Shown one piece after another: positions 1-56,135 of a DNA stretch of 56,135 nt (within the stretch, counting starts at the first letter, position 1; each line of letters begins with the position of its first letter). A program made the translations under genes and the position numbers. Under the pieces are notes generated by a model. The model did not search any database and had not been told where the DNA came from. It worked only from the letters and a program-made list of their open reading frames with translations. The DNA lies in the IMG/VR virus record IMGVR_UViG_3300042922_000108, positions 1 through 56,135 of that record. One strand, given 5' to 3'. Source of the DNA: a virus.

Positions 1-35
1 GAGTCCTGACGAAAATGGTCATGACGGCGAGCCTC

Positions 36-64
36 TTGACAATTCTTCTTTTTTATGTTAAAGA
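36..64 (+). promoter_or_regulatory. Candidate promoter at the left end
   Basis: TTGACA at 36-41 is followed after 17 bases by TAAAGA at 59-64. The segment 46-65 also forms an inverted repeat (CTTCTTT / AAAGAAG) around the spacer. It would serve the HNH gene at 132 and the left arm. The -10 is poor because its last base is not T, so this is tentative. Confidence 0.35.
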
Positions 65-131
65 AGGGTCTTTTCACAAAAAATCTGGGGGCCTTTTTTG
101 AAATGTGTGGGGATTTTGGTAGTTTGCAAGT

Positions 132-656
132 ATGTACGAGTTTGAAGAGCTAGATCATCTCTTTTCGAGGGTTGAGGTCACAGGATTCTGTTGGCTGTGG
201 ACAGGTTACATATCTAAGAACGGTTATGGTCGTGGAGGACACAAAAGCAAGGCTTGGCAACTTCACAGACTCTTCTATACCGTATTGATGGGACCAATAC
301 CGGAAGGTTTGGTGCTGGACCACCTGTGTAGGATAAGGAACTGTGTGAATCCTGACCATCTGGAGCCTGTTACCAAGACAGAAAACAGCAGAAGGGGCTT
401 TGGTGTAGGAGGGTGGCGGGAGAGAAAAAATCCATTTCCATCTCTACAGGAACGTAGATTCTGCAAACACGGTCACGATACTCAAGAAGTGGGCATCACA
501 ACCAAGGCTAGAAAGGACGGCAAGCTATCTCATCGCTGCAACGGGTGTGCTGACAGGTACAAATGTTGGACAAACCACGGCAAGACTGGACGAGGGTGTA
601 CTCCAACTTGTACTGTTCAACAGTTTCCGGTGGACATTCTTATGAAGATGGGTTAG
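132..656 (+). CDS. HNH endonuclease, homing-type
   Basis: This 174-residue protein is an HNH nuclease of the phage homing type, expected to nick or cut double-stranded DNA. Residues about 18-85 carry the family signature: FCWLWTG, a His-Arg pair, then GPIPEGLVLDHLC and CVNPDHLEP, which supply the His-Asn-His metal site and structural cysteines. A C-terminal CKHGH ... CNGC set looks like a second zinc site. The region around the nuclease motif is very similar to the protein at 11167-11586 and related to those at 21930 and 50552, so these are paralogues within one genome. No clear ribosome site precedes ATG 132. It stands first in the plus arm. Confidence 0.88.
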   Translation: MYEFEELDHLFSRVEVTGFCWLWTGYISKNGYGRGGHKSKAWQLHRLFYTVLMGPIPEGLVLDHLCRIRNCVNPDHLEPVTKTENSRRGFGVGGWRERKNPFPSLQERRFCKHGHDTQEVGITTKARKDGKLSHRCNGCADRYKCWTNHGKTGRGCTPTCTVQQFPVDILMKMG

Positions 657-666
657 GCTCAAGCAC

Positions 667-885
667 ATGACTGGATATAACAAAGGCGATCAGGTAACCA
701 TCACCAACATTGCAGGACTAACGGAGGATGAGACTACAGAGGCTCACTACCGAATCATTGGTCAGACTGGCTATGTTCGAGAGTTGTCTACAGGGGATTG
801 GGTATACGTCACCATTCCCAGCCATCTCTATTACAGCAAAGGAAAAGGTGCCGCACTCAAGGCAAGTGAACTTGTTAAAGTGTGA
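667..885 (+). CDS. Small SH3/KOW-like protein
   Basis: I do not recognise this 72-residue protein by name. It opens with KGDQVTI and has a GQTGYV turn followed by alternating hydrophobic strands (WVYVTIP), a pattern seen in small SH3-like or KOW-like barrels. The same pattern occurs six times in the next gene and in the proteins at 7222, 9560, 14906 and 24311. It follows the HNH gene by ten bases. Role unknown; nucleic-acid or protein binding would fit the fold. Confidence 0.6.
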   Translation: MTGYNKGDQVTITNIAGLTEDETTEAHYRIIGQTGYVRELSTGDWVYVTIPSHLYYSKGKGAALKASELVKV

Positions 886-933
886 GATACCACACCCCCT
901 AGCGAAACATTTTATGAAGTCCTAAAAAACGAC

Positions 934-963
934 TTGCCAAATCAATTCTGATGTGGTTAGAGT
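934..963 (+). promoter_or_regulatory. Candidate promoter for the repeat protein
   Basis: TTGCCA at 934-939, an 18-base spacer and TAGAGT at 958-963 make a plausible vegetative promoter. The expected start of transcription near 970 lies upstream of the GTG at 1008 and downstream of the ATG codons at 951 and 969, which supports the later start. Confidence 0.45.
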
Positions 964-1007
964 TACACATGGCATTGAAAGAATCCTTGAAAGGGAGACA
1001 AAAAATA

Positions 1008-2486
1008 GTGACCAAGATTTACACTGCTGGAGAGCACGCACGAGTCATCAAGTCTGACCTCGCATACAAAGGCGAACTAGGCGATCAGACCGGCTTGGTG
1101 GGTACCGTTGTGCGCGGCACCGGACGGGGTAACGTTGACCTGACCTTCCCCCACACGGGTGATGCACACTTCTACTACCTCTCAAATGAGATTGAACCTG
1201 TAGGTACCACACCCGCTCCTGAGCCGGAGAAGGAATACCTGTTCCGTGAAGGTGACCACGTTCGATTCCTCGCTGGTCACAACGAAGACTGGACTGGTGC
1301 AGAGTTCACCGTCCTTGAAGACGTTGAAGACACGGGTAGTAGCTACTCACTTGTCCGCGTCAAGGTCACCAAGACTTCTGGCACCGCGTTCATGGAGAGC
1401 TGGTACAACGTAGGCGCAACTGCTCAGATCGGCGCTTCCAAGCTGGAGAAGTTCACTCCTGCCCCGGAACCCAAGTTCAAGATTGGTGACTGGGTGAAGG
1501 TTGAAGGCTACGCTGCCCCTACTTGGGACGGTACCGTTGGCAAAGTGGTGGAGAGCTACGGTAAGAGTGTTCTCATCAAGAATGAAGAGCACAATGAGTT
1601 CGGTCTGACCTTCCCTGTTGCCAGCCTCGTACCGGCTGAAGAGCCGGTGAAGCCGCCTAAGTTCAAGGCCGGTGACTGGGCCAAGGTTGGCGCTGGCTAC
1701 GGCAACTACAGCGGCAAGGTATTCGAGGTCAAGGCCGGTGAAGCTGAGTCCAAGAATGGCAACGTGGAGCTGCACCTGATTGATCCTGCAGGCCGCATGG
1801 CCGACTGGACCGGCTACTTCGCTACTTCCATCCTTGAGCAGGCTAAGAAGCCTGTCCCCACCTTCAACGTGGGTGACCGTGTGGAGTTCATTGATGACTA
1901 CAATGGCACACGCTCAATCGGTGACGCGGGTACCGTCACCTCACTGTCCAACAGCTACAACAACCAGACTGTAGGCAAGTTGGTGTACCTTACGATGGAC
2001 AACGGGGACACGATCAACGGTGTCTTTGCCTGCCGTCTGAAGCTCACTGACAAGCCCAAGCCGTGGGCTCCCAAGTTCAAGGTTGGCGACTACGTTCGCA
2101 CCAGTGGTTGGGGCCACACGTGGGACGATGTGACCAGCATTGTAGTTGCGGTTCCCCAGACGGTTCGTGAGTTCTACACGATTGCTCTGACAGCACCTTC
2201 AGGAGGACTCAAGAAGGATCATGAGGGACGCTTCACGGAGCGCAAGTTGATTGGTGCTCAGAAGCCTGCTGAGCCGCACTGGACTGAGAGCAAGCCTGTA
2301 GGCACTGTTGCTCAGGTTACCTACGGGGACAATGGAGACGTAAACCGCGTCATCCTCAAGACTGCTGAGGATGAGTGGCTGCACCTCTATCAGGACGTGA
2401 GAGGTGTTGTCTACACCGCCGCTAAGAGGAATAACAAAGCCACGAAGGTTCTGGCTAAGAACGTTGCATGGGCTGTAATCGAGTAA
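1008..2486 (+). CDS. Tandem SH3/KOW-like repeat protein
   Basis: A 492-residue protein built from about six degenerate repeats of 65-80 residues, each beginning with a phrase like FKVGDYVR or FKIGDWVK followed by a GTVGKVV-type turn, separated by Pro/Glu-rich linkers such as PAPEPE and KPVPT. This resembles strings of KOW/SH3 barrels. The open frame extends back to 951, but AAGGGAGAC at 991-999 is well placed for GTG 1008, and the candidate promoter would start inside the longer version. The function is unknown. A strong terminator follows, so the gene is probably transcribed alone. Beads-on-a-string architecture suggests binding to a repetitive ligand (inference). Confidence 0.8.
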   Translation: MTKIYTAGEHARVIKSDLAYKGELGDQTGLVGTVVRGTGRGNVDLTFPHTGDAHFYYLSNEIEPVGTTPAPEPEKEYLFREGDHVRFLAGHNEDWTGAEFTVLEDVEDTGSSYSLVRVKVTKTSGTAFMESWYNVGATAQIGASKLEKFTPAPEPKFKIGDWVKVEGYAAPTWDGTVGKVVESYGKSVLIKNEEHNEFGLTFPVASLVPAEEPVKPPKFKAGDWAKVGAGYGNYSGKVFEVKAGEAESKNGNVELHLIDPAGRMADWTGYFATSILEQAKKPVPTFNVGDRVEFIDDYNGTRSIGDAGTVTSLSNSYNNQTVGKLVYLTMDNGDTINGVFACRLKLTDKPKPWAPKFKVGDYVRTSGWGHTWDDVTSIVVAVPQTVREFYTIALTAPSGGLKKDHEGRFTERKLIGAQKPAEPHWTESKPVGTVAQVTYGDNGDVNRVILKTAEDEWLHLYQDVRGVVYTAAKRNNKATKVLAKNVAWAVIE

Positions 2487-2507
2487 CAAGCTGAATTGAA
2501 GCACTGA

Positions 2508-2550
2508 GTGGGATGTGCTAGGGTAAAACCTAGTGCATCCCACTTTTTTA
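2508..2550 (+). terminator. Intrinsic terminator
   Basis: GTGGGATG...CTAGG pairs with CCTAG...CATCCCAC around a GTAAAA loop and is followed by TTTTTTA. It ends transcription of the repeat-protein gene. Confidence 0.9.
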
Positions 2551-2566
2551 TTTAGGAGAGAAACAG

Positions 2567-3274
2567 TTGGAACGTCTTGAAAATGCATGGGCATCTTGGC
2601 AGAGCTTCATCACTGACCGCGAGGAAGCACGTGGGCAGGCAATGGGCAAGGTAGACCTCGAGAAGAAGCGTCGGCTTGCTGACTTGAAGGTGGAGCTGGC
2701 TCAGATCAGGGCCAAGATTGCCTCTCTGCAGGCCGAAATTGGGATGGAGAAGGTTTCCTACGTCAAGGGCGCGTTTGAGGCTCTGTGGCAGGTAGAGAAG
2801 GCCAAACGCAAGGAAGAACTGGAAGAGGCTATCAGCGAACAGATCAACCAGCATGGCAAGACTGGCTACCAGCTCGCACAGCATCTTGGTACGAAGAACA
2901 TCAACCTCTTCTACGATGTGAAGCACAAGAGTGACGTGTACCGTGGCGAACAGGCCAAGGAAATCAGCAACCTTGATTGGCAGTGGTCCCGCTTCACAGG
3001 CACACAGCGGTACGGACTAGCCAGTGTCTCCCACGGTGAATGGGATTATGTGCTGATGAAGGGCGTGGTTGACTCTGAGCTGGAAGGTAAGGAAGCAGTC
3101 TGGGACTTCAACACTGGTGACTACGTGTCCGGTGACAAGGCAGTATTCGAGAGCGACACCGCAAGCAATCGACGCAAGCGCGCGGACACGCTTGCATCGG
3201 TGCTTGATGGCACGTATGATGGCAAGATAAAGGAAAAGGAAAATCCCTACTGGGAAGAAGTGGAGACGTTTTAG
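2567..3274 (+). CDS. Coiled-coil protein of unknown function
   Basis: This 235-residue protein starts at TTG 2567, placed after TTTAGGAGAG. Residues about 25-100 are charged and heptad-like (EKKRRLADLKVELAQIRAKI), indicating a long coiled coil; the C-terminal half is a mixed segment with several Trp and Tyr residues. I do not recognise a family. Its stop overlaps the GTG of the lipoprotein gene by one base, so the two are probably translationally coupled and might act together. Confidence 0.75.
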   Translation: MERLENAWASWQSFITDREEARGQAMGKVDLEKKRRLADLKVELAQIRAKIASLQAEIGMEKVSYVKGAFEALWQVEKAKRKEELEEAISEQINQHGKTGYQLAQHLGTKNINLFYDVKHKSDVYRGEQAKEISNLDWQWSRFTGTQRYGLASVSHGEWDYVLMKGVVDSELEGKEAVWDFNTGDYVSGDKAVFESDTASNRRKRADTLASVLDGTYDGKIKEKENPYWEEVETF

Positions 3275-3669
3275 TGAATAAGAAGTTTGCAGCCATTGTT
3301 GCAGCAGGAGCACTCGTACTTTGTTTGACCGCTTGCGGTTCCAGCGCCAAGACTGTTGGTGAGAACGTCTCGAAAGAGGCAGATGAGTTCAAGGTGCAAC
3401 GCAAGATTGTCGGTATCAACGGCATCACCAACACCATTGCCTTTGAGGTAGAGGGCAAGTGCTCCATTGCAGATCAAGGGCACCAGCTTGAGGTCATCTG
3501 CAGGCATGGTCCTGATGAATACCGTAAGCACATGATCGGTCTGAGTGACAACACGCTCTACGTGGCAGAGCAGTTGGACCCCATTGACGTGAGCCGGTAC
3601 CACACCACAATCAAGATCAGGCCGGAAGCCCTCATTCCCGGTTTCCAAGTTGAGGCTGGTCAGCAGTAG
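3274..3669 (+). CDS. Phage lipoprotein, beta-sandwich type
   Basis: The N-terminus is a bacterial lipoprotein signal: MNKK, a hydrophobic stretch, then the lipobox LTAC with the lipidated Cys at residue 21. The mature part (about 110 residues) is beta-rich and contains the conserved phrases VSKEADEF, VGINGITN, GKCSI and GLSDNTLYVAEQLD. These match my memory of a widespread actinophage family called beta-sandwich lipoprotein. Once exported it would sit on the outer face of the host membrane. Phage lipoproteins in other systems block superinfection, but nothing in this sequence proves that role here. A terminator follows directly. Confidence 0.85.
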   Translation: MNKKFAAIVAAGALVLCLTACGSSAKTVGENVSKEADEFKVQRKIVGINGITNTIAFEVEGKCSIADQGHQLEVICRHGPDEYRKHMIGLSDNTLYVAEQLDPIDVSRYHTTIKIRPEALIPGFQVEAGQQ

Positions 3670-3678
3670 CAAAAGCCA

Positions 3679-3718
3679 AGAGCCCTGCAGGTGTATTACA
3701 ACCCTGCAGGGCTCTTTT
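3679..3718 (+). terminator. Intrinsic terminator
   Basis: A 13-base perfect stem (AGAGCCCTGCAGG / CCTGCAGGGCTCT) is followed by TTTT. It ends the lipoprotein unit. The -35 of the next candidate promoter begins at its last two bases. Confidence 0.9.
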
Positions 3719-3745
3719 GCATTTCTTTCAGATATGCCCTAGACT
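3717..3745 (+). promoter_or_regulatory. Candidate promoter of the helicase operon
   Basis: TTGCAT at 3717-3722, exactly 17 bases, then TAGACT at 3740-3745. It starts directly in the tail of the preceding terminator and fits the TTG start at 3777, which has GAGAGAAGGA just upstream. Confidence 0.6.
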
Positions 3746-3776
3746 CTTACTAACACCAACGAGAGAAGGAAAAACC

Positions 3777-4112
3777 TTGGAAAAGCTCACCGTAGAACAG
3801 CGCCGGATGGTAATTGACTACTACGCAACGAAGCTGGTGGAAGAGTGGCCTGCTGAAATGAATGGGCTCGAGATTGAGCAGCGCTTGGAGGATGCTCACC
3901 GAGAGCTGGCATGGCGCACCAACAAAGCTATCTCATCTGAGCTCTTCAACAACCTCATTGAGTTCATGCTTGACTACCAAACCTTTGACCGCGATCCGGC
4001 TGGTTGGCTCAATGAGCACGGCTGGGCAGACACCGCACCGCGCCGGTACTACTGGAAGCAGCACATGAATGACATGATTTTCGCCCTCATCAACGACATT
4101 GCAGGAGTGTAG
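3777..4112 (+). CDS. Hypothetical protein upstream of helicase
   Basis: Start taken at TTG 3777 because GAGAGAAGGA at 3761-3770 precedes it and the longer frame would begin inside the terminator. The 111-residue product is mostly helical, starting EKLTVEQRRMVIDYYATKL and containing two WL/WA segments near the C-terminus. No family recognised. It is first in a tightly packed operon (next start abuts its stop) that includes a SNF2-like helicase. Confidence 0.75.
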   Translation: MEKLTVEQRRMVIDYYATKLVEEWPAEMNGLEIEQRLEDAHRELAWRTNKAISSELFNNLIEFMLDYQTFDRDPAGWLNEHGWADTAPRRYYWKQHMNDMIFALINDIAGV

Positions 4113-5522
4113 TTGGAGCAGCCGTATACACCTCACACAGACCAGAGAACTGCAATTGACTTCATCCTCAAGCACAAGGCCGTCCTTATCAAAGGTGGTG
4201 TGGGCTCAGGTAAGACGTTGGTAGGGGTACAAGCAGCTCTGGAAGCCGGTGTGGAAACCTTGCTGGTGATCGGACCCCTCAATACGTGGAAGGGATGGAG
4301 AACCACCACGGAGAGGCAGTCAGAGGGTGCACGAGAGCTTCGCTGGATCAACTCACGCAAGGCAGGGCAGGAAGCCTTACAGGACCTCATGACAGGAGTA
4401 CCCGGCTGGTACTTTATCGGACGTGAGCTGTTCCGCAACTACTCGTGGCGCAAGGTCACGCTGGACATGGTTATCTGGGATGAGATTCACGGAATCTCCA
4501 ACCGCAAGTCCAAGTCCTTCAAGATCACCAAGACTGCCAAGGCTACGTACAAGCTGGGGCTGTCTGCCACACCGGCAGGTAACCACCTCTCAGGCATGTG
4601 GTCAGTCAGTACATGGCTGTGGCCTACCAAGACTCTCAGAAGCTACTGGTCGTGGATTACCCAGTACTTCATGACTGAGCCTGACCCTTACTCTGACTTC
4701 AACCCCAAGGTGACGATAGAGCGAGAACCCGGCAAGATGTGGGCAGAGCTACCTGCTGCCTACAAGATGAAGTCTGTCTATACAGCAGAACCGGTCATCC
4801 ACGAGATTGAAGTTGATATATCACCTGTCCAGCGGAAGCATTACCGCGAGCTGGAAGAGGAAGCCTTGACGTGGCTCAAGGGGCACCCGCTGGCGATTGA
4901 CGTACCCGCCGTCCTTCACACACGACTTAGGCAAGTGTGCTTAGCTGTACCCTCAGTCAAGCAGGACTGGATCAAGCGTAAGGACAAGGAAACGGGACTA
5001 TGGGAAGACGTTTGGGGCGACGTTGTTTGGTTTGACGAAGATGCCAAGTCAACCAAGATCGACGCCCTGCTTGAAATCCTTGGTGACCTGTACGTTGAGA
5101 AGCCTGTCCCTGTTCTCGTGTTCACAGACTCTCGCAAGTTCGCAACCATCACTACCAAACGTTTGCAGGCCAAGGGTTACCGCGCTCGCCAGTTCATCGG
5201 TGGTATGTCGGACGCAGAACGATTCTGGAAGCTGGACAACTTTGGTAAAGAGTACGATGTGCTAGTTGCTGTTATTTCAGCCATCGGTACCGGCACTGAT
5301 GGATTGCAGGACGTATGCAATACAGAAGTGTGGATGAACTTTGGTTGGAATGGTATTGAAAATGAGCAGGGATTTGGTAGGCTGTCACGGCAGGGACAAA
5401 CCAAGACGGTACAGCGGTTTATCATCCAAGCACGTGACACGGTGGAGACTCGCCAACGTGAGAAGCTAAGGTCAGACCAAGAGCTTTTGAGTATCGGTTA
5501 CAGAGATAAGGAAACAGTCTAG
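4113..5522 (+). CDS. SNF2-like superfamily 2 DNA helicase
   Basis: A 469-residue ATP-dependent helicase/translocase of superfamily 2. Visible motifs: Walker A GGVGSGKT at residues 28-35, Walker B/DEAH-type box DEIH at 123-126, motif III LGLSATP, and C-terminal motifs including VLVFTDSRKF, GTGTDGLQ and the QGFGRLSRQGQ arginine-finger motif VI. This layout matches phage SNF2-type replication helicases, which remodel DNA during replication or recombination. It starts with TTG immediately after the previous stop and abuts the next gene. Length is short for cellular SNF2 proteins but usual for phage forms. Confidence 0.93.
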   Translation: MEQPYTPHTDQRTAIDFILKHKAVLIKGGVGSGKTLVGVQAALEAGVETLLVIGPLNTWKGWRTTTERQSEGARELRWINSRKAGQEALQDLMTGVPGWYFIGRELFRNYSWRKVTLDMVIWDEIHGISNRKSKSFKITKTAKATYKLGLSATPAGNHLSGMWSVSTWLWPTKTLRSYWSWITQYFMTEPDPYSDFNPKVTIEREPGKMWAELPAAYKMKSVYTAEPVIHEIEVDISPVQRKHYRELEEEALTWLKGHPLAIDVPAVLHTRLRQVCLAVPSVKQDWIKRKDKETGLWEDVWGDVVWFDEDAKSTKIDALLEILGDLYVEKPVPVLVFTDSRKFATITTKRLQAKGYRARQFIGGMSDAERFWKLDNFGKEYDVLVAVISAIGTGTDGLQDVCNTEVWMNFGWNGIENEQGFGRLSRQGQTKTVQRFIIQARDTVETRQREKLRSDQELLSIGYRDKETV

Positions 5523-5783
5523 TTGAATACCAGTTTTGAAGATGAAAAGCCTGTAGAAGCCTTCGGTGTGGAAGACATTGTGCGAGGTCTGCACGAGGGT
5601 GAAGCAGCCAAGAAGGAACTGGCTATCCTCAAGCCAGCGTTCGCCTACGCCCTGTCCAAGCTCGAGCGCAAGCAGTTGCGTATCCGAGCAGAGGATATGG
5701 AGCACATCGGTGAGACGTACACCCTCGAGGCAAAGAGTGACGGCAACCGTGGAGTCATTCTTAGGAGCGTGAAGGTACTGTGA
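5523..5783 (+). CDS. Hypothetical protein
   Basis: An 86-residue protein starting with TTG directly after the helicase stop. It is largely helical (EDIVRGLHEGEAAKKELAILKPAFAYALSKL is spread over residues 17-47) with a short strand-rich C-terminus (YTLEAKSD, GVILRSVKVL). No family recognised. The next gene overlaps it by four bases. Confidence 0.75.
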   Translation: MNTSFEDEKPVEAFGVEDIVRGLHEGEAAKKELAILKPAFAYALSKLERKQLRIRAEDMEHIGETYTLEAKSDGNRGVILRSVKVL

Positions 5784-6022
5784 GCGAACTGCTTGACGCT
5801 AGGGCTCCAGACGGACAGCCCACAGAGAACATTCGGCTGATGCTCACCAATGAGCAGGCACGTCTTGATGAGTGGGAGCGCTCATTGGTGGCAGCTCTAC
5901 GTTCTGTTGAGAGCTACACGGATATCATCAAGCGGAACCGCGAAACTGTGAACCGCCTGAAGATGGAACTCAGGACACGGTTGAGGGAAGAGCAGGAAGC
6001 CGTAGAGGTGAATGGCCTGTGA
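5780..6022 (+). CDS. Small coiled-coil protein
   Basis: An 80-residue protein starting with GTG in a four-base overlap with the previous stop and overlapping the next start by four bases. Residues 22-75 look like one long amphipathic coiled coil (RLDEWERSLVAALRSVESY, then NRETVNRLKMELRTRLREE). Function unknown. Confidence 0.75.
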   Translation: MSELLDARAPDGQPTENIRLMLTNEQARLDEWERSLVAALRSVESYTDIIKRNRETVNRLKMELRTRLREEQEAVEVNGL

Positions 6023-6306
6023 CAAAAGAGTTCGTACAGGTTCGGCCTGACAATGGTTACCTGATTCACGCGGTACCTGCAGATTCGGAGGCTTACCACA
6101 CAGCCAGCAACCAACCGCGCTGGAGTAAGAAGGGTGTCATCTGCAGGAAGATTCAAGGTAGGGATGCTCAGCGCTTCCCAAGCTTGACCTTCCGCTTGCG
6201 GGATGGAGAGCGTATCCCCTTCACGCGGGAAGAACTGCAGCGTGACGATATGCCGCAGTTCTGCACCACGTGTTCTGATCGAGTTTTACCGGCAATTGAG
6301 TCGTAG
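6019..6306 (+). CDS. Hypothetical protein with CxxC
   Basis: A 95-residue protein starting with GTG. A single Cys (VICRK) near the middle and a C-terminal FCTTC motif could bind zinc or be redox active. The segment PSLTFRLRDGERIPFTREEL reads like a small beta domain. It continues the overlapping operon. Function not recognised. Confidence 0.7.
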   Translation: MTKEFVQVRPDNGYLIHAVPADSEAYHTASNQPRWSKKGVICRKIQGRDAQRFPSLTFRLRDGERIPFTREELQRDDMPQFCTTCSDRVLPAIES

Positions 6307-6592
6307 CGCAATCTTCGCCAAGGCTGCTAGCTACTGGCAGGACATGAAGCAGGACTACATCAGCTTTGTGGACTGCCAGTATCTAGCAGCCGTTGAAGCC
6401 ACCGCTGGTGTGCTTGTGAACAAAGACGGTAGGGCTAAGCACATTGACGGTTACACGCTCTTCTCGGGACCGCTGAGCAGGGCACAGAAGTATGCTTCTG
6501 AAGAGCTGCTGGAGTTCTGGGAGAAGAACCCACGGCGGACTCTGAGTCAGTTTGAAGAGCAATGGGTAGCAGGAATGGAAGGATTCGAGTGA
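6296..6592 (+). CDS. Hypothetical protein, start uncertain
   Basis: The open frame runs from 6203, but that would overlap the previous gene by over 100 bases. I place the start at TTG 6296, giving about 98 residues and an 11-base overlap, in keeping with other starts here; ATG 6344 is another option. The product is helical with a C-terminal KYASEELLEFWEKNPRRTL segment and an EEQW box. Function unknown. Confidence 0.6.
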   Translation: MSRSAIFAKAASYWQDMKQDYISFVDCQYLAAVEATAGVLVNKDGRAKHIDGYTLFSGPLSRAQKYASEELLEFWEKNPRRTLSQFEEQWVAGMEGFE

Positions 6593-6669
6593 GCTGGTTC
6601 ACTGACACTGACGATGAGGTAGAGAACGATTCCGTTGGCTGGTTCAACGAACGCGACTATTGCGAGTGA
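6589..6669 (+). CDS. Very small acidic peptide
   Basis: GTG 6589 overlaps the previous stop by four bases and opens a 26-codon frame rich in Asp, Glu and Trp (SWFTDTDDEVEND then a second WFN). The two WF elements look like an internal repeat. The coupled overlap favours translation; nothing else supports function. Confidence 0.45.
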   Translation: MSWFTDTDDEVENDSVGWFNERDYCE

Positions 6670-6683
6670 GCTAAACTGTAGGG

Positions 6684-6785
6684 ATGAACGAACATAAATC
6701 CCATTGCCCTCGAGGGGCAAAGTCTCCCGTCGATAACAACTTCACCTGCACCTGTGAGCGCGTGGACGGAAGACCAAAGAAGTAG
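6684..6785 (+). CDS. Small zinc-ribbon-like peptide
   Basis: A 33-residue frame from ATG 6684 to the TAG at 6783-6785, containing His-x-Cys near residue 7 and Cys-x-Cys near residue 22, enough ligands for one zinc ion. The ATG lies only six bases after TAAACT (6672-6677), so its message could be leaderless, although AGGG just before the ATG might also act as a weak ribosome site. Confidence 0.5.
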   Translation: MNEHKSHCPRGAKSPVDNNFTCTCERVDGRPKK

Positions 6786-6837
6786 TTGACACACGTAAGG
6801 CCTTGCACCTATTATTTTCTTAGGCGCAAGGCCTTAC
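6786..6837 (+). promoter_or_regulatory. Promoter spanning a 12-bp inverted repeat
   Basis: TTGACA at 6786-6791, 18 bases, and TATTAT at 6810-6815 form a near-consensus promoter. A perfect 12-base inverted repeat, GTAAGGCCTTGC at 6795-6806 and GCAAGGCCTTAC at 6826-6837, encloses the -10 in its 19-base loop. There is no T-run after the second arm, so this looks like an operator around a promoter more than a terminator. It would drive the gene at 6860. Confidence 0.7.
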
Positions 6838-6859
6838 TAATGACTGGAGAGAAAAGAAA

Positions 6860-7225
6860 ATGACTAAGCCCTCAGCAAAGCTGGAAAAGCTCGCCACTAT
6901 CGCCCTGCAGACCAAGCAGAAGGCAGATCAGGCAGTGGAGATTGCCGAAGCCGCCAAGCTCGCGTTCCTACAGCAGCTCATTGCGGAAGACATGTTCAAC
7001 CCTGACACCAAGGCCGTTGGTCCGGTTCGCACCACCATCAGCCCCAACAGGTACTTTGACCTCGATGCGGCGCTCACGCTGGTCCCTGAAGAGGTGGTGG
7101 AAGAGTGCAAGGTGACGGTGGTTGATCCGAAGCTTCTGAAGCAGAACATGACACCTAAGCAGCTCGAAGCTGCAATGGTCAGCTACGAAGTACCGTTCAA
7201 GCTTGGCCTGAAGGTGGCAGAGTGA
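6860..7225 (+). CDS. Hypothetical helical protein
   Basis: A 121-residue protein with ATG 6860 preceded by GGAGAGAAAAGAAA. Residues 5-45 form a coiled-coil-like helix (KLEKLATIALQTKQKADQAV); the C-terminal half has a VDPKLLKQNMTPKQLEAA segment. Function not recognised. It is the first gene after the hairpin-spanning promoter and overlaps the next start by four bases. Confidence 0.8.
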   Translation: MTKPSAKLEKLATIALQTKQKADQAVEIAEAAKLAFLQQLIAEDMFNPDTKAVGPVRTTISPNRYFDLDAALTLVPEEVVEECKVTVVDPKLLKQNMTPKQLEAAMVSYEVPFKLGLKVAE

Positions 7226-7356
7226 GGCCACGTGTGAGGATCGCCACACGGCCATTCCAAGGGCAGCTAGGCACCCTCTCCAAGGGTGGGAAGCACATCA
7301 CTCTGGACGGCAGCAACGTGGTTCTCAGTTCTACCCGGCAAGCTTATAAGCTTTAG
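7222..7356 (+). CDS. Very small SH3-like protein
   Basis: A 44-residue frame from GTG 7222, overlapping the previous stop. The phrase GQLGTLSKGGKHITLDGSNV has the turn-strand pattern of the SH3/KOW-like proteins elsewhere in this genome. A bidirectional terminator follows. Confidence 0.55.
   Translation: MRPRVRIATRPFQGQLGTLSKGGKHITLDGSNVVLSSTRQAYKL
7340..7353. repeat. 14-bp perfect palindrome
   Basis: AAGCTTATAAGCTT is a perfect palindrome at the end of the small gene at 7222, followed by two TTTAGGT repeats. It could be a binding site; no further support. Confidence 0.3.
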
Positions 7357-7386
7357 GTCACTTTAGGTGATCCTTATAAAACAAGT

Positions 7387-7419
7387 AGAGCCCCTATCCT
7401 TTCGGATGGGGGCTCTTCT
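7387..7419. terminator. Bidirectional intrinsic terminator
   Basis: AGAGCCCCTATCC and GGATGGGGGCTCT pair around TTTC, with T-rich sequence on both sides. It lies between the plus gene ending at 7356 and the minus gene ending at 7425 and can stop both. Confidence 0.85.
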
Positions 7420-7424
7420 GTGTC

Positions 7425-7781
7425 CTAGCGCAATACCTTACCATTGCGGATTATGGGATGACGTTCTACCGGGAGTGAGTCGCCTCGCTCAAACATTAGC
7501 TGGTGGCCGCCATACCTAACCAGACTGGTTGCGATCATGTAGACCGCGATATTGAAACGATATTGGTAAAGCACACGCTTGTAACCCTGAAACCACCAGT
7601 CCAAATCCTCTCTTGCCCCGAAGCCGCAATGCTCCATCTTCAATGGCTGTGCTATTCCATCGTCCTTTGGATGAGGACGATTCCCCCCATGTGCTTCATG
7701 CATTGCATGTAGTCCACGGTGGTTGGAATCGTAAGGCCCAGCACCTTTCCAATTCTCAACTCTATAAACCGCAACGTGCAT
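7425..7781 (-). CDS. Inverted conserved phage protein
   Basis: The only convincing minus-strand gene inside the plus arm. The 118-residue product (from ATG 7781) contains VAVYRVEN, GAGPYDS, RPHPKDDGI and a C-terminal FGAREDLDWWFQGYKRVL segment, the sequence style of a small conserved actinophage family of unknown function. The frame stays open upstream to 7919, but that extra part does not resemble the family. There is no ribosome site before 7781; a TATGGT hexamer lies six bases before the ATG and TTGACA further up, though at a spacing of only 14, so the message may be leaderless. Its own terminator is shared with the converging gene. Confidence 0.72.
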   Translation of the reverse strand: MHVAVYRVENWKGAGPYDSNHRGLHAMHEAHGGNRPHPKDDGIAQPLKMEHCGFGAREDLDWWFQGYKRVLYQYRFNIAVYMIATSLVRYGGHQLMFERGDSLPVERHPIIRNGKVLR

Positions 7782-7911
7782 GGAAAAACCATACGAGTGA
7801 CAAACCATGTCAAGCAAACCGACACGGCGCGACACGCCGAGTAGTCCCCAAAAGTGATTTAGAGTACACAGGTACCCGTAACCAAGTAGTGCCGGTTTGA
7901 AAAGACGAGTG

Positions 7912-7941
7912 TTGACCATGTATAGAAGCAGGACATAGATT
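7912..7941 (+). promoter_or_regulatory. Candidate promoter for the DGQHR gene
   Basis: TTGACC at 7912-7917, 18 bases, TAGATT at 7936-7941. It precedes the good ribosome site AGGAAGAGG at 7974-7982 of the gene at 7991. Confidence 0.5.
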
Positions 7942-7990
7942 TATCTCAGTAGCAAAGAGAGCTACCAACCACTAGGAAGAGGTAAACAAA

Positions 7991-9274
7991 ATGGCAACTG
8001 CAACCACCACCCGCAAGGCATCCACCACCGCTGGTAAGACCGCTGGCAAGACTACTCCATCCACCAAGCTCAGCGGACAGACACCGGCTCACGTGGCCGC
8101 TGTGAAGCCAGCACCGGCACCGCAGAACCCCGAAGTCAAAGAGTCCAAGATGGAGATTGAAAGCACCGTAGTTCCGGGCAAGGTTGCTTTCGCGGTGATG
8201 ACTCCAGACCGGCTCAAAGCTCTGGCATTCATCAGCACATACAGCTCCACGGATGAGCAGTCCACCAGCCCTCGCGGACACGGTTACCAGAGGGAGCCGA
8301 TGGAAGAGCGCTTCCCCGGTATCGGTCGCTACTACGCTCGCGGTGACAACCGCTTCCGTATCCCCACGCTGACTATCAGCGTCAGGGTCTACGACGCAAA
8401 GGGCAGGGCTCGCTTCAACACCCTGTTCAATCAGGGGAACATCAGCAAGATTCATCAGGAGTTCGGGCGTTCCGTCTTCTCCATCGTGGATGGACAGCAC
8501 CGCTCCGGTGGCCTATTCTGGGCTTGGAAGAGCATCGAAGACTTCAACGCCTACGTTCCCATGATGCTGAACTACGGCCTGACGTACCGGGAAGAGGCAC
8601 AACTGTTCGATGACATGAACACCACGCAGCGCAAGCTCCCGAAGGCTCTCATTGAGGCCACGAAGGTGCACACGGAAGCTGACAACGCTTCCCACGCCCA
8701 AACCATTCGAGCGGTGACGTTCGAGCTGGCAGAAGACGGTGATTCGGTCTGGAACGGCAAGGTCAACATGACCGGCAAGCCTCGAGCTGCTGAACCTGTC
8801 AGCTTTGAAGGCCTGCGCCGGTCAGTCGGTGACCTGCTTCCCGCCAAGGTCATTGGCAGGCTCGAGGATCGCGGCTACATTCCCAGCAACGTCGCCAAGC
8901 GCTTCTGGGGCATGGTAGCCAAGGCATGTGCTCCAGCGTGGACAGACCAGCCCCGGTGGGTAGAGAATGAAAACCGGGAGCAGGTGGAAGAGCCTGTCAA
9001 GTACCGGCTGAAGGACGTGGTTGGTGTCGCCGCCGTCTCGCTGCTGGGAGCCGATATCCTCCTGACAGCGCTGGACAAGAGCACCAAGGATGAAGATTTC
9101 TGGGACATTGTTTCCGAGTACGTCAGCAAGCTTGGAGCTATCGACTGGGAGAAGCGGAAAAACAATCCGTGGATGAGTACTTCAGCCGGATTCGGTGGAC
9201 AGCGCCAGTTGTACGACATGCTATATTCACTGGTGTACACGGACACTCAGCCGGGAGTACCGGCAGAGTCCTAA
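7991..9274 (+). CDS. DGQHR-domain protein, DndB-like
   Basis: A 427-residue protein starting at ATG 7991. Residues 1-50 are Ala/Thr/Lys/Pro-rich and probably disordered. The diagnostic DGQHR pentapeptide lies at 167-171 in FSIVDGQHRSGG, followed by an NTTQRKLPK segment, as in the DGQHR family that includes DndB and DpdB of DNA phosphorothioation and deazaguanine modification systems and is distantly ParB-like. No modification genes accompany it here. It is a single-gene unit with its own promoter candidate and terminator. A role in DNA binding, or in evading or exploiting host DNA modification, is inference. Confidence 0.85.
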   Translation: MATATTTRKASTTAGKTAGKTTPSTKLSGQTPAHVAAVKPAPAPQNPEVKESKMEIESTVVPGKVAFAVMTPDRLKALAFISTYSSTDEQSTSPRGHGYQREPMEERFPGIGRYYARGDNRFRIPTLTISVRVYDAKGRARFNTLFNQGNISKIHQEFGRSVFSIVDGQHRSGGLFWAWKSIEDFNAYVPMMLNYGLTYREEAQLFDDMNTTQRKLPKALIEATKVHTEADNASHAQTIRAVTFELAEDGDSVWNGKVNMTGKPRAAEPVSFEGLRRSVGDLLPAKVIGRLEDRGYIPSNVAKRFWGMVAKACAPAWTDQPRWVENENREQVEEPVKYRLKDVVGVAAVSLLGADILLTALDKSTKDEDFWDIVSEYVSKLGAIDWEKRKNNPWMSTSAGFGGQRQLYDMLYSLVYTDTQPGVPAES

Positions 9275-9281
9275 CAGACTG

Positions 9282-9325
9282 GGAACCCCTCACATCATCT
9301 GGGAATGTGAGGGGTTTCCTTTTTC
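9282..9325 (+). terminator. Intrinsic terminator
   Basis: GGAACCCCTCACAT pairs with ATGTGAGGGGTTTCC and is followed by TTTTT. It ends the DGQHR unit. Confidence 0.88.
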
Positions 9326-9366
9326 CCCTCGAATGTACTATGCTGTGGATAACGAAAGGAAAGATC

Positions 9367-9579
9367 ATGGGAACCACCGTTAGCGTTCCAGAACTCCCGA
9401 AGTGCGATTTCTGCTCACGAGCAGGGCTTGACGCAGAGGCACACTACGATGGCAAGACGGTCTTTGGACCGTGGGCCAACATGTGCTCAGTGCACTTCAG
9501 CACATACGGCTCCGGCCTTGGTACAGGGCTAGGACAACGACTCATCTTGAAGGAAGACAATGGAACTGAAAAGCGGTGA
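9367..9579 (+). CDS. Small zinc-ribbon protein
   Basis: A 70-residue protein; ATG 9367 is chosen because GAAAGGAAAG precedes it, and the open frame to the left belongs to the antisense of other signals. CDFC near residue 13 and CSVH near residue 40 form a CxxC/CxxH zinc site; FGPWANMC and YGSGLGTGLGQRL are hallmarks of a common small actinophage family. Possible promoter: TACTAT at 9336-9341. It overlaps the next gene by 20 bases. Confidence 0.82.
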   Translation: MGTTVSVPELPKCDFCSRAGLDAEAHYDGKTVFGPWANMCSVHFSTYGSGLGTGLGQRLILKEDNGTEKR

Positions 9580-9736
9580 CAAGGTAAGAGTTGTCCTGCC
9601 GGGACAACGGATGCACAACCATGTAGGCACGATAGTCATGCCTCCAACCGACACCGGCAGAATGGTAGTTGAGTTTACAGAGGGAGACGCTTGGTTCCTC
9701 TATCCCGATGAAGTTGTAAAAGTAGAAAAGGACTAA
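9560..9736 (+). CDS. Small SH3/KOW-like protein
   Basis: A 58-residue protein from ATG 9560 with AGGAAGAC upstream. LKSGDKVRVVLPG, HVGTIVMPP and WFLYPDEVVKV show the strand-turn-strand order of an SH3-like barrel, close in pattern to the protein at 14906. It is the second gene of this unit. Role unknown. Confidence 0.75.
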   Translation: MELKSGDKVRVVLPGQRMHNHVGTIVMPPTDTGRMVVEFTEGDAWFLYPDEVVKVEKD

Positions 9737-9737
9737 C

Positions 9738-10061
9738 TTGAAGCTCAACAAGTACGCAGCCAACGAAATCACCGGAGAGCTGCCCAAGGGTGTGACAGCT
9801 ACCGCAACGCTCATCATCAAGCTCAAGGCCAAGTGCACAGCGTGTGGAGAGACACACGAGCATGAGGAAGAGACTGACGGTAGGTACAACGCTGACTACG
9901 CTATCCAACACAAGATGCGCTTCACCACAGTGAAGACCAATCGGGACACTCGTACCTACTACGGTATGGAATTCCTGTTGTGCCCTAGTTGCAACAAAAC
10001 CGCGCAAGACTTCATGACTGGCAAGATCAATCTGAAAGAGGAAACCATTGAAGCTGACTGA
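9738..10061 (+). CDS. Zinc-ribbon protein
   Basis: A 107-residue protein starting with TTG 9738. Two CxxC motifs (CTAC with a following HEHEEE, and CPSC) are spaced about 50 residues apart, the layout of a two-knuckle zinc ribbon. Its end overlaps the RNA ligase start by 14 bases, so expression is coupled to RNA repair. Function not recognised. Confidence 0.78.
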   Translation: MKLNKYAANEITGELPKGVTATATLIIKLKAKCTACGETHEHEEETDGRYNADYAIQHKMRFTTVKTNRDTRTYYGMEFLLCPSCNKTAQDFMTGKINLKEETIEAD

Positions 10062-11145
10062 ACTCTTCACGCTGGGACAGCTCGAGCTTGAGCTACAGGA
10101 CGGCTACGTGAAGGAAACGAAGCATCCTACGCTTCCCCTCACCATTCTGAACTACACCGACAAGTGCACCTATGAGCAGCTCTGGAATGATGTGACAACG
10201 CATTGCCGGGGGCTCATTGTCAACAACGTGACGCACGAGGTCATTGCTCGCGGACCTCGCAAGTTCTTCAACTACGGTGAGCCATCAGCAGCAACATGGC
10301 CGCTATCTCAGATGGTAGAACTCAGTACCAAGGAAGACGGCTCGCTGGGAATTGGTTGGCGGTTCTTTGACGGTGCACAGTGGCATTACGGGGTAGCCAC
10401 ACGCGGTAGCTTCACGTCAGAGCAGGCACTACACGCTACTGAGCTTCTGACGGATGACGATAAAGGTTCCATTGATTGGGGTACAGACTTCCACACCCGT
10501 ATCTGGGAGATTGTCTACCCTGAAAACCGTATTGTGTTGGACTACGGCGGACGGGATGAGCTTATCCCTCTTGGTACTGTGAACCATTACACAGGGCTTA
10601 TCCAGTGGAGGCCCCGTAAGGTTGCGCACTCTGACGTACTGGGAGCTATCACCTTGGGCGAAGCGCTCGCGTTGAAGATTCCAGACAACGAAGAGGGCTA
10701 TGTGCTCGATATCCTCAACACACAAGGTGTAGTGGTTGACCACCTGAAGCTCAAGGGTGAACGGTACAAAGAGCTTCACGCAGCAATCTTTGGTCTGTCT
10801 GAGAAGGCTATCTGGGAGCAGATGGTAGAAGGCACACACTTTGACTTCATTGCTGCCCTGCCGGATGAGGTACAGCCGTGGGCTCATGAAGTCGCTGACA
10901 GTCTCAGTGATGCCTTTGAGGGGTACTACTACAAAATCAACTATGTCTACTCGAGCGTGGTGACTTTCGAGCACCGTAGGGGGCAGGCTGAATACCTCAA
11001 GGCACACCACCCTGAAATTATGTCTCCTGTCTTCAACCTGCTTGACGGTAAGGTAGACCGTATGGAAGAGTGGGTCTGGAAGAAGATCAAGCCGGGACAC
11101 GTACCGTTTTCCGCAAGCAACGCATTGGAGAGTGCATCAGTTTGA
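10048..11145 (+). CDS. rnlA: Rnl1-type RNA ligase
   Basis: A 365-residue ATP-dependent RNA ligase of the T4 Rnl1 type, which seals 5'-phosphate and 3'-hydroxyl RNA ends such as cleaved tRNA anticodon loops. The adenylylated lysine is K95 in motif I KEDGS, close to K99 of T4 Rnl1. Upstream CRGLIV (R54) and RKFFNYGE are typical of Rnl1; motif IV appears as EGYVLDI and motif V as LKLKGERYKEL. Start TTG 10048. Its partner kinase/phosphatase is two genes downstream, separated by an HNH gene. In T4 the pair repairs tRNA cut by host anticodon nucleases; the same use here is inference. Confidence 0.93.
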   Translation: MKLTELFTLGQLELELQDGYVKETKHPTLPLTILNYTDKCTYEQLWNDVTTHCRGLIVNNVTHEVIARGPRKFFNYGEPSAATWPLSQMVELSTKEDGSLGIGWRFFDGAQWHYGVATRGSFTSEQALHATELLTDDDKGSIDWGTDFHTRIWEIVYPENRIVLDYGGRDELIPLGTVNHYTGLIQWRPRKVAHSDVLGAITLGEALALKIPDNEEGYVLDILNTQGVVVDHLKLKGERYKELHAAIFGLSEKAIWEQMVEGTHFDFIAALPDEVQPWAHEVADSLSDAFEGYYYKINYVYSSVVTFEHRRGQAEYLKAHHPEIMSPVFNLLDGKVDRMEEWVWKKIKPGHVPFSASNALESASV

Positions 11146-11166
11146 GTCAGTTGATTATGGTCACAC

Positions 11167-11586
11167 GTGCGTACAAGGGCTAGAGCTGATCCTGAGACAC
11201 GCTTCTTTGCTCAGGTAGACATAACTGGATTCTGCTGGCTCTGGAATCGTGCACTAACCCGCAAGGGTTATGCAATGTTCAAGTTTGATCCACAGCAGAA
11301 TAAGGCACAAGCACATCGTTGGATTTACGAGCACTTGGTAGGTCCAATACCAGACGGTTTGGTATTGGATCACCTTTGCCGCATTAGGCACTGTGTGAAT
11401 CCTGACCATGTTGAACCTGTCACCAACGTTGAGAACGTGCGACGTGGGAATGGTGATTACAACAAAAACAAGTTACACTGCAAGCGGGGACACAGTTACA
11501 CAGGAGATAACGTGTACGTCCACAACAACCGAAGACATTGCAGGGCTTGCAGAGCACTGACACACATGCAAAGGAAACAGAAGTGA
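11167..11586 (+). CDS. HNH endonuclease between RNA-repair genes
   Basis: A 139-residue HNH nuclease with FCWLWN, GPIPDGLVLDHLC and CVNPDHVEP, then a C-terminal CKRGH ... CRAC zinc motif. It is closely related to the protein at 132-656. It starts at GTG 11167 with no clear ribosome site and sits exactly between the RNA ligase and its kinase/phosphatase, the classic position of a free-standing homing endonuclease. Its stop overlaps the next GTG by four bases. Confidence 0.88.
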   Translation: MRTRARADPETRFFAQVDITGFCWLWNRALTRKGYAMFKFDPQQNKAQAHRWIYEHLVGPIPDGLVLDHLCRIRHCVNPDHVEPVTNVENVRRGNGDYNKNKLHCKRGHSYTGDNVYVHNNRRHCRACRALTHMQRKQK

Positions 11587-12533
11587 CGACTCCATTTATC
11601 ATTTTGACTAGAGGGTTGCCGGGTAGCGGTAAGAGCACATGGGCTGACAACACCATTTCCATTCTGCGGAACACCGTCAAGGTGGAGCGTGACGAAATGC
11701 GCCAGCTCCACTTCAAGCAGTACGGCAAGCTGTCCACGGAGCAGGAAGAGCAGGTGACCCGTACTCAGGAAGCCTTGGTTCGCGCCTACATTGGTCAGGG
11801 CGTGAACGTCATCATCAGTGACACTCACCTTCCTGACCGCTCTGTGAAGCGCTGGCAGAAGATCGGCCTCGAGCTTGGTTCTGAGGTTCTGGTACAGGAG
11901 TTCCGCAACGTACCTCTTGAGACGGTGCTGAAGAACAATGCGGAGCGCAATAAGTACCAGAAGGTTGTACCTGAGTCTGTCATCCGTGACATGCACAACC
12001 GCTTCATCAAGGGCCGTGACCTTGACAAGGAAGTGACGTACACACCTCCTGCTGAGCTGGAGATTGAGCCCTACGTACAACCTGACTTTGAGACAGGTTA
12101 TGAGGCTGTCATCTTTGACATTGACGGTACTCTTGCTGTCTTGGGTGACCGCTCACCTTACGATCCCACCAAGTACCACCTTGACAGTCTCAATGTGGAC
12201 GTGAACGCTTCCCTCGAAGCACATTGGAAGCTTGGACGGGAAATCATCATCGTTTCAGGACGTGATGAGGCATACCGCTCTGAGACAATCGCATGGCTCA
12301 ATGAGAACGAAGTGAAGTGGGACTTCCTTCACATGCGTCCTACGGAGAACCGTAAGGACGGGAAGAAAACCGAAGACAGCATCATCAAGTACAACCTCTT
12401 CAACGAGTACATCAGGGGTAAGAACTACAAAATCCTTGGTGTGTACGATGACAGGCAGCGTGTCTTGCGTATGTGGCGCAAGCTGGGGCTCACCACATTC
12501 CACGTCAACGGTCCTGACGCGGGAAACTTCTAG
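11583..12533 (+). CDS. pnk: Polynucleotide kinase/3'-phosphatase
   Basis: A 316-residue bifunctional enzyme arranged as in T4 PseT. Residues 11-19 are the kinase P-loop GLPGSGKST, with the nucleoside-binding RDEM and SDTH segments after it. The C-terminal HAD-type phosphatase starts at DIDGT (D179 and D181) with SGRDE and VYDDR motifs. GTG 11583 is preferred because AAAGGAAAC precedes it; the longer frame reaches into the HNH gene. It heals RNA ends by removing 3' or cyclic phosphate and adding 5' phosphate, ready for the RNA ligase at 10048. Confidence 0.94.
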   Translation: MTTPFIILTRGLPGSGKSTWADNTISILRNTVKVERDEMRQLHFKQYGKLSTEQEEQVTRTQEALVRAYIGQGVNVIISDTHLPDRSVKRWQKIGLELGSEVLVQEFRNVPLETVLKNNAERNKYQKVVPESVIRDMHNRFIKGRDLDKEVTYTPPAELEIEPYVQPDFETGYEAVIFDIDGTLAVLGDRSPYDPTKYHLDSLNVDVNASLEAHWKLGREIIIVSGRDEAYRSETIAWLNENEVKWDFLHMRPTENRKDGKKTEDSIIKYNLFNEYIRGKNYKILGVYDDRQRVLRMWRKLGLTTFHVNGPDAGNF

Positions 12534-12545
12534 GAAAGGGAAGCA

Positions 12546-12737
12546 GTGCCTAAAGAAACCAAGCGTTACGTTGCCGTAGTTGAAATCCTCGAGGTCACCG
12601 AAACGGAAGCCTACAAGGAATACAGCAACCACTACCCAGCCACCAAAGAGTCTCGTGAGCTTGCCAAGTTCACCGTCCGTGATGAAGCCCTGCTTGGGCT
12701 CAAGGAAAAGGTATCTTCCTTTACCGATTTGGTCTGA
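12546..12737 (+). CDS. Small hypothetical protein
   Basis: A 63-residue protein from GTG 12546, with AGGAAAGGGAAGC just upstream. It has one strand (RYVAVVEILEV) and a helix (EALLGLKEKVSSFTDLV) and no recognised motif. It is last in the RNA-repair operon, ending just before a promoter/terminator element. Confidence 0.7.
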   Translation: MPKETKRYVAVVEILEVTETEAYKEYSNHYPATKESRELAKFTVRDEALLGLKEKVSSFTDLV

Positions 12738-12745
12738 AAAACAGT

Positions 12746-12793
12746 TTGACAATGAGCAGCGAACTCCCTAAACTTGGGGAGTTCGTTGTTTTA
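12746..12793 (+). promoter_or_regulatory. Promoter overlapping a terminator hairpin
   Basis: TTGACA at 12746-12751, exactly 17 bases, TAAACT at 12769-12774: a very good promoter. The -10 forms the loop of a hairpin whose arms are CGAACTCCC (12760-12768) and GGGGAGTTCG (12777-12786), followed by a T-rich run. Read-through RNA would form the hairpin and stop, while RNA started here (near 12781) would lack the left arm. The element thus could end one operon and begin the next. Confidence 0.72.
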
Positions 12794-12810
12794 TGAAAGG
12801 AACAATTCAG

Positions 12811-13362
12811 TTGAATTGGAATGAATACCAGCAGGGCGCACTTACCACCGCGATCTACCCGCTGAAGCGTGAACTCGAATACACCATTCTGGGCTTGTCC
12901 TCTGAGGTTGGTGAAATCGGTGAAGTCTACGGGCGTGAAAAGCTCATGGGATGGGGCTTTACCCGCAAGGGCACCAACGAAATCCTTGCAGAGATTGGCG
13001 ATAACTGGTGGTACGCAGCCGCCGTTGCCGATGCGCTGGGCAAGCAGTTTGAAGAGGTCCGCACATTCAGCGGCCTGCTCCCTGAGAACTACCGGAGCCG
13101 TGGCCTGACCATCCTCACGCTGCAGAAACATGCCAGCAAGATTGCCGGTATCTTGAAGAAGTCCATCCGTGACAACGATGGTTACTTTGAAGCGAAGCAC
13201 ACTGACGCGGTGATGGCTGAACTGTTCCAGTTCACTCACCAGCTCGAGAACCTGACTGAGCAGTTCGGTTCTACCACTGAGGCTGTCATGGCTAAGAACC
13301 TCAACAAGCTCGCTGACCGCAAGGCACGCGGTGTGCTTCAGGGTAGTGGGGATAATCGCTAA
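12811..13362 (+). CDS. MazG-like nucleotide pyrophosphohydrolase
   Basis: A 183-residue all-helical protein of the MazG-like NTP pyrophosphohydrolase group. The metal-binding pattern is visible as LSSEVGEIGEVYGRE and, further on, EILAEIGDNWWYAAAVAD, i.e. paired ExxE and ExxD helices; the C-terminus NKLADRKARGVL is also typical. Start TTG 12811 is chosen because GAAAGGAA lies upstream; ATG 12793 would fall in the hairpin without a ribosome site. MazG enzymes clear abnormal NTPs or lower (p)ppGpp; the phage forms may delay host stress responses (family knowledge). Confidence 0.85.
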   Translation: MNWNEYQQGALTTAIYPLKRELEYTILGLSSEVGEIGEVYGREKLMGWGFTRKGTNEILAEIGDNWWYAAAVADALGKQFEEVRTFSGLLPENYRSRGLTILTLQKHASKIAGILKKSIRDNDGYFEAKHTDAVMAELFQFTHQLENLTEQFGSTTEAVMAKNLNKLADRKARGVLQGSGDNR

Positions 13363-13536
13363 GTGAAAACCTACATCATTACGCTTATCAACGGTGAGCT
13401 GGAAGAGTGCCGTTGTGACTCGATAGAGTTCACACCGACGCACATTGTTTTTGAGAGTGACAACGGTAAGACTCTCAACTACTCCATTCTTGCCACAAAG
13501 GTGCTACGAGTCTTTGAAGAAGGTGCAAACGAGTGA
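13363..13536 (+). CDS. Small hypothetical protein
   Basis: A 57-residue frame from GTG 13363, starting right after the MazG-like stop and overlapping the next GTG by four bases. It reads as a small beta-rich protein (KTYIITLINGELEECRCDS, then HIVFESDNGKTLNY). The spacing favours a real gene. Function unknown. Confidence 0.68.
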   Translation: MKTYIITLINGELEECRCDSIEFTPTHIVFESDNGKTLNYSILATKVLRVFEEGANE

Positions 13537-13907
13537 ACACCACTGAACAGAAGTACCTTCTCCTGCTGAAGACCTTGTATGACCCCAAGTCCACCAAGGC
13601 TGAGCTGTCAGCAGTAGGCAAAGCCATTGCGGAACTCACCGAGACTCAGCAGGTGGACTTCAACAACTTCCAGCACAAGGTGGGAGAGGTCTTCCTGCAG
13701 ATTCAGGCAGACCTTGACAAAGGCCTTGATGAACTGGCTGATGACTTCCCAGAAGAGACAGACCCACGCAAGTGGGAAGACGAAGACTGGGTAACCTTTG
13801 ACCTAGCAGTGTTTGAGCATAAGTACGAAGAGCTGTACCGTACCTACGCCGAACAGAAGCCCAACCTGCACCTCATGTGGAAAGAGATCGAAACCCGCCT
13901 TGCCTGA
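13533..13907 (+). CDS. Hypothetical acidic helical protein
   Basis: A 124-residue acidic protein from GTG 13533, mostly helical (KYLLLLKTLYDPKSTKAEL, ADLDKGLDELADDFPEE). No family recognised. Its stop overlaps the WhiB start by eight bases, suggesting coupling. Confidence 0.75.
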   Translation: MNTTEQKYLLLLKTLYDPKSTKAELSAVGKAIAELTETQQVDFNNFQHKVGEVFLQIQADLDKGLDELADDFPEETDPRKWEDEDWVTFDLAVFEHKYEELYRTYAEQKPNLHLMWKEIETRLA

Positions 13908-14214
13908 GACATACTTTAGAGATTCCTTCCAAGAAAAGCTGTTTGAAAATCCACCTGAGTGCACCGAAATGAACCCCGATTACTTCTTCGCTGATCCTGA
14001 TGACGAAGAAGAAAAGTTCGGACGTTCTGAGCGTGCCATTGCGGTAGCAGCCTGTAACCGCTGCCCGTTGAAGATGGAGTGCTTTCAGTACGCCATCAGC
14101 AACAACATCACCGAAGGTGTGTGGGGCGGGGCAGTACCTCAGCAGCGTCAGGCCTATGCCAACAAGGTAAGGCTGAACATCAGAGCCACCGAACTGAAAT
14201 ACGGTGTCCAGTAG
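13900..14214 (+). CDS. whiB: WhiB-family transcriptional regulator
   Basis: A 104-residue WhiB-like protein. Four cysteines that bind a [4Fe-4S] cluster lie at 21, 52, 55 and 61 (spacing C-x30-C-x2-C-x5-C) and the family turn GVWGG is at 73-77, followed by a basic DNA-contacting tail. TTG 13900 is taken as start because the longer frame is antisense-like filler overlapping the previous gene. WhiB proteins occur only in Actinobacteria and their phages and work with the housekeeping sigma factor; phage WhiB of mycobacteriophage TM4 lowers host whiB2 expression and promotes exclusion. The target here is unknown. Confidence 0.9.
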   Translation: MPETYFRDSFQEKLFENPPECTEMNPDYFFADPDDEEEKFGRSERAIAVAACNRCPLKMECFQYAISNNITEGVWGGAVPQQRQAYANKVRLNIRATELKYGVQ

Positions 14215-14897
14215 TGCAGCTCGAGGAACTGAAGAGTAGTATCCTCGAGCAGATCACGAAGCCCACCGACAGGGGGCAGCAGAAGAAAATCGGTCCATCC
14301 GAAATCGGTGGCTGTCCCCTGTGTATCGGTGAGAAGCTTGCATTAGCACACCCTGACTTGTACCCAGACCTTGAACATACGGAAAGATTCGGGCTGGCTG
14401 CGTGGGTGGGTAGTTGCGTGCATGACTTCATGGAACGTGGTATTGAGATTCCCAATGCTTACAAAGAGCACAAGAATCCCATCTACGATCTTGCTGGCTA
14501 CGGGATTATTGCGGGCTCCACTGACCTGTACGTTGACGGTCACGTTGTGGACTACAAATGTGTGGGGAAGTACAGCTACGACGCAATGAAGCTTGCGTAC
14601 CGGCTGGAGCCCAACAAGATACCCAAGACAGGTTACCGAGTCCAACAGCATTTGTACGGTTTGGGCTGGGAGCTTGCAGGGTATAAGGTTGAAGACGTGA
14701 GCCTCTGTGTCATCCCAAAGGAAAGCAACAATCCTGATGACATTCGATTCTTCTCAGAAAGATACAACCGAGAGGTTGCGGAGAAGGCACTCGCTAGATT
14801 AGAATTGATCTACAAGCGAGTGAAGCAGGGTAAGCTTGAAACTCTCCCGATGGATGAGGATTGCTACACCTGCACTCGGGTCTTATTCAGAGCATAG
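14214..14897 (+). CDS. Cas4/RecB-like PD-(D/E)XK exonuclease
   Basis: A 227-residue nuclease starting at GTG 14214, one base overlapping the WhiB stop. RecB-family motifs: His70 (GSCVHDF), D104 (GSTDLYVDG), D113-x-K115 in VVDYKCVGK, and the QxxxY motif around 145-149. Cysteines near 34 and 37 (GGCPLC) and near the C-terminus (CYTC) match the Fe-S cluster ligands of Cas4-like enzymes. Phage Cas4-like proteins resect DNA ends. It stands two genes before the Sak4-like annealing ATPase, forming a recombination module. Confidence 0.88.
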   Translation: MQLEELKSSILEQITKPTDRGQQKKIGPSEIGGCPLCIGEKLALAHPDLYPDLEHTERFGLAAWVGSCVHDFMERGIEIPNAYKEHKNPIYDLAGYGIIAGSTDLYVDGHVVDYKCVGKYSYDAMKLAYRLEPNKIPKTGYRVQQHLYGLGWELAGYKVEDVSLCVIPKESNNPDDIRFFSERYNREVAEKALARLELIYKRVKQGKLETLPMDEDCYTCTRVLFRA

Positions 14898-14905
14898 GGG
14901 CTCAA

Positions 14906-15106
14906 TTGACAATTGCTATTGGTGATACTGTCCGTGTCGTGGAAGGTGCAAACCATCCCGAAGTCAAGGCAGGTGCAATTGGTAAAGTACACCACTTAGG
15001 TGTAAAGTATCCGGGGGACATAAGGGTGAAATTCCCGAAAGACCCTGATTTGCTCTGGCTTTACCCAGAGCATTACGAAAGGATGGAAGAGAACACTGAG
15101 CACTGA
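14906..15106 (+). CDS. Small SH3/KOW-like protein
   Basis: A 66-residue protein; TTG 14906 is chosen with ATAGGGG upstream. IAIGDTVRVVEG, GAIGKVHHLG and DIRVKFPKD ... WLYPEHYERME give the same barrel pattern as the 9560 protein, including the WLYP motif before the last strand. It lies between the Cas4-like and Sak4-like genes. Function unknown. Confidence 0.75.
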   Translation: MTIAIGDTVRVVEGANHPEVKAGAIGKVHHLGVKYPGDIRVKFPKDPDLLWLYPEHYERMEENTEH

Positions 15107-15113
15107 AACTGAT

Positions 15114-15878
15114 GTGGCTGAAGAAAACGAAATGCTGGAGACTGAAGAGGATGACCTTTTCGACTTGAGCGATATTGCCACCATCGAAGAGCCCACACCG
15201 GCTCGCAAGCGCACCTCAATGCTTCTGTACGGACGGCACCGCGTGGGCAAGTCCACGTTTGTTGCCCAGTGTGCTGAAGTGGAAGGCATGTTCCCCATCC
15301 TGTGGCTCGCCACGGAAGATGGAACGGGAGCCTTTGAAGGCAAGTACCCCAAGGGTGTCATTGATGTGGTTCACATCAAGGAAGCTATGGACCTTGTGAA
15401 AATCGTCATGAAGGTCACTTCCAACAAGACGCGCTACAAGACGGTGGTTATCGACACTGCCGGTCAGTTCCAAGAACTCATCAAGCGTGACTATCGTGCG
15501 GCTAACCCCAACACGAAGAACGCTTACGAGGTCTGGGATAAGATCGCTGACGGTCTTACCCTTGTAACTGACAAGCTCCACAACAGCCAGTACAACTTCT
15601 TCCTCATAGCACACACCGCTAAGGAAAAGGATGATGTGCTGGGGCAGGTTCTCTTGAGCCCTCACTTCCTTGGTAAGAAGTCGATTGTGGAGATTCCCAA
15701 GATTCCTGATACCATTGCGTATCTGGAAAAGCAGGAAGATGATGAAGGTACGGGATACCGTCTTCTTCACCTCACTGCTTCTGGTAGGATTGATGCCGGT
15801 AGCCGGTATGAACACAAACTACCAGACCGTATGAAGAATCCGAAGATGGCGGATTACTACGCGGCCATCACTGCGTAG
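15114..15878 (+). CDS. Sak4-like RecA-fold ATPase
   Basis: A 254-residue ATPase. Walker A GRHRVGKST is at 40-48 and Walker B-type TVVIDTAG near 110. The compact RecA-like core without LexA-type or full RecA motifs matches Sak4-type single-strand annealing/recombinase proteins of phages. Residues 1-30 are acidic and probably flexible. Start GTG 15114. The next gene is the DUF669-like protein usually found beside Sak4, which strengthens the call. It is expected to anneal or pair single strands during recombination-dependent replication. Confidence 0.85.
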   Translation: MAEENEMLETEEDDLFDLSDIATIEEPTPARKRTSMLLYGRHRVGKSTFVAQCAEVEGMFPILWLATEDGTGAFEGKYPKGVIDVVHIKEAMDLVKIVMKVTSNKTRYKTVVIDTAGQFQELIKRDYRAANPNTKNAYEVWDKIADGLTLVTDKLHNSQYNFFLIAHTAKEKDDVLGQVLLSPHFLGKKSIVEIPKIPDTIAYLEKQEDDEGTGYRLLHLTASGRIDAGSRYEHKLPDRMKNPKMADYYAAITA

Positions 15879-15942
15879 CTTCATTATCAAGTAACACTGC
15901 ACTAAAAAATAACTCGAAAAACAACAAAAGGAAACACACATA

Positions 15943-16476
15943 GTGACTGAGCGTCCTTCATTTGACCTGACCGCCGAAGACCTTGACACCACCCGCAAGT
16001 TGGTGCCGGAAGGCTGGCACACGGTTGAAATTGATGACTGCGAAGACGATCTGGAGACTTCCAACGGGAACCTTCAGTACCTCGTGAAGTACAAGTCCGT
16101 GGATGAGAGCTTCAAGGGACAGCTTTGGGACTACATTGCAGTCACGAAGTCTTCCATTCAGAACATCATCAGCCTGACCAAGGCTGCAGGCCTGCCGGTT
16201 CCCACCAAGGAAAAGCCGGGTCCGTTTACCCCTCCTGAAGCTGATGACCTGATCGGCAAGGAACTCCAGATTGAAGTTGTCCACGTGGATGACTACAAGA
16301 AGGCAACTGACGATGAGGGCAATATCCTCAAGCGTGCACAGGTCCGTTTCGCCGGTCGTAAGAAGATCGGTGAGAAGGTAGGCAAGACTGCTGCCAAGGC
16401 AACCACCAAGGCTGGCGCTAAGGCTCCGGCTAAGGGCAAGGCCGCTGCTGCTGAGACTGACGGTTTCTCGCTGTAG
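15943..16476 (+). CDS. DUF669-like ssDNA-binding partner
   Basis: A 177-residue protein from GTG 15943 with AAAGGAA ten bases before it. Residues 1-130 fit the DUF669-like fold (LVPEGWHTVEIDDCED, then LVKYKSVDE and a KELQIEVVHVDDYK strand); residues 140-170 are a Lys/Ala-rich histone-H1-like tail, ended by the acidic-aromatic tip DGFSL resembling SSB tails. Such proteins accompany Sak4 and are thought to act as single-strand DNA-binding proteins. The KA-rich tail could bind DNA directly. Confidence 0.8.
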   Translation: MTERPSFDLTAEDLDTTRKLVPEGWHTVEIDDCEDDLETSNGNLQYLVKYKSVDESFKGQLWDYIAVTKSSIQNIISLTKAAGLPVPTKEKPGPFTPPEADDLIGKELQIEVVHVDDYKKATDDEGNILKRAQVRFAGRKKIGEKVGKTAAKATTKAGAKAPAKGKAAAAETDGFSL

Positions 16477-16481
16477 CTGAC

Positions 16482-16541
16482 GTGGTGGGGTAACGATGGC
16501 ACTACCCGTTACTTAAACGTTCAAGATAATGCGCCCACCAC
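16482..16541 (+). ncRNA. Structured RNA or operator hairpin
   Basis: GTGGTGGG (16482-16489) pairs perfectly with CCCACCAC (16534-16541), and directly inside it GTAACG (16490-16495) pairs with CGTTAC (16507-16512). No T-run follows, so it is not a simple terminator. It could be the 5' end of a structured transcript or a repressor site. Confidence 0.5.
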
Positions 16542-16576
16542 CCTAACTCCTGAGCATGAGTGATAAACTGCTCCAA

Positions 16577-16717
16577 CGGCTGATAGTTCAATCTGGTGTA
16601 GGCGAACATATTGTTCTGTGACGGGCGTGAACACTCGAGGAACGTCACAGCAAATTACTGGGAGCTTCAGAACACTACCTTTGGTGGTAGAGATATGGGT
16701 TCAAATCCCACAAGCCG
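16577..16717 (+). ncRNA. tRNA-like structured RNA candidate
   Basis: CGGCT (16577-16581) pairs with AGCCG (16713-16717) as a short acceptor-like stem. Then TAGTTCAATCTGGT mimics a D-arm, with GTTC (16586-16589) and GAAC (16604-16607). A perfect 8-bp hairpin CTGTGACG/CGTCACAG (16616-16650), a 5-bp hairpin CTACC/GGTAG (16675-16690) and a T-arm-like TGGG-TTCAAAT-CCCA (16696-16710) follow in order. At 141 bases it is too long for a tRNA and lacks a normal anticodon arm, so it may be a tRNA mimic, an intron-interrupted or decayed tRNA. Confidence 0.45.
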
Positions 16718-16748
16718 ACAAGAGCAGCATAGCGTTAGTAGCGGAAGT

Positions 16749-16820
16749 GAAAGCCAGATGGCTCTTGCCGGAGGGCGATAACCTCAAGAGGAAGCCAGTC
16801 GAAAGGCTGGCTTTCCTTTT
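16749..16820 (+). terminator. Terminator with alternative left arms
   Basis: GAAGCCAG (16791-16798) pairs with CTGGCTTTC (16807-16815) before CCTTTT, an intrinsic terminator. A second copy, GAAAGCCAG at 16749-16757, is an even better partner for the same right arm, and CTCTTG/CAAGAG (16762-16790) forms a hairpin between them. Two exclusive folds are possible. Confidence 0.7.
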
Positions 16821-16848
16821 GCCCTAGCGGGATGGAATATGAAACATC

Positions 16849-16857
16849 TGCTAAGCT
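16849..16857 (+). promoter_or_regulatory. Extended -10 promoter candidate
   Basis: TG-C-TAAGCT is an extended -10 (TGnTAnnnT) placed after the terminator and before GAAAGGAG (16871-16878) of the primase-helicase gene. No good -35 is visible. Confidence 0.45.
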
Positions 16858-16882
16858 ATGAGTTTGGATTGAAAGGAGCACA

Positions 16883-19105
16883 ATGACCGAGTACCGCACA
16901 TTCCTTGAAAGTGTCTGGGGAGAACTGCAGGGACAGGTCTGCATTTCGCGCATGAACAATGACCAACTGAAGAACCACAAGTTCTTCTCTTGGCCGGAGC
17001 AGGCAGACGCGATCTGGGACTACGTTGACAAGTACAAGCACGAAGACGTGTACTTCCCTCCTGTACTCTTCAAGGCCAACAAGAGACAGCGTGTGCTCGC
17101 CAGTCAGTGCCAAGTTGTGTACGGTGACGCGGATACCTTCAACCTTGATGACGTGCGCTGTGAGCCGTCCATCATCGTCAGGACTTCCCCCAACAAGACT
17201 CACCTGTACTGGATGATTGAGGGCATGGATAATGCCCAGCTTGCCGAAACGCTCTCGCACTCTGTCTCAGTAGCACACCCCAAGGCGTCCACAGGCTTTG
17301 ATGACGGATGGAGCTGCACCAAGCTTCTGCGTGTTCCCGGCACCACGAACACCAAGTACGTAGGCGAGACGGGTGAGGTCTACACCGTTGAGGTGGAGTA
17401 CACCGGAGTGACCTACACACAGGAAGAGTTTGAAGGGTACTACCCTCCTGTTCCTGAGTACACCATCGACTTCAAGCCCTTCCCCGAAGAGGCTTTCCCG
17501 TCCTACGCTGAGGTTCTGGGCTCCCTGCCTGCAAGCACACGGCTGGAAGGCCTGCTACAGACGGCAGCGTTCCCGAAGAAGTCTGCTGGCTCAGAAGCCT
17601 TGTACGCGCTCTACGTTGAGCTGATGAACCTTGGCGCGACAGATGAGCAGGTCTACGTCATTGCAGAGCGCTCACCGCTGAACAAGTGGAAGCGTGACGG
17701 ACACAGGGATGCTGGAGAGCGTCTGTGGGCAGACATTCAGCGCGCTCGCGTGAAGGATGGCTCACCGATTGATGGTGACGAAGAAGAGGATGATGAAGAC
17801 ACCATCATCACCGTTGCTCCCAAGCCGAAGACCAAGGGCTTTGACTTCCTGAATGAGGGGGAGAAGGAATCCCTGCAGCGCACCTTCATTGATGACTACC
17901 TGACGTGGACTAAGAGCAAGACTGACGCACCGGAGGCCTACCACATTGCTGGCGCGTTCACTGTGCTTTCCACGGTGTTCTCCGATTTCGGTCACGCTGT
18001 GCCTCACTGGGGAGACGTGCCGCTGAACCTGTGGTTCATGGTGCTGGGCTCCACCACGCTTTCTCGTAAGTCCACCGCCAAGGGTTACATGCTGAAGTGC
18101 ATCGAAGCCCTCGAGGGTGAGAACTTCAACTATGACTTGGGCTCCAAGTTCACGGCTGAAGGTCTGGATGAGGCTCTGCGTTCCAATGCCAACCGTTCCG
18201 CTCTGCTCCACATTGATGAGATTCAGGGCTTGATGAAGCAGCTTGACAGCAAGGCCTACCTTGCTGGCATCAAGGGCGAACTCACGGAAATCTACGATGG
18301 CAAGGTCACAGGCAAGCTGCGTGCTTCCGGTGAAGAGAAGGATAAGAAGCGCAAGGGTGCTCGCGTGGCGCTCAACCTGTTCGCAATGGGTATCCGTGAC
18401 CAGCTCGCGGACTACCTGACCGAAGATGACTTCCAGTCAGGCTTCCTGACGCGATTCATCTACGTGTCCGCCAAGCCGCTGCAGCGCACCGCTGAGACTG
18501 ACTACATCGGTCAGCAGGATAAGACAGAGCGCACCAAGGGCGATCCTGCCTTCCTGAACCTCATTGAGAAGCTGAAGGAAGCGCGTGACGTTTGGTCAGG
18601 GTGGAACGATCCTACAGAGCGCACCATTGCAGTGCCAATGAATGTGGAAGCACACGAGCGCTTCAACGCTTTCGTCACGGCTGCTATCGACGCTGCACAG
18701 GCTCAGTCCAAGGCCACGATCCTTGAGGCTGCTACCAACCGTCTGTCTACGTCCATCCTGAAGGCCGCTACGCTGCTGGCAATGGCTGACATGTGTGATG
18801 AGGTTGAGCTTCACCACATGCTGGCTGCTATCAACTACTGCGGTCAGTGGTTTGAGCACCTTGTGGAAATGACCAAGCGGATTTCTGAGAGCAACTGGAA
18901 GCGCCGTCAAGACAAGCTGATGGAAGCCGTGTTTGCCAAGGGTGGTGAAATCTCGTGGGCATCTGCCTACCGCCACTTCAACGCTGAGCTGAAGGCGCGT
19001 GAGTTCACGGAGCTGGTGCAGTCTCTCGAAGAGGCAGGCCTGCTCATCATGTCCAAGAATAAGAAGACCAAGACGCTGGTAGCCGTAATGGAAGGAACTG
19101 TCTAA
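16883..19105 (+). CDS. Primase-helicase fusion
   Basis: A 740-residue replication protein. The N-terminal part (about 1-220) resembles a primase/PrimPol of the archaeo-eukaryotic type: YGDADTFNLDD with spaced aspartates, then RTSPNKTHLYWMIEG and a KLLRVPGTTNTK segment. An acidic linker near 295-310 joins it to a DUF3987-like helicase with a Walker A variant GSTTLSRKST and Walker B LLHIDEIQ, plus an RFIYVSAK segment. It should lay down primers and unwind the fork for the polymerase at 19780. ATG 16883 has a strong GAAAGGAG site. Confidence 0.85.
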   Translation: MTEYRTFLESVWGELQGQVCISRMNNDQLKNHKFFSWPEQADAIWDYVDKYKHEDVYFPPVLFKANKRQRVLASQCQVVYGDADTFNLDDVRCEPSIIVRTSPNKTHLYWMIEGMDNAQLAETLSHSVSVAHPKASTGFDDGWSCTKLLRVPGTTNTKYVGETGEVYTVEVEYTGVTYTQEEFEGYYPPVPEYTIDFKPFPEEAFPSYAEVLGSLPASTRLEGLLQTAAFPKKSAGSEALYALYVELMNLGATDEQVYVIAERSPLNKWKRDGHRDAGERLWADIQRARVKDGSPIDGDEEEDDEDTIITVAPKPKTKGFDFLNEGEKESLQRTFIDDYLTWTKSKTDAPEAYHIAGAFTVLSTVFSDFGHAVPHWGDVPLNLWFMVLGSTTLSRKSTAKGYMLKCIEALEGENFNYDLGSKFTAEGLDEALRSNANRSALLHIDEIQGLMKQLDSKAYLAGIKGELTEIYDGKVTGKLRASGEEKDKKRKGARVALNLFAMGIRDQLADYLTEDDFQSGFLTRFIYVSAKPLQRTAETDYIGQQDKTERTKGDPAFLNLIEKLKEARDVWSGWNDPTERTIAVPMNVEAHERFNAFVTAAIDAAQAQSKATILEAATNRLSTSILKAATLLAMADMCDEVELHHMLAAINYCGQWFEHLVEMTKRISESNWKRRQDKLMEAVFAKGGEISWASAYRHFNAELKAREFTELVQSLEEAGLLIMSKNKKTKTLVAVMEGTV

Positions 19106-19642
19106 GTGGAAGATCAGAAACTTGAAGCCCTGACTCAGGCAGAATTCTACTGGCGCAAGGCGTTCTACGCTGACAACCTGACCAAGCTTGCCTATGCTCA
19201 GGACTTGAACAAGTACGGTGCCTTCAGCCTGTCCCAGCTCGCAAAGGTGGTCCGTACCCACTCATCCTCACTCGCGCGTGAAGGCATCATTGGCGGTGTG
19301 CGAGGTGGACGCTTTGAGCCGGAAACCTTGTCTACTCTGATCCAGTTGCGTAAGCTCAAGATGAAGGATGACAGAATCCCCACAGCCTTGATTGAAACGG
19401 CTCTGGAGGGCGGCACGTCTTGGTCATGTGCTGCCTACCTCACTGGAATAGCGTACTCTAGCTACTACAAGCAGGGTGGGGAATCCACGAGCACAATCCG
19501 CGCAACGCCTTTGAAGCCCACGGAGAAGCAGGCAATCGTCATTGCTATGCGTGCCAACGCTGATCCTCACTTACTTGCACAGCAGTACAAAATCACAACC
19601 GCCTACGTTATGGAGATACACAGGGCACATGGAAACGTCTAA
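19106..19642 (+). CDS. Putative HTH DNA-binding protein
   Basis: A 178-residue protein starting with GTG directly after the primase-helicase stop. Residues about 38-58 (FSLSQLAKVVRTHSSSLARE) read as a helix-turn-helix, and the C-terminus ALAQQYKITTAYVME-like segment (LLAQQYKITTAYVMEIHR) could be a second one. It probably assists replication or regulates this operon; no exact family recognised. Confidence 0.7.
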   Translation: MEDQKLEALTQAEFYWRKAFYADNLTKLAYAQDLNKYGAFSLSQLAKVVRTHSSSLAREGIIGGVRGGRFEPETLSTLIQLRKLKMKDDRIPTALIETALEGGTSWSCAAYLTGIAYSSYYKQGGESTSTIRATPLKPTEKQAIVIAMRANADPHLLAQQYKITTAYVMEIHRAHGNV

Positions 19643-19787
19643 GGTCTACATTCACAAGAATCCCGAAGGTCTGTGGGAGGTGGGAGTTGTCATTGTCGTC
19701 AACGGCGAAGAAACCTACCTCAACAAGCATGAAGCCAGCTCATGGGATGAAGCAGGGGAGTGGGTGAAGGCTAACTACGTTGCGTAG
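19629..19787 (+). CDS. Small hypothetical protein
   Basis: A 52-residue protein from ATG 19629, overlapping the end of the previous gene. It contains three predicted strands (KVYIHKNPEGLWEVGVVIVV) and a short helix with WDEAGEWV, a pattern like small single-domain phage proteins. It overlaps the polymerase start by eight bases. Confidence 0.68.
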   Translation: METSKVYIHKNPEGLWEVGVVIVVNGEETYLNKHEASSWDEAGEWVKANYVA

Positions 19788-21933
19788 CTACATTTACAGC
19801 TCCACACCGATGGAGCAGGAGCACATGGCCCTCCTGAAAAAGGCTAAAGAGCAGTCAGGCATCACGGAGCCCATCGACTTCATGCCACTGCCTGATGAGC
19901 CATTCAAAAACGTCCCAGTGCTTGCGCTGGGGCGTTTGACTCGTGAGGTCCGGTGCCGTGTCATCAATGCACCGTCTCCCGGCTCGCTGATGACCAAGGC
20001 TGACTCCCTGACGCGCATGACAGACGCGCTCAAGCTGCTGGTGAACGGTCCACAGCTCCCTGAAATGAACTACGTGGTGGAAGAGCGCATTGACTGGCTC
20101 TGCGGCATCCTACGGAACACTCACGGCAAAAAGGTCGCGTTCGATATCGAAACGTCCGGTGATGTGAAGTGGGATATCCCTGCTTACGATCAAGTCATTT
20201 CGGTGGCTATCTGGGGCGGCACTGGTCCCGTCATGGTCATCCCCGAGCACATGCTCAGGAACGATCTGATTGAGCGCGCCCTCAACAAGTTCCTACGGCG
20301 CAACAAGATCATCACCGCCAACGGCAAGTTTGACCTGTCCTACTTTGAGCCTGACCTTGTGAACTGGTTCGATATCATGCTGGCTCACTACGCCCTGTTC
20401 CCGGCAGGGAGCACACACGGCCTGAAGGACTTGGCTGACCAGTATTTCGGCTCTGGTGACTGGGATGAAGCCAACAAGCAGTACACGGTAGCCAAGACGT
20501 ACAAGGAAGCCGGTTCCCGCGAAGACGGGGCTTGGTGGAGCGCTCGCAAGTACAGCGGCGGCTCTGGCTACGAACGTATCCCGCGCGCAATGCTGTACGA
20601 GTACAACGCCTTTGACGTGTTCTACACGTGGTTCCTGTACGAGCTGTTTGAGGATTACCTTGCGGAAGACCCAGAGTCCCGCATGGCCTTTGACTGGCTG
20701 CTGGAGCTGGACAATGACCTGTTCCGTGGTGTGGAGCGCCGTGGTATCCGGCTGAATGTCGAGTACCTGAAGCAGCTCGAGGAAGAGATGACTGCTGAGC
20801 TGTTTGAGGCTGAGCAGGAGTTGAACCGCATTGCTGGGCAGGTCATCAATCCGCGCTCTCCCATACAGGTGAAGGACTGGCTGCACAGCCGTAAGAAGCG
20901 TGTCAAGGGCACCGGCAAGGCTGTCATTGAGAAGCTGATGAAGAGTGACCGGACTTCTGATGAGGTCAAGGACTTCTGCAGAGCATTCACCAAGTGCCGG
21001 TTCATCAGCAAGCAGCTTGGCACTTACGTCACGGGCTTCCTGAAGCATTGCCACGGTGACATGGTGTACCCCGGCTACAAGCTGCACGCGGCCTCTACAG
21101 GCCGTCTGGGAGGCTCTGGAGCGTCCATGCTCACAATCCCCCGCGACAAGCGTTTGAAGGCTATGGTGCTGCCTTCCGTGGACGGTCACGTGGTAGTGAC
21201 AGCCGATATGTCTCAGGCTGAGCTACGTGTGATGGCTATGGAGTCCGGTGACCCTTGGTTGATTGCAGCCTTCCAGCCTGACGCTGGCGATATCTTTGAT
21301 ATCCTCCTGCAGTCTGCAATGCCTCAGTACGACTGGGCAGAGCTACACGCTCGAGCTGATGACGGTGACGATCCGGGGCAGTTCTACGGTACGTGGCGCG
21401 CTCGCATGAAGGGCGTTGTGTACGGTGTGTCCTTTGGCCGTGGTGTGGCTGCTATCGCTGCAGCGCTTGAGGTTGAGAAGCACATTGCTCAAACGCTGGT
21501 AGACGGTTTCGTGCGTCCGGGCAGCAAGTTTGCTCAGTGGCGGGAAGAGATAGAAACCAAGGCTCTGACTGGTCAGGCCATCGTGACCAAGTTTGGGCGG
21601 CACTTCCAGTCGGAAATCATCACCGAGTACAACGCTCACGAGGTGACGAACTCTGCGCTGAGCTTCACGTCGCAGTCCACAGCCAACGATATCTGTCTGA
21701 AGGCGGCTGTGTGGCTGAATCCCCAGCTCGAGCAGTACGGCGCGTGGCTCATGGGTACCATCCATGACGCTATCTACGTGACCTGCCCTGAAGAACACAA
21801 GGTGACCGTGGGCAAGCTCATTGCTGAGGCTCTGAAGAGGGCAGGACGGGATGCCTACGGCGATACGGTTCCGTTCGCTGCTGACGCTGGCTATGGACCC
21901 AACCTTGCGAAAATCGAGAAACTTGCCGCATGA
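19780..21933 (+). CDS. polA: Family A DNA polymerase with proofreading
   Basis: A 717-residue T7/PolI-type DNA polymerase. The N-terminal extension is followed by a 3'-5' exonuclease domain with the FDIETS motif (about 119-124) and further acidic motifs in TANGKFDLSYF. The polymerase domain shows motif A TADMSQAELRVMAME, motif B around KGVVYGVSFGRGV and motif C GTIHDAIYVT with the catalytic Asp. It lacks a 5' nuclease domain, usual for phage enzymes. Start TTG 19780 overlaps the previous gene. It is the replicative polymerase working with the primase-helicase upstream. Confidence 0.96.
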   Translation: MRSYIYSSTPMEQEHMALLKKAKEQSGITEPIDFMPLPDEPFKNVPVLALGRLTREVRCRVINAPSPGSLMTKADSLTRMTDALKLLVNGPQLPEMNYVVEERIDWLCGILRNTHGKKVAFDIETSGDVKWDIPAYDQVISVAIWGGTGPVMVIPEHMLRNDLIERALNKFLRRNKIITANGKFDLSYFEPDLVNWFDIMLAHYALFPAGSTHGLKDLADQYFGSGDWDEANKQYTVAKTYKEAGSREDGAWWSARKYSGGSGYERIPRAMLYEYNAFDVFYTWFLYELFEDYLAEDPESRMAFDWLLELDNDLFRGVERRGIRLNVEYLKQLEEEMTAELFEAEQELNRIAGQVINPRSPIQVKDWLHSRKKRVKGTGKAVIEKLMKSDRTSDEVKDFCRAFTKCRFISKQLGTYVTGFLKHCHGDMVYPGYKLHAASTGRLGGSGASMLTIPRDKRLKAMVLPSVDGHVVVTADMSQAELRVMAMESGDPWLIAAFQPDAGDIFDILLQSAMPQYDWAELHARADDGDDPGQFYGTWRARMKGVVYGVSFGRGVAAIAAALEVEKHIAQTLVDGFVRPGSKFAQWREEIETKALTGQAIVTKFGRHFQSEIITEYNAHEVTNSALSFTSQSTANDICLKAAVWLNPQLEQYGAWLMGTIHDAIYVTCPEEHKVTVGKLIAEALKRAGRDAYGDTVPFAADAGYGPNLAKIEKLAA

Positions 21934-22397
21934 TCTGGATTCTTAGATTTTGGGCGAAGGTTGACTACTCAGGTGATTGCTGGTTGTGGCCTGATGCTCT
22001 TACGGAGGGTTACGGCATGTTCAGCCGTGACAACAAGCAACATCTTGCCCATCGTATAGCGTATGAGCAAACTTACGGTGAGATACCAAAGGGGTTGATG
22101 GTGGATCACATGTGTCACACAAGGCATTGTGTAAGGCCTGACCACCTACGCGCTGTAACCCATAAGCAAAATCAAGAGAATCGGAAAGGTAATCAGAAGA
22201 ACAACACTTCCGGTTATCGCGGTGTGTGGCTACACAAACCGTCTGGCCGGTGGATAGCACGTGTGAAACATCACGGTAAGGTGCACCACTTAGGACAGTT
22301 TGACGATGTACATGAAGCAGGTAAGGTTGCTGCAGAGGCTCGTGAAGCATTATTCACCTCAAATCCGTTGAAAGGTGTTGACAAGCTAGTTGCCTAG
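21930..22397 (+). CDS. HNH endonuclease with AP2 domain
   Basis: A 155-residue homing-type nuclease. Residues 8-90 are the HNH part (DCWLWPDA, GLMVDHMCHTRHCVRPDHL), and residues 91-145 are an AP2/ERF DNA-binding domain (NNTSGYRGVWLHKPSGRW, then HLGQFDDVHEAGKVAAEA). This HNH-AP2 fusion is common in free-standing phage homing endonucleases. ATG 21930 overlaps the polymerase stop by four bases; insertion next to the polymerase is a favoured homing location. Confidence 0.92.
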   Translation: MIWILRFWAKVDYSGDCWLWPDALTEGYGMFSRDNKQHLAHRIAYEQTYGEIPKGLMVDHMCHTRHCVRPDHLRAVTHKQNQENRKGNQKNNTSGYRGVWLHKPSGRWIARVKHHGKVHHLGQFDDVHEAGKVAAEAREALFTSNPLKGVDKLVA

Positions 22398-22404
22398 CTG
22401 GAAT

Positions 22405-22445
22405 AGTAGGGGTATCGGCCAAGAGGCCGGTACCCCTATTGTTTT
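22405..22445 (+). terminator. Intrinsic terminator
   Basis: TAGGGGTATCGGCC and GGCCGGTACCCCTA pair around AAGA, followed by TTGTTTT. It ends the replication operon. Confidence 0.9.
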
Positions 22446-22456
22446 GGAGATAGAAA

Positions 22457-22822
22457 ATGCGTCACACGGAACTTCCTGAAGAGATTTCAGACTTTTTCCC
22501 TCTTATCAGTGCTCAGGAGAAGATGGATGCCTTCTGGGAGCTGATCGAGAACCACTATGAGGAAGAGTGGCGAGTAGAAATCAGCGGTGCTGTCTCCCTG
22601 CTGGTCGATGACCACATGCTGGAGCGTGTGCTTCACGACAATGTTGCCGTTGCGTGGTTCAAGTTCGGCAGCAACTTGGGCGGCTGGGATGAGAATGACC
22701 GCCGCTACTTCACCAGCCGTCCTGAATGGCTCAAGGGACTCTGGAGCATTGAGGGCATCTACAACGACAAGCAGGCCTACGTTGGCGGGGAACGTACCTA
22801 CCACTTTGAGCCGGAGGCCTAG
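22457..22822 (+). CDS. Hypothetical acidic protein
   Basis: A 121-residue protein from ATG 22457 with TTGGAGATAGAAA upstream. It is helical and aromatic-rich (AFWELIENHYEEEWRVEI, WDENDRRYFTSRPEWLKGL). No family recognised. It is first after the terminator. Confidence 0.78.
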   Translation: MRHTELPEEISDFFPLISAQEKMDAFWELIENHYEEEWRVEISGAVSLLVDDHMLERVLHDNVAVAWFKFGSNLGGWDENDRRYFTSRPEWLKGLWSIEGIYNDKQAYVGGERTYHFEPEA

Positions 22823-22829
22823 AACTCCC

Positions 22830-23030
22830 TTGCTCTGCACAAAACGGTCTCTAATTTCAAAAAGCGAAGCCAAGGCAATGCTAAAGAGTACGCTGGAGTC
22901 TCCTAGCAATGCTAGAAAGGAATGCCGGTTCTACAAATGCGAAAAGTGCAACACTTTCCACCTGACTTCAATGCCGCTCGAGAGGTATCTTGCGGAAAAG
23001 GAAAACACCACCGGAGCGGATATTTCCTGA
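22830..23030 (+). CDS. Small zinc-finger protein
   Basis: A 66-residue protein; TTG 22830 is chosen, seven bases after the previous stop. The centre reads CRFYKCEKCNTFHLTSMP, the C-x4-CxxC-x3-H finger plus HLTS phrase of a small conserved actinophage family, preceded by a basic KSEAKAMLKS helix. Probably binds nucleic acid or protein; function unknown. Confidence 0.78.
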   Translation: MLCTKRSLISKSEAKAMLKSTLESPSNARKECRFYKCEKCNTFHLTSMPLERYLAEKENTTGADIS

Positions 23031-23033
23031 ACC

Positions 23034-23363
23034 GTGAGTGAAGTCTGTGCAAATAACCATGTAAGAACTGAACAGAACACCAGCCTTGTCAAATGCGGCA
23101 GAGGTGAGAAGCGCAAGCGCGTGTGCTTGGACTGCCGGAATGAGGCGCGTAGGAGTGGTAAACCTGCAGCACATGAGCTGCAGAAGCAGCGTACTGACAA
23201 CCTGCATGAGGATATCGAAGACCTCTTGAGGTTCGGTGCCACATTCGAGGAAATCTTGAACCGTGGAGGTTTCAGTACGTGGAAGAGTATGAAGTCTTCA
23301 CTGAAACGACGTGAAAGGTTTGATCTTATCGAAAAACTGGAACTGAAAAAGGAAAACGTTTGA
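23034..23363 (+). CDS. Zinc-finger plus HTH protein
   Basis: A 109-residue protein from GTG 23034. The N-terminal CANNH ... VKCGRGE ... VCLDCRNE set provides a zinc site like those in HNH tails, and residues 65-100 (FGATFEEILNRGGFSTWKSM) read as a helix-turn-helix. A DNA-binding role is likely. It overlaps the resolvase start by four bases. Confidence 0.72.
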   Translation: MSEVCANNHVRTEQNTSLVKCGRGEKRKRVCLDCRNEARRSGKPAAHELQKQRTDNLHEDIEDLLRFGATFEEILNRGGFSTWKSMKSSLKRRERFDLIEKLELKKENV

Positions 23364-23854
23364 GAATCTTAGGTATTGATCCGGGTCTTGCTACCGGAAT
23401 GGCTATCTACGATACGGACACTCTGAGCTTTGTTCGTATGGATGAGACACCACAGGGGATTTACGGCTTCAAGCCTGTCTACAAGGCTTTCATGGGGACG
23501 GCTTTCAGCAATCCGTTTGGGATAACCCATGTGACTTGTGAGAACTTCACCTTGCGGAGCAGCAATAAGTTCACCGCTGACCTTCACGGTGTGGAGATTA
23601 TCGGCTGGATGAAGGGCGAGAATGAGTGGGGAGCCAACGCAAACCCTGAGCCCTCTCAGCACATGAAGCTGACAAAGCTGGGTACGAAGGACAACAAAGG
23701 AAAGTCAGTTGTGACCAAACTGATGAAGGCTCAAGGCTTCAAGGTCGGTAAAGGTCACACTCGAATGGCAGGCAGCGTAGCTCTCTGGTACGCTGCTATG
23801 AGGCTGAAGCACATGCCGACGCTTGAACTGCTCAAACCAAAGGAAAACAACTAA
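23360..23854 (+). CDS. RuvC-like Holliday junction resolvase
   Basis: A 164-residue RNase H-fold nuclease. The first catalytic Asp is in LGIDPGLATG (D7), the Glu in VTCENFTLRS, and a C-terminal HTRMAGSVALWYA helix completes the site, as in RuvC. Start TTG 23360. It cleaves four-way junctions left by replication and recombination before packaging. It is coupled to the putative DNA-binding gene upstream. Confidence 0.87.
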   Translation: MRILGIDPGLATGMAIYDTDTLSFVRMDETPQGIYGFKPVYKAFMGTAFSNPFGITHVTCENFTLRSSNKFTADLHGVEIIGWMKGENEWGANANPEPSQHMKLTKLGTKDNKGKSVVTKLMKAQGFKVGKGHTRMAGSVALWYAAMRLKHMPTLELLKPKENN

Positions 23855-24091
23855 GTGTCTCGTCAGATTGACAAGCTTCCCGAACACACCTACATGGTGG
23901 TAGTCGAATTCGAGCCCAAGTGGTTGGAGGGGCAGACTATCAAGAGGTATCATGGCCCGTACTCGACGTTGGGTGCAGCCAAGGGGAAGCGTACCACCGA
24001 AATCAACCACGGCAGCTACTATGCCAAAGACCCAAACAATGTCTATATCCTGAAATCACCTGCTGGGGAGTGGGAGAAGGTAGAACTGTGA
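23855..24091 (+). CDS. Small conserved hypothetical protein
   Basis: A 78-residue protein starting with GTG directly after the resolvase stop. HTYMVVVEFEPKWLEGQ and KRYHGPYSTLGAAKGKRTT suggest a beta-alpha-beta fold seen in small actinophage proteins of unknown role. It overlaps the next start by four bases. Confidence 0.75.
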   Translation: MSRQIDKLPEHTYMVVVEFEPKWLEGQTIKRYHGPYSTLGAAKGKRTTEINHGSYYAKDPNNVYILKSPAGEWEKVEL

Positions 24092-24321
24092 CTATTACGA
24101 AGGAAACGCTCATCTGCGCCAAGTGCGGGAGCGAGCATGATTCTGTTCCAGAGGAACGTACCGATATCTGGAACGGAGTAGAACAGCGCGGAGTGTGGGC
24201 AGGAGACTTCACCTACGTCCGTGACTTCTACAAAGGCGAGTACGCGATACTCTGCCGGAAGCATGACCGAGACAGCATCAGCAAGACAAGCGTGAAGGAT
24301 CTTTACAACAGTGGCCTCTGA
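24088..24321 (+). CDS. Small zinc-ribbon protein
   Basis: A 77-residue protein from GTG 24088. CAKCGSEH near residue 10 and CRKHD near residue 58 form a CxxC/CxxH zinc site, and the middle is aromatic. Similar in design to the 9367 protein. It overlaps the next gene by 11 bases. Function unknown. Confidence 0.75.
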   Translation: MTITKETLICAKCGSEHDSVPEERTDIWNGVEQRGVWAGDFTYVRDFYKGEYAILCRKHDRDSISKTSVKDLYNSGL

Positions 24322-24790
24322 GTTCAAAATCGGTGACAAGGTTCGCTTCAATGACACCAAGCATCCAAGGTGGGTAGGTCAGGAGGGCGAAATCCTAGAA
24401 CTACATGTAGGTGAAGGTGTTACATACCGAATCACGAAGGCTGCTCCTACAGACCTTGGGCCACAGTGGAATACTGTAGGTAAAACCGTCCACAACGGTT
24501 TAGACCAAGTTGAGAAGATTCTTCCGCTGCCTGTAGGTAAGGCTAAGGGTGGACTCACCAACGAAGCGGTTGAGCATCCAGCACACTACGGTGGTGCTGA
24601 CAATCCTTACGAGGTCATCAAGGTTGCCGAAGCGTGGGGCTTGGACAAAGACGCTTACCTGTTCAACGTCCTGAAGTACATCGGACGGAACGGTAAGAAG
24701 GACGGTAACCCGCCGCTGCAGGACTTGAAGAAGGGTCTGTTCTATTACCAGCGCCGCATCAAGCAGTTGGAGGAAGAACAGAGTGCCTGA
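24311..24790 (+). CDS. SH3-like plus DUF3310 fusion
   Basis: A 159-residue protein from GTG 24311. Residues 1-70 are another SH3/KOW-like unit (FKIGDKVRFND, GQEGEILELHVGEG). Residues about 85-150 match DUF3310 (SaV-like): EHPAHYGG, YEVIKVAEAWGLDKDAY, VLKYIGRNGKKDG and DLKKGLFYYQRRI. DUF3310 proteins are common in phages near nucleotide-metabolism and replication genes; their biochemical role is not settled. The fusion with an SH3-like module ties the module family to nucleic-acid metabolism. Confidence 0.85.
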   Translation: MASEFKIGDKVRFNDTKHPRWVGQEGEILELHVGEGVTYRITKAAPTDLGPQWNTVGKTVHNGLDQVEKILPLPVGKAKGGLTNEAVEHPAHYGGADNPYEVIKVAEAWGLDKDAYLFNVLKYIGRNGKKDGNPPLQDLKKGLFYYQRRIKQLEEEQSA

Positions 24791-24869
24791 GTGGTTGCAG
24801 TGGATCATGCTTACCTTGCTGTGGGGAGCTATCATCGTCTTCCTGTGGCGGACTGACAAGGCAAGGTAA
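24783..24869 (+). CDS. Single-TM micropeptide
   Basis: GTG 24783, overlapping the previous stop by eight bases, opens a 28-codon frame with one membrane helix (MLTLLWGAIIVFLW) and a basic C-terminus. Small membrane peptides are common in phages; role unknown. Confidence 0.55.
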   Translation: MPEWLQWIMLTLLWGAIIVFLWRTDKAR

Positions 24870-24895
24870 ACTAGAAGAGGAAGGAGGTTCTTCTA

Positions 24896-24970
24896 GTGAC
24901 TGTTGAAAGAGCAATCGTTATCGGTATTCTTGTCATTGTCCTTGTTTTCGTAGCTACCGCCCTCCTGTAA
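24896..24970 (+). CDS. Single-TM micropeptide
   Basis: A 24-residue frame from GTG 24896 with an excellent GAAGGAGG site at 24880-24887 and TAAACT at 24867. Nearly the whole peptide is a hydrophobic helix (AIVIGILVIVLVFVATALL). The ribosome site argues that it is translated. It is the last clear gene of the left arm. Confidence 0.62.
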   Translation: MTVERAIVIGILVIVLVFVATALL

Positions 24971-24976
24971 CAAAAC

Positions 24977-25016
24977 GAAAGACCAGCCTCGGAGTAGTGA
25001 GGCTGGTCTTTCTTTG
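24977..25016 (+). terminator. Intrinsic terminator of the left arm
   Basis: AAAGACCAGCCTC and GAGGCTGGTCTTT pair around an 8-base loop, followed by CTTTG. It ends plus-strand transcription just before the convergence point. Confidence 0.88.
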
Positions 25017-25147
25017 TCTTCAAGCACATGAGCACAATGCGCTAAAGTACGTTTTTTACTTGTGTGTAAGCTCAAAGGTTATTTTCTATGTTCAATACTC
25101 TTACTCTCTCTAATATAAATAATATATAAGAAAGAGAGTGAGAACAC
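25017..25147. other. AT-rich gap where the arms converge
   Basis: No gene here. The centre (25103-25139) is an AT-rich island with ACTCTCT and AGAGAGT as inverted arms around a TAATATAAATAATATA-type loop. A similar AT-rich tract closes the window at 56070-56110. Confidence 0.6.
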
Positions 25148-25255
25148 TTGAAAAAACTACCCTTGCTTTGGTGGACACCCTGCACACGGTGGGAAGCTGT
25201 ACTGCAGTGTCTCAATGAAGGCACCAGCCTCAGCGCTGTACTCAACTGGTTCTAG
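25148..25255 (+). CDS. Possible small protein at convergence
   Basis: TTG 25148 opens a 35-codon frame (KKLPLLWWTPCTRWEAVLQC is its first part) with GAGAGTGAG a few bases upstream. There is no other support, and the codons face the minus-strand holin. Treat as tentative. Confidence 0.3.
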   Translation: MKKLPLLWWTPCTRWEAVLQCLNEGTSLSAVLNWF

Positions 25256-25280
25256 GACAACACTGAGGTCTGGGCCGGTC

Positions 25281-25604
25281 TTAGAGTCCGGTGACTGTGG
25301 CGCGGTGGTCTGGGCCATCCGGCACCCTATCCAGAGTGTTCACGGTCAACACCGGCTGAAGCTGTGTGCTCTTGTCGATGTTGCTGGGAGTGACCTTCAG
25401 ACGCAGCAGGAAGCTCGCCAGCGAAGTCAAAACCGATTTCCCGATGAGTATGCCGAACGTCGTCCAAAAGGCAGCAGAACTGATATCAGCGGTTGTCAGG
25501 AGGTCCGTCAGGCCAAGCCCGATCATTGCAGCAGCGTCTACACCAATGGCGGTGTAGAACGTGCGCCACGCCCTTACGAGAGCGTCCAGAGTCTTCTGGT
25601 TCAC
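25281..25604 (-). CDS. Putative holin
   Basis: A 107-residue protein directly after the endolysin gene. Two hydrophobic segments (about 17-37 and 45-67, the latter AAFWTTFGILIGKSVLTSLASFLL) and a charged C-terminal tail fit the small holins of actinophages, which often keep the phrase SVLTSLASF. It would form the membrane lesion that releases the endolysin. It is the last gene of the right arm. Confidence 0.75.
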   Translation of the reverse strand: MNQKTLDALVRAWRTFYTAIGVDAAAMIGLGLTDLLTTADISSAAFWTTFGILIGKSVLTSLASFLLRLKVTPSNIDKSTQLQPVLTVNTLDRVPDGPDHRATVTGL

Positions 25605-26558
25605 TTAGGCTCCTTCCTCTACGCTGATGCCAACCTTGACGGTACCCAACTTCTCCAGAAACGCCGCGTAAGCGGCTTCTGCGGCACCAGCGGCATCCTC
25701 AGCCGGAGCAGCCTTTACAGCGTCCACAATGGCCCTTGCAGCGTCAGCCACAGTGCGCCGAGAGGCTGTGTGCTGGAAGTCGTTGTAGGTGACCAGCGTT
25801 TCAAGCGTGGTCTTTGCGTCCCCAACCTGAGCAGTCTCAGGATCGGCGTAGCCAACCTGCTTACCGAAGACAGCGTTAGCCGTGTCCGTGGGCAGTTCGC
25901 CCTTCAGCCGGTCAAAGACGTGGTTCATAACGCCCTCGAGAGAGCTGATGATGTGCTGAGCTTCTGCTGCAGACAATTCGTCCTCCTGTGTGATTCCTTC
26001 TAGAATTCCCTTGGTGTACCGGAAAAACTTCTCCCAGTCGAAATTGACACCCGGATCAGAGCGGCTGATACCGGAGTCGCCGTGTGCACAGAAGCCGGGA
26101 ACTCGAGCCCTAGCCTGTGCACCGGAAATGCGTACCAGTGGTACGGTGATGCCGTAATTGGTCTTCATGTACGTCACGAACTCAGCGGCGGACGCTGCCA
26201 TGTTCCAGTACACGCGGTCTTCACGGTCTGCTGGCATGTTCCGCCAGTCAGAAGTACGCAGAGCTGCAGAGATACCTACAGCCCAGTTGTTCGTCTCAGT
26301 GTCCTGCCAAGCCTCGTACTCCCAAGGGAGCATACGGATAAGGCTGTCAGAGTCCACCAGACGGTGGTAACTGCCCCAGTCCGCGCGCTCTGCAATGAAC
26401 TTTGCACAAAGCTCAGCGGAGAGGTCTTCCCCAACATCGTCACGAGCACACTCAGCGGTGTGGATGATCGCGGTGCCTGACAGCTTTGCCCCACCCCTAC
26501 GGGGGAAGGTGTACTGTGCGGTACCGGGATCGTAGTCAAGCAGGTAGTATTCACCCAT
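25605..26558 (-). CDS. lysA: Endolysin, N-acetylmuramoyl-L-alanine amidase
   Basis: A 317-residue endolysin. The N-terminal amidase_2-like domain has the zinc ligands H33 (IIHTAE) and H159 with D168 (CAHGDSGISRSDPG), and H65 in SYHRLVDSD. It cuts the amide between muramic acid and the peptide stem. The C-terminal 120 residues are helical and Ala-rich and may bind the cell wall. ATG overlaps the previous stop (TAATG), coupling it to the membrane protein gene upstream and the holin downstream. Confidence 0.9.
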   Translation of the reverse strand: MGEYYLLDYDPGTAQYTFPRRGGAKLSGTAIIHTAECARDDVGEDLSAELCAKFIAERADWGSYHRLVDSDSLIRMLPWEYEAWQDTETNNWAVGISAALRTSDWRNMPADREDRVYWNMAASAAEFVTYMKTNYGITVPLVRISGAQARARVPGFCAHGDSGISRSDPGVNFDWEKFFRYTKGILEGITQEDELSAAEAQHIISSLEGVMNHVFDRLKGELPTDTANAVFGKQVGYADPETAQVGDAKTTLETLVTYNDFQHTASRRTVADAARAIVDAVKAAPAEDAAGAAEAAYAAFLEKLGTVKVGISVEEGA

Positions 26559-26947
26559 TACTCGAGCCCTTCAGGTCGCGGTAGCTGCTTTGCAGCAGGT
26601 ACCAGTAGTTCAAGCTTGCCGATATGAAGAATGGCCTTCAGAAGAAGACGTTCCTTGATACCAAGCTTTTCTTCCTGCTCAGTCAAGCGGGTCTTCACGT
26701 CTCTGAGTTCGGCGTGTACTTCACGCAACTGGTTTGTGAAGGCCTCACTCTGTGTGTTGATCTGCCCTTGTAGGTTGTCAACAATCGCATCCCACGTGTG
26801 GTTGATATCGCGGTTTGCTTCATTCTCTGTGGTCTTGATACCGAGCTTGCGTGTTACGAAAACACCAAGCAGGGCGGCGAGCCCTCCACCCCCAAAAATT
26901 ACACCAGCGGCTATGCCGGTGAACTGAAGTATTTGCTCACCTGTCAT
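26558..26947 (-). CDS. Membrane-anchored coiled-coil protein
   Basis: A 129-residue protein with one N-terminal membrane helix (ILQFTGIAAGVIFGGGGLAA) and a long coiled coil (HAELRDVKTRLTEQEEKLG). It lies in the lysis cassette between a four-helix membrane protein and the endolysin, so it may be a holin-like or spanin-like accessory protein (inference from place and topology). Confidence 0.75.
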   Translation of the reverse strand: MTGEQILQFTGIAAGVIFGGGGLAALLGVFVTRKLGIKTTENEANRDINHTWDAIVDNLQGQINTQSEAFTNQLREVHAELRDVKTRLTEQEEKLGIKERLLLKAILHIGKLELLVPAAKQLPRPEGLE

Positions 26948-27365
26948 CTTCTAAGTCCCTACTCAATGCTGCCATTTTCACGTTCTTCAACCAGTAGACA
27001 GTCAAATCAACGATACGCACCACGAGCAGGAAGAGCAGCATAGTGAAGATACTGGCAGCGGAAATGTATTTCACATCACCGAGTGCCTTTACCCACAAGC
27101 CAACTACGTAGACAGAAATGCCAGCAGCGAGGAAGTAGAGCGATATCCACTCCCAGACGTATTGCTGCCAGAGAGTGGCAATCAAGCACACCAGCCCGAA
27201 GATTGCGAGTGTCGAAATGATGACAATGGTTGAAGGAGTAATTGAAGCAGGAGTAAAAAGAACAACAGCCACGCCAGTCAGTGATGCAAATGCATAACTG
27301 AGAATCCTTGCAGTGCGTACAGCGATCACTGCCCACTTTGGGTAATTCTGGACAGCAAATGGCAT
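26937..27365 (-). CDS. Four-helix membrane protein of lysis cassette
   Basis: A 142-residue protein with four predicted membrane helices (for example SLTGVAVVLFTPA, TIVIISTLAIFGLVCLIATL, WISLYFLAAGISVYVVGLWV and ASIFTMLLFLLVVRIV) and a basic C-terminus. It starts at ATG 27365 with CTAGGAGC upstream. It is first in the lysis operon behind a TTGACA-type promoter. A holin role is possible. Confidence 0.75.
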   Translation of the reverse strand: MPFAVQNYPKWAVIAVRTARILSYAFASLTGVAVVLFTPASITPSTIVIISTLAIFGLVCLIATLWQQYVWEWISLYFLAAGISVYVVGLWVKALGDVKYISAASIFTMLLFLLVVRIVDLTVYWLKNVKMAALSRDLEDDR

Positions 27366-27399
27366 TCTGTTCTAGCTCCTAGATTGTTAAACGACAATT

Positions 27400-27441
27400 C
27401 CCCTACATCAATGGTAACATTTTGTCAACCTGATGCAGGGG
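27400..27441 (-). promoter_or_regulatory. Promoter within an 11-bp inverted repeat
   Basis: On the minus strand TTGACA (27428-27423), 17 bases, TAGGGG (27405-27400). The -35 lies in the loop and the -10 in one arm of an inverted repeat, CCCCTACATCA (27400-27410) and TGATGCAGGGG (27431-27441). No T-run, so not a plain terminator. It precedes the lysis cassette. Confidence 0.55.
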
Positions 27442-27456
27442 AATAGCTTGTGTAGG

Positions 27457-28014
27457 TTAGTTCAGCGCCTTCAGCAGCGACACAGACAAAGTGTTGAATG
27501 TCTGGGAGTTGGTGTTGAAGTTAGCGTTTGTGCTGGAGTCGATGTAGGTACGAGTCCAGATGGTGTCACCGGCCACACAGTTGACCACGGAAGACGTAGA
27601 CAGACCCACGTTGTTGGACGCGGAGCCCTTGAACTGAAGCACCTTGCCGTACTCATTGCCTGACTTGACGATACAGATTTCACCGTAGCCGTCAGGAATC
27701 TGAATAACCACGTTCACACCTACGTAGTAGAGCCCCGGAGTCTCAATGGTGATGATGCCGTTGGAGAACGTAAAGCCGGTGTTGAATGTGCTGGGGCTAT
27801 CCAAACCAAACTGCACAGTGGTCAAGGCCTGCTTTGTGAGAGTCTGACCACTCGCGCGGGTAGCGAACAGACCAAGAAATGTTTCCTGAGCCCTAAGCCT
27901 CTGACCGATGCCTTCTTCAATGGAAGAGGCCATTGTAGCCAAGTTCACATTCTGCTCAGCCGTGTCATCCTCATCTGGATACCAGATTTCGTCTATAGGG
28001 GTAAATGCTCCCAT
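27457..28014 (-). CDS. Minor tail protein, C1q/TNF-like
   Basis: A 185-residue protein with an N-terminal helical part (EQNVNLATMASSIEEGIGQRL) and a C-terminal beta-jelly-roll segment (GITIETPGLYYVGVNV-type strands, KVLQFKGSASNNVG) like C1q/TNF-type trimer heads on phage tail tips. It starts in a TAATG overlap with the upstream gene. It probably contacts the host surface. Confidence 0.7.
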   Translation of the reverse strand: MGAFTPIDEIWYPDEDDTAEQNVNLATMASSIEEGIGQRLRAQETFLGLFATRASGQTLTKQALTTVQFGLDSPSTFNTGFTFSNGIITIETPGLYYVGVNVVIQIPDGYGEICIVKSGNEYGKVLQFKGSASNNVGLSTSSVVNCVAGDTIWTRTYIDSSTNANFNTNSQTFNTLSVSLLKALN

Positions 28015-28202
28015 TACGCGGTTTCTCCACTCGTAGTGTCAGGTACAGGCAATTCCTGTTTCGGCTCGAAAACAATTCTACCTTGCGGTGAATTATCGGC
28101 CTTGCTGAATCCATTGAATTTCAGCAGAGCGTCTTCAATAGCACACAGCCGAAGTGTCAGGGATTCCACTTTGGTAATAAGGTCAGCGGTTGTCGCGTCC
28201 AC
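28014..28202 (-). CDS. Small tail-associated coiled-coil protein
   Basis: A 62-residue protein with an N-terminal coiled coil (TADLITKVESLTLRLCAIED) and a Pro-rich tail. It is sandwiched between two minor tail genes with overlapping or nearly adjacent starts. Its role is probably structural. Confidence 0.7.
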   Translation of the reverse strand: MDATTADLITKVESLTLRLCAIEDALLKFNGFSKADNSPQGRIVFEPKQELPVPDTTSGETA

Positions 28203-28210
28203 TAGGACTC

Positions 28211-30391
28211 CTATGAGAGGTAAGGTGGCAATGGAGCCAAGTTGGTGTCTTTGATCTTCTTACCGGCGTTCATGGCATTCTGCTGGGCAATTGTCTTACC
28301 CGTTGCATATTCACCATTCAAAATCCGGTGTGTGTTGTACCGCACTGCTTTGGAGACGTTCGTTATGGACGGTCCAATGCTGTAAGATTCCGCGCGGTAC
28401 GCTGAGCCGTTGTAGTACACATTGTGGTCATCCACATTTGCAGAGAAGATCAGAGCTGAGCCGATGAAGTTGAACTCAGACGTTTCCTTGCGGGGAATGT
28501 CATAGCTCAGCGTGGAATCACCAGTACCATAGGTCACCGCAATCTTGTGGCCTGCATTGAACGCCGTGAGCTTGTCAGTAACGAAGACCGAATCAAACTT
28601 GGTACCCACTTCTTCAGAGGCATCAGGGTTGCCGGTGTAGACGCGGACGGTCTTCTCTTTGCCGAGCTTCAGGCCTTCACCGAAGACGTAGAGCGCGGGA
28701 CGGTCAGCCACACCCTCAGAGATACGGTAAGGTGCCCGAGAGGATTGGATGGCCGGAGCCTGAATGGTGATTTCGATTTCACCAGCGTTGCGCGTAGGCT
28801 GCACCGTGAGCGAGCCGCCGTTGTCTTTCCACCACTGGGGATCGACAATGAAGCCATCGTTGCCTGTGACCACGTAAGCCCCGTAGGAGTTCGTGTACGG
28901 CACTGGGACACCACCGACAGGCACCGGCTGGTTGAGCGTCAGGAACGTAGTTCCCTCAGTCTGTACCACCTCCACCAGCTTTTCCCCCGGCTCCACCGTG
29001 TAGACCGAATCAGCGCGCCACAACTCAGTGTTGTAGTAGGCACTGGTGTTCTGCTTAGGCTGTTCACGGTAGACAACTTCCACAGTGCGAGCCTTCTCAC
29101 GCTGGTTGGCGGACTCGCTGACGTTGGACTTAGCGAACGGGAGCATTGGCTTGTAGACGTTATCCCACTGCCCTGCCCGTTGGAACTTGCGCGGAGCGAA
29201 GTCAATCCGGTCATTACCGAAAGAGATATCCAGCTCACACAGCGAGCACAGTTCCTTCAGCTTCTCCCAGACGTTGCCGGTGAATCCCGGTACACAGGTC
29301 AGAGGCTTGGCATTACTGTCAAGAGTGATGGAGATTTGATCGTGTGGAGCCTCAAACGGAATCACGTCACCTTCACTGATGTGGAACAGGGAAGGGCTCA
29401 TGTCGATGCCAGCCTGAGCAGTGTCATAACCAAAGTCAATGGTCCGAAGCTCTGGACGGGTACGCAGAGTGGATGCCACAGAAGCAGTGGTGCTCTCGTA
29501 CACAACGTTCTGGCCGGTGTTCTGGTCATAGCCAATCGCGCGGATAGTCACGCTGATGTTGGAAGCAACCGTAGGGTGTGCTTTGATGAGCACATACACG
29601 AAGTCACCAACCACCGTTGTGCTCACAGGCACCGTCAGCGTAGCCAGTACCGTGTAGGCCCCATCACCAGTGCGCTGAGACAAGGTGATGACGCGGCCAA
29701 CCTGCATCAGCCGGTAGGTGGCAGTGTTGTTCAGCCGGTAGTTCCACGTACCAACCAGCACCTCAGTGTTGTAGTCGGTCTGGTGCCACGGATTGAGCCC
29801 CATCCCCCAGATGGTGGACTGAGCCCTGTTGACCTCAATACGGCCAAGGTTGCTGCCGTAGGTAGGCTTGTACCGGCTGTGGTCAGCAGGCCACTCCGAA
29901 GACGGAGCCATGACCCACGTTGCATCCGAGCGTGAAGAGTAGCCAACCTGAGCATTGGTGATGTAGTGCTGCAGGTTTCCCGGCACGCGGAACTTGGGCA
30001 CACCAGCCATAAGCAACCACTGAGTGATTGCCGTGGGAGCCATGTTCACGTCAAAGGTGCTATCCGTGTAGACAGGGTATGTGGTCTGCTCAGTGTTCAG
30101 ACGCTCGAACACCGTGTTCATGTCCAGCTTGGTCAGCCCTGACTTTGCAGAGCTGCCTACGGAGACAACCGCACCTTCCATGTCCTGACGGTCTGAGTCG
30201 GTCAGGACAACAGGATCGCCAAGGTGAGTCTTGGAATCCTTGCCCACGTTCGTCACCGTCGCGGAGAACGTAGGAATCTGACCGCTCGAGTCAGAGGGGT
30301 TGGTAGGAATGTTGGACTTGGAAATGGAATAGGCAGCAAGCTTCCCAATGGGAGTCCTGCTACCGTCCGCCTTGATGAGACTTGCTGGCAT
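28211..30391 (-). CDS. Minor tail protein, large
   Basis: A 726-residue beta-rich protein downstream of the distal tail-type protein. No enzymatic motif is visible. Position and size fit the tail hub or baseplate protein (gp27/Tal-like) that caps the tail tube and carries receptor-binding parts. ATG overlaps the previous stop (TAATG). The DNA opposite it has a long open frame that I regard as a shadow. Confidence 0.8.
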   Translation of the reverse strand: MPASLIKADGSRTPIGKLAAYSISKSNIPTNPSDSSGQIPTFSATVTNVGKDSKTHLGDPVVLTDSDRQDMEGAVVSVGSSAKSGLTKLDMNTVFERLNTEQTTYPVYTDSTFDVNMAPTAITQWLLMAGVPKFRVPGNLQHYITNAQVGYSSRSDATWVMAPSSEWPADHSRYKPTYGSNLGRIEVNRAQSTIWGMGLNPWHQTDYNTEVLVGTWNYRLNNTATYRLMQVGRVITLSQRTGDGAYTVLATLTVPVSTTVVGDFVYVLIKAHPTVASNISVTIRAIGYDQNTGQNVVYESTTASVASTLRTRPELRTIDFGYDTAQAGIDMSPSLFHISEGDVIPFEAPHDQISITLDSNAKPLTCVPGFTGNVWEKLKELCSLCELDISFGNDRIDFAPRKFQRAGQWDNVYKPMLPFAKSNVSESANQREKARTVEVVYREQPKQNTSAYYNTELWRADSVYTVEPGEKLVEVVQTEGTTFLTLNQPVPVGGVPVPYTNSYGAYVVTGNDGFIVDPQWWKDNGGSLTVQPTRNAGEIEITIQAPAIQSSRAPYRISEGVADRPALYVFGEGLKLGKEKTVRVYTGNPDASEEVGTKFDSVFVTDKLTAFNAGHKIAVTYGTGDSTLSYDIPRKETSEFNFIGSALIFSANVDDHNVYYNGSAYRAESYSIGPSITNVSKAVRYNTHRILNGEYATGKTIAQQNAMNAGKKIKDTNLAPLPPYLS

Positions 30392-31263
30392 TAGCTTTCA
30401 ACCTCTATAAAGTCAAGTGATAGACCAATCCTATCAATGGTGCTTGACACCAGCTCACCACCTGCGCTAGATGCAAACTGCACCGCACCAATGCCAGTTC
30501 CTACCGGCATCCAAGCAGAGCCGGATTCATAGACCGGAGTGGTACCCAAGCACATGCCGAAGACCTGCAGCGTGGAGCCCAGCGGCATGTAAACGTCAAG
30601 CTCGATCATGGTGGTTGTGGTGTTGGTATCCGCCACCATCACGTGCGAGATATTGAAGCTTCCGGCACCGACAGTCTGCAGCGTTGTCCAGACACCAGTG
30701 GTGCCGTTGTAGCCACGGACCTTGATACCTGCACCGCCCGTAGCAGAGCCATCCACAATGAAGTGGTAGGCCTTGCCGGGGATACGGATTACGCGCGTCT
30801 TCAGAACGCCCTCAAGGGGCACTGAAGAGCCTGCAGCTACCTGAGTGAACTCTGCGTACCTGTTCGTAAATGCTTGGCTAGGAAAGGCATCTGAGGGCAG
30901 TTGAACGCTTGCGCTGTTCACCGTTGGGCGGCACCAGCCACCTGACTGATGTGCTAACTGCCAGCCGTTAGACCAGCGGGGAGGAAGGACATTCAGCAGG
31001 CTTGCCGTGGGATCGGTGAGGTAGAAAGGTCCGGGTCCGAACTGACCGTTGTAAAGGTCAATGAGGTGTCGGAGCTTGGCAGAGTTGCTGCCCCACGTCA
31101 TGTTGAAGGACTTGAAGGCGGTAGGCGCACGATAAACGCTACGCCCACCGCTCACAAGTTCTGTAACTTCAGTGTCGGTTTCGCTTGCGAAGCCCATGCC
31201 GGATTTCGGAGCGGGAATCTCCTGAATGTTCTCTAGCACACCGAAGTACATTTTCTCAGCCAT
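30391..31263 (-). CDS. Minor tail protein, distal-tail type
   Basis: A 290-residue protein directly after the tape measure. The N-terminal half (FKSFNMTWGSNSAKLRHLID, GPFYLTDPTA) matches actinophage minor tail proteins in this position, thought to be the distal tail (Dit-like) component; the C-terminal half is a jelly-roll-like carbohydrate-binding-type domain (GKAYHFIVDGSA...IKVRGYNG). Start ATG 31263 with AGGGAG upstream. Confidence 0.83.
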   Translation of the reverse strand: MAEKMYFGVLENIQEIPAPKSGMGFASETDTEVTELVSGGRSVYRAPTAFKSFNMTWGSNSAKLRHLIDLYNGQFGPGPFYLTDPTASLLNVLPPRWSNGWQLAHQSGGWCRPTVNSASVQLPSDAFPSQAFTNRYAEFTQVAAGSSVPLEGVLKTRVIRIPGKAYHFIVDGSATGGAGIKVRGYNGTTGVWTTLQTVGAGSFNISHVMVADTNTTTTMIELDVYMPLGSTLQVFGMCLGTTPVYESGSAWMPVGTGIGAVQFASSAGGELVSSTIDRIGLSLDFIEVES

Positions 31264-31266
31264 TGG

Positions 31267-34200
31267 CTAACTAACTCCCTTGCTTGCCAAAATCCTCTGG
31301 CCTTCATTGACGCTGGAAGCAAGCTGTTCCGTATCAGCGAACAGGTTGATATCCCGTTCAGCGAGCCGGAGTATAGCCTGCAGGTTCTCTGCTGTCAATT
31401 CTACCAGCAGAGGCCCTGAAGCAGACCCGCCACCGCCGCGCCCACTGAGTGAACCGCCAGTGTTGAACGCTGGCATCTTCATACTGTTGATCGCGTGCAT
31501 GAAGTCTTCACCCCAGAAGTCCACCGCGCGCTTCTGCATGATGAACTCTTCGGACTGAACCTTGATGAGTCCTTTGCCGTCCACCGAAGCGAAACGGTTG
31601 TCAACACTCAGGTTCGACGGAGCCTTGCCCGGAATCACACCACCACCAGCGAAGCCGGGAACCGGACCACCACCAGAGCGCCGCGAGAAGGTACCCGGCT
31701 GGAAAGCAGTCATAGACGGATCGTCTTGGAAACCGCCACCCCGAATCTGAGTGTCGATACGGCGCATGGTGTCTTCCAGCTTGCGCGCGTCCACATCAAT
31801 GACTGCAGTACGTGGACGGGTAGCCCAGTCTGCTGCACCGTTGAAGCCGTTCACGGCTCCCATTGCGCCGTGGCCCGGACCGCCAACGTCAGCCGTGACA
31901 GTGGTTGGCTTGTGGTAAGGCACCGAGTTCACGACACCGATGTACCGTTCAAGCGAGCCCTGAAGCTGACCAACAGCCCACTGGTTGTAACCCATCTGCC
32001 CCACGTCGATCTGGAACTGACGTGTCAGACCAGCGGCGTAGTTGCGGACCTGATCGACAGACGCACCAGTGTTGGCGTAAGCCACAACCATGTCCAGCAT
32101 CTTGGACTCGAGGTCACGGAGTGCAGCGCGGTTGGCGATAGCAGCATCCGAGTAGCCGTTGAGTTCACCGATGCCAGCACGCAGAGATATGATCTGAGCA
32201 TTGTTGGCAGCAATGTCCTTACGCTTTGCATCAGCAGCGTTGAGAGCTTCCTGCTCCTGCTGAGCATAATCAGCAGCGCGGTCAACCTCGCCATACTTCA
32301 GCGAGATATCCTTCTCAATCTGTGCCTTGCGAGCGTTGACGACTTCCTCTTGAACCTCATCATTCAGCTCTTTTTGCTTGCTGATAAGTTCGTCAATCTG
32401 GCTCAGCTCATCTTCACGCTTCTTGTTGATAGCGTTCAAAGCCGAGTGGTAGTCATCCGTGGCCTTCTGCACACCGTACTGCTTGTCAAAGGCTGAGGTG
32501 AGCCCCTGCTTCAGACGGTTGGCATAATCATCTGCGGCCTGAGCTGCATCATCAATACCGTTAGCCATGTCTTCACCGGCTTTTTTGCCAGCGTCCCCGG
32601 CACCCTTGGCAGCATTCTTGACCTTGTTGTACCCGTCATTCAGGGAACCAAAGTTAGGAGCAGCAGACGGTGCAAGCTTAGGTGCAACCTGAGCAGGAGC
32701 AGCAATCTGGGCAACAGGAGCCGCCGACATGGTAGGCCGCGCAATAGAAGCGGGTACGTTGCTGGTAACACCAGTCACACCCTTGAACAGAGGCTTGGTG
32801 TACTTAGCCAACGTCGGTGCCGAAGCTGCCACACTGTTGTACGCGCTCTGAACTGCTGCAAGCTGCTGGCTTGCGTAGCTGGCAAAGTTACGGACGTTGG
32901 TGATGGCAGCAGAAGTGTCCGCACCAATCGGAGCTGTGTACGTCTTGTTGGTGATAGACGTAATCAGATCGTAGATTTCTACGGACTTCTCATGTGCTGG
33001 ATTGGTCAGAGCATCCATGACCACTTCATACGGGTAACCCGTAATGAGAGCCAAGTTCTGAGCAAGCTGCATCATCTTGCCGGTAGCCGTTGAGGTGTTC
33101 GCACCGATAAACACATCAGGTTCAGGGAGCGAGCTGATGAAGGACTGTACCTGATCCCGAGCGGACACAGCAGCGTTGGCAGCAGCACCCTGAGAAACTT
33201 GTACCGGAACTTCCAGCGGAGCCCCTGCAAGCAGCGTGGTTCCGAAGATGTTCTTAGCCTGCTCAGCCATGATCTGGACGTTGGCTGGATCAACACCGCG
33301 CGCGGTCATCTCAGCTACAAGGCCTTCAACGAACGCAATGTAATCGGCGCTTGCCTGCTCAACACCCTTTTCAGTGTTCTCAATGAGCCACTGCTGCTCT
33401 TGTGCTGCAGCCTTCAGAGTGTCGCGGAAGGCATCAACGTTTGCACGTCCACCCTCTGTGCCGGGTCCAAAGTCGGCGGACTCAGCAAGTGATTCACCCA
33501 AGCCCTGCAAGGCAGACTGAGTGTTGCCAGCAGCGTCCACCATGCCGAAGATGCCATCAATGAGCTGGTCAAGCTTCTCAGCAGCAGTTAGGGAATCATC
33601 ACCGACTTCACTAATGGCAGCGCCAATACCTTCAACATCAGGAGTGGCAGCAGCGGTTGCGTCCCCAACATTGCCGCCCGCCTTGGCTACGTCATCAAGA
33701 TTCTTTGCACTGGTGACGCTAGAAGAGCCAACCTCGCTGACCTTCTCACGGAGGAAGCCAAACTGAGCAGCAAGAGCTACAGCCTTGGGATCAAGGGAGT
33801 CAAGCACAGCGGCGGCATCAGCAAAGCCCTTGCTACGTGCAACCTCATCCAGCAAAGCGTTGACAGCCTTGCCAGCATTCTCGCCCTGCTGAGCAGCCTT
33901 CACAAGCTTCTCGTAAGGGACACCGGCATCCCGAGCAACCTCAATCAATTTCTTGTTGAGGCTACCCAGTGCAATCACACCGTCAGCGGCAGTGACTTTG
34001 ATGTTGCCCAAAGCCTGAGCTGTACCTGCCAGAGCTGCAGCATCACCGTTCTGAGCAGCCCGAGCCATTTCATCAGCAGCACCAGAAATCTGTTCCTTGG
34101 CATCCAACCAAGCAAAGCCAAGCAGACCGACAGCCATAATCAGCGCGCCTATCGGACCACCAACCAGCCCAAGCATTGCACCACCTGTGCTCTTGATGCT

Positions 34201-36261
34201 GCTTGCCATCCCACGGAAGCCTGTACTGGCACGAGCGGTAGTGTTAGCTGTAGTGAGAAGACCAGCATTAGCAAGGTGAATCTGCCCGTTGGTTGCCTGA
34301 GCAGCGAAGCCCATAGCCTTGAACGCACCAGCCTGAGCCACGAGAGCCTGAGCACTAGCCTGAGTTATACCCTTGTGCATGAGCATGGTGACAGCAACCT
34401 GCTGGAGGATGCCCTTTGCAGTCAGACCGGCAGCGAGTGTACCCTTGCCAAGTACCTGCTGGAAACCAACCAGACCAGCAAGCACAAAGGCCTGCGCAGC
34501 CTTGAACGCGAGCAGGATACCGACAACGGAGCCTAGACCCAAAAGAATGTTGATGGTGGCAGTGAAGCCGGGAGTAGCCTGTGCAAACCTGTCCATACCG
34601 TTGACGATGTTAAGCACACTGCTGGCAACTGCATCCAGACCCGGCAGGGAGCCCTTGCCGATGGTGTCTGTGAAGTTCTTGATGGAGTTGGCAATACGCT
34701 TCAGCTTGGCATCAACAGTGTTGAAGACGCCCTCAGTGGAGCTGTTGAGGAAGGTACCCTCATTGAAGGCCTTGTTCGAGTTTGCCAGCGAGTCCGTGAA
34801 TACGTCGTAACCCTGAGACAGTCCAAGGATGAACTGCTTGTCAAAGACGTTCTTAGCTCCAATGTCATCAAGCACAGCAGACGCGGAACCAGTCTCAGCG
34901 ATTGCAGCCTTGATACCGCCGATGTACTTGTAGAAGAACTGAGACGGATCATTCTTGAAGAGAGCCTGAGCTTCATCTGCAGCCAGTCCGGTGTACTTGC
35001 CGAACTGGTTGAAGGCTTCTCCACCCTCATCAGCCGCGCGGGAGAGCCCCAGCATAATGCGCTGGAACGCACCACGAGCAAGTTCAGGACGGATGCGGAC
35101 AGATGCCAGCGCACCGGACATACCAACAATCTCATCAGCAGCAAAGCCGAAGGTTGCACCGGCAGCAGAAATCTGGTTGTTGACTGCAATGATTTCAGAT
35201 TCAGTTGCAGCAGACTTCACACCGACGTAGGCAATTGCCGAGCCGATCTTGTTGAAGAAGTCTGGGTCTTTACGCATAGGATCGTAAGAGTTCTGCAGAC
35301 GGCCAAAGGCAGTGGAGGCTTCATCCAGCGAAACGTTAGAGGCAGCACCGAAGCGTGCGACAGTCTCAGTGAACGCGCCTACGTCCTGCCCAGCAATACC
35401 GAGCTGACCACCGATGGTGGCAATGTTAGCGAACTCACCGAAGGTCAGAGGAATCTCAGTTGCCAGTGACTTCAGGTCTTCCCGAAGCGTAGCTATCCCG
35501 CTGCTGCTCTGAGACAGCGAGTCGTTAGTACGGACCACCTGAGCGAAGTCACGTTCGTAGGCAATAGCCACAGCAGCCGTAGCGACAGGGATAGCCTGCA
35601 GAGCCATTGCCAGTACAGTATAGGTCTGCCCCACATCGTAGAGCAGGTACCGGGAGTTGGACAGCGAGTCATTGAGTTCCAGCGTGCCGGAAGCAGCCTT
35701 ACGTGAGCTATCAGCTAGCCGAGCAGTGCGTGCGGCAGCAAGATCGGTTGCGGAAGCGGTACGGATGGCTGCTGTAGCAAGGTTCTGCTGAGCAACTGCA
35801 CCGCGAGCCATTTCCGAAGCCACACGTGCCTGAGTGACCGCTTCAGTAGCAGCCATACGCACACGAGCTTCAGCGTCACGCCGTGTGCTAGTTGCAGCAG
35901 TTGAGAGCCCAGAAGCAAGCGACTGCTGACGGATTTTGTTTGCCTTGGCTTCAGCGAGGGCCGTGTCATTGGCAGACTTCTGACGCTTGGACTGGTTGAC
36001 AATCATTTGACCGTCAGCCTTGGCAGCGAGCACAGTAGCCTTGGCGCGATCCTGCTCAGAGCGGATCAGAGCAGCGTTGGCACGCGTAAGCTCAGCCATG
36101 CTCTTGGTTACCTTGTCAAGGTCACCCTGCCCAGTCTGCAGCGACTTGTGGAGGTTCTGCAGCGTCTTATCAAGATCACGAGCAGCGGAGTCAAGCTGAC
36201 GGATGCCTGCTTCAGACTCTTTTGTGCTAATGACAACGCTAGCGTTGAAGTCGTTCGACAC
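31267..36261 (-). CDS. Tape measure protein
   Basis: At 1,664 residues this is the longest product and determines tail length; at the usual 0.15 nm per residue a tail near 250 nm would follow. It has an N-terminal coiled coil (RQLDSAARDLDKTLQNLHKS), Ala-rich helices, two or three hydrophobic segments near residues 560-740 (NILLGLGSVVGILLAF; GALIMAVGLLGFAWL) and a C-terminal Gly-rich part. Start GTG 36261 has TAGGACGG upstream and a TTGACA-type promoter. It follows the frameshifted chaperone genes, as expected. Confidence 0.95.
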   Translation of the reverse strand: MSNDFNASVVISTKESEAGIRQLDSAARDLDKTLQNLHKSLQTGQGDLDKVTKSMAELTRANAALIRSEQDRAKATVLAAKADGQMIVNQSKRQKSANDTALAEAKANKIRQQSLASGLSTAATSTRRDAEARVRMAATEAVTQARVASEMARGAVAQQNLATAAIRTASATDLAAARTARLADSSRKAASGTLELNDSLSNSRYLLYDVGQTYTVLAMALQAIPVATAAVAIAYERDFAQVVRTNDSLSQSSSGIATLREDLKSLATEIPLTFGEFANIATIGGQLGIAGQDVGAFTETVARFGAASNVSLDEASTAFGRLQNSYDPMRKDPDFFNKIGSAIAYVGVKSAATESEIIAVNNQISAAGATFGFAADEIVGMSGALASVRIRPELARGAFQRIMLGLSRAADEGGEAFNQFGKYTGLAADEAQALFKNDPSQFFYKYIGGIKAAIAETGSASAVLDDIGAKNVFDKQFILGLSQGYDVFTDSLANSNKAFNEGTFLNSSTEGVFNTVDAKLKRIANSIKNFTDTIGKGSLPGLDAVASSVLNIVNGMDRFAQATPGFTATINILLGLGSVVGILLAFKAAQAFVLAGLVGFQQVLGKGTLAAGLTAKGILQQVAVTMLMHKGITQASAQALVAQAGAFKAMGFAAQATNGQIHLANAGLLTTANTTARASTGFRGMASSIKSTGGAMLGLVGGPIGALIMAVGLLGFAWLDAKEQISGAADEMARAAQNGDAAALAGTAQALGNIKVTAADGVIALGSLNKKLIEVARDAGVPYEKLVKAAQQGENAGKAVNALLDEVARSKGFADAAAVLDSLDPKAVALAAQFGFLREKVSEVGSSSVTSAKNLDDVAKAGGNVGDATAAATPDVEGIGAAISEVGDDSLTAAEKLDQLIDGIFGMVDAAGNTQSALQGLGESLAESADFGPGTEGGRANVDAFRDTLKAAAQEQQWLIENTEKGVEQASADYIAFVEGLVAEMTARGVDPANVQIMAEQAKNIFGTTLLAGAPLEVPVQVSQGAAANAAVSARDQVQSFISSLPEPDVFIGANTSTATGKMMQLAQNLALITGYPYEVVMDALTNPAHEKSVEIYDLITSITNKTYTAPIGADTSAAITNVRNFASYASQQLAAVQSAYNSVAASAPTLAKYTKPLFKGVTGVTSNVPASIARPTMSAAPVAQIAAPAQVAPKLAPSAAPNFGSLNDGYNKVKNAAKGAGDAGKKAGEDMANGIDDAAQAADDYANRLKQGLTSAFDKQYGVQKATDDYHSALNAINKKREDELSQIDELISKQKELNDEVQEEVVNARKAQIEKDISLKYGEVDRAADYAQQEQEALNAADAKRKDIAANNAQIISLRAGIGELNGYSDAAIANRAALRDLESKMLDMVVAYANTGASVDQVRNYAAGLTRQFQIDVGQMGYNQWAVGQLQGSLERYIGVVNSVPYHKPTTVTADVGGPGHGAMGAVNGFNGAADWATRPRTAVIDVDARKLEDTMRRIDTQIRGGGFQDDPSMTAFQPGTFSRRSGGGPVPGFAGGGVIPGKAPSNLSVDNRFASVDGKGLIKVQSEEFIMQKRAVDFWGEDFMHAINSMKMPAFNTGGSLSGRGGGGSASGPLLVELTAENLQAILRLAERDINLFADTEQLASSVNEGQRILASKGVS

Positions 36262-36270
36262 GCTTACCGT

Positions 36271-36299
36271 CCTATATCATAGAAATTGTACTGTGTCAA
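36271..36299 (-). promoter_or_regulatory. Candidate promoter of tape measure gene
   Basis: On the minus strand TTGACA (36299-36294), 17 bases, TATAGG (36276-36271). A 7-bp inverted repeat TGTGTCA/TGACACA (36292-36315) overlaps the -35. It stands directly after the chaperone terminator. Confidence 0.55.
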
Positions 36300-36312
36300 T
36301 CCTATCACTGAC

Positions 36313-36341
36313 ACAAAAAAGCCCTCCTTTTGGGAGGGCTC
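36313..36341 (-). terminator. Intrinsic terminator after tail chaperones
   Basis: AGCCCTCC and GGAGGGCT pair around a short loop, with TTTTTTG following on the minus strand. It separates the chaperone genes from the tape measure. Confidence 0.85.
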
Positions 36342-36343
36342 TT

Positions 36344-36781
36344 CTATTTCTCGCTGCTGGCTTTTTGTTTTAGTGCCTTGGCAACCATTTCATTTTGGAA
36401 GTCTGCTCGAGTTGGGAGCTTATCTTCACCTTCAACAGGAACAGCCTTTACAAACAAAGTCCGTCCCGGCTTATCCTGCTTGATATTCTTCTTTGCCTGT
36501 TCATCCCATTTGCAGGACTCACAATCAATGTGGTCATGCTCAAAGTCAATCAGTGCATTTTCAGAATATGCCCACCAGATGGGAACCTGACACTTTGGAC
36601 ACTTCTCAGCATCCAAAGTCTCATACGCGGTAATGATTGCGAAGTCTGCCCAGTGGGGCTTGTTTCTCTTCTTGTAATCGCCCATGATGTAACGGGCGGG
36701 AGAGAAGCCCCACTCTTTGGCAAACTTGATGAATGCTAGATATCCACGCTGGCTGGGTCTGCTGAGAGCTTCGACAAAAAA
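36344..36781 (-). CDS. Tail chaperone extension by -1 frameshift
   Basis: This is the part of the longer tail assembly chaperone reached by a -1 ribosomal frameshift from the gene at 36736-37428. Reading across the slippery site gives FFVEALSRPSQRGYLAFIKF and then KEWGFSPARYIMGDYKKRN, a fluent protein sequence. A zinc-ribbon-like pair follows (CPKC, then CESC). The part from ATG 36685 can be read as a separate frame but has no convincing start. The fusion protein binds the tape measure during tail assembly, as lambda gpGT does. Confidence 0.85.
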   Translation of the reverse strand, partial: FFVEALSRPSQRGYLAFIKFAKEWGFSPARYIMGDYKKRNKPHWADFAIITAYETLDAEKCPKCQVPIWWAYSENALIDFEHDHIDCESCKWDEQAKKNIKQDKPGRTLFVKAVPVEGEDKLPTRADFQNEMVAKALKQKASSEK

Positions 36782-37428
36782 TCTGCGTCCGCTGCAATTG
36801 CATTGGAGAAGAGGCCATTGGCGAAGGTCAGGTTGTTGGCGGCGTCGAGAAGCTTGGCAAACTCAGACTGAAGCACAGAGCCCTGCAGCTCTTCAACCGT
36901 CTCAACCTTGACACCACCCTTCTGAGTGGCACCTTCAGCGTTGGTGATGGAAACCGTTGCCTTGGCGATCAGCTCAGCGTTGATCTTTTCGTTGGCCCAG
37001 TCGATACGCTCTTCTTCATCCAGACCCTCTTCCTTGGCATGAGCCTTGGACTTGCGCTGCCAGCTCTTGATGATGAGCTTCCACGCCTTGGGAGCGACAC
37101 CACGGAGCTTGAAGGTCAGAGCGGACTCAAGCACCTTGGCAATGAGTTCCTTCTGCTGCTCTTCCAGCTCAGCAATCTGCTTGTCGATTTCTTCCTTCTC
37201 AGGAGAATCCGCAATGCTACCGTTCTCACCAGCGGTGTGCTTTGCAGACTCGTAGCCAAGCTCAGTGATTTCAGCCAGCACCATGTTCAGTTCATGGGCG
37301 GCTTCACCGTCAATGAAGATCGTAACGTCATCTGTCGGGTAGCTGGTACCCTTCAGGGCAGAGGCAAGATCAAAGCTTTCCTCAGACTTGAGTTCTTCAA
37401 CCTTGGCTTCTACGTTTACTTCAGACAA
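36736..37428 (-). CDS. Tail assembly chaperone
   Basis: A 230-residue acidic helical protein (EKEEIDKQIAELEEQQKELI; WQRKSKAHAKEEGLDEEERI), equivalent to lambda gpG. TTG 37428 has GGGAGAG upstream. The T TTT TTG heptamer near its end sends some ribosomes into the downstream frame to make the long form. It lies between the major tail protein and the tape measure, the canonical position. Confidence 0.9.
   Translation of the reverse strand: MSEVNVEAKVEELKSEESFDLASALKGTSYPTDDVTIFIDGEAAHELNMVLAEITELGYESAKHTAGENGSIADSPEKEEIDKQIAELEEQQKELIAKVLESALTFKLRGVAPKAWKLIIKSWQRKSKAHAKEEGLDEEERIDWANEKINAELIAKATVSITNAEGATQKGGVKVETVEELQGSVLQSEFAKLLDAANNLTFANGLFSNAIAADADFLSKLSADPASVDI
36775..36781 (-). other. Programmed -1 frameshift site
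   Basis: On the minus strand the heptamer T TTT TTG is in the exact X XXY YYZ phase of the upstream chaperone frame. It lies about 40 bases before that gene's stop and the -1 frame is open well upstream and downstream of it. Confidence 0.85.
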
Positions 37429-37481
37429 TTGACTCTCCCTTTATTGTGTGCTATGTCTGCGACTAGCCTATCATAGGCACG

Positions 37482-37515
37482 AAAAAGCCCCTCGAGCACA
37501 TAGCTCGAGGGGCTT
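37482..37515 (-). terminator. Intrinsic terminator after major tail genes
   Basis: AGCCCCTCGAGC and GCTCGAGGGGCT pair around a short loop, followed by TTTTTCG on the minus strand. Both arms carry CTCGAG. Confidence 0.88.
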
Positions 37516-37526
37516 CTCAGGAAAAG

Positions 37527-38027
37527 CTAGGCGACTACCGGCTTGTTAATTGCCATCTGTCCCTGTGGACGGAAAGGAACCGTGAACTGGATCGGAGCGC
37601 CGCCGTCACCTTCAACGTCCTGACCGTAGTCAGAGAAGAAGCGGAAGACGGAGATAAGCTGACCAGCAGCCGGAGCTACGGTGGACTTGTAACCGTGGCG
37701 GGAAACCAGCCAGCCTTCTACACGGCCTGCCTTGAACAGGTTGTAAGCCGTGGTGAAAGCAGTAGGCGTGTCGCCAACACCGTCACGGAAGAAGGAGATG
37801 TTACCTTCGTAGTTACCGAACGTGGGAGTCTGGACGTTGCCTTCATCCACGATAGTCTTGCTATCATCGGTATCCGAGTCGGTTGCACCGAGCGTGTAGC
37901 CGGTGACGATTGCTGCAGAGATGTTGGTACCAGCGGTGAGCTGAGCAACCGTAACAGCAGCAGGGTTGGTAATACCAGCGAGCGGTACCCACCAGATGGT
38001 GGTATTGGGGCTCATCATTTTAGCCAT
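37527..38027 (-). CDS. Major tail protein, copy 1
   Basis: A 166-residue tail tube protein. It begins MAKMMSPNTTIWWVP, has a GYTLGATDSDTDD segment and ends with GAPIQFTVPFRPQGQMAINK. It is the same length as the upstream gene product and clearly paralogous, sharing the N-terminus, the GNISFFRD-like strand, GWLVSRHGY-like segment and the C-terminal FTVPF motif. AAGGACTGATG lies before ATG. Tail tubes need many copies; either both paralogues build the tube or one is decorated or specialised. Confidence 0.88.
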   Translation of the reverse strand: MAKMMSPNTTIWWVPLAGITNPAAVTVAQLTAGTNISAAIVTGYTLGATDSDTDDSKTIVDEGNVQTPTFGNYEGNISFFRDGVGDTPTAFTTAYNLFKAGRVEGWLVSRHGYKSTVAPAAGQLISVFRFFSDYGQDVEGDGGAPIQFTVPFRPQGQMAINKPVVA

Positions 38028-38040
38028 TGAGCATCAGTCC

Positions 38041-38541
38041 TTACGCTACAAGTGCGCGGTTCAAGTCCATTGCGCCCTGTGGGAGGAATGGAACGGTGAA
38101 TTCAATCGGGCCACCATCTTCAACCACGTCCTGTGGGTAATCGGAGATTACCTTGTAGGAAGAGACAGTCTGCGTGGCAGCAGCGGCAACGCTGGACAAG
38201 TAACCCAGACGACGCACGAGCCAACCGGAAGCGCGACCATCCTTGAAGAAGCCGAACGCCTTTGCATAGTCAGACGTAGTGGCTGCAACGTCAGCATCAC
38301 GGAAGAACGTGATGTTGGCTTCGTAGTTGTAGTACGTAGGCAGCTCGACGTTGGCACCGTCACAGATAGACGTAGAGTCATCCGTGTCAGAGTCAGTAGC
38401 GTTCAGTGTGTAACCGGAAACCACAGCACACGAGATATTACGTGCAGCCGTCAGGAGAGCTGCAGAAGGTGCAGCAGGATTCCAGTTGACGTTATCCGGT
38501 ACCCACCAGATAGTGGTGTTCGGGCTCATCATTTTAGCCAT
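38041..38541 (-). CDS. Major tail protein, copy 2 (paralogue)
   Basis: A 166-residue protein with the same first 15 residues as its neighbour and the same overall order: GYTLNATDSDTDD, NITFFRD, GWLVRRLGY, PIEFTVPFLPQGAMDLN. ATG 38541 is chosen because it gives the shared N-terminus; the frame itself is open to 38586. It overlaps the gene upstream by eight bases. Thirteen bases separate the two copies. Confidence 0.88.
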   Translation of the reverse strand: MAKMMSPNTTIWWVPDNVNWNPAAPSAALLTAARNISCAVVSGYTLNATDSDTDDSTSICDGANVELPTYYNYEANITFFRDADVAATTSDYAKAFGFFKDGRASGWLVRRLGYLSSVAAAATQTVSSYKVISDYPQDVVEDGGPIEFTVPFLPQGAMDLNRALVA

Positions 38542-38791
38542 TGTCGGCACCATCCTTGGCGGTGTTAGTAGCGGGGGCAGGTGCATCCTCGAGCGGGGGT
38601 CCTACCGGACCTTCAGGGATCACGCCGTTTTTGATCGGCTCACCGTAGACTTCAATTTCACGCTTTCGCTGCGCTTCCTTGATCTGCTTTTCGGTGGCAA
38701 GCTCAAGCGCCTCATGATTTTCAATCTCAATTGGCAGAACTTCAGTGATGATGCCGGTCAGCTTGTGAACAGCTAGCACTCTTTCAGTCAC
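38534..38791 (-). CDS. Hypothetical tail-region protein
   Basis: An 85-residue protein from GTG 38791 with AAAAGGAG upstream. A central charged helix (EALELATEKQIKEAQRKREI) is followed by a Pro/Ala-rich disordered tail. It sits between the tail terminator and the tail tube genes; a structural or assembly role is likely but not shown. Confidence 0.75.
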   Translation of the reverse strand: MTERVLAVHKLTGIITEVLPIEIENHEALELATEKQIKEAQRKREIEVYGEPIKNGVIPEGPVGPPLEDAPAPATNTAKDGADNG

Positions 38792-38808
38792 TTGTCAACT
38801 CCTTTTCT

Positions 38809-38837
38809 CTCTTACAATATTAGCATGAGGTTGTCAA
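38809..38837 (-). promoter_or_regulatory. Candidate promoter of the tail tube operon
   Basis: On the minus strand TTGACA (38837-38832), 17 bases, TAAGAG (38814-38809). It overlaps the last bases of the tail terminator gene. A further TTGACA with the same spacing to a TA hexamer lies at 38799-38794. Confidence 0.45.
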
Positions 38838-39274
38838 GCCCCTGCTGTATCACTATTCTGGTAATAACGCAGTGATTGGTTAGAGCCGTAGCGGGTGGGA
38901 TTTCCCAAGTGGGAAAGCTTGCCGGTACCACCAAACAGTGCAAAGCGGATTTCCCCGCAATTGGCAGGCTTGTATCCCACCAGCTTTTTCCTGACCAGCT
39001 CCACCACCGCTTTAGCAGCGCGCGGTGTGCTCCCAACTCCCTGAATCACAATTGTGGTTTCACCAGTGTCTTTGTCAGCACCGGCAATTCCATTCACGCG
39101 GCGGGGAGCTTCTACCAGACCACCGAATGAGATAGTCACAAACGGCCTAATCTGATCGGTGCCGGGAATTGTTTCTGGGATAACCTCATCAGGCAATTCA
39201 TCATCGTAAACACCGATATGTGGAATTGTTTTGACGAGAGCCAGAATTTCGTCTTGGCTATCTATCAGGCTCAT
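38834..39274 (-). CDS. Tail terminator protein
   Basis: A 146-residue protein in the position and size of lambda gpU-type tail terminators, which cap the finished tail for head joining. It shows alternating strands and helices (PFVTISFGGLVEAPRRVNG; TTIVIQGVGSTPRAAKAVVE). ATG overlaps the previous stop by four bases. Confidence 0.8.
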   Translation of the reverse strand: MSLIDSQDEILALVKTIPHIGVYDDELPDEVIPETIPGTDQIRPFVTISFGGLVEAPRRVNGIAGADKDTGETTIVIQGVGSTPRAAKAVVELVRKKLVGYKPANCGEIRFALFGGTGKLSHLGNPTRYGSNQSLRYYQNSDTAGA

Positions 39275-39696
39275 TTGATTCCCTTATTGTCCAAGTGCCT
39301 TTGCACAGCTACCAATGAATTGGTGAGCGCGTGCATTGCACTGACCTGAATGTTTCCGCGCCGTGTAGGTACGGTTCCACCGTGTTCCTGAATTCCGTAA
39401 TACTTCTGCTTGCGTCTGATCCAGCCGAACTTGACAGTGATGTTCGTACCACGCTGGGTAACATCAGCATCAAAGTCTTCGTACATCTGACCAGTCCAGA
39501 TACGGTTACCCTTGGGCTCAATGGAAAGGTCAGACGGAGTTGTGGCAATGGTGTTCTGGCCGGTATTCTTGGCAATGATGCCAGCAACAAGAGCGTTCTC
39601 TACAGCATCCTTACGAACGTCATTCTTGACACTCTTGTTGAACGCGAGTAGGTTACGCCGCAACTGTGTGCGCCCTTCAATACCAGCCCTAGCCAT
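39271..39696 (-). CDS. Head-tail connector, HK97 gp10-like
   Basis: A 141-residue basic protein. The N-terminal helix, the central RIWTGQMYEDFDADVTQ strand segment and the YGIQEHGGTVPTRRG motif are typical of HK97 gp10-like proteins found just before the tail terminator. It starts in a TAATG overlap with the micropeptide upstream. Confidence 0.8.
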   Translation of the reverse strand: MARAGIEGRTQLRRNLLAFNKSVKNDVRKDAVENALVAGIIAKNTGQNTIATTPSDLSIEPKGNRIWTGQMYEDFDADVTQRGTNITVKFGWIRRKQKYYGIQEHGGTVPTRRGNIQVSAMHALTNSLVAVQRHLDNKGIK

Positions 39697-39800
39697 TACT
39701 TCCTTGGGGGTTGTGGTTTACTGCCTGCTGGCATTGTCTTAGGTTTGATCCGCACTGAAGCAGCCTTCTGCCCTAGCGGTGTAATGAATACGGCTAGCAT
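39696..39800 (-). CDS. Small protein in connector operon
   Basis: A 34-residue frame from ATG 39800, preceded by GCAGGAG, starting and ending in TAATG overlaps with both neighbours. It is basic and Pro-rich at the end (KPQPPRK). The tight coupling makes translation likely; role unknown. Confidence 0.6.
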   Translation of the reverse strand: MLAVFITPLGQKAASVRIKPKTMPAGSKPQPPRK

Positions 39801-39949
39801 TACTCCTGCTGTTCCGGTTCTGCCTCTAGCCCATAGGGCTCACCAGACTTTTCAGGATCGCAACGGACCTTGGCGTTGTAGCCGTTCTTCATGTGGACAT
39901 ATACGATGCCGTCACCAGCGATCTGCTGGCCGCAATTCTTACAGTTCAT
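39800..39949 (-). CDS. Small zinc-ribbon protein
   Basis: A 49-residue protein from ATG 39949 (GCAGGGGTA upstream; TAATG overlap). CKNCGQQ gives one CxxC knuckle and a later Cys may complete a site. Comparable small zinc proteins are found between phage connector genes; function unknown. Confidence 0.68.
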   Translation of the reverse strand: MNCKNCGQQIAGDGIVYVHMKNGYNAKVRCDPEKSGEPYGLEAEPEQQE

Positions 39950-40389
39950 TACCCCTGCTTCATGTTGTTCTGAGCTGTAAGCACACGCTCCCAAGCATTG
40001 CTGCTGGACTCATCACCGTGTACGTAGTAGGTGGCTCCCACCTTCTCAGGATCGGCACCGTTGAGAAGAACCGTGATCCTGTCATTGACCTCTACGTTGA
40101 AGTCAGCCCCGGAAGGAAGCTCATTCTCGCTGAAGCCAATGGCAATCCTCATGCGCTGGAACTTGGCTGCGTCTTCAACAAAGTCACGGTTGGTGGGGAA
40201 AGCAACCTTCTGGATGCGAGCCCTGCCAAGATAAATCTGTTCAGTGGTGCCGCCGTCGATCTGTCCGGTTTCCACGTTGTACTCACCGCGTGTCAGTACC
40301 CTCTCAATCAGCACACGAGCTATGTGTGTGCTGTTGACTGTCTGCCTGTGGTGAAAGGCAAACGCTGGATGCAGAGCCCCGCCCCTCAT
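39949..40389 (-). CDS. Head-tail stopper-type protein
   Basis: A 146-residue protein lying between the adaptor-type and gp10-like genes, the place of the head-completion/stopper protein. ATG 40389 overlaps the endonuclease stop by four bases (ATGA) and fits the family start; a TTG at 40401 is the alternative. Beta-rich with a late GDESSSNAWERVLTAQ segment. The function is inferred from order. Confidence 0.72.
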   Translation of the reverse strand: MRGGALHPAFAFHHRQTVNSTHIARVLIERVLTRGEYNVETGQIDGGTTEQIYLGRARIQKVAFPTNRDFVEDAAKFQRMRIAIGFSENELPSGADFNVEVNDRITVLLNGADPEKVGATYYVHGDESSSNAWERVLTAQNNMKQG

Positions 40390-41042
40390 CGGATAGGCCA
40401 ATTATTGAGGTATTCATAAGCTTTCAATACTATGTCCTTATCGTCACGTAGCATCCCAATTCCTGAGTTGCATTGTCTACAGAGGATGCCCCTTACACAC
40501 GCACCGCATGAGCCTACTCCTGCACAACATGACCTATCGTGGTCAATGGCATATAAAGCGGTGTCCAGAGACACTTCACAGATTCGACACTTGTTTTCCT
40601 GAGCATCTAATAGCGCCAAGAATGTTTTACGTGTGAATCCATATTTGCGAACTGATGAACATATCGCACAAAAGATTGCTAGGTTATCTGCACTACCCCG
40701 ACTCGAATGGTAATCACTTTCGGGTAACCAGTTCTCACACTCCACACAATGCTTCCGACCTAATGAATCCCGCTCACGGATAGCAGCAGTCTTCCGGTAA
40801 ATCTTGCGCGGTGCTGTTACTTCTTTCCCGTTGTGTGTTCTGCGGTAGTGCATCTCGCACTTCTGTTTCTTGACACTAGGGATATTGCAACCAGCTATTA
40901 CGCATAAGTAGTATCCACGAGTCTGGGGGAAGTGAACAGCTATCGGGTCACCTGTCTTGCGTAGGTGCTCATAATGCGCTTTACAGTAACCCAAGGCCTT
41001 GTGCTTAGTGTTGACACAGAAGTAGACTTTACAATTGAACAT
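40386..41042 (-). CDS. Endonuclease VII-type HNH, zinc-finger rich
   Basis: A 218-residue protein. The C-terminal 90 residues are a recombination endonuclease VII domain: LLDAQENKCRICEVSL, YAIDHDRSC, then CVRGILCRQCNSGIGMLRDD with zinc cysteines and the catalytic His. The N-terminal half has three more Cys/His clusters (CVNTKHKALGYCKAH; CNIPSVKKQKCEMH; CVECENW) that may bind specific DNA. It splits the connector genes and is AT-richer and differently styled from neighbours, suggesting a mobile homing gene rather than the phage's own resolvase (a RuvC-like protein is already present). Confidence 0.87.
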   Translation of the reverse strand: MFNCKVYFCVNTKHKALGYCKAHYEHLRKTGDPIAVHFPQTRGYYLCVIAGCNIPSVKKQKCEMHYRRTHNGKEVTAPRKIYRKTAAIRERDSLGRKHCVECENWLPESDYHSSRGSADNLAIFCAICSSVRKYGFTRKTFLALLDAQENKCRICEVSLDTALYAIDHDRSCCAGVGSCGACVRGILCRQCNSGIGMLRDDKDIVLKAYEYLNNWPIR

Positions 41043-41051
41043 TACCTCAGC

Positions 41052-41453
41052 TTACCGCAATGGGTAGGGTGCAGGGTAATGCGTGTATGACACAATCTCA
41101 AAGGCTTCCAGCGCTGCATCCTCAACGTCTTCTTCCTTCTGGCGAGTGCGGAACTCACTAGCGATCTGACGCAGAGAGTTGGCAATCACTGAGCCGTCTG
41201 TGCTCAGGTCTTCGGTGCGGATTTTCTTTGAGACAAGCGCTTCATTGGCAGCGATAGCCAAGAGCGCGTCTGCTGCAGCACCGTACAGCTTGTCGCTGTT
41301 CAGCGCGAGGAAAGACTTGAGCTGGCCGTCATCCATCAAGTAATCCGCTGAAGCATCAGGGTTGGCAGGGTCTTTGTACTGCTCAGTCTGAGACAGCAGC
41401 GCGCGGAGCTGGCCCAGCGGAGTCGCATAATCGGGAGGGAAGATATTTGCCAT
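41052..41453 (-). CDS. Head-tail adaptor-type protein
   Basis: A 133-residue helical protein, first connector gene after the capsid genes, as expected for the adaptor that docks under the portal. There is no ribosome site before ATG 41453; TACACT lies six bases upstream, so a leaderless message is possible. Function inferred from position and helical character. Confidence 0.75.
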   Translation of the reverse strand: MANIFPPDYATPLGQLRALLSQTEQYKDPANPDASADYLMDDGQLKSFLALNSDKLYGAAADALLAIAANEALVSKKIRTEDLSTDGSVIANSLRQIASEFRTRQKEEDVEDAALEAFEIVSYTHYPAPYPLR

Positions 41454-41485
41454 ACATCAAGTGTAACAGTTTGTCAACCCTTGAT
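41449..41485 (-). promoter_or_regulatory. TTGACA element before the adaptor gene
   Basis: On the minus strand TTGACA (41477-41472) lies in the loop of a 6-bp inverted repeat ATCAAG/CTTGAT (41456-41485), with TATGGC 17 bases on, overlapping the ATG. The segment from TTGACA to TGATGTA closely matches the one at 27405-27428. TACACT six bases before the ATG is the other possible -10. Confidence 0.45.
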
Positions 41486-41493
41486 TTTGAACA

Positions 41494-41535
41494 AAGAAAA
41501 AGCCCCAGCCTGTGGAGAGTCAGGCTGGGGCTTCA
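41494..41535 (-). terminator. Intrinsic terminator
   Basis: AAGCCCCAGCCTG and CAGGCTGGGGCTT pair, with TTTTCTTT following on the minus strand. It ends the small membrane gene unit. A strong stem on either strand. Confidence 0.88.
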
Positions 41536-41595
41536 AGTGCAGGAGCAAAAGCAGTGGAAAGGAAAGTAAACACTGCGCTCTAGAAACTGCTAGGT

Positions 41596-41805
41596 CTAGC
41601 CTATCATACTCTTCGAGCGCCTCAAGCGTCTACGCTTCTCTTCGATGTAAGCTCCACCACATGCAAAGAGAGCTACCCCGAGAAAGAGGTGCCCAAGCGC
41701 ATAGATAAGCTGTTGATGTAGCAGCGCACCGGCACCTAGTAGTGACACAGCTACCACGCTGAGAATGATTGAGTTGACTATCCAAGGGAATTTCATACCG
41801 CTCAT
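41596..41805 (-). CDS. Small two-helix membrane protein
   Basis: A 69-residue protein with two hydrophobic helices (IVNSIILSVVAVSLLGAGALL and ALGHLFLGVALFACGGAYI) and a very basic C-terminus (EEKRRRLRRSK). It lies alone between two terminators, eight bases after the capsid gene terminator, so it needs its own promoter or read-through. Unusual position for a membrane protein; role unknown. Confidence 0.68.
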   Translation of the reverse strand: MSGMKFPWIVNSIILSVVAVSLLGAGALLHQQLIYALGHLFLGVALFACGGAYIEEKRRRLRRSKSMIG

Positions 41806-41810
41806 GATAC

Positions 41811-41842
41811 AGCAAAAGCCCTGTACCGAAGTACAGGGCTCT
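41811..41842 (-). terminator. Terminator after major capsid gene
   Basis: AGCCCTGTAC and GTACAGGGCT close a very stable TTCG tetraloop (minus strand), followed by TTTTGCT. It limits transcription beyond the capsid gene. Confidence 0.9.
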
Positions 41843-41852
41843 TACTTTATGA

Positions 41853-43016
41853 CTAGCTGATTGGAGTCAGGTAATCGGGAGCAGCAGCGTTGGACTCGCC
41901 GGTGGATGCGTACATGGACGCTCCGAACCAGAAGCCACCAGCCACAACGTGGCGAACGCGGTACTCAATGTCATCGTTGAGCAGCGAGCCTTCCAGAGAA
42001 GGAACCTGACCGCCACCGAGATACAGGCCGGTGTTACCGGACTGACGGAACTCGGGAGCTTCGTGGTTACGCAGGAAGTTCACAACGATGGAGTCACGGA
42101 CACCATCATTGCCGCCAAGCGGAACGAGGAACCAAGTGGTAGCAGCGTTGGCGCTCTTGTTGATCTGAGTCAGGTAGTCGTTGACAACCAGAGTCACATC
42201 AGAGTTAGCAGCCGTGGTCTGGTACTCGAGGTTACCGTCAGTGACCTTGAGCTGGTTGAGCGCAAGGATGCGCTCTGCCGTGGTCTGCAGGTTGGTCGGA
42301 ACAACTAGAGCGAACCGCTGGACGGTCACGTAGTTGCCGTTGACCTGACGTGCCCGAACCTCGCGCTTGGCGAACTCCAGAGCGTTCAGGGACAGCTTGT
42401 AACGGGTACCGGAAACACCAGTGGTGCCCATTGCGTTGCCGTTGCCAGCGTTGAAGGTATCAGCGTTCACACCAGCAGCGTCAACCAGAACCTCAAGAGC
42501 GGAAGTCTCTTCCGTGGTCTTGGCGAGCTTAGCCATTTCGCCGGGGAGGGAGCCAATGAAGCCCCACTCATCGTTGATAACGTCTTCCCACGAGAACGGG
42601 ATGCGAGCACCCTTCTTACGGAGGGAAAGGCTCTTGCCCGAAGTGCTCCACCGGAAGGTGGGGTATTCCGTCAGTTCAGGAATGTTCGGCAGCGAGTGGA
42701 CAGCCGTACCGTAGCCACCGTTGTCGTCAAGGTCAACCTGACCGTTGAACAGGAATTCCTTCTTGCGCTTGGGCTTGAAGTCTTCAAACACGTCACGCTT
42801 GGCGAACTGGGTCCACGTGGTGGGCAGTCCAGCGTACTGCTTCAGCAGCTCAGCGGAGTTGGCGGCGGCGAAGGTGCGAGCAAGGTCCGAGGTGGAGATA
42901 GCTTCGTTGAGGACAAAGCCCTCAGAAACAATCTGCTTGATGCGGCCACGCGCGCGGAAGTCACCCTTGAGGGCATCACCAAAGATATTGGCGGCTTCGA
43001 TCAGTGCATTAGTCAT
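41853..43016 (-). CDS. Major capsid protein
   Basis: A 387-residue protein, third after the protease in the head operon and followed by a strong terminator. It has HK97-like features: an N-terminal helical arm, a long central E-loop-like segment (RWSTSGKSLSLRKKGARIPF) and a late P-domain-type segment (FLRNHEAPEFRQSGNTGLYL). Size, order and GTRYKLSLNALEFAKREV helix fit major capsid proteins of actinophages. Starts at ATG 43016. Confidence 0.92.
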   Translation of the reverse strand: MTNALIEAANIFGDALKGDFRARGRIKQIVSEGFVLNEAISTSDLARTFAAANSAELLKQYAGLPTTWTQFAKRDVFEDFKPKRKKEFLFNGQVDLDDNGGYGTAVHSLPNIPELTEYPTFRWSTSGKSLSLRKKGARIPFSWEDVINDEWGFIGSLPGEMAKLAKTTEETSALEVLVDAAGVNADTFNAGNGNAMGTTGVSGTRYKLSLNALEFAKREVRARQVNGNYVTVQRFALVVPTNLQTTAERILALNQLKVTDGNLEYQTTAANSDVTLVVNDYLTQINKSANAATTWFLVPLGGNDGVRDSIVVNFLRNHEAPEFRQSGNTGLYLGGGQVPSLEGSLLNDDIEYRVRHVVAGGFWFGASMYASTGESNAAAPDYLTPIS

Positions 43017-43029
43017 TGTGCGTTAGTCC

Positions 43030-43440
43030 TTACGCGCTAGCAGTTACTTGACCCGGCTGCAGAATCTTCACGATTGCAGGACCGGTGCCGGTACCCTTGG
43101 CGCGGATTGCAGCACCGAAGAGGAAGTTGCCCGTTGCGGTTGCGGTCAGCGTGCCACCAGCAGTGATGTAGACCGGAGTACCGTAACCGGCGAGAGCGCC
43201 AGTAACGTCCAAGCGCCAAACACCTACGTGGCTGACGGAAGTGTTACCGGCCTTGTTACCGACACCACCAGTCGGTTGTGCAACACCGTTGTAGACGTTG
43301 GAGGTATCAGTAGCTCCACCAGCGTCGGTTTCAGCAACAGCGTTCAGGATGCCGATACGGAGAGGCTGACCGCTGCGTACCGAGTCAGCGACCGGTGCGG
43401 AGAGGTGGTTACCTTCCTTGAAAATCTCATTCAAAGCCAC
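43030..43440 (-). CDS. Capsid decoration protein, DUF2190-like
   Basis: A 136-residue protein; GTG 43440 is chosen because GAAAGGAG precedes it. NEIFKEGNHLSAPVADSVRSG, a Gly/Thr-rich beta core and AIVKILQPG match the DUF2190-like capsid-stabilising or decoration proteins found directly before the capsid gene. Confidence 0.83.
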   Translation of the reverse strand: MALNEIFKEGNHLSAPVADSVRSGQPLRIGILNAVAETDAGGATDTSNVYNGVAQPTGGVGNKAGNTSVSHVGVWRLDVTGALAGYGTPVYITAGGTLTATATGNFLFGAAIRAKGTGTGPAIVKILQPGQVTASA

Positions 43441-43458
43441 TGTAGGCTCCTTTCGTTT

Positions 43459-43498
43459 CTTATAACAGAATACCACAAGGTTGTCAAGAGCCTTGTGG
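43459..43498 (-). promoter_or_regulatory. Promoter with -35 in a hairpin loop
   Basis: On the minus strand TTGACA (43487-43482), 17 bases, TATAAG (43464-43459). The -35 lies in the loop between CCACAAGG and CCTTGTGG (43473-43498), a perfect 8-bp inverted repeat. It precedes the decoration and capsid genes. Confidence 0.6.
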
Positions 43499-43542
43499 AA
43501 AAAGTTTTAGGGGCAGTCACCTTGTAAGATGACTGCCCCAAT
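43499..43542 (-). terminator. Intrinsic terminator after protease/scaffold
   Basis: TGGGGCAGTCA and TGACTGCCCC pair on the minus strand, followed by TAAAACTTTTT. It directly abuts the hairpin promoter of the capsid genes. Confidence 0.85.
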
Positions 43543-43605
43543 TAGCACACTGTGATGCTTCTCAGCTTTACCCCTTGTGCTTAGGGAGACAGGATCACCG
43601 CCTTT

Positions 43606-44556
43606 TTAGCTGGAGAAAACGCTTCCGATTGCAGCATTGACCTTCTGGGCCTCAGTGAGGTTGGTTTCCTCTTCAATGTGACCAGCGCCACCGGACTTGC
43701 CCGCTTCGGCAAGATACTCAGAGGCAATGTCCTTCTCAACCTTGATGGCCTCAGTCAGGTCAGTACCGGACTCAACAGCAGCGAGCACACGGCCCTCAGC
43801 CTTTTCAGACAGCTTGGCTTCGCGGAGAGCAGACGTGATTTCCTTGACGGAAGGACCAGTCTTCTCTTCGGGCTTCTGAGCTTCCTCGAGCTTGCGAGCA
43901 GCCTCTTCACGAGCGGACTTCTCTTCAGCCAGCGACTCATTCAGGGTGGAGATACCCTTAGTCAGACCGTCGAGCGCGTCCAGAAATTCCTTTGGCAGTT
44001 CCAATTCAGTTTCCTCTTCCTGTGCTTCTGCAAGCGCTTTGGCAGCAGATTGATTTTCATTACGGGCGGACTCGAGCAGCTTTTCAAAACCGCCACCAGC
44101 GCCACCAACAGTTACCACGTCAACTGAATGGACAGCGGTAAACTCTGCAAGCTCAAGGCCTTTGGCGGTTTCCACCATTGAGCCCTCAGCTCGAATTGAC
44201 ATTGCGATCAAATTAGCTTCAGCGCGTTCCTTGATGAACTCCCGTTCAGATTCAAAGAACTCCACATCAGCAAAAAGGTCTTTGCCGTCGAATTCGGCAT
44301 CCTCAGCGAGATATCCGATAATATCTTCAACACGGCGTTCCGGCTGACTCCATTTATCTTCAGAGCTGGGATGGTTACGGTAAATCCGTGTCCCCTTTTT
44401 GAAAAGGTGTTTACCCTTTTCCAGAGCTTCCTTTGGGTAGTAAGCGGAAGAACCTTGACGATCACCTTCAATGATCTTGATCCGCCACTTAGAACCTGAC
44501 TTGGAAGCTTCAGACAGAAGACCACGTTCAACAAGCTGAACAGTCAAATTCTTCAC
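43606..44556 (-). CDS. Capsid maturation protease/scaffold fusion
   Basis: A 316-residue protein; GTG 44556 is chosen with AATAGGAGC upstream. Residues 1-175 look like a prohead protease: KIIEGDRQGSSAYYPKEA, GTRIYRNHP, a MSIRAEGSMV strand and AVHSVDVVTVGGAGGG, where His and Ser are candidate catalytic residues. Residues 190-290 form a charged coiled coil (LNESLAEEKSAREEAARKLE) like scaffolding proteins. Protease-scaffold fusions are common; the protein guides procapsid assembly and is then self-digested. Confidence 0.83.
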   Translation of the reverse strand: MKNLTVQLVERGLLSEASKSGSKWRIKIIEGDRQGSSAYYPKEALEKGKHLFKKGTRIYRNHPSSEDKWSQPERRVEDIIGYLAEDAEFDGKDLFADVEFFESEREFIKERAEANLIAMSIRAEGSMVETAKGLELAEFTAVHSVDVVTVGGAGGGFEKLLESARNENQSAAKALAEAQEEETELELPKEFLDALDGLTKGISTLNESLAEEKSAREEAARKLEEAQKPEEKTGPSVKEITSALREAKLSEKAEGRVLAAVESGTDLTEAIKVEKDIASEYLAEAGKSGGAGHIEEETNLTEAQKVNAAIGSVFSS

Positions 44557-44593
44557 GCTCCTATTCTCTTCTACCAATGTTAGCAGACACCTC

Positions 44594-44622
44594 TTGACAG
44601 GACTCAGGACATATGCTAAAAA
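44594..44622 (+). promoter_or_regulatory. Antisense promoter candidate
   Basis: On the plus strand TTGACA (44594-44599), 17 bases, TAAAAA (44617-44622), pointing away from the head genes and straight into the hairpin at 44626-44667. Any transcript would be only about 40 bases. Confidence 0.35.
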
Positions 44623-44625
44623 CAC

Positions 44626-44667
44626 AAAAATACCTCTCCCCGGTAATGGGAAGAGGTATTTCTTTTG
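44626..44667. terminator. Bidirectional terminator
   Basis: AAATACCTCT and AGAGGTATTT pair around CCCCGGTAATGGGA-type loop, with T-rich flanks on both strands. On the minus strand it ends the tail-fibre unit. Confidence 0.85.
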
Positions 44668-44693
44668 GGGCACTTAACCGGTCGATCTTGCCC

Positions 44694-44870
44694 CTACAGG
44701 AGTGGCAGAACGGCAGCGCGGACGGCCTCTATGACCTCCATGACGTGGCCGCTGTATTCATCCTCGGCCGCGCTCAGTGATCCATAGGCGGCAGTTATTC
44801 CACGCTTCACCGCCGCTTGAACCTCCGGCCTGTCAGATGCAAGTTCCGTGTCAATATCTTCCAAGTCCAT
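44694..44870 (-). CDS. Small protein in tail-fibre cassette
   Basis: A 58-residue helical acidic protein from ATG 44870 with AGGGAGAA upstream, 14 bases after the tail-fibre stop. It shares the high-GC codon use of the tail-fibre C-terminal part, so it probably travelled with it. Candidate chaperone or structural partner (inference). Confidence 0.7.
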   Translation of the reverse strand: MDLEDIDTELASDRPEVQAAVKRGITAAYGSLSAAEDEYSGHVMEVIEAVRAAVLPLL

Positions 44871-44884
44871 GCTGTTATTCTCCC

Positions 44885-47215
44885 TTAGACGGTGGTGCCG
44901 GTGGCGTCGGTCCAGGCGGTTCCGTTGGACCAGATGGGCTTACCTAGTGTGGTGTCGTAGATCATCGCCCCAACACCGACGGTTGATGCTGACGGGCGTG
45001 AGCCTGTAGCTACCGCGAGGGAACGGAAAGCGCCCTCAGCCGTGACCGCCGCCAGCAGAACGTTGGAACTGTTCTGCCACTGGGTGAGCGGGGCAACCTG
45101 AGAAGCGAAGCCCTTAGCCACGAGGGGGACAGTTGTTGCCGACTGCACGGCCAGACCGACCGTGGGCCACGTGTTCCCTGCACCCGCCGCCGTGACGTTG
45201 GCGAAAGCCGGGGACATTTGGAACGGGGATTCGCCAACCTGCTTGGCGTTGTCGATCTTCAGCCCGCCGGTTGCACCGAACCGGGAGAAGTCTCCGGTGC
45301 CGGTGCCGTTCTTCGGCCCCAGCACCAGGAGCGGCTTAGTGCGCCCGGTGCCCGCGTTGAGCCGGAGCGTACCAACGTCGGTGCCGGTCCCGTCCGGGGA
45401 CTGGACCACGTTACCCTCGGCGTTGATCGTCTGCTTGCCGGTGAAGATGTTCTCAGCCAGGACAGCGCCGGGGGCGATGATCTGCATGCCCCAGCCCGGA
45501 TCGAGTACCTTCATCAGGTGCATGGCGATAGCGTGGTGCCCGTCGCTGTTGGGGTGGTAGTCGTCGAACATCAGCCCGGCCGCGTTCGCTTCCGCCCAGG
45601 TACCCCACCTGTGGTGGAGGTCCAGCAGGGGGGCGTTGAACTGGTCCGCGATTTCGTACAGCGCCCGGTGGTACTCGGTGAGCGCCGGGGAACCGGGTGG
45701 GGCGGAGCGGGGCGCCTGCCCGTCGTGACCTGCAACGATCAGCACCTTGGTGCCCTTCGCGGCGGCAGCGTTCATCACGTTGACCCATTCCGCTTTGTAC
45801 GCGGAAATCGCCATGCCTGAGTTTCCCCAGTCGTTGATATCGAGCATGATGATAGCCAGGTCGGGGGCGTCGTAGAACGAGATGGCCCTCCCGTCCGCAG
45901 GATTGCGGAGCTGGGAGATGTTGGCGATACCTGCGCCGGAATAGCCCGCGATGCTGACCTTGTGAACGCCACCAGTGATGATACCTTCCCAGCCGAACAG
46001 GGTGACGTTGCCCGTTGCGGGTGCGGTTATAACGAAAGTGTGCGGGCCGAGGGCCAGCGCCCCGGTGGTGTATTCGCCGATAGCGACCGACGCGGCGTTC
46101 GCGTCGATGTTGATTGGTTCGCCGCCGTCGATGGTGAGCGTAAACGTACCTTCGGTGGTGTCTTTGAGGAACAGCAACCGTAGCTTGTCGCAGGTGACCC
46201 CGGCGATGGTGAACGTGTTGCCTGTGCCTGTGGCTCGGCCCGTGTGCGTGGCATAGCCGACGTCCCGGTAATCGGTCCATGTCCCGGTGAATGTGGCCCG
46301 TGAGTCCGGCAGTGAACCCGCCCACACGGGCGTGATGCCGGTGCCCGCGGACTTGTACTTTTTGTCCATCTGGAGCCGGAACCGGGAAGCGTAGGCGTAC
46401 AGGTTGTACGGCGGAGACTGGGTTGCGCCGTAAGTGCGGGAGTCGCCGAGCACCTGAGTCTTGAAGACCTTGGAACCGTTGACAGCGCGGGCGAACTGCT
46501 GCCGTGCCGGGGCCAACGCGGTCGGGTTGTACAGGGACAGGTCAGTGTCGAAGTCGTGCGCCGTGGTAGCCCATGACGGGCGCTCACCACCACCGCCGCT
46601 TCCACCGCCGCCCGGCTTGGGCTTGAACTTACCCGCCGTGGCGTCCCAGGTAGCTACCTGGCCATCCGTCGCGCCGGTAGCGTCGCCGGGAAGGAACGTG
46701 GCAGAAAGTGCCGCAACTGTCTGGGTACCAGAGGTTACCTGTTCTGCCACTGCTTCATCAGTGGCACCTTCAACCACAACAGCACCAGTCTGTCCGTTAA
46801 CTGATGTTACGGAAGCAATAGGAGCCGTATAAGGCATAGCAGGTGCGCCGCCCGGAAGCTTGTCAAGGTCAACTAATTCCTGACCGCTTGCAAGCTGAAA
46901 AATCTTAGTTTTAGCAGGAAGGGTTGCCTTGTCTCCCTGATACTGAACCGTAGCGGTGTAGTACCAGTTGGTATAAGCATTACCATTCTCATCCTGAAAA
47001 CCTGCCTGATCGGTGTGAGGCAGTGTGAACTGCCCTGCAACACCGTCAGCCGTAGAGAGGTCTTCCAGCATGTTTACGAGAGGGGTACCCGTCTCAGTGT
47101 GCACAAGGAAAGCGCTAGGCGTGATTGTAACGAAAGACCGCAAGTGCGCGCCTGAGAACGTTACAGGTACACCTACCGTCAGCGTTGCGGTGGTGACACC
47201 GGCTGGTAGAGCCAC
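44885..47215 (-). CDS. Tail fibre protein with SGNH esterase
   Basis: A 776-residue mosaic. Residues 1-200 are a phage-type N-terminal region with lower GC. A Gly-Ser linker (PGGGGSGGGGERP) at about 201-213 leads to an SGNH/GDSL hydrolase: block I GDSR with nucleophile S259, block III IND with N461, and block V DDYHP with D551 and H554. A beta-jelly-roll insert lies at about 305-420. The last 60 residues (GAMIYDTTLGKPIWSNGT) are a common tail-fibre tip. The esterase may deacetylate surface glycans of the host. It lies between portal and protease, far from the other tail genes, and from the linker on is clearly GC-richer than its neighbours. Confidence 0.88.
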   Translation of the reverse strand: MALPAGVTTATLTVGVPVTFSGAHLRSFVTITPSAFLVHTETGTPLVNMLEDLSTADGVAGQFTLPHTDQAGFQDENGNAYTNWYYTATVQYQGDKATLPAKTKIFQLASGQELVDLDKLPGGAPAMPYTAPIASVTSVNGQTGAVVVEGATDEAVAEQVTSGTQTVAALSATFLPGDATGATDGQVATWDATAGKFKPKPGGGGSGGGGERPSWATTAHDFDTDLSLYNPTALAPARQQFARAVNGSKVFKTQVLGDSRTYGATQSPPYNLYAYASRFRLQMDKKYKSAGTGITPVWAGSLPDSRATFTGTWTDYRDVGYATHTGRATGTGNTFTIAGVTCDKLRLLFLKDTTEGTFTLTIDGGEPINIDANAASVAIGEYTTGALALGPHTFVITAPATGNVTLFGWEGIITGGVHKVSIAGYSGAGIANISQLRNPADGRAISFYDAPDLAIIMLDINDWGNSGMAISAYKAEWVNVMNAAAAKGTKVLIVAGHDGQAPRSAPPGSPALTEYHRALYEIADQFNAPLLDLHHRWGTWAEANAAGLMFDDYHPNSDGHHAIAMHLMKVLDPGWGMQIIAPGAVLAENIFTGKQTINAEGNVVQSPDGTGTDVGTLRLNAGTGRTKPLLVLGPKNGTGTGDFSRFGATGGLKIDNAKQVGESPFQMSPAFANVTAAGAGNTWPTVGLAVQSATTVPLVAKGFASQVAPLTQWQNSSNVLLAAVTAEGAFRSLAVATGSRPSASTVGVGAMIYDTTLGKPIWSNGTAWTDATGTTV

Positions 47216-47239
47216 TTTTACCCCTTTTGATTGTTGAAG

Positions 47240-47268
47240 CTACTAGCACAAGTCTAGCAGCTTGTCAA
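47240..47268 (-). promoter_or_regulatory. Candidate promoter of tail-fibre gene
   Basis: On the minus strand TTGACA (47268-47263), 17 bases, TAGTAG (47245-47240), overlapping the end of the portal gene. AAAAGGGG and GTG 47215 follow. Confidence 0.45.
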
Positions 47269-48864
47269 CTACCCGTTCCGGCCTTGTGAAGCCTTGTGTT
47301 GGCCTTGGGCAGACCTTGAGCTATTATCGCCGTAGGACGGAGCGTTGCTTTGAGCCTTCTTTGCTCCCTGCTGCGGGGTAGTCCCCGGACGTGTGGGAGC
47401 CCCTGCTGCCGGAGCCGGAGGATTCTGTGCCGTCTTCAGTGCGGCCTTACCCTGCTCAGTGTTGCCAGCGTAGACCAAGCCAAGCTCTTCCTCAGTGGGA
47501 AGTTCCTTGTCAGACTGGATTTCCAGCGCCACGCGGATAAGCTCACGGACCTCTTCAGCGTGCAGCACATTCAGCGGAGTGGCAGCGGTGATGGCCTGAA
47601 TGTTCCGGAGCAGGTCACCGGCTTCAATCTTGCCCCAGATGCATTTCACGTCAGCCTTGCCAACGTAGTCAAAGAGACGTTCGTAGAAGCCGCTCCAAAG
47701 CTTCTGACGGGCCTTCATAGCCTTCAAAGTCGGAGCCTCGAGTGTTTCTGCCGCCGAACGGTTTGAGGAGCCAGAATCGCTTGTCAGAGCCGTTAGAGGG
47801 ATATCCAGACCTGCAGCCACCATCGACGCAAGCGGGAGCCCAGCGTTGAAGTCCACAGAGCCGCCAGTACGCCCGATGGTGCTCATGGTGGTACCCATGC
47901 CCATGAGGGCGGTGCCGCCAACCTGTTCCTGCTGTCCGGTGAGCGGATCGCGTACCGGTTGTGCTGCAACCTTCGTGGCCGCGCTCTTGACTCCATTGGC
48001 CGTAGGCGCGGTGATCTTGAAGGCAAACCGGGAGTAGGCCTTGACCAGCGTTGCGGAGTTCTCGAGGAATTCCTTGTAGGCCTTTGTCCAGAAGATGACG
48101 GACATGAGGTCAGGTGCGCCCCACTTCCAGCCAACCTGCTTGTTGACAGCAGTGTGGATGAGAGCGGAGTTCCAGACAACAGGCTTGCCCTGAATGGTGA
48201 AAGGCTTGCCGTTCTCAATGTCGTAGTCATCAGCAGGGAACCACACGATTACGTCATCAGCGGTGACCTGTCCGGTGCGGTAGCTCTCGCGGGAAACCTT
48301 GAACTCGCGGCGGTAGAACCAGATATCCTCTTTGTTCTGAGGGTTGGTGACTACACCAGTGATTTCCTTCATGGGTACGCGCGTGACCTTGGCTACGGCT
48401 GTTCCGGTTTCGGAGAGTCGCCGCCTTCCGCCACCCGGCTTGGTGACCAGCGTGAAGAGGTTGCCGTCCGTGGCAAGTACCGCTTCAAGCTCTGCCTGAG
48501 CCTGTGGACTGAAGTAGAACTTCTTGTTGGCCTTGTCGGTCAGGAAAGCGTCTTTTTCCTCGAGCCCCTGAAACTTGACACCCTCGCCCCAGACGTAGGT
48601 GGTGCGGACACCGATACCCCGCTTGATAAGCGGGTTGATGGCGACAAGGCCGCGCGTGGTCTGTGAAATGTTCTTCACGGTATCCAGACGGATTTCCGCT
48701 GCGTCTTCGGTAGGGCCAAGCGGTCGCCAGCCAATGTCATCAAGAGCCAACATTGCGTCGGCAAATGATTCCTGCAGCACCTCCACAGAATGTGTGAGTG
48801 CAGTATTTGATTCCTGCAGGCGTGCGATTTCCGCACTTGCCTTTACTTCAGCCAGCGATACCAC
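47269..48864 (-). CDS. Portal protein
   Basis: A 531-residue portal protein directly after the terminase. GTG 48864 is taken as start; the longer frame lacks a ribosome site and runs into the terminator. Characteristic stretches are RGLVAINPLIKRGIGVRTTYVWG, FYRREFKVSRESY, a VIWFPADDYD strand and SGSSNRSAAETLEAPTLKAM, as in SPP1/actinophage portals. The C-terminus is Gln/Ser-rich and disordered. It forms the dodecameric DNA gate. TATAGG lies seven bases upstream, overlapping AGGAG, so the message might be almost leaderless. Confidence 0.92.
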   Translation of the reverse strand: MVSLAEVKASAEIARLQESNTALTHSVEVLQESFADAMLALDDIGWRPLGPTEDAAEIRLDTVKNISQTTRGLVAINPLIKRGIGVRTTYVWGEGVKFQGLEEKDAFLTDKANKKFYFSPQAQAELEAVLATDGNLFTLVTKPGGGRRRLSETGTAVAKVTRVPMKEITGVVTNPQNKEDIWFYRREFKVSRESYRTGQVTADDVIVWFPADDYDIENGKPFTIQGKPVVWNSALIHTAVNKQVGWKWGAPDLMSVIFWTKAYKEFLENSATLVKAYSRFAFKITAPTANGVKSAATKVAAQPVRDPLTGQQEQVGGTALMGMGTTMSTIGRTGGSVDFNAGLPLASMVAAGLDIPLTALTSDSGSSNRSAAETLEAPTLKAMKARQKLWSGFYERLFDYVGKADVKCIWGKIEAGDLLRNIQAITAATPLNVLHAEEVRELIRVALEIQSDKELPTEEELGLVYAGNTEQGKAALKTAQNPPAPAAGAPTRPGTTPQQGAKKAQSNAPSYGDNSSRSAQGQHKASQGRNG

Positions 48865-48871
48865 AGCAGCT

Positions 48872-48899
48872 CCTATACCATAAATTGTCCTGCTGTCAA
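48872..48899 (-). promoter_or_regulatory. Candidate promoter of the portal gene
   Basis: On the minus strand TTGACA (48899-48894), 16 bases, TATAGG (48877-48872). The -10 overlaps the possible ribosome site AGGAG of the portal gene. Confidence 0.5.
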
Positions 48900-48922
48900 G
48901 TCTACAGTAATGATTTATGGCA

Positions 48923-48956
48923 CAAAAAAGCCCCTTGTTAGCGCAAGGGGCTTTTT
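48923..48956 (-). terminator. Second terminator after terminase
   Basis: AAAAAGCCCCTTG and CAAGGGGCTTTTTT pair around CGCTAA. With the one at 49020 it makes a tandem pair separated by 63 bases without a gene. Confidence 0.88.
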
Positions 48957-49019
48957 CTGATGGAAGGCGCAGGTGCACCGCAATATCGTTGTCTAGGCGA
49001 TAATAAACACCCTACCATA

Positions 49020-49053
49020 CAAAAGAGCCCCGTTGCTCAGACGGGGCTCTTTC
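49020..49053 (-). terminator. First terminator after terminase
   Basis: AAAGAGCCCCGTC and ACGGGGCTCTTTT pair around a short loop. It lies 37 bases past the terminase stop. Confidence 0.88.
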
Positions 49054-49089
49054 GTACTGCACCTCTACCAAAGGTGAGCCCTGAGCTTA

Positions 49090-50589
49090 TCACAAAGGAC
49101 TGATCTGTGTTTCCCACATTTCCAGCATGTCTTCCATAGCCATGCTGTACTCTTCTCCCGGCTTCAGCTTGGAGATAGGGTCTGTCGGATCGACACCCGT
49201 AATAGCACATGCGTAGCAGGCTGCGTCAGCGAAGTCAGGGGACTTCCCACGGCGCTTGATAATGTCATCCTTGGATTCGATCTGTAAGGAGCCGCGCTTG
49301 GCAAAGAAGTATTCGAGGTCACCTAGCTCATCCTCGAGGTCTTTGTCATCAATGGTAATATCAATCTCGCCCTTCCACATGCGCTCACGCATTGTGTCGT
49401 ACCAGTAGGCACGAGCGTTTACCCACAAGTCAAGGTCAGGGCTTGCAGCGTTACCTACCAGACCCACCGTCTCATAGCGGTTGTCGGATTGTGCTGCAAC
49501 CATGTCCACCACCGGACCACCAAGGCCAACACCGTCAATACGGACCTCAGCCGCACCGTGTTCCCAAGCAAGGTCACGGATTCTTCGCGCCGTCTCTACC
49601 GTGTTGGTTTTGTTCCACTTGGCTAGGAACCGCAAGTTCCCATCGTGGTACAGGTAGACCACAGAGTAGTCATCACCGTAGCGCGCGATATCGCAACCAA
49701 GTACAGGCTGAGTCTCTGAGCTGGGACGGATTTCAGTCTGCTGCCCTCTCATAATGGTTGCCATTGAGAAGAGGTTCTTACCACCGTCAGTGGTGAACTC
49801 GCCAAGCACCTTGGACTTGTAGCGCGGGGAATCCTCGCCCCACTGGTCCTTCTTTTCCTCTGCCCACTGGACAGACACCAGACCTTTTTTGGCCTCTTCC
49901 GGCATGTACTCGCCGGTAAAGTTGGGCGTATCATACGCCGAAATGGTGATCTTATGCCAAGACTTGTCGTCTTTGAGGAAAATGCGCCCAAACTCGGAAG
50001 AGGGGATATCCGGGTTGGCGATAGCCAAAATACGGTCATGGGAGCCTGTTGTAATGGCTTCTACACCAGTGAACAGGGTTTCGTTGACTCCACAGGCCTC
50101 ATCAATGACTGCAAGCACACCACCGCTCGAGTGAACGCCCTGAAAGCCTTGTGTGTTGGTGTCAGCAGGCTTCCTACCCCATGCCACAACCTCACCCTTT
50201 GAGTCTTTCCACTCATCATCCTGTGTGACTCGCCCCATGAGGTCATTCTTGCCGTGGTGCTGACGGATATAGCGCCACAGAATCTTGTTGACCTGCTCAT
50301 AGGTGGGAGCGGTAGAAACCACCACAGCCTCAGTGCCGTAGCGGGTATCTACCCACCAAGACACAACGATGGAGGCAAAGTAGGATTTGCCGGAGCCGTG
50401 GCAGGATTTGACGGCGGTTTTCTTGTTGTTCACCACCGACTGGGCAATAGCAATTTGCTTGCTCCATAAATGGATGCCCAATTTGTCCTTAGCCCACAAA
50501 GCAATATCATGCTTATAGAGTTCCTTGAGCTTATTGCTTTGTTCTACCGTTTTAGCTCTGGCTATTACTGCCTGACTGAGTACTCTCAT
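49090..50589 (-). CDS. terL: Terminase large subunit
   Basis: A 499-residue packaging motor. Walker A SCHGSGKS and the coupled VVSTAPTYEQVNKILW motif, Walker B-type VLAVIDEACG, and a C-terminal RNase H-like nuclease with GCDIARYGDDYSVV and a late KSPDFADAACYA segment are visible. ATG 50589 has GGAAGAAGAAAA upstream and overlaps the HNH gene by 38 bases; the frame is open further but in the HNH gene. It cuts and pumps DNA with the small subunit at 51280. Confidence 0.95.
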   Translation of the reverse strand: MRVLSQAVIARAKTVEQSNKLKELYKHDIALWAKDKLGIHLWSKQIAIAQSVVNNKKTAVKSCHGSGKSYFASIVVSWWVDTRYGTEAVVVSTAPTYEQVNKILWRYIRQHHGKNDLMGRVTQDDEWKDSKGEVVAWGRKPADTNTQGFQGVHSSGGVLAVIDEACGVNETLFTGVEAITTGSHDRILAIANPDIPSSEFGRIFLKDDKSWHKITISAYDTPNFTGEYMPEEAKKGLVSVQWAEEKKDQWGEDSPRYKSKVLGEFTTDGGKNLFSMATIMRGQQTEIRPSSETQPVLGCDIARYGDDYSVVYLYHDGNLRFLAKWNKTNTVETARRIRDLAWEHGAAEVRIDGVGLGGPVVDMVAAQSDNRYETVGLVGNAASPDLDLWVNARAYWYDTMRERMWKGEIDITIDDKDLEDELGDLEYFFAKRGSLQIESKDDIIKRRGKSPDFADAACYACAITGVDPTDPISKLKPGEEYSMAMEDMLEMWETQISPL

Positions 50590-51055
50590 TTTTCTTCTTC
50601 CAATATGACGCTCTAGCGCGTGCGCGCATACACTCGCGGCACTCTCTCTTACCTTTGCGGTGGAAGGTGTTCTCTTCAGTAAATGCGTGCCCATTCACAC
50701 AAGAGGTCTTGGCTGCATTGTCAGCAGCGAGTGTCCCACCTCTCAGCAGGTTTTCCCTGTGAGTCGCTACTGCCATGTGCTTTGGATTGCAGCACATACG
50801 GTGTGGGCACGTCTTACCAGACTCGCACTCAAGCGGATCATGACAAAGGTGGTCTAATACTGCCCCATCAGGTACAGGCCCAACCAGCCGCTCAAAGAAG
50901 TACTTGTGTGCTCTGTGGTTGTGGTAATTCTCGGTGAGCTGACCGTAGCCGTCACCATTCTGACCTAACGGCCACGGCCAACAGGCATCAGGATCAGAAG
51001 TGTCCAGACGCGCAAGGTGATCTTCAAATGTTTTACGGGGAGCGCCCACTGACAC
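50552..51055 (-). CDS. HNH endonuclease beside terminase
   Basis: A 167-residue HNH protein from GTG 51055. ACWPWPLGQNGDGYGQ, GPVPDGAVLDHLC, MCCNPKHMAVATH and a C-terminal CRECM zinc motif place it in the same broad family as the proteins at 132, 11167 and 21930. HNH genes beside terminase can be essential partners for cos cleavage (HK97 gp74); it may be either that or a homing gene. It overlaps the terminase start. Confidence 0.88.
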   Translation of the reverse strand: MSVGAPRKTFEDHLARLDTSDPDACWPWPLGQNGDGYGQLTENYHNHRAHKYFFERLVGPVPDGAVLDHLCHDPLECESGKTCPHRMCCNPKHMAVATHRENLLRGGTLAADNAAKTSCVNGHAFTEENTFHRKGKRECRECMRARARASYWKKKNESTQSGSNSQS

Positions 51056-51070
51056 CTTCTCTATAGTTAA

Positions 51071-51283
51071 TTACTCCATAGAGTCTACCATCCGCCAAAT
51101 ATACTCATCGAACGCGGCTTCATCGTGAGAATACAGCCAGAGAACCTTTAGGAGTTCTGTGATGAGCCAACTTGAATTCTTTGACAGATATGCCAGTTCT
51201 CGTACCGCCGCAAAATCAGGGCGGTTAGGGTAGCTATCAAAAACAGCATCCAGCAAAGCAGCTAGTTCATTTTCCTTCGTCAC
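51071..51283 (-). CDS. Hypothetical protein between terminase subunits
   Basis: A 70-residue helical protein from GTG 51283, overlapping the small terminase stop by four bases. No motif recognised (ELAALLDAVFDSYPNRPDFA; LLKVLWLYSHDEAAFDEY). The location suggests a role in packaging or head completion. Confidence 0.72.
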   Translation of the reverse strand: MTKENELAALLDAVFDSYPNRPDFAAVRELAYLSKNSSWLITELLKVLWLYSHDEAAFDEYIWRMVDSME

Positions 51284-51837
51284 CTAAGTGCCCCCATTTC
51301 AGTTACAGCAGCGGTCTGGTCAAGCTGGTCAAGAGCCTTGTTGGTGTACTCGCCCAAGTCTTCAAGCAGGGAAGCCTTTGCCGCCTTCAGCGTCTTGGCA
51401 TTGTCGAAAGCCTCTTCGATCATGCCGCGCATCATCAGCTTGGACGTTTCGAGGATGGCAAGCAACTGCTCTGCCTGCAGCCGGTGGAGCTTGTCAGCTT
51501 CCAGCTCAGCGACTTCCTTGCGGGAGTGGTTGAGAGACTGGAGGGCTTCAATCCGGTCCAGAATCTTGAGGACTACCTCAAAGTCTTCAAGGAACTGGCT
51601 GCTCTCCAGCTTGATATTGGCCTTGTGAAGCAGGTTCTCGACGCGGAGCAGGTGAAGTACCCACTGCTCTTCCTTTGGCATCTGAACACGGCTGGAAACG
51701 TAATTGCGCCACTCAATGACGGCTTCTTCCACGGAAATACCGACTTCTGCAGCCGTTTCCTCAATGGTGAGCCCCATAATGCGCTTATCGACTACCTGTT
51801 TTGTCAGGATCGACATATTGTTCTGATATTCCGTCAT
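51280..51837 (-). CDS. terS: Terminase small subunit
   Basis: A 185-residue protein with an N-terminal helix-turn-helix (IMGLTIEETAAEVGISVEEA) for recognising the packaging site and a long helical oligomerisation part (LEADKLHRLQAEQLLAILET). It is the first gene of the packaging unit, preceded by a terminator and, on the far side, tRNA-Asn. Start ATG 51837 with GAAGGAAG upstream. Confidence 0.87.
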   Translation of the reverse strand: MTEYQNNMSILTKQVVDKRIMGLTIEETAAEVGISVEEAVIEWRNYVSSRVQMPKEEQWVLHLLRVENLLHKANIKLESSQFLEDFEVVLKILDRIEALQSLNHSRKEVAELEADKLHRLQAEQLLAILETSKLMMRGMIEEAFDNAKTLKAAKASLLEDLGEYTNKALDQLDQTAAVTEMGALR

Positions 51838-51881
51838 TTGCTTCCTTCGTGGGAATGTGCTAAGACAAACCTATCATGACG

Positions 51882-51936
51882 CAAAAAAGCCCCTCGCTGG
51901 CACTGCCACGGTTACGTGGGCCTTTGAGGGGCTTTC
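51882..51936 (-). terminator. Intrinsic terminator upstream of terS
   Basis: AAGCCCCTC and GAGGGGCTT enclose a long loop with its own internal pairing, followed by TTTTTTGC on the minus strand. It ends the thyA/tRNA transcript. Confidence 0.82.
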
Positions 51937-52049
51937 TTGGTGTTCGCATGGAATTTATATCGACGGGCCATGCACCTCGCCATTGGTCAGCTAGCAGGTG
52001 GTTACTTAGCTACAGGATTTTCGGCCTATGATTCGTTCCACCCGCCGCG
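51937..52049. other. Non-coding stretch beside tRNA
   Basis: No gene. GCATGG and CCATGC (51946-51973) form a small inverted repeat, as do CACCT and AGGTG. It may be processed with the tRNA transcript. Confidence 0.45.
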
Positions 52050-52122
<73 letters not shown>

Positions 52123-52126
52123 AAGT

Positions 52127-52183
52127 GTCCCGTTTTAGAGCTTCATGATTGACTCAGTTAGTGTGCCTCTATAGGTACGGGAC
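52127..52183. repeat. Long-range inverted repeat beside tRNA
   Basis: GTCCCGT (52127-52133) and ACGGGAC (52177-52183) are perfect partners; TAGAG (52136-52140) and CTCTA (52167-52171) extend the stem inside. It lies between the thyA stop and tRNA-Asn, could guide tRNA processing, and has no T-run. Confidence 0.5.
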
Positions 52184-52202
52184 CAACCTGTGTATTACCT
52201 TA

Positions 52203-53030
52203 TCACACTGCTACGGGAGCTTTGATTGCTGGATGAGGTCTGTACCCCAGCACCTCAAAGTCCTTCCAATCGTAGCTGTCAATGTCAGGACGACGGATCA
52301 GGACATGCAGTTGCGGGAACGGCCTGATTTCCCTCGTAAGCTGCTCCACCACCTGTGGAATGTGGTTTTCGTAGATATGTACGTCACCACCAGTCCACAC
52401 GAACTCGCCCACCTTGAGCCCTGTCTGACGGGCAATCATGTGTGTCAGGAGCGCATAGGAGGCAATGTTGAAAGGTACTCCCAGAAACATGTCCGCTGAG
52501 CGCTGGTAGAGCTGGCAGGACAGCTTGCCATCCTGTACGTAGAACTGGAAGAAGGCGTGGCAGGGAGGCAACGCCATGTCGTCAAGCTCTGCGGGATTCC
52601 ACGCGCTCACGATGTGACGGCGGGAGTCAGGATTGTGCTTGATGGACTCAATAACCTGTGCAATCTGATCGACTGCCGGATTACCCTTACCGTCACGGTT
52701 GAACACGTCAAGGGCTCCCCAAGAGCGCCATTGATGCCCGTAAACTGGCCCAAGCTCCCCGAATTCATCGGCCCACTCATCCCAGATGGTGACACCGCGA
52801 TCAGTCATGTACTGAGTGTTCGTGTTTCCTGTGAGCAGCCACAGCAGCTCTACCACGATGGACTTCCAGTGCACCTTTTTGGTGGTGATGAGGGGGAAGC
52901 CCTGCTGCAGGTCAAACCGCATCTGTGCTCCGAAGATGCTGCGTGTCCCGGTACCCGTCCGGTCAGTGCGCTTGGCACCATTGACCAGCACATGGTTCAG
53001 GAGGTCTTCGTACTCTGTGTTGATGGTCAA
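52203..53030 (-). CDS. thyA: Thymidylate synthase
   Basis: A 275-residue ThyA, making dTMP from dUMP with methylene-tetrahydrofolate. The catalytic Cys is C157 in [17 protein letters not shown] near residue 24, the [13 protein letters not shown] phosphate-binding segment at 134-146 and the C-terminal [13 protein letters not shown] are all present. Length and order match bacterial ThyA. TTG 53030 overlaps the preceding small gene's stop by three bases. It supplies nucleotides for phage replication. Confidence 0.97.
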
Positions 53031-53161
53031 ACTGCGTCCCGCTTCCTACGGTAGTATTCGGATGCTTCCCACCAACGTGTGTAGTGGTCCCTGTCGTTGA
53101 TGTTCGCCCACATGATTAGGTCTGTGAGGTCATACATGAACTGGTAATAAAGCCGCTTCAC
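53027..53161 (-). CDS. Small hypothetical protein upstream of thyA
   Basis: A 44-residue frame from GTG 53161 that overlaps the previous stop by four bases and thyA by three or four. It is charged and aromatic ([20 protein letters not shown] is its start). The double overlap indicates a real, translated gene of unknown role. Confidence 0.68.
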
Positions 53162-53493
53162 TTCTCGTATCCGTTTCGTCGTGCCAGCGCGGTCAGGAAG
53201 AGCCTAGCACTGTACTCAAGGTCCGTGTCACTGATGTACTTAGCCTTGGTGAGCCCTTCCAAGCCGGATTGGTGCTCTCCAGCAGTGAGTTCTCGTGGAA
53301 GCAGGTAGTGCTCAGGCAGAAGCTCATACGCAAGCTGGTAGCTGTCAATCCCCTCAAATGAGGCTCCGATGATGGTTTCCCCGTCAATCTTGAGGTCAAT
53401 CCCACCCTCATCAATGACGATGGATTCTGCGTATGGAGCGCCAGCCTCGTCGTTTTCATCAACGGGCGGGACAACTGTAGTGTGAGTGCTCAC
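53158..53493 (-). CDS. Hypothetical protein
   Basis: A 111-residue acidic protein; GTG 53493 is chosen with AGAAGGAAATTA upstream. GAPYAESIVIDEGGIDLKID and SYQLAYELLPEHYLLPREL suggest a small alpha/beta domain. No family recognised. It is coupled to both neighbours by one- to four-base overlaps. Confidence 0.75.
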   Translation of the reverse strand: MSTHTTVVPPVDENDEAGAPYAESIVIDEGGIDLKIDGETIIGASFEGIDSYQLAYELLPEHYLLPRELTAGEHQSGLEGLTKAKYISDTDLEYSARLFLTALARRNGYEK

Positions 53494-54047
53494 TAATTTC
53501 CTTCTGGTATCTCGAACCGCACTTTGCGGATTTCCTTTTCTAATTCTTTGGAGCGATCTGTTGGCTTCATAGCCAAGTAGTAATCTCTGTTTTCTGCCCC
53601 ATAGACCACAGTACCTTTTCTTTCGGACAAAGGCCAACTCTTGTAATCCTTGCCGTGGTGTCGGCAATTCGGCCTGCGTAACACCAAGGCATAGTGCGGA
53701 CGCGCGCTGGCAAAGGTGTGTACCTCTTCATACCTGCACTCGCAACCTTCTCGCCATACCCACGGCTCTTCCTCACCACAGTTTATGCAGGTGTACCACT
53801 GTGAGTAGTGGTAGATGTGCTTGCAGCCCTTACGGAGGATCGCCCAAGCCTGATCCATCCAATCTTTGTGCTCTTCTGCGTGCACCTCAGCCAGCGTCTT
53901 GATACGCACTGGAGGCTGCTCTACCTTCTCAGCAGGCTTGTCGCGCCATTTGCGTGCGTCACCCTTGAACCAACCGATTACCGTGTATGGGTTGAATAAG
54001 GTGAAGACAACTAATGCTGAGAAGCAGAGCCACAAGAAAGTTTCCAT
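53493..54047 (-). CDS. Membrane-anchored zinc-ribbon protein
   Basis: A 184-residue protein with an N-terminal membrane helix (FLWLCFSALVVFTLFNPY), a basic linker, then a Cys-rich part (YTCINCGEEEP, CECRYEEVHTF, NCRHHGKD) that likely binds zinc. ATG 54047 lies six bases after TAGGCT, so it may be leaderless. Function unknown; a membrane-tethered nucleic-acid or protein binder is possible. Confidence 0.72.
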   Translation of the reverse strand: METFLWLCFSALVVFTLFNPYTVIGWFKGDARKWRDKPAEKVEQPPVRIKTLAEVHAEEHKDWMDQAWAILRKGCKHIYHYSQWYTCINCGEEEPWVWREGCECRYEEVHTFASARPHYALVLRRPNCRHHGKDYKSWPLSERKGTVVYGAENRDYYLAMKPTDRSKELEKEIRKVRFEIPEGN

Positions 54048-54053
54048 GCTCTG

Positions 54054-54082
54054 AGCCTATATGCCCTCAAGCACACTGTCAA
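54054..54082 (-). promoter_or_regulatory. Candidate leaderless promoter
   Basis: On the minus strand TTGACA (54082-54077), exactly 17 bases, TAGGCT (54059-54054), then six bases to ATG 54047. The RNA would start at or beside the ATG. Confidence 0.6.
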
Positions 54083-54095
54083 TCTGTTTTGGGTA

Positions 54096-54122
54096 CGAAA
54101 AAGCCCCGCTACGGCGGGGCTC
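54096..54122 (-). terminator. Intrinsic terminator
   Basis: AGCCCCGC and GCGGGGCT pair around CGTA, followed by TTTTTCG on the minus strand. It ends the operon of small right-end genes. Confidence 0.88.
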
Positions 54123-54126
54123 ATCG

Positions 54127-54309
54127 TTAGAGAAGGCTGAGTAGCCAATACGAGACTGACGCGCTGGCTGCCACAATTACCATTGCGGTGTAATGGCCCC
54201 ATTTTCCTGTGAACCTCGCCTTACCAAAGGCAACAGCAAGCAGCATACCTAAGTAGTAGATAGCTATAACTGCAGAGAGTATGGATGCTGCCAGAATGAA
54301 AATGTTCAA
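54127..54309 (-). CDS. Small two-helix membrane protein
   Basis: A 60-residue protein; TTG 54309 is chosen with AAAGGAAC upstream. Two hydrophobic helices (NIFILAASILSAVIAIYYLGM and YTAMVIVAASASVSYWLLSLL) are joined by a short basic loop. Role unknown. Confidence 0.7.
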   Translation of the reverse strand: MNIFILAASILSAVIAIYYLGMLLAVAFGKARFTGKWGHYTAMVIVAASASVSYWLLSLL

Positions 54310-54554
54310 TGCGTTCCTTTGCTTGTTTCTTGTAAAGCTTTGATTGTGTCGTGCGCCCACTGCTTGGCTTTGTAGTCGAAATGGTCACTGTAGAGCGTCC
54401 GCCAGCCAGTGCGGTTGACCTTCTTCCAGTGCCACCAGCGCTTGCGTACCTTCCAAGTCATCCAGCGCTGCACCAAGTAGACGGTATCTATGCTACCGGC
54501 AAACCCCTCAAAATCAGTGGTAATCCGCCAGCCTGCAGGTAATTCTTCGCTCAC
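54306..54554 (-). CDS. Hypothetical Trp-rich protein
   Basis: An 82-residue protein from GTG 54554, overlapping both neighbours by four bases. It has an early beta segment (DTVYLVQRWMTWK) and an unusual cluster of Trp and basic residues (KRWWHWKKVNRTGWRTL). No family recognised. Confidence 0.72.
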   Translation of the reverse strand: MSEELPAGWRITTDFEGFAGSIDTVYLVQRWMTWKVRKRWWHWKKVNRTGWRTLYSDHFDYKAKQWAHDTIKALQETSKGTH

Positions 54555-54823
54555 TGCTTGCCTGCTGCCACGCGCGCATCCCACCGTTTGGCAAAATCGG
54601 AAATCTGTTCCGAGGTTTGAAGGGTAGGCGTGCGTGCTTCCCGCGCTGCCTTGAGAATCAGTTCCGCAATGGCTTCCGCAGAGTCGGTACGGATCAGAAG
54701 CGCTTCACAACCGTTCACCCTTATGTCCATCAGTGTGGGAATGTCGCGGTCTACCTGTGCTTCAAAAACGTCTTTATCAGGATCGGTGTAGCTGAATATC
54801 GGGGTTTCAAATCTTTTCTCCAT
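54551..54823 (-). CDS. Hypothetical protein, start uncertain
   Basis: ATG 54823 gives 90 residues beginning EKRFETPIFSYTDPDKD and ending in a basic helix (KRWDARVAAGKQ); TTG 54868 would add 15 residues and overlap the upstream gene by eight bases. It contains a NGCEALLIRTDSAEAIAEL segment. Not recognised. Confidence 0.68.
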   Translation of the reverse strand: MEKRFETPIFSYTDPDKDVFEAQVDRDIPTLMDIRVNGCEALLIRTDSAEAIAELILKAAREARTPTLQTSEQISDFAKRWDARVAAGKQ

Positions 54824-54860
54824 AGGCCAAAATGTATCGCGGATTTTCTGAGTATGCAAA

Positions 54861-55223
54861 TCAAGCACACCAGCTTTGCTTCTGATTTAGTCGGCGGCTC
54901 GCATGGCTAAGCACAATGCAGTCTGCCAAGGGCATCCCCCTGTAGTCAGGGTAGTACCGCTTCACCGTGGACGTGCCAATACCGTAGGTGGCAATGATCT
55001 GCCGTATGGGCCAACCGTCCGCTACCGCTGCGTCGAGCAACGCCTTGCGCTCTGTGCTCATCTGCCGTCCGCTCTTCTCATTGCCGCCGCCCTTGGTGCC
55101 TGTCTTCGGGCGCTCACGGCGGTAGTTCTTCTGGTAGTCGCGCTGACACTGTATGCAGTTCCCCCACTTGCTCACGTTGTCAGGGGAGCGCTCATGCCCA
55201 TTCTTACAGTGTGTCTTGCTCAT
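54861..55223 (-). CDS. Zinc-finger/HTH DNA-binding protein
   Basis: A 120-residue protein from ATG 55223. CKNGHERSPDN ... CIQCQRDYQ is a zinc knuckle like those of HNH tails, followed by a helix-turn-helix (GWPIRQIIATYGIGTSTVKR). It is thus a plausible transcription regulator near the right end. No ribosome site; TACGAT six bases before the ATG and TTGTCC 18 bases further up suggest a leaderless message. Confidence 0.75.
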   Translation of the reverse strand: MSKTHCKNGHERSPDNVSKWGNCIQCQRDYQKNYRRERPKTGTKGGGNEKSGRQMSTERKALLDAAVADGWPIRQIIATYGIGTSTVKRYYPDYRGMPLADCIVLSHASRRLNQKQSWCA

Positions 55224-55248
55224 AACAGAATCGTAACGGAGGAAGGGG

Positions 55249-55285
55249 CTATAGGACAAATCGCCTTGTCGAAATATGTTTCTCA
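55249..55285 (-). repeat. 37-bp promoter-region repeat, copy A
   Basis: CTATAGGACAAATCGCC and the rest match copy B (55443-55479) at 32 of 37 positions. On the minus strand it begins with the TGA stop of the upstream gene and leads into the regulator gene at 55223. Confidence 0.75.
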
Positions 55286-55432
55286 GTCACGGTGACCGTT
55301 GCAGTCTTGGCAGTCGTGCTCACAGTCTTCCGTCACATCGTAGTGATTGCAGCGGACACACTCAATGCAAGGCGGGTTGATATGGCAGGTACAGGAGTGG
55401 CAGGCGTAGTGCTTCTTCTTCTTCTTAGTCAT
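55283..55432 (-). CDS. Cys-rich zinc-binding small protein
   Basis: A 49-residue protein from ATG 55432: a Lys run, then ten cysteines and several histidines in CxxC, CxC and CxxCxxC groups (CHSCTCHINPPC, CVRCNH, CEHDCQDCNGH). It can bind two or more metal ions. It is flanked by the two 37-bp repeats. Function unknown; first gene of the right arm. Confidence 0.72.
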   Translation of the reverse strand: MTKKKKKHYACHSCTCHINPPCIECVRCNHYDVTEDCEHDCQDCNGHRD

Positions 55433-55442
55433 GTGGGAAAGC

Positions 55443-55479
55443 CTATAGGACGGATCGCCTAAGCGAAATATGTTTCTCA
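55443..55479 (-). repeat. 37-bp promoter-region repeat, copy B
   Basis: Second copy of the element, 11 bases before ATG 55432. On the minus strand it too starts with TGA and ends with CCTATAG, close to a -10-like TATAGG. Confidence 0.75.
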
Positions 55480-55516
55480 AAAGCGCGCCCGATTTTCGGC
55501 TTACCTAAAAAATAAA

Positions 55517-55530
55517 TCTGATTTAGTCGG
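55517..55530. repeat. 14-bp direct repeat shared with 54881-54894
   Basis: TCTGATTTAGTCGG occurs exactly at 54881-54894 and 55517-55530, each followed within ten bases by CGCATG. The first copy is in the end of the HTH gene. Confidence 0.55.
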
Positions 55531-55632
55531 AACTTTCGCATGAAAGTGACCTAAGTTTTCAATGCAGATGCATGTATAGCTATGCGTACCCTTGGAAGAG
55601 CTTGCATGCATATATACATCTCACCCATTACT

Positions 55633-55672
55633 TATACATGCATACGCATTGACCATATACATGCATACGCAT
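55633..55672. repeat. Iteron-like 17-bp direct repeats
   Basis: TATACATGCATACGCAT occurs twice, at 55633-55649 and 55656-55672, with a 23-base period, near two turns of helix. Looser CATGCAT and GCATGTA words surround them from 55563 to 55683. This is the pattern of a replication initiator or regulator site. Confidence 0.65.
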
Positions 55673-55794
55673 GTACATGCACCACACAAAGAGCACGCAT
55701 GGCTAGTGCTTCCCCTGTTGCGTCTCTGTTGAGCGCGCAATTATTGCCCGTCGCTTGCGTGCTCAACTGTCTTTTAGCGCTGTAAGGCTCTGTA

Positions 55795-55970
55795 TGCCTC
55801 GCTACGGGCCTCTAGTGCCTTAGCGGCACAATCTCCCATGTATGCCCTGTTAGTGCCTCTATGCCCTGCTCTAGGGCTTCCTATCCCTATGTACGGGCCT
55901 ACAGCCCAGCGCTCTATATATGCCCTGCTGTAGTGCCTATGGCCTGCCCTGTCTCCCATGCCCTATAGGG
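55795..55970. repeat. Short-word repeat tract
   Basis: ATGCCCT occurs at least four times, TAGTGCCT three, TCTCCCATG twice and ACGGGCCT-like words twice, at irregular spacing. Read on the minus strand it encodes a low-complexity frame with repeated RAGHR and RAY. Confidence 0.55.
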
Positions 55971-56043
55971 TGCCGCGACACGCCCGACCGCGTGGGGAGT
56001 TTTATTCTCCGAGTGTCGAAAATAAAAGTTCTATGTCTACTTT

Positions 56044-56120
56044 CTTTCTTTGATTATTAGAATCTCGAATATGTATATATATATATAAATAATAATAAAT
56101 AGATATAGAGAGAATGGTTT
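56044..56120. other. AT-rich terminal tract
   Basis: A run of TTTCTTTCTTT followed by TATATATATA and AATAATAATAAATAG words, ending AGAGAGAATGG. Easily melted DNA at the divergent side; resembles the island at 25.1 kb. Confidence 0.6.
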
Positions 56121-56135
56121 TTTCCACGACACGCC

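Follow-up and report, generated by a model that had tools for sequence, protein, structure and literature searches.

What is a tRNA-like RNA that is too long to be a tRNA doing between two replication genes of a phage? The question arises in a 56,135-bp virus record of a soil phage, analyzed here over its full length (the window). An ssb-like gene (15943–16476, + strand), whose equivalents in Amigo, Molivia and other phages are annotated as single-strand DNA-binding protein, is separated from the DNA primase gene (16883–19105, + strand) by a gene-free gap, and the tRNA-like element lies in this gap on the same strand (16577–16718). The primase is about 50% identical to those of Arthrobacter phage Amigo and its group, so an actinobacterial host is likely for the window phage, an Arthrobacter-like assignment being drawn via these relatives only.

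The arms of the element occur in the order expected of a tRNA, with additional hairpins between them. The 5-bp acceptor stem (CGGCU, 16577–16581; AGCCG, 16713–16717) encloses (i) a D arm at 16586–16607 (GUUC, 16586–16589; GAAC, 16604–16607) with a 14-nt loop that contains a G18G19-like GG; (ii) an inserted hairpin at 16616–16650 with a perfect 8-bp stem (CUGUGACG, 16616–16623; CGUCACAG, 16643–16650); (iii) a 4-bp hairpin at 16658–16670 (CUGG-GAGCU-UCAG), in the position expected for an anticodon arm; (iv) a variable-arm-like hairpin at 16675–16690 (CUACC, 16675–16679; GGUAG, 16686–16690; loop UUUGGU) and (v) a T arm at 16696–16710 (UGGG-UUCAAAU-CCCA). The discriminator position, 16718, is an A and CCA is not encoded. 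A first-pass annotation had named the acceptor, a D-arm-like segment, the 8-bp hairpin, a 5-bp hairpin and the TTCAAAT T arm, all of which we recover; the 4-bp hairpin is an addition to its list. The T loop fits the UUCRANY consensus, and the acceptor and T stems have 5 and 4 bp where a tRNA has 7 and 5.

Whether this arrangement is more than chance is answered by a homologue in L038, which we found by scanning IMG/VR with a primase alignment and then inspecting the gaps. The RNA is 83% identical between the two, compared with 52% for the ssb and 61% for the primase genes at the DNA level. Differences occur at 24 of 142 alignment columns (23 substitutions and one indel), and 10 of the substitutions constitute five doubly compensated pairs: 4–138 and 5–137 in the acceptor stem (CGGGA/UCCCG in L038), 101–112 in the variable-type arm (CUGCC/GGCAG) and 120–134 and 121–133 in the T stem (CAGG/CCUG). 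Two further changes retain pairing via G-U, the 4-bp hairpin being kept in L038 through G-C/G-U changes, and none of the 30 pairs is broken. When the same number of changes is placed at random, five or more double compensations arise with a probability of 5e-6 and an absence of broken pairs with a probability of 7e-4; sliding the partner strand by 1–3 nt leaves no compensated pair. Folding energy is marginal and on its own gives no significant evidence for the element: relative to shuffled versions, z is −1.62 for the 141 nt and −2.34 for the whole gap. The comparative evidence is decisive, and the existence and structure of the element as a real RNA, beyond chance, can be regarded as well supported.

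The element is neither a gene for a protein nor a recognizable tRNA. A 69-aa ORF overlaps it (16618–16827), but the corresponding frame in L038 ends after six codons (GTG ACG GGC GTG AAC ACC TAG); the ORF is not conserved and a coding reading is therefore rejected. ARAGORN and Rfam call no tRNA at 16577–16717, and a 60-kb search relaxed to E ≤ 5 does not change this; the L038 homologue is likewise not called, whereas both call the only other tRNA of the window phage, a tRNA-Asn at 52049–52122 (71 bits). The absence of a normal cloverleaf had been noted at the outset. Three hairpins stand where the anticodon arm would be, none of which has a 5-bp stem and a 7-nt loop with U33 and an anticodon. 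We also considered the 6-nt-loop hairpin as an anticodon arm and dropped this assignment, since the L038 and L017 folds place it better as a variable arm. None of 4227 Rfam models matches the window element or the anticodon-less elements in the loci searched, and a tmRNA or another known RNA family is rejected, with no match to ARAGORN or to the Rfam tmRNA model. Searching cultured phages for DNA similar to the gap yielded no match.

One way to reconcile a tRNA-like frame with this length is a functional tRNA precursor whose intron is cut out by a nuclease and sealed by phage enzymes. The window phage does carry genes for an RNA ligase (Rnl, 10048–11145) and a polynucleotide kinase (PNK, 11538–12533), as the first-pass annotation had recognized when it raised a tRNA with an insertion, and the 122-nt tRNA-like of Microbacterium phage Hubbs has perfect acceptor, D and T arms with additional hairpins between them. 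However, ARAGORN accepts as a tRNA none of the sequences made by single deletion, 1,015 from the window element and 1,015 from that of L038, which makes a removable insertion unlikely; the smallest members of the locus family are too small to hold an anticodon, and the enzymes do not track the tRNA-like. A tRNA-like is present without Rnl and PNK in three near-complete phages of the small-form type (G011, G012 and G013) and in the cultured WaterT and Lifes, G010 has a weak partial PNK match only, and in record G002 both enzymes are encoded but a tRNA-like is absent. A linkage to Rnl and PNK as a rule is thus rejected, and we regard the intron explanation as highly improbable. The same observations bear on the suggestion of a decoy for anticodon nucleases allied to these repair enzymes, which fits poorly because, throughout the locus family, the part that such nucleases would target is absent or broken up, and because the enzymes are uncoupled from the element. 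Separately, one HNH-endonuclease-like gene lies on each side of the window's replication module (11167–11586 and 21930–22397).

The question then becomes whether the locus, rather than this one sequence, has a consistent character. The ssb–primase gap is a fixed place of tRNAs and tRNA-likes in a broad, mostly actinobacterial phage group. Most members keep the acceptor and T arms and have an abnormal anticodon domain, which may be absent (forms of about 48–58 nt), closed by a tetraloop, provided with a loop of 5, 6, 8 or 10 nt, or marked by large inserted hairpins; the 122-nt Hubbs tRNA-like is one of these locus members. In Arthrobacter phages Amigo and Molivia and in contig L025 the anticodon arm ends in a CCAA tetraloop, and Amigo and Molivia each add a further tRNA whose loop is 5 or 8 nt long. 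The Amigo elements (L013, 5590–5750) are annotated as tRNA-Gly(ccc) and tRNA-Val(gac); both annotations are doubtful, the former being the CCAA tetraloop form and the latter combining a loop of 5 nt with a long variable arm. The tetraloop element of Molivia is likewise annotated as tRNA-Gly. A GAAA tetraloop closes the middle hairpin in L022, the anticodon loop has 10 nt in L023 and 8 nt in OlinDD, Musetta has a C at position 33, and the anticodon arm is missing from L010 and from the first of two L038 elements. The form in Clavibacter phage CN1A is 49 nt long and encodes its CCA; it has an acceptor of 5 bp and a T stem of 7 bp, and a single-stranded linker replaces the D and anticodon arms.

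Ordinary tRNAs also occur at the locus. Stenotrophomonas phage Jojan60, one of the two in Lifes and perhaps L017 and L021 have them, and WaterT and Curtobacterium phage Yappy each pair one ordinary with one odd tRNA, the odd WaterT form being about 100 nt; all of these ordinary tRNAs look able to decode. No tRNA-like is present in the gap of Nonagon or L019, and none was called or recognized in that of CMP1 or JustBecause. Among phages with primases 82–83% identical, L015 has a tRNA-like of 70 nt whose anticodon loop counts 6 nt and whose D loop is without GG, L017 has a 97-nt class-II-like form, and L016, L002 and L020 have a terminator and no tRNA-like. That phages with such similar primases have unrelated forms or none implies that the locus turns over fast.

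As a control, we examined the tRNAs located away from the primase in the same phages. These are nearly all ordinary, mostly scoring 50–71 bits with Rfam and having standard anticodons, so the disabled anticodon is largely confined to the pre-primase locus. A few odd tRNA-likes do occur outside it in Amigo, Molivia and mini-type phages (L105, 223–296; L106, 185–285; L102, L103 and L104). Two further observations concern individual loci. Leucine tRNAs are expected to have a long variable arm; the pre-primase tRNA-Leu(CAA) of L058 (4880–4954) and of L059 (3740–3815) is without one. An open frame of about 29 aa with a CSCC motif and a ribosome-binding site lies 3′ of the tRNA-like in L021 (approximately 5785–5915), L022 and L038.

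In a more distant group (L026–L053) the element is reduced to a mini fold of about 48 nt, consisting of the acceptor, a small hairpin and a T arm with a UUCGAG-type loop, which begins about 10 nt 3′ of the ssb stop codon. RNAalifold finds 13 pairs in this family, nine of them with double changes. When 13 sequences are aligned to our covariance model R2, 96.4% of the cells pair and covariation is 0.468, compared with 0.185 for shuffled alignments (0 of 500 as high) and at most 0.10 after sliding. R2 matches 16 loci, all in mini-type phages, and does not match the window element; the link between the window and mini forms is therefore one of place and architecture, not of sequence. L117 and L118, which had appeared as minis in a pattern scan, are coding false positives and were rejected. 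In L033 (5359–5980) the T stem of the mini is interrupted by an apparent second mini (T arm GCAUG-UUCGAGU-CAUGC), followed by an HNH endonuclease gene, and homing endonucleases may drive the turnover of the locus.

These comparisons bear on a main alternative, that tRNA genes land at this locus and then lose their anticodon region by drift, the 141-nt form being a relic of this remodeling or decay. Such an origin would be consistent with the ordinary tRNAs of Jojan60, Yappy, WaterT and Lifes, with the high turnover and with the invasion of the locus by an HNH endonuclease gene in L033. Drifting relics, however, are not expected to show the compensatory changes seen between the window and L038 and within the mini family, which on these alignments show selection on structure, nor a concentration of damage in the anticodon domain that spares the acceptor and T arms among the locus relatives. 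We therefore consider decay unlikely, and favor a tRNA mimic under selection: the mimic proposed by the first-pass annotation gains from both the compensatory changes in the tRNA-type arms and the tRNA-likes at the same locus in relatives.

The flanks of the element raise the other main alternative. On the 5′ side is a leader, CCTGAGCA-TGAGTGA-TAAACTGCTC (16549–16573), with an inverted repeat (GAGCA/TGCTC) whose two arms co-vary in relatives (AGCCA/TGGCT in WaterT, GGACA/TGTCC in Lifes). The repeat lies directly 5′ of the tRNA-like in the window, L010, L013–L015, L017, L021–L023, L038, L059 and L061, with its ..TAAAC mostly kept, and TAAACT is found 7–9 nt 5′ of the tRNA-like in most relatives. 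The leader could possibly be a hairpin, a promoter −10 element or an operator over the −10. On the 3′ side, the terminator reported after the element corresponds to a hairpin, GGAAGCCAGTCGAAAGGCTGGCTTTCC (16790–16816; GGAAGCCAGTC-GAAA-GGCTGGCTTTCC), read from the sequence and followed by TTTT (to 16820); the hairpin is present, but only four T follow it and a consensus terminator scan does not call it. We also note a second, Y-shaped structured element upstream (16482–16541), with an 8-bp stem (GUGGUGGG/CCCACCAC) and two inner hairpins; stems occupy the equivalent place in L017 and L022, and CTAACTCCTGAGCATGAG always comes after the element.

Given this setting, the element could act in cis as a substrate of RNase P and RNase Z in the manner of tRNA punctuation, or as a 3′ stabilizer, setting the end of the ssb-operon transcript ahead of the terminator. 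Its position, 3′ of the ssb stop codon and 5′ of the terminator-like hairpin, fits such a role, and the mini fold is close behind the ssb stop. RNase P and RNase Z read the acceptor and T arm, which are the conserved parts, and the anticodon would be free to vary because both enzymes ignore it. Three observations argue against this explanation: (i) the close relatives L002, L016 and L020, and also L019, have no element between the same genes, which makes it dispensable for expressing ssb and primase; (ii) TAAACT adjoins the 5′ end in the window group, suggesting a separate transcription unit and (iii) the best-conserved portion is the inserted hairpin, which would be superfluous in a signal for processing alone. 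A 3′-end processing element for the ssb transcript is possible, if somewhat unlikely.

The inserted hairpin itself deserves attention. Its 19-nt loop reads GGCGUGAACA-CUCGAG-GAA, and the six-base palindrome CUCGAG (16634–16639) is replaced in L038 by another, CCUAGG. The hairpin region is otherwise the same in both, four loop bases being the only differences, while the flanking genes are 52–61% identical as DNA. The palindrome may allow a kissing-loop dimer or may be coincidence. One could accordingly regard the hairpin (GGCGUGAACA-palindrome-GAA) as the active part of a trans-acting regulatory or protein-binding RNA, stabilized by the tRNA-like body, with the changed palindrome allowing kissing dimers. 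Chance retention of a palindrome, however, has a probability of about 1 in 16. A scan for the hairpin pattern finds one other copy in IMG/VR (that of L038) and none in GTDB genomes, so that the collections searched hold two examples of the 141-nt form, and the other members of the locus have no inserted hairpin, so this explanation cannot account for the locus-wide pattern. We consider it quite doubtful.

The reading that we prefer, with a probability of roughly 40%, is that the 141-nt element is a non-decoding tRNA mimic, likeliest a decoy for enzymes that take hold of a tRNA by its acceptor/T-arm half. We infer that a small RNA would be made, probably from the TAAACT element, with a 5′ end near 16577 and a 3′ end at the downstream hairpin; host enzymes may trim the 3′ end and add CCA. 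Such an RNA would stay out of translation and compete for proteins that hold the acceptor/T-arm half. The likeliest targets would be host defense enzymes acting on tRNA 3′ ends by modification or cleavage, such as toxSAS (FaRel2/CapRel), MenT-type nucleotidyltransferases and Cas12a3, and the conserved inserted hairpin would provide an extra binding domain on the tRNA scaffold. FaRel2 recognizes a tRNA minihelix from which the anticodon arm is missing (PMC11559606) and Cas12a3 contacts the CCA tail, acceptor and T arm (PMC12851939); both are defense-type proteins. The fast turnover of the locus is as expected of an accessory gene in an arms race. The short acceptor and T stems of the window form, 5 + 4 pairs compared with 7 + 5, may not suffice for some tRNA-binding enzymes. 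Other points that weigh against the decoy are the CCA that is not encoded, the marginal folding energy, the link to the mini forms by place and architecture instead of sequence, and the relatives whose tRNA at the locus looks able to decode. More tentatively, the picture could extend to phages of actinobacteria, which would carry at a fixed place in the replication module fast-turnover, non-decoding tRNA-likes of 48–141 nt as decoys against defenses that read the acceptor/T-arm half, the 141-nt form being a scaffolded version with an added, possibly dimerizing, hairpin domain.

Phage tRNAs are usually explained as codon supplements or, lately, as spares that escape anticodon nucleases. A locus that keeps the tRNA body, mostly without the anticodon, fits neither view; it suggests that the acceptor/T-arm half has a role. 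Standard annotation overlooks such RNAs or labels them tRNA-Gly, tRNA-Val or 'tRNA-OTHER'. The idea is directly testable, because the cultured phages Amigo, Molivia, Hubbs, OlinDD and CN1A carry versions of the element. A literature search of partial coverage returned no paper describing such RNAs, those found covering phage tRNAs with anticodon-loop mutations or spare isoacceptors, and the novelty of anticodon-disabled RNAs at this locus is provisional.

The closest known systems are the phage-encoded tRNAs (RF00005), which likewise have acceptor, D and T arms of the tRNA type and may likewise serve against tRNA-targeting defense; the window element differs in being 141 nt long, in having no decodable anticodon loop and in matching neither RF00005 nor ARAGORN. 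Phage tRNAs have been proposed to resist anticodon nucleases by being insensitive through anticodon-loop mutations (van den Berg et al. 2023, PMC10264068), and a search of that text found no insertions or altered loop sizes. The layout of an acceptor/T-arm stack lacking the anticodon arm is shared by the mini forms (L026-type and CN1A) with the FaRel2 minihelix (PMC11559606) and the truncated tRNAs cleaved by Cas12a3 (PMC12851939), but those substrates are synthetic, whereas the locus forms are phage genes for which enzyme binding is proposed. Mitochondrial armless tRNAs and the tRNA-like structures of viruses and cells are likewise armless or used outside decoding. Armless mitochondrial tRNAs retain the anticodon arm, whereas in the locus forms the anticodon domain is the part lost or replaced. 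Like the window element, tmRNA has a tRNA-like end domain with extra hairpins replacing the anticodon arm, but the window element is 141 nt long, has no tag reading frame and is not called by a tmRNA model. Because the tRNA ancestry of its arms is evident, we class the element with the phage tRNA-like RNAs, as a variant, and propose no separate category for it.
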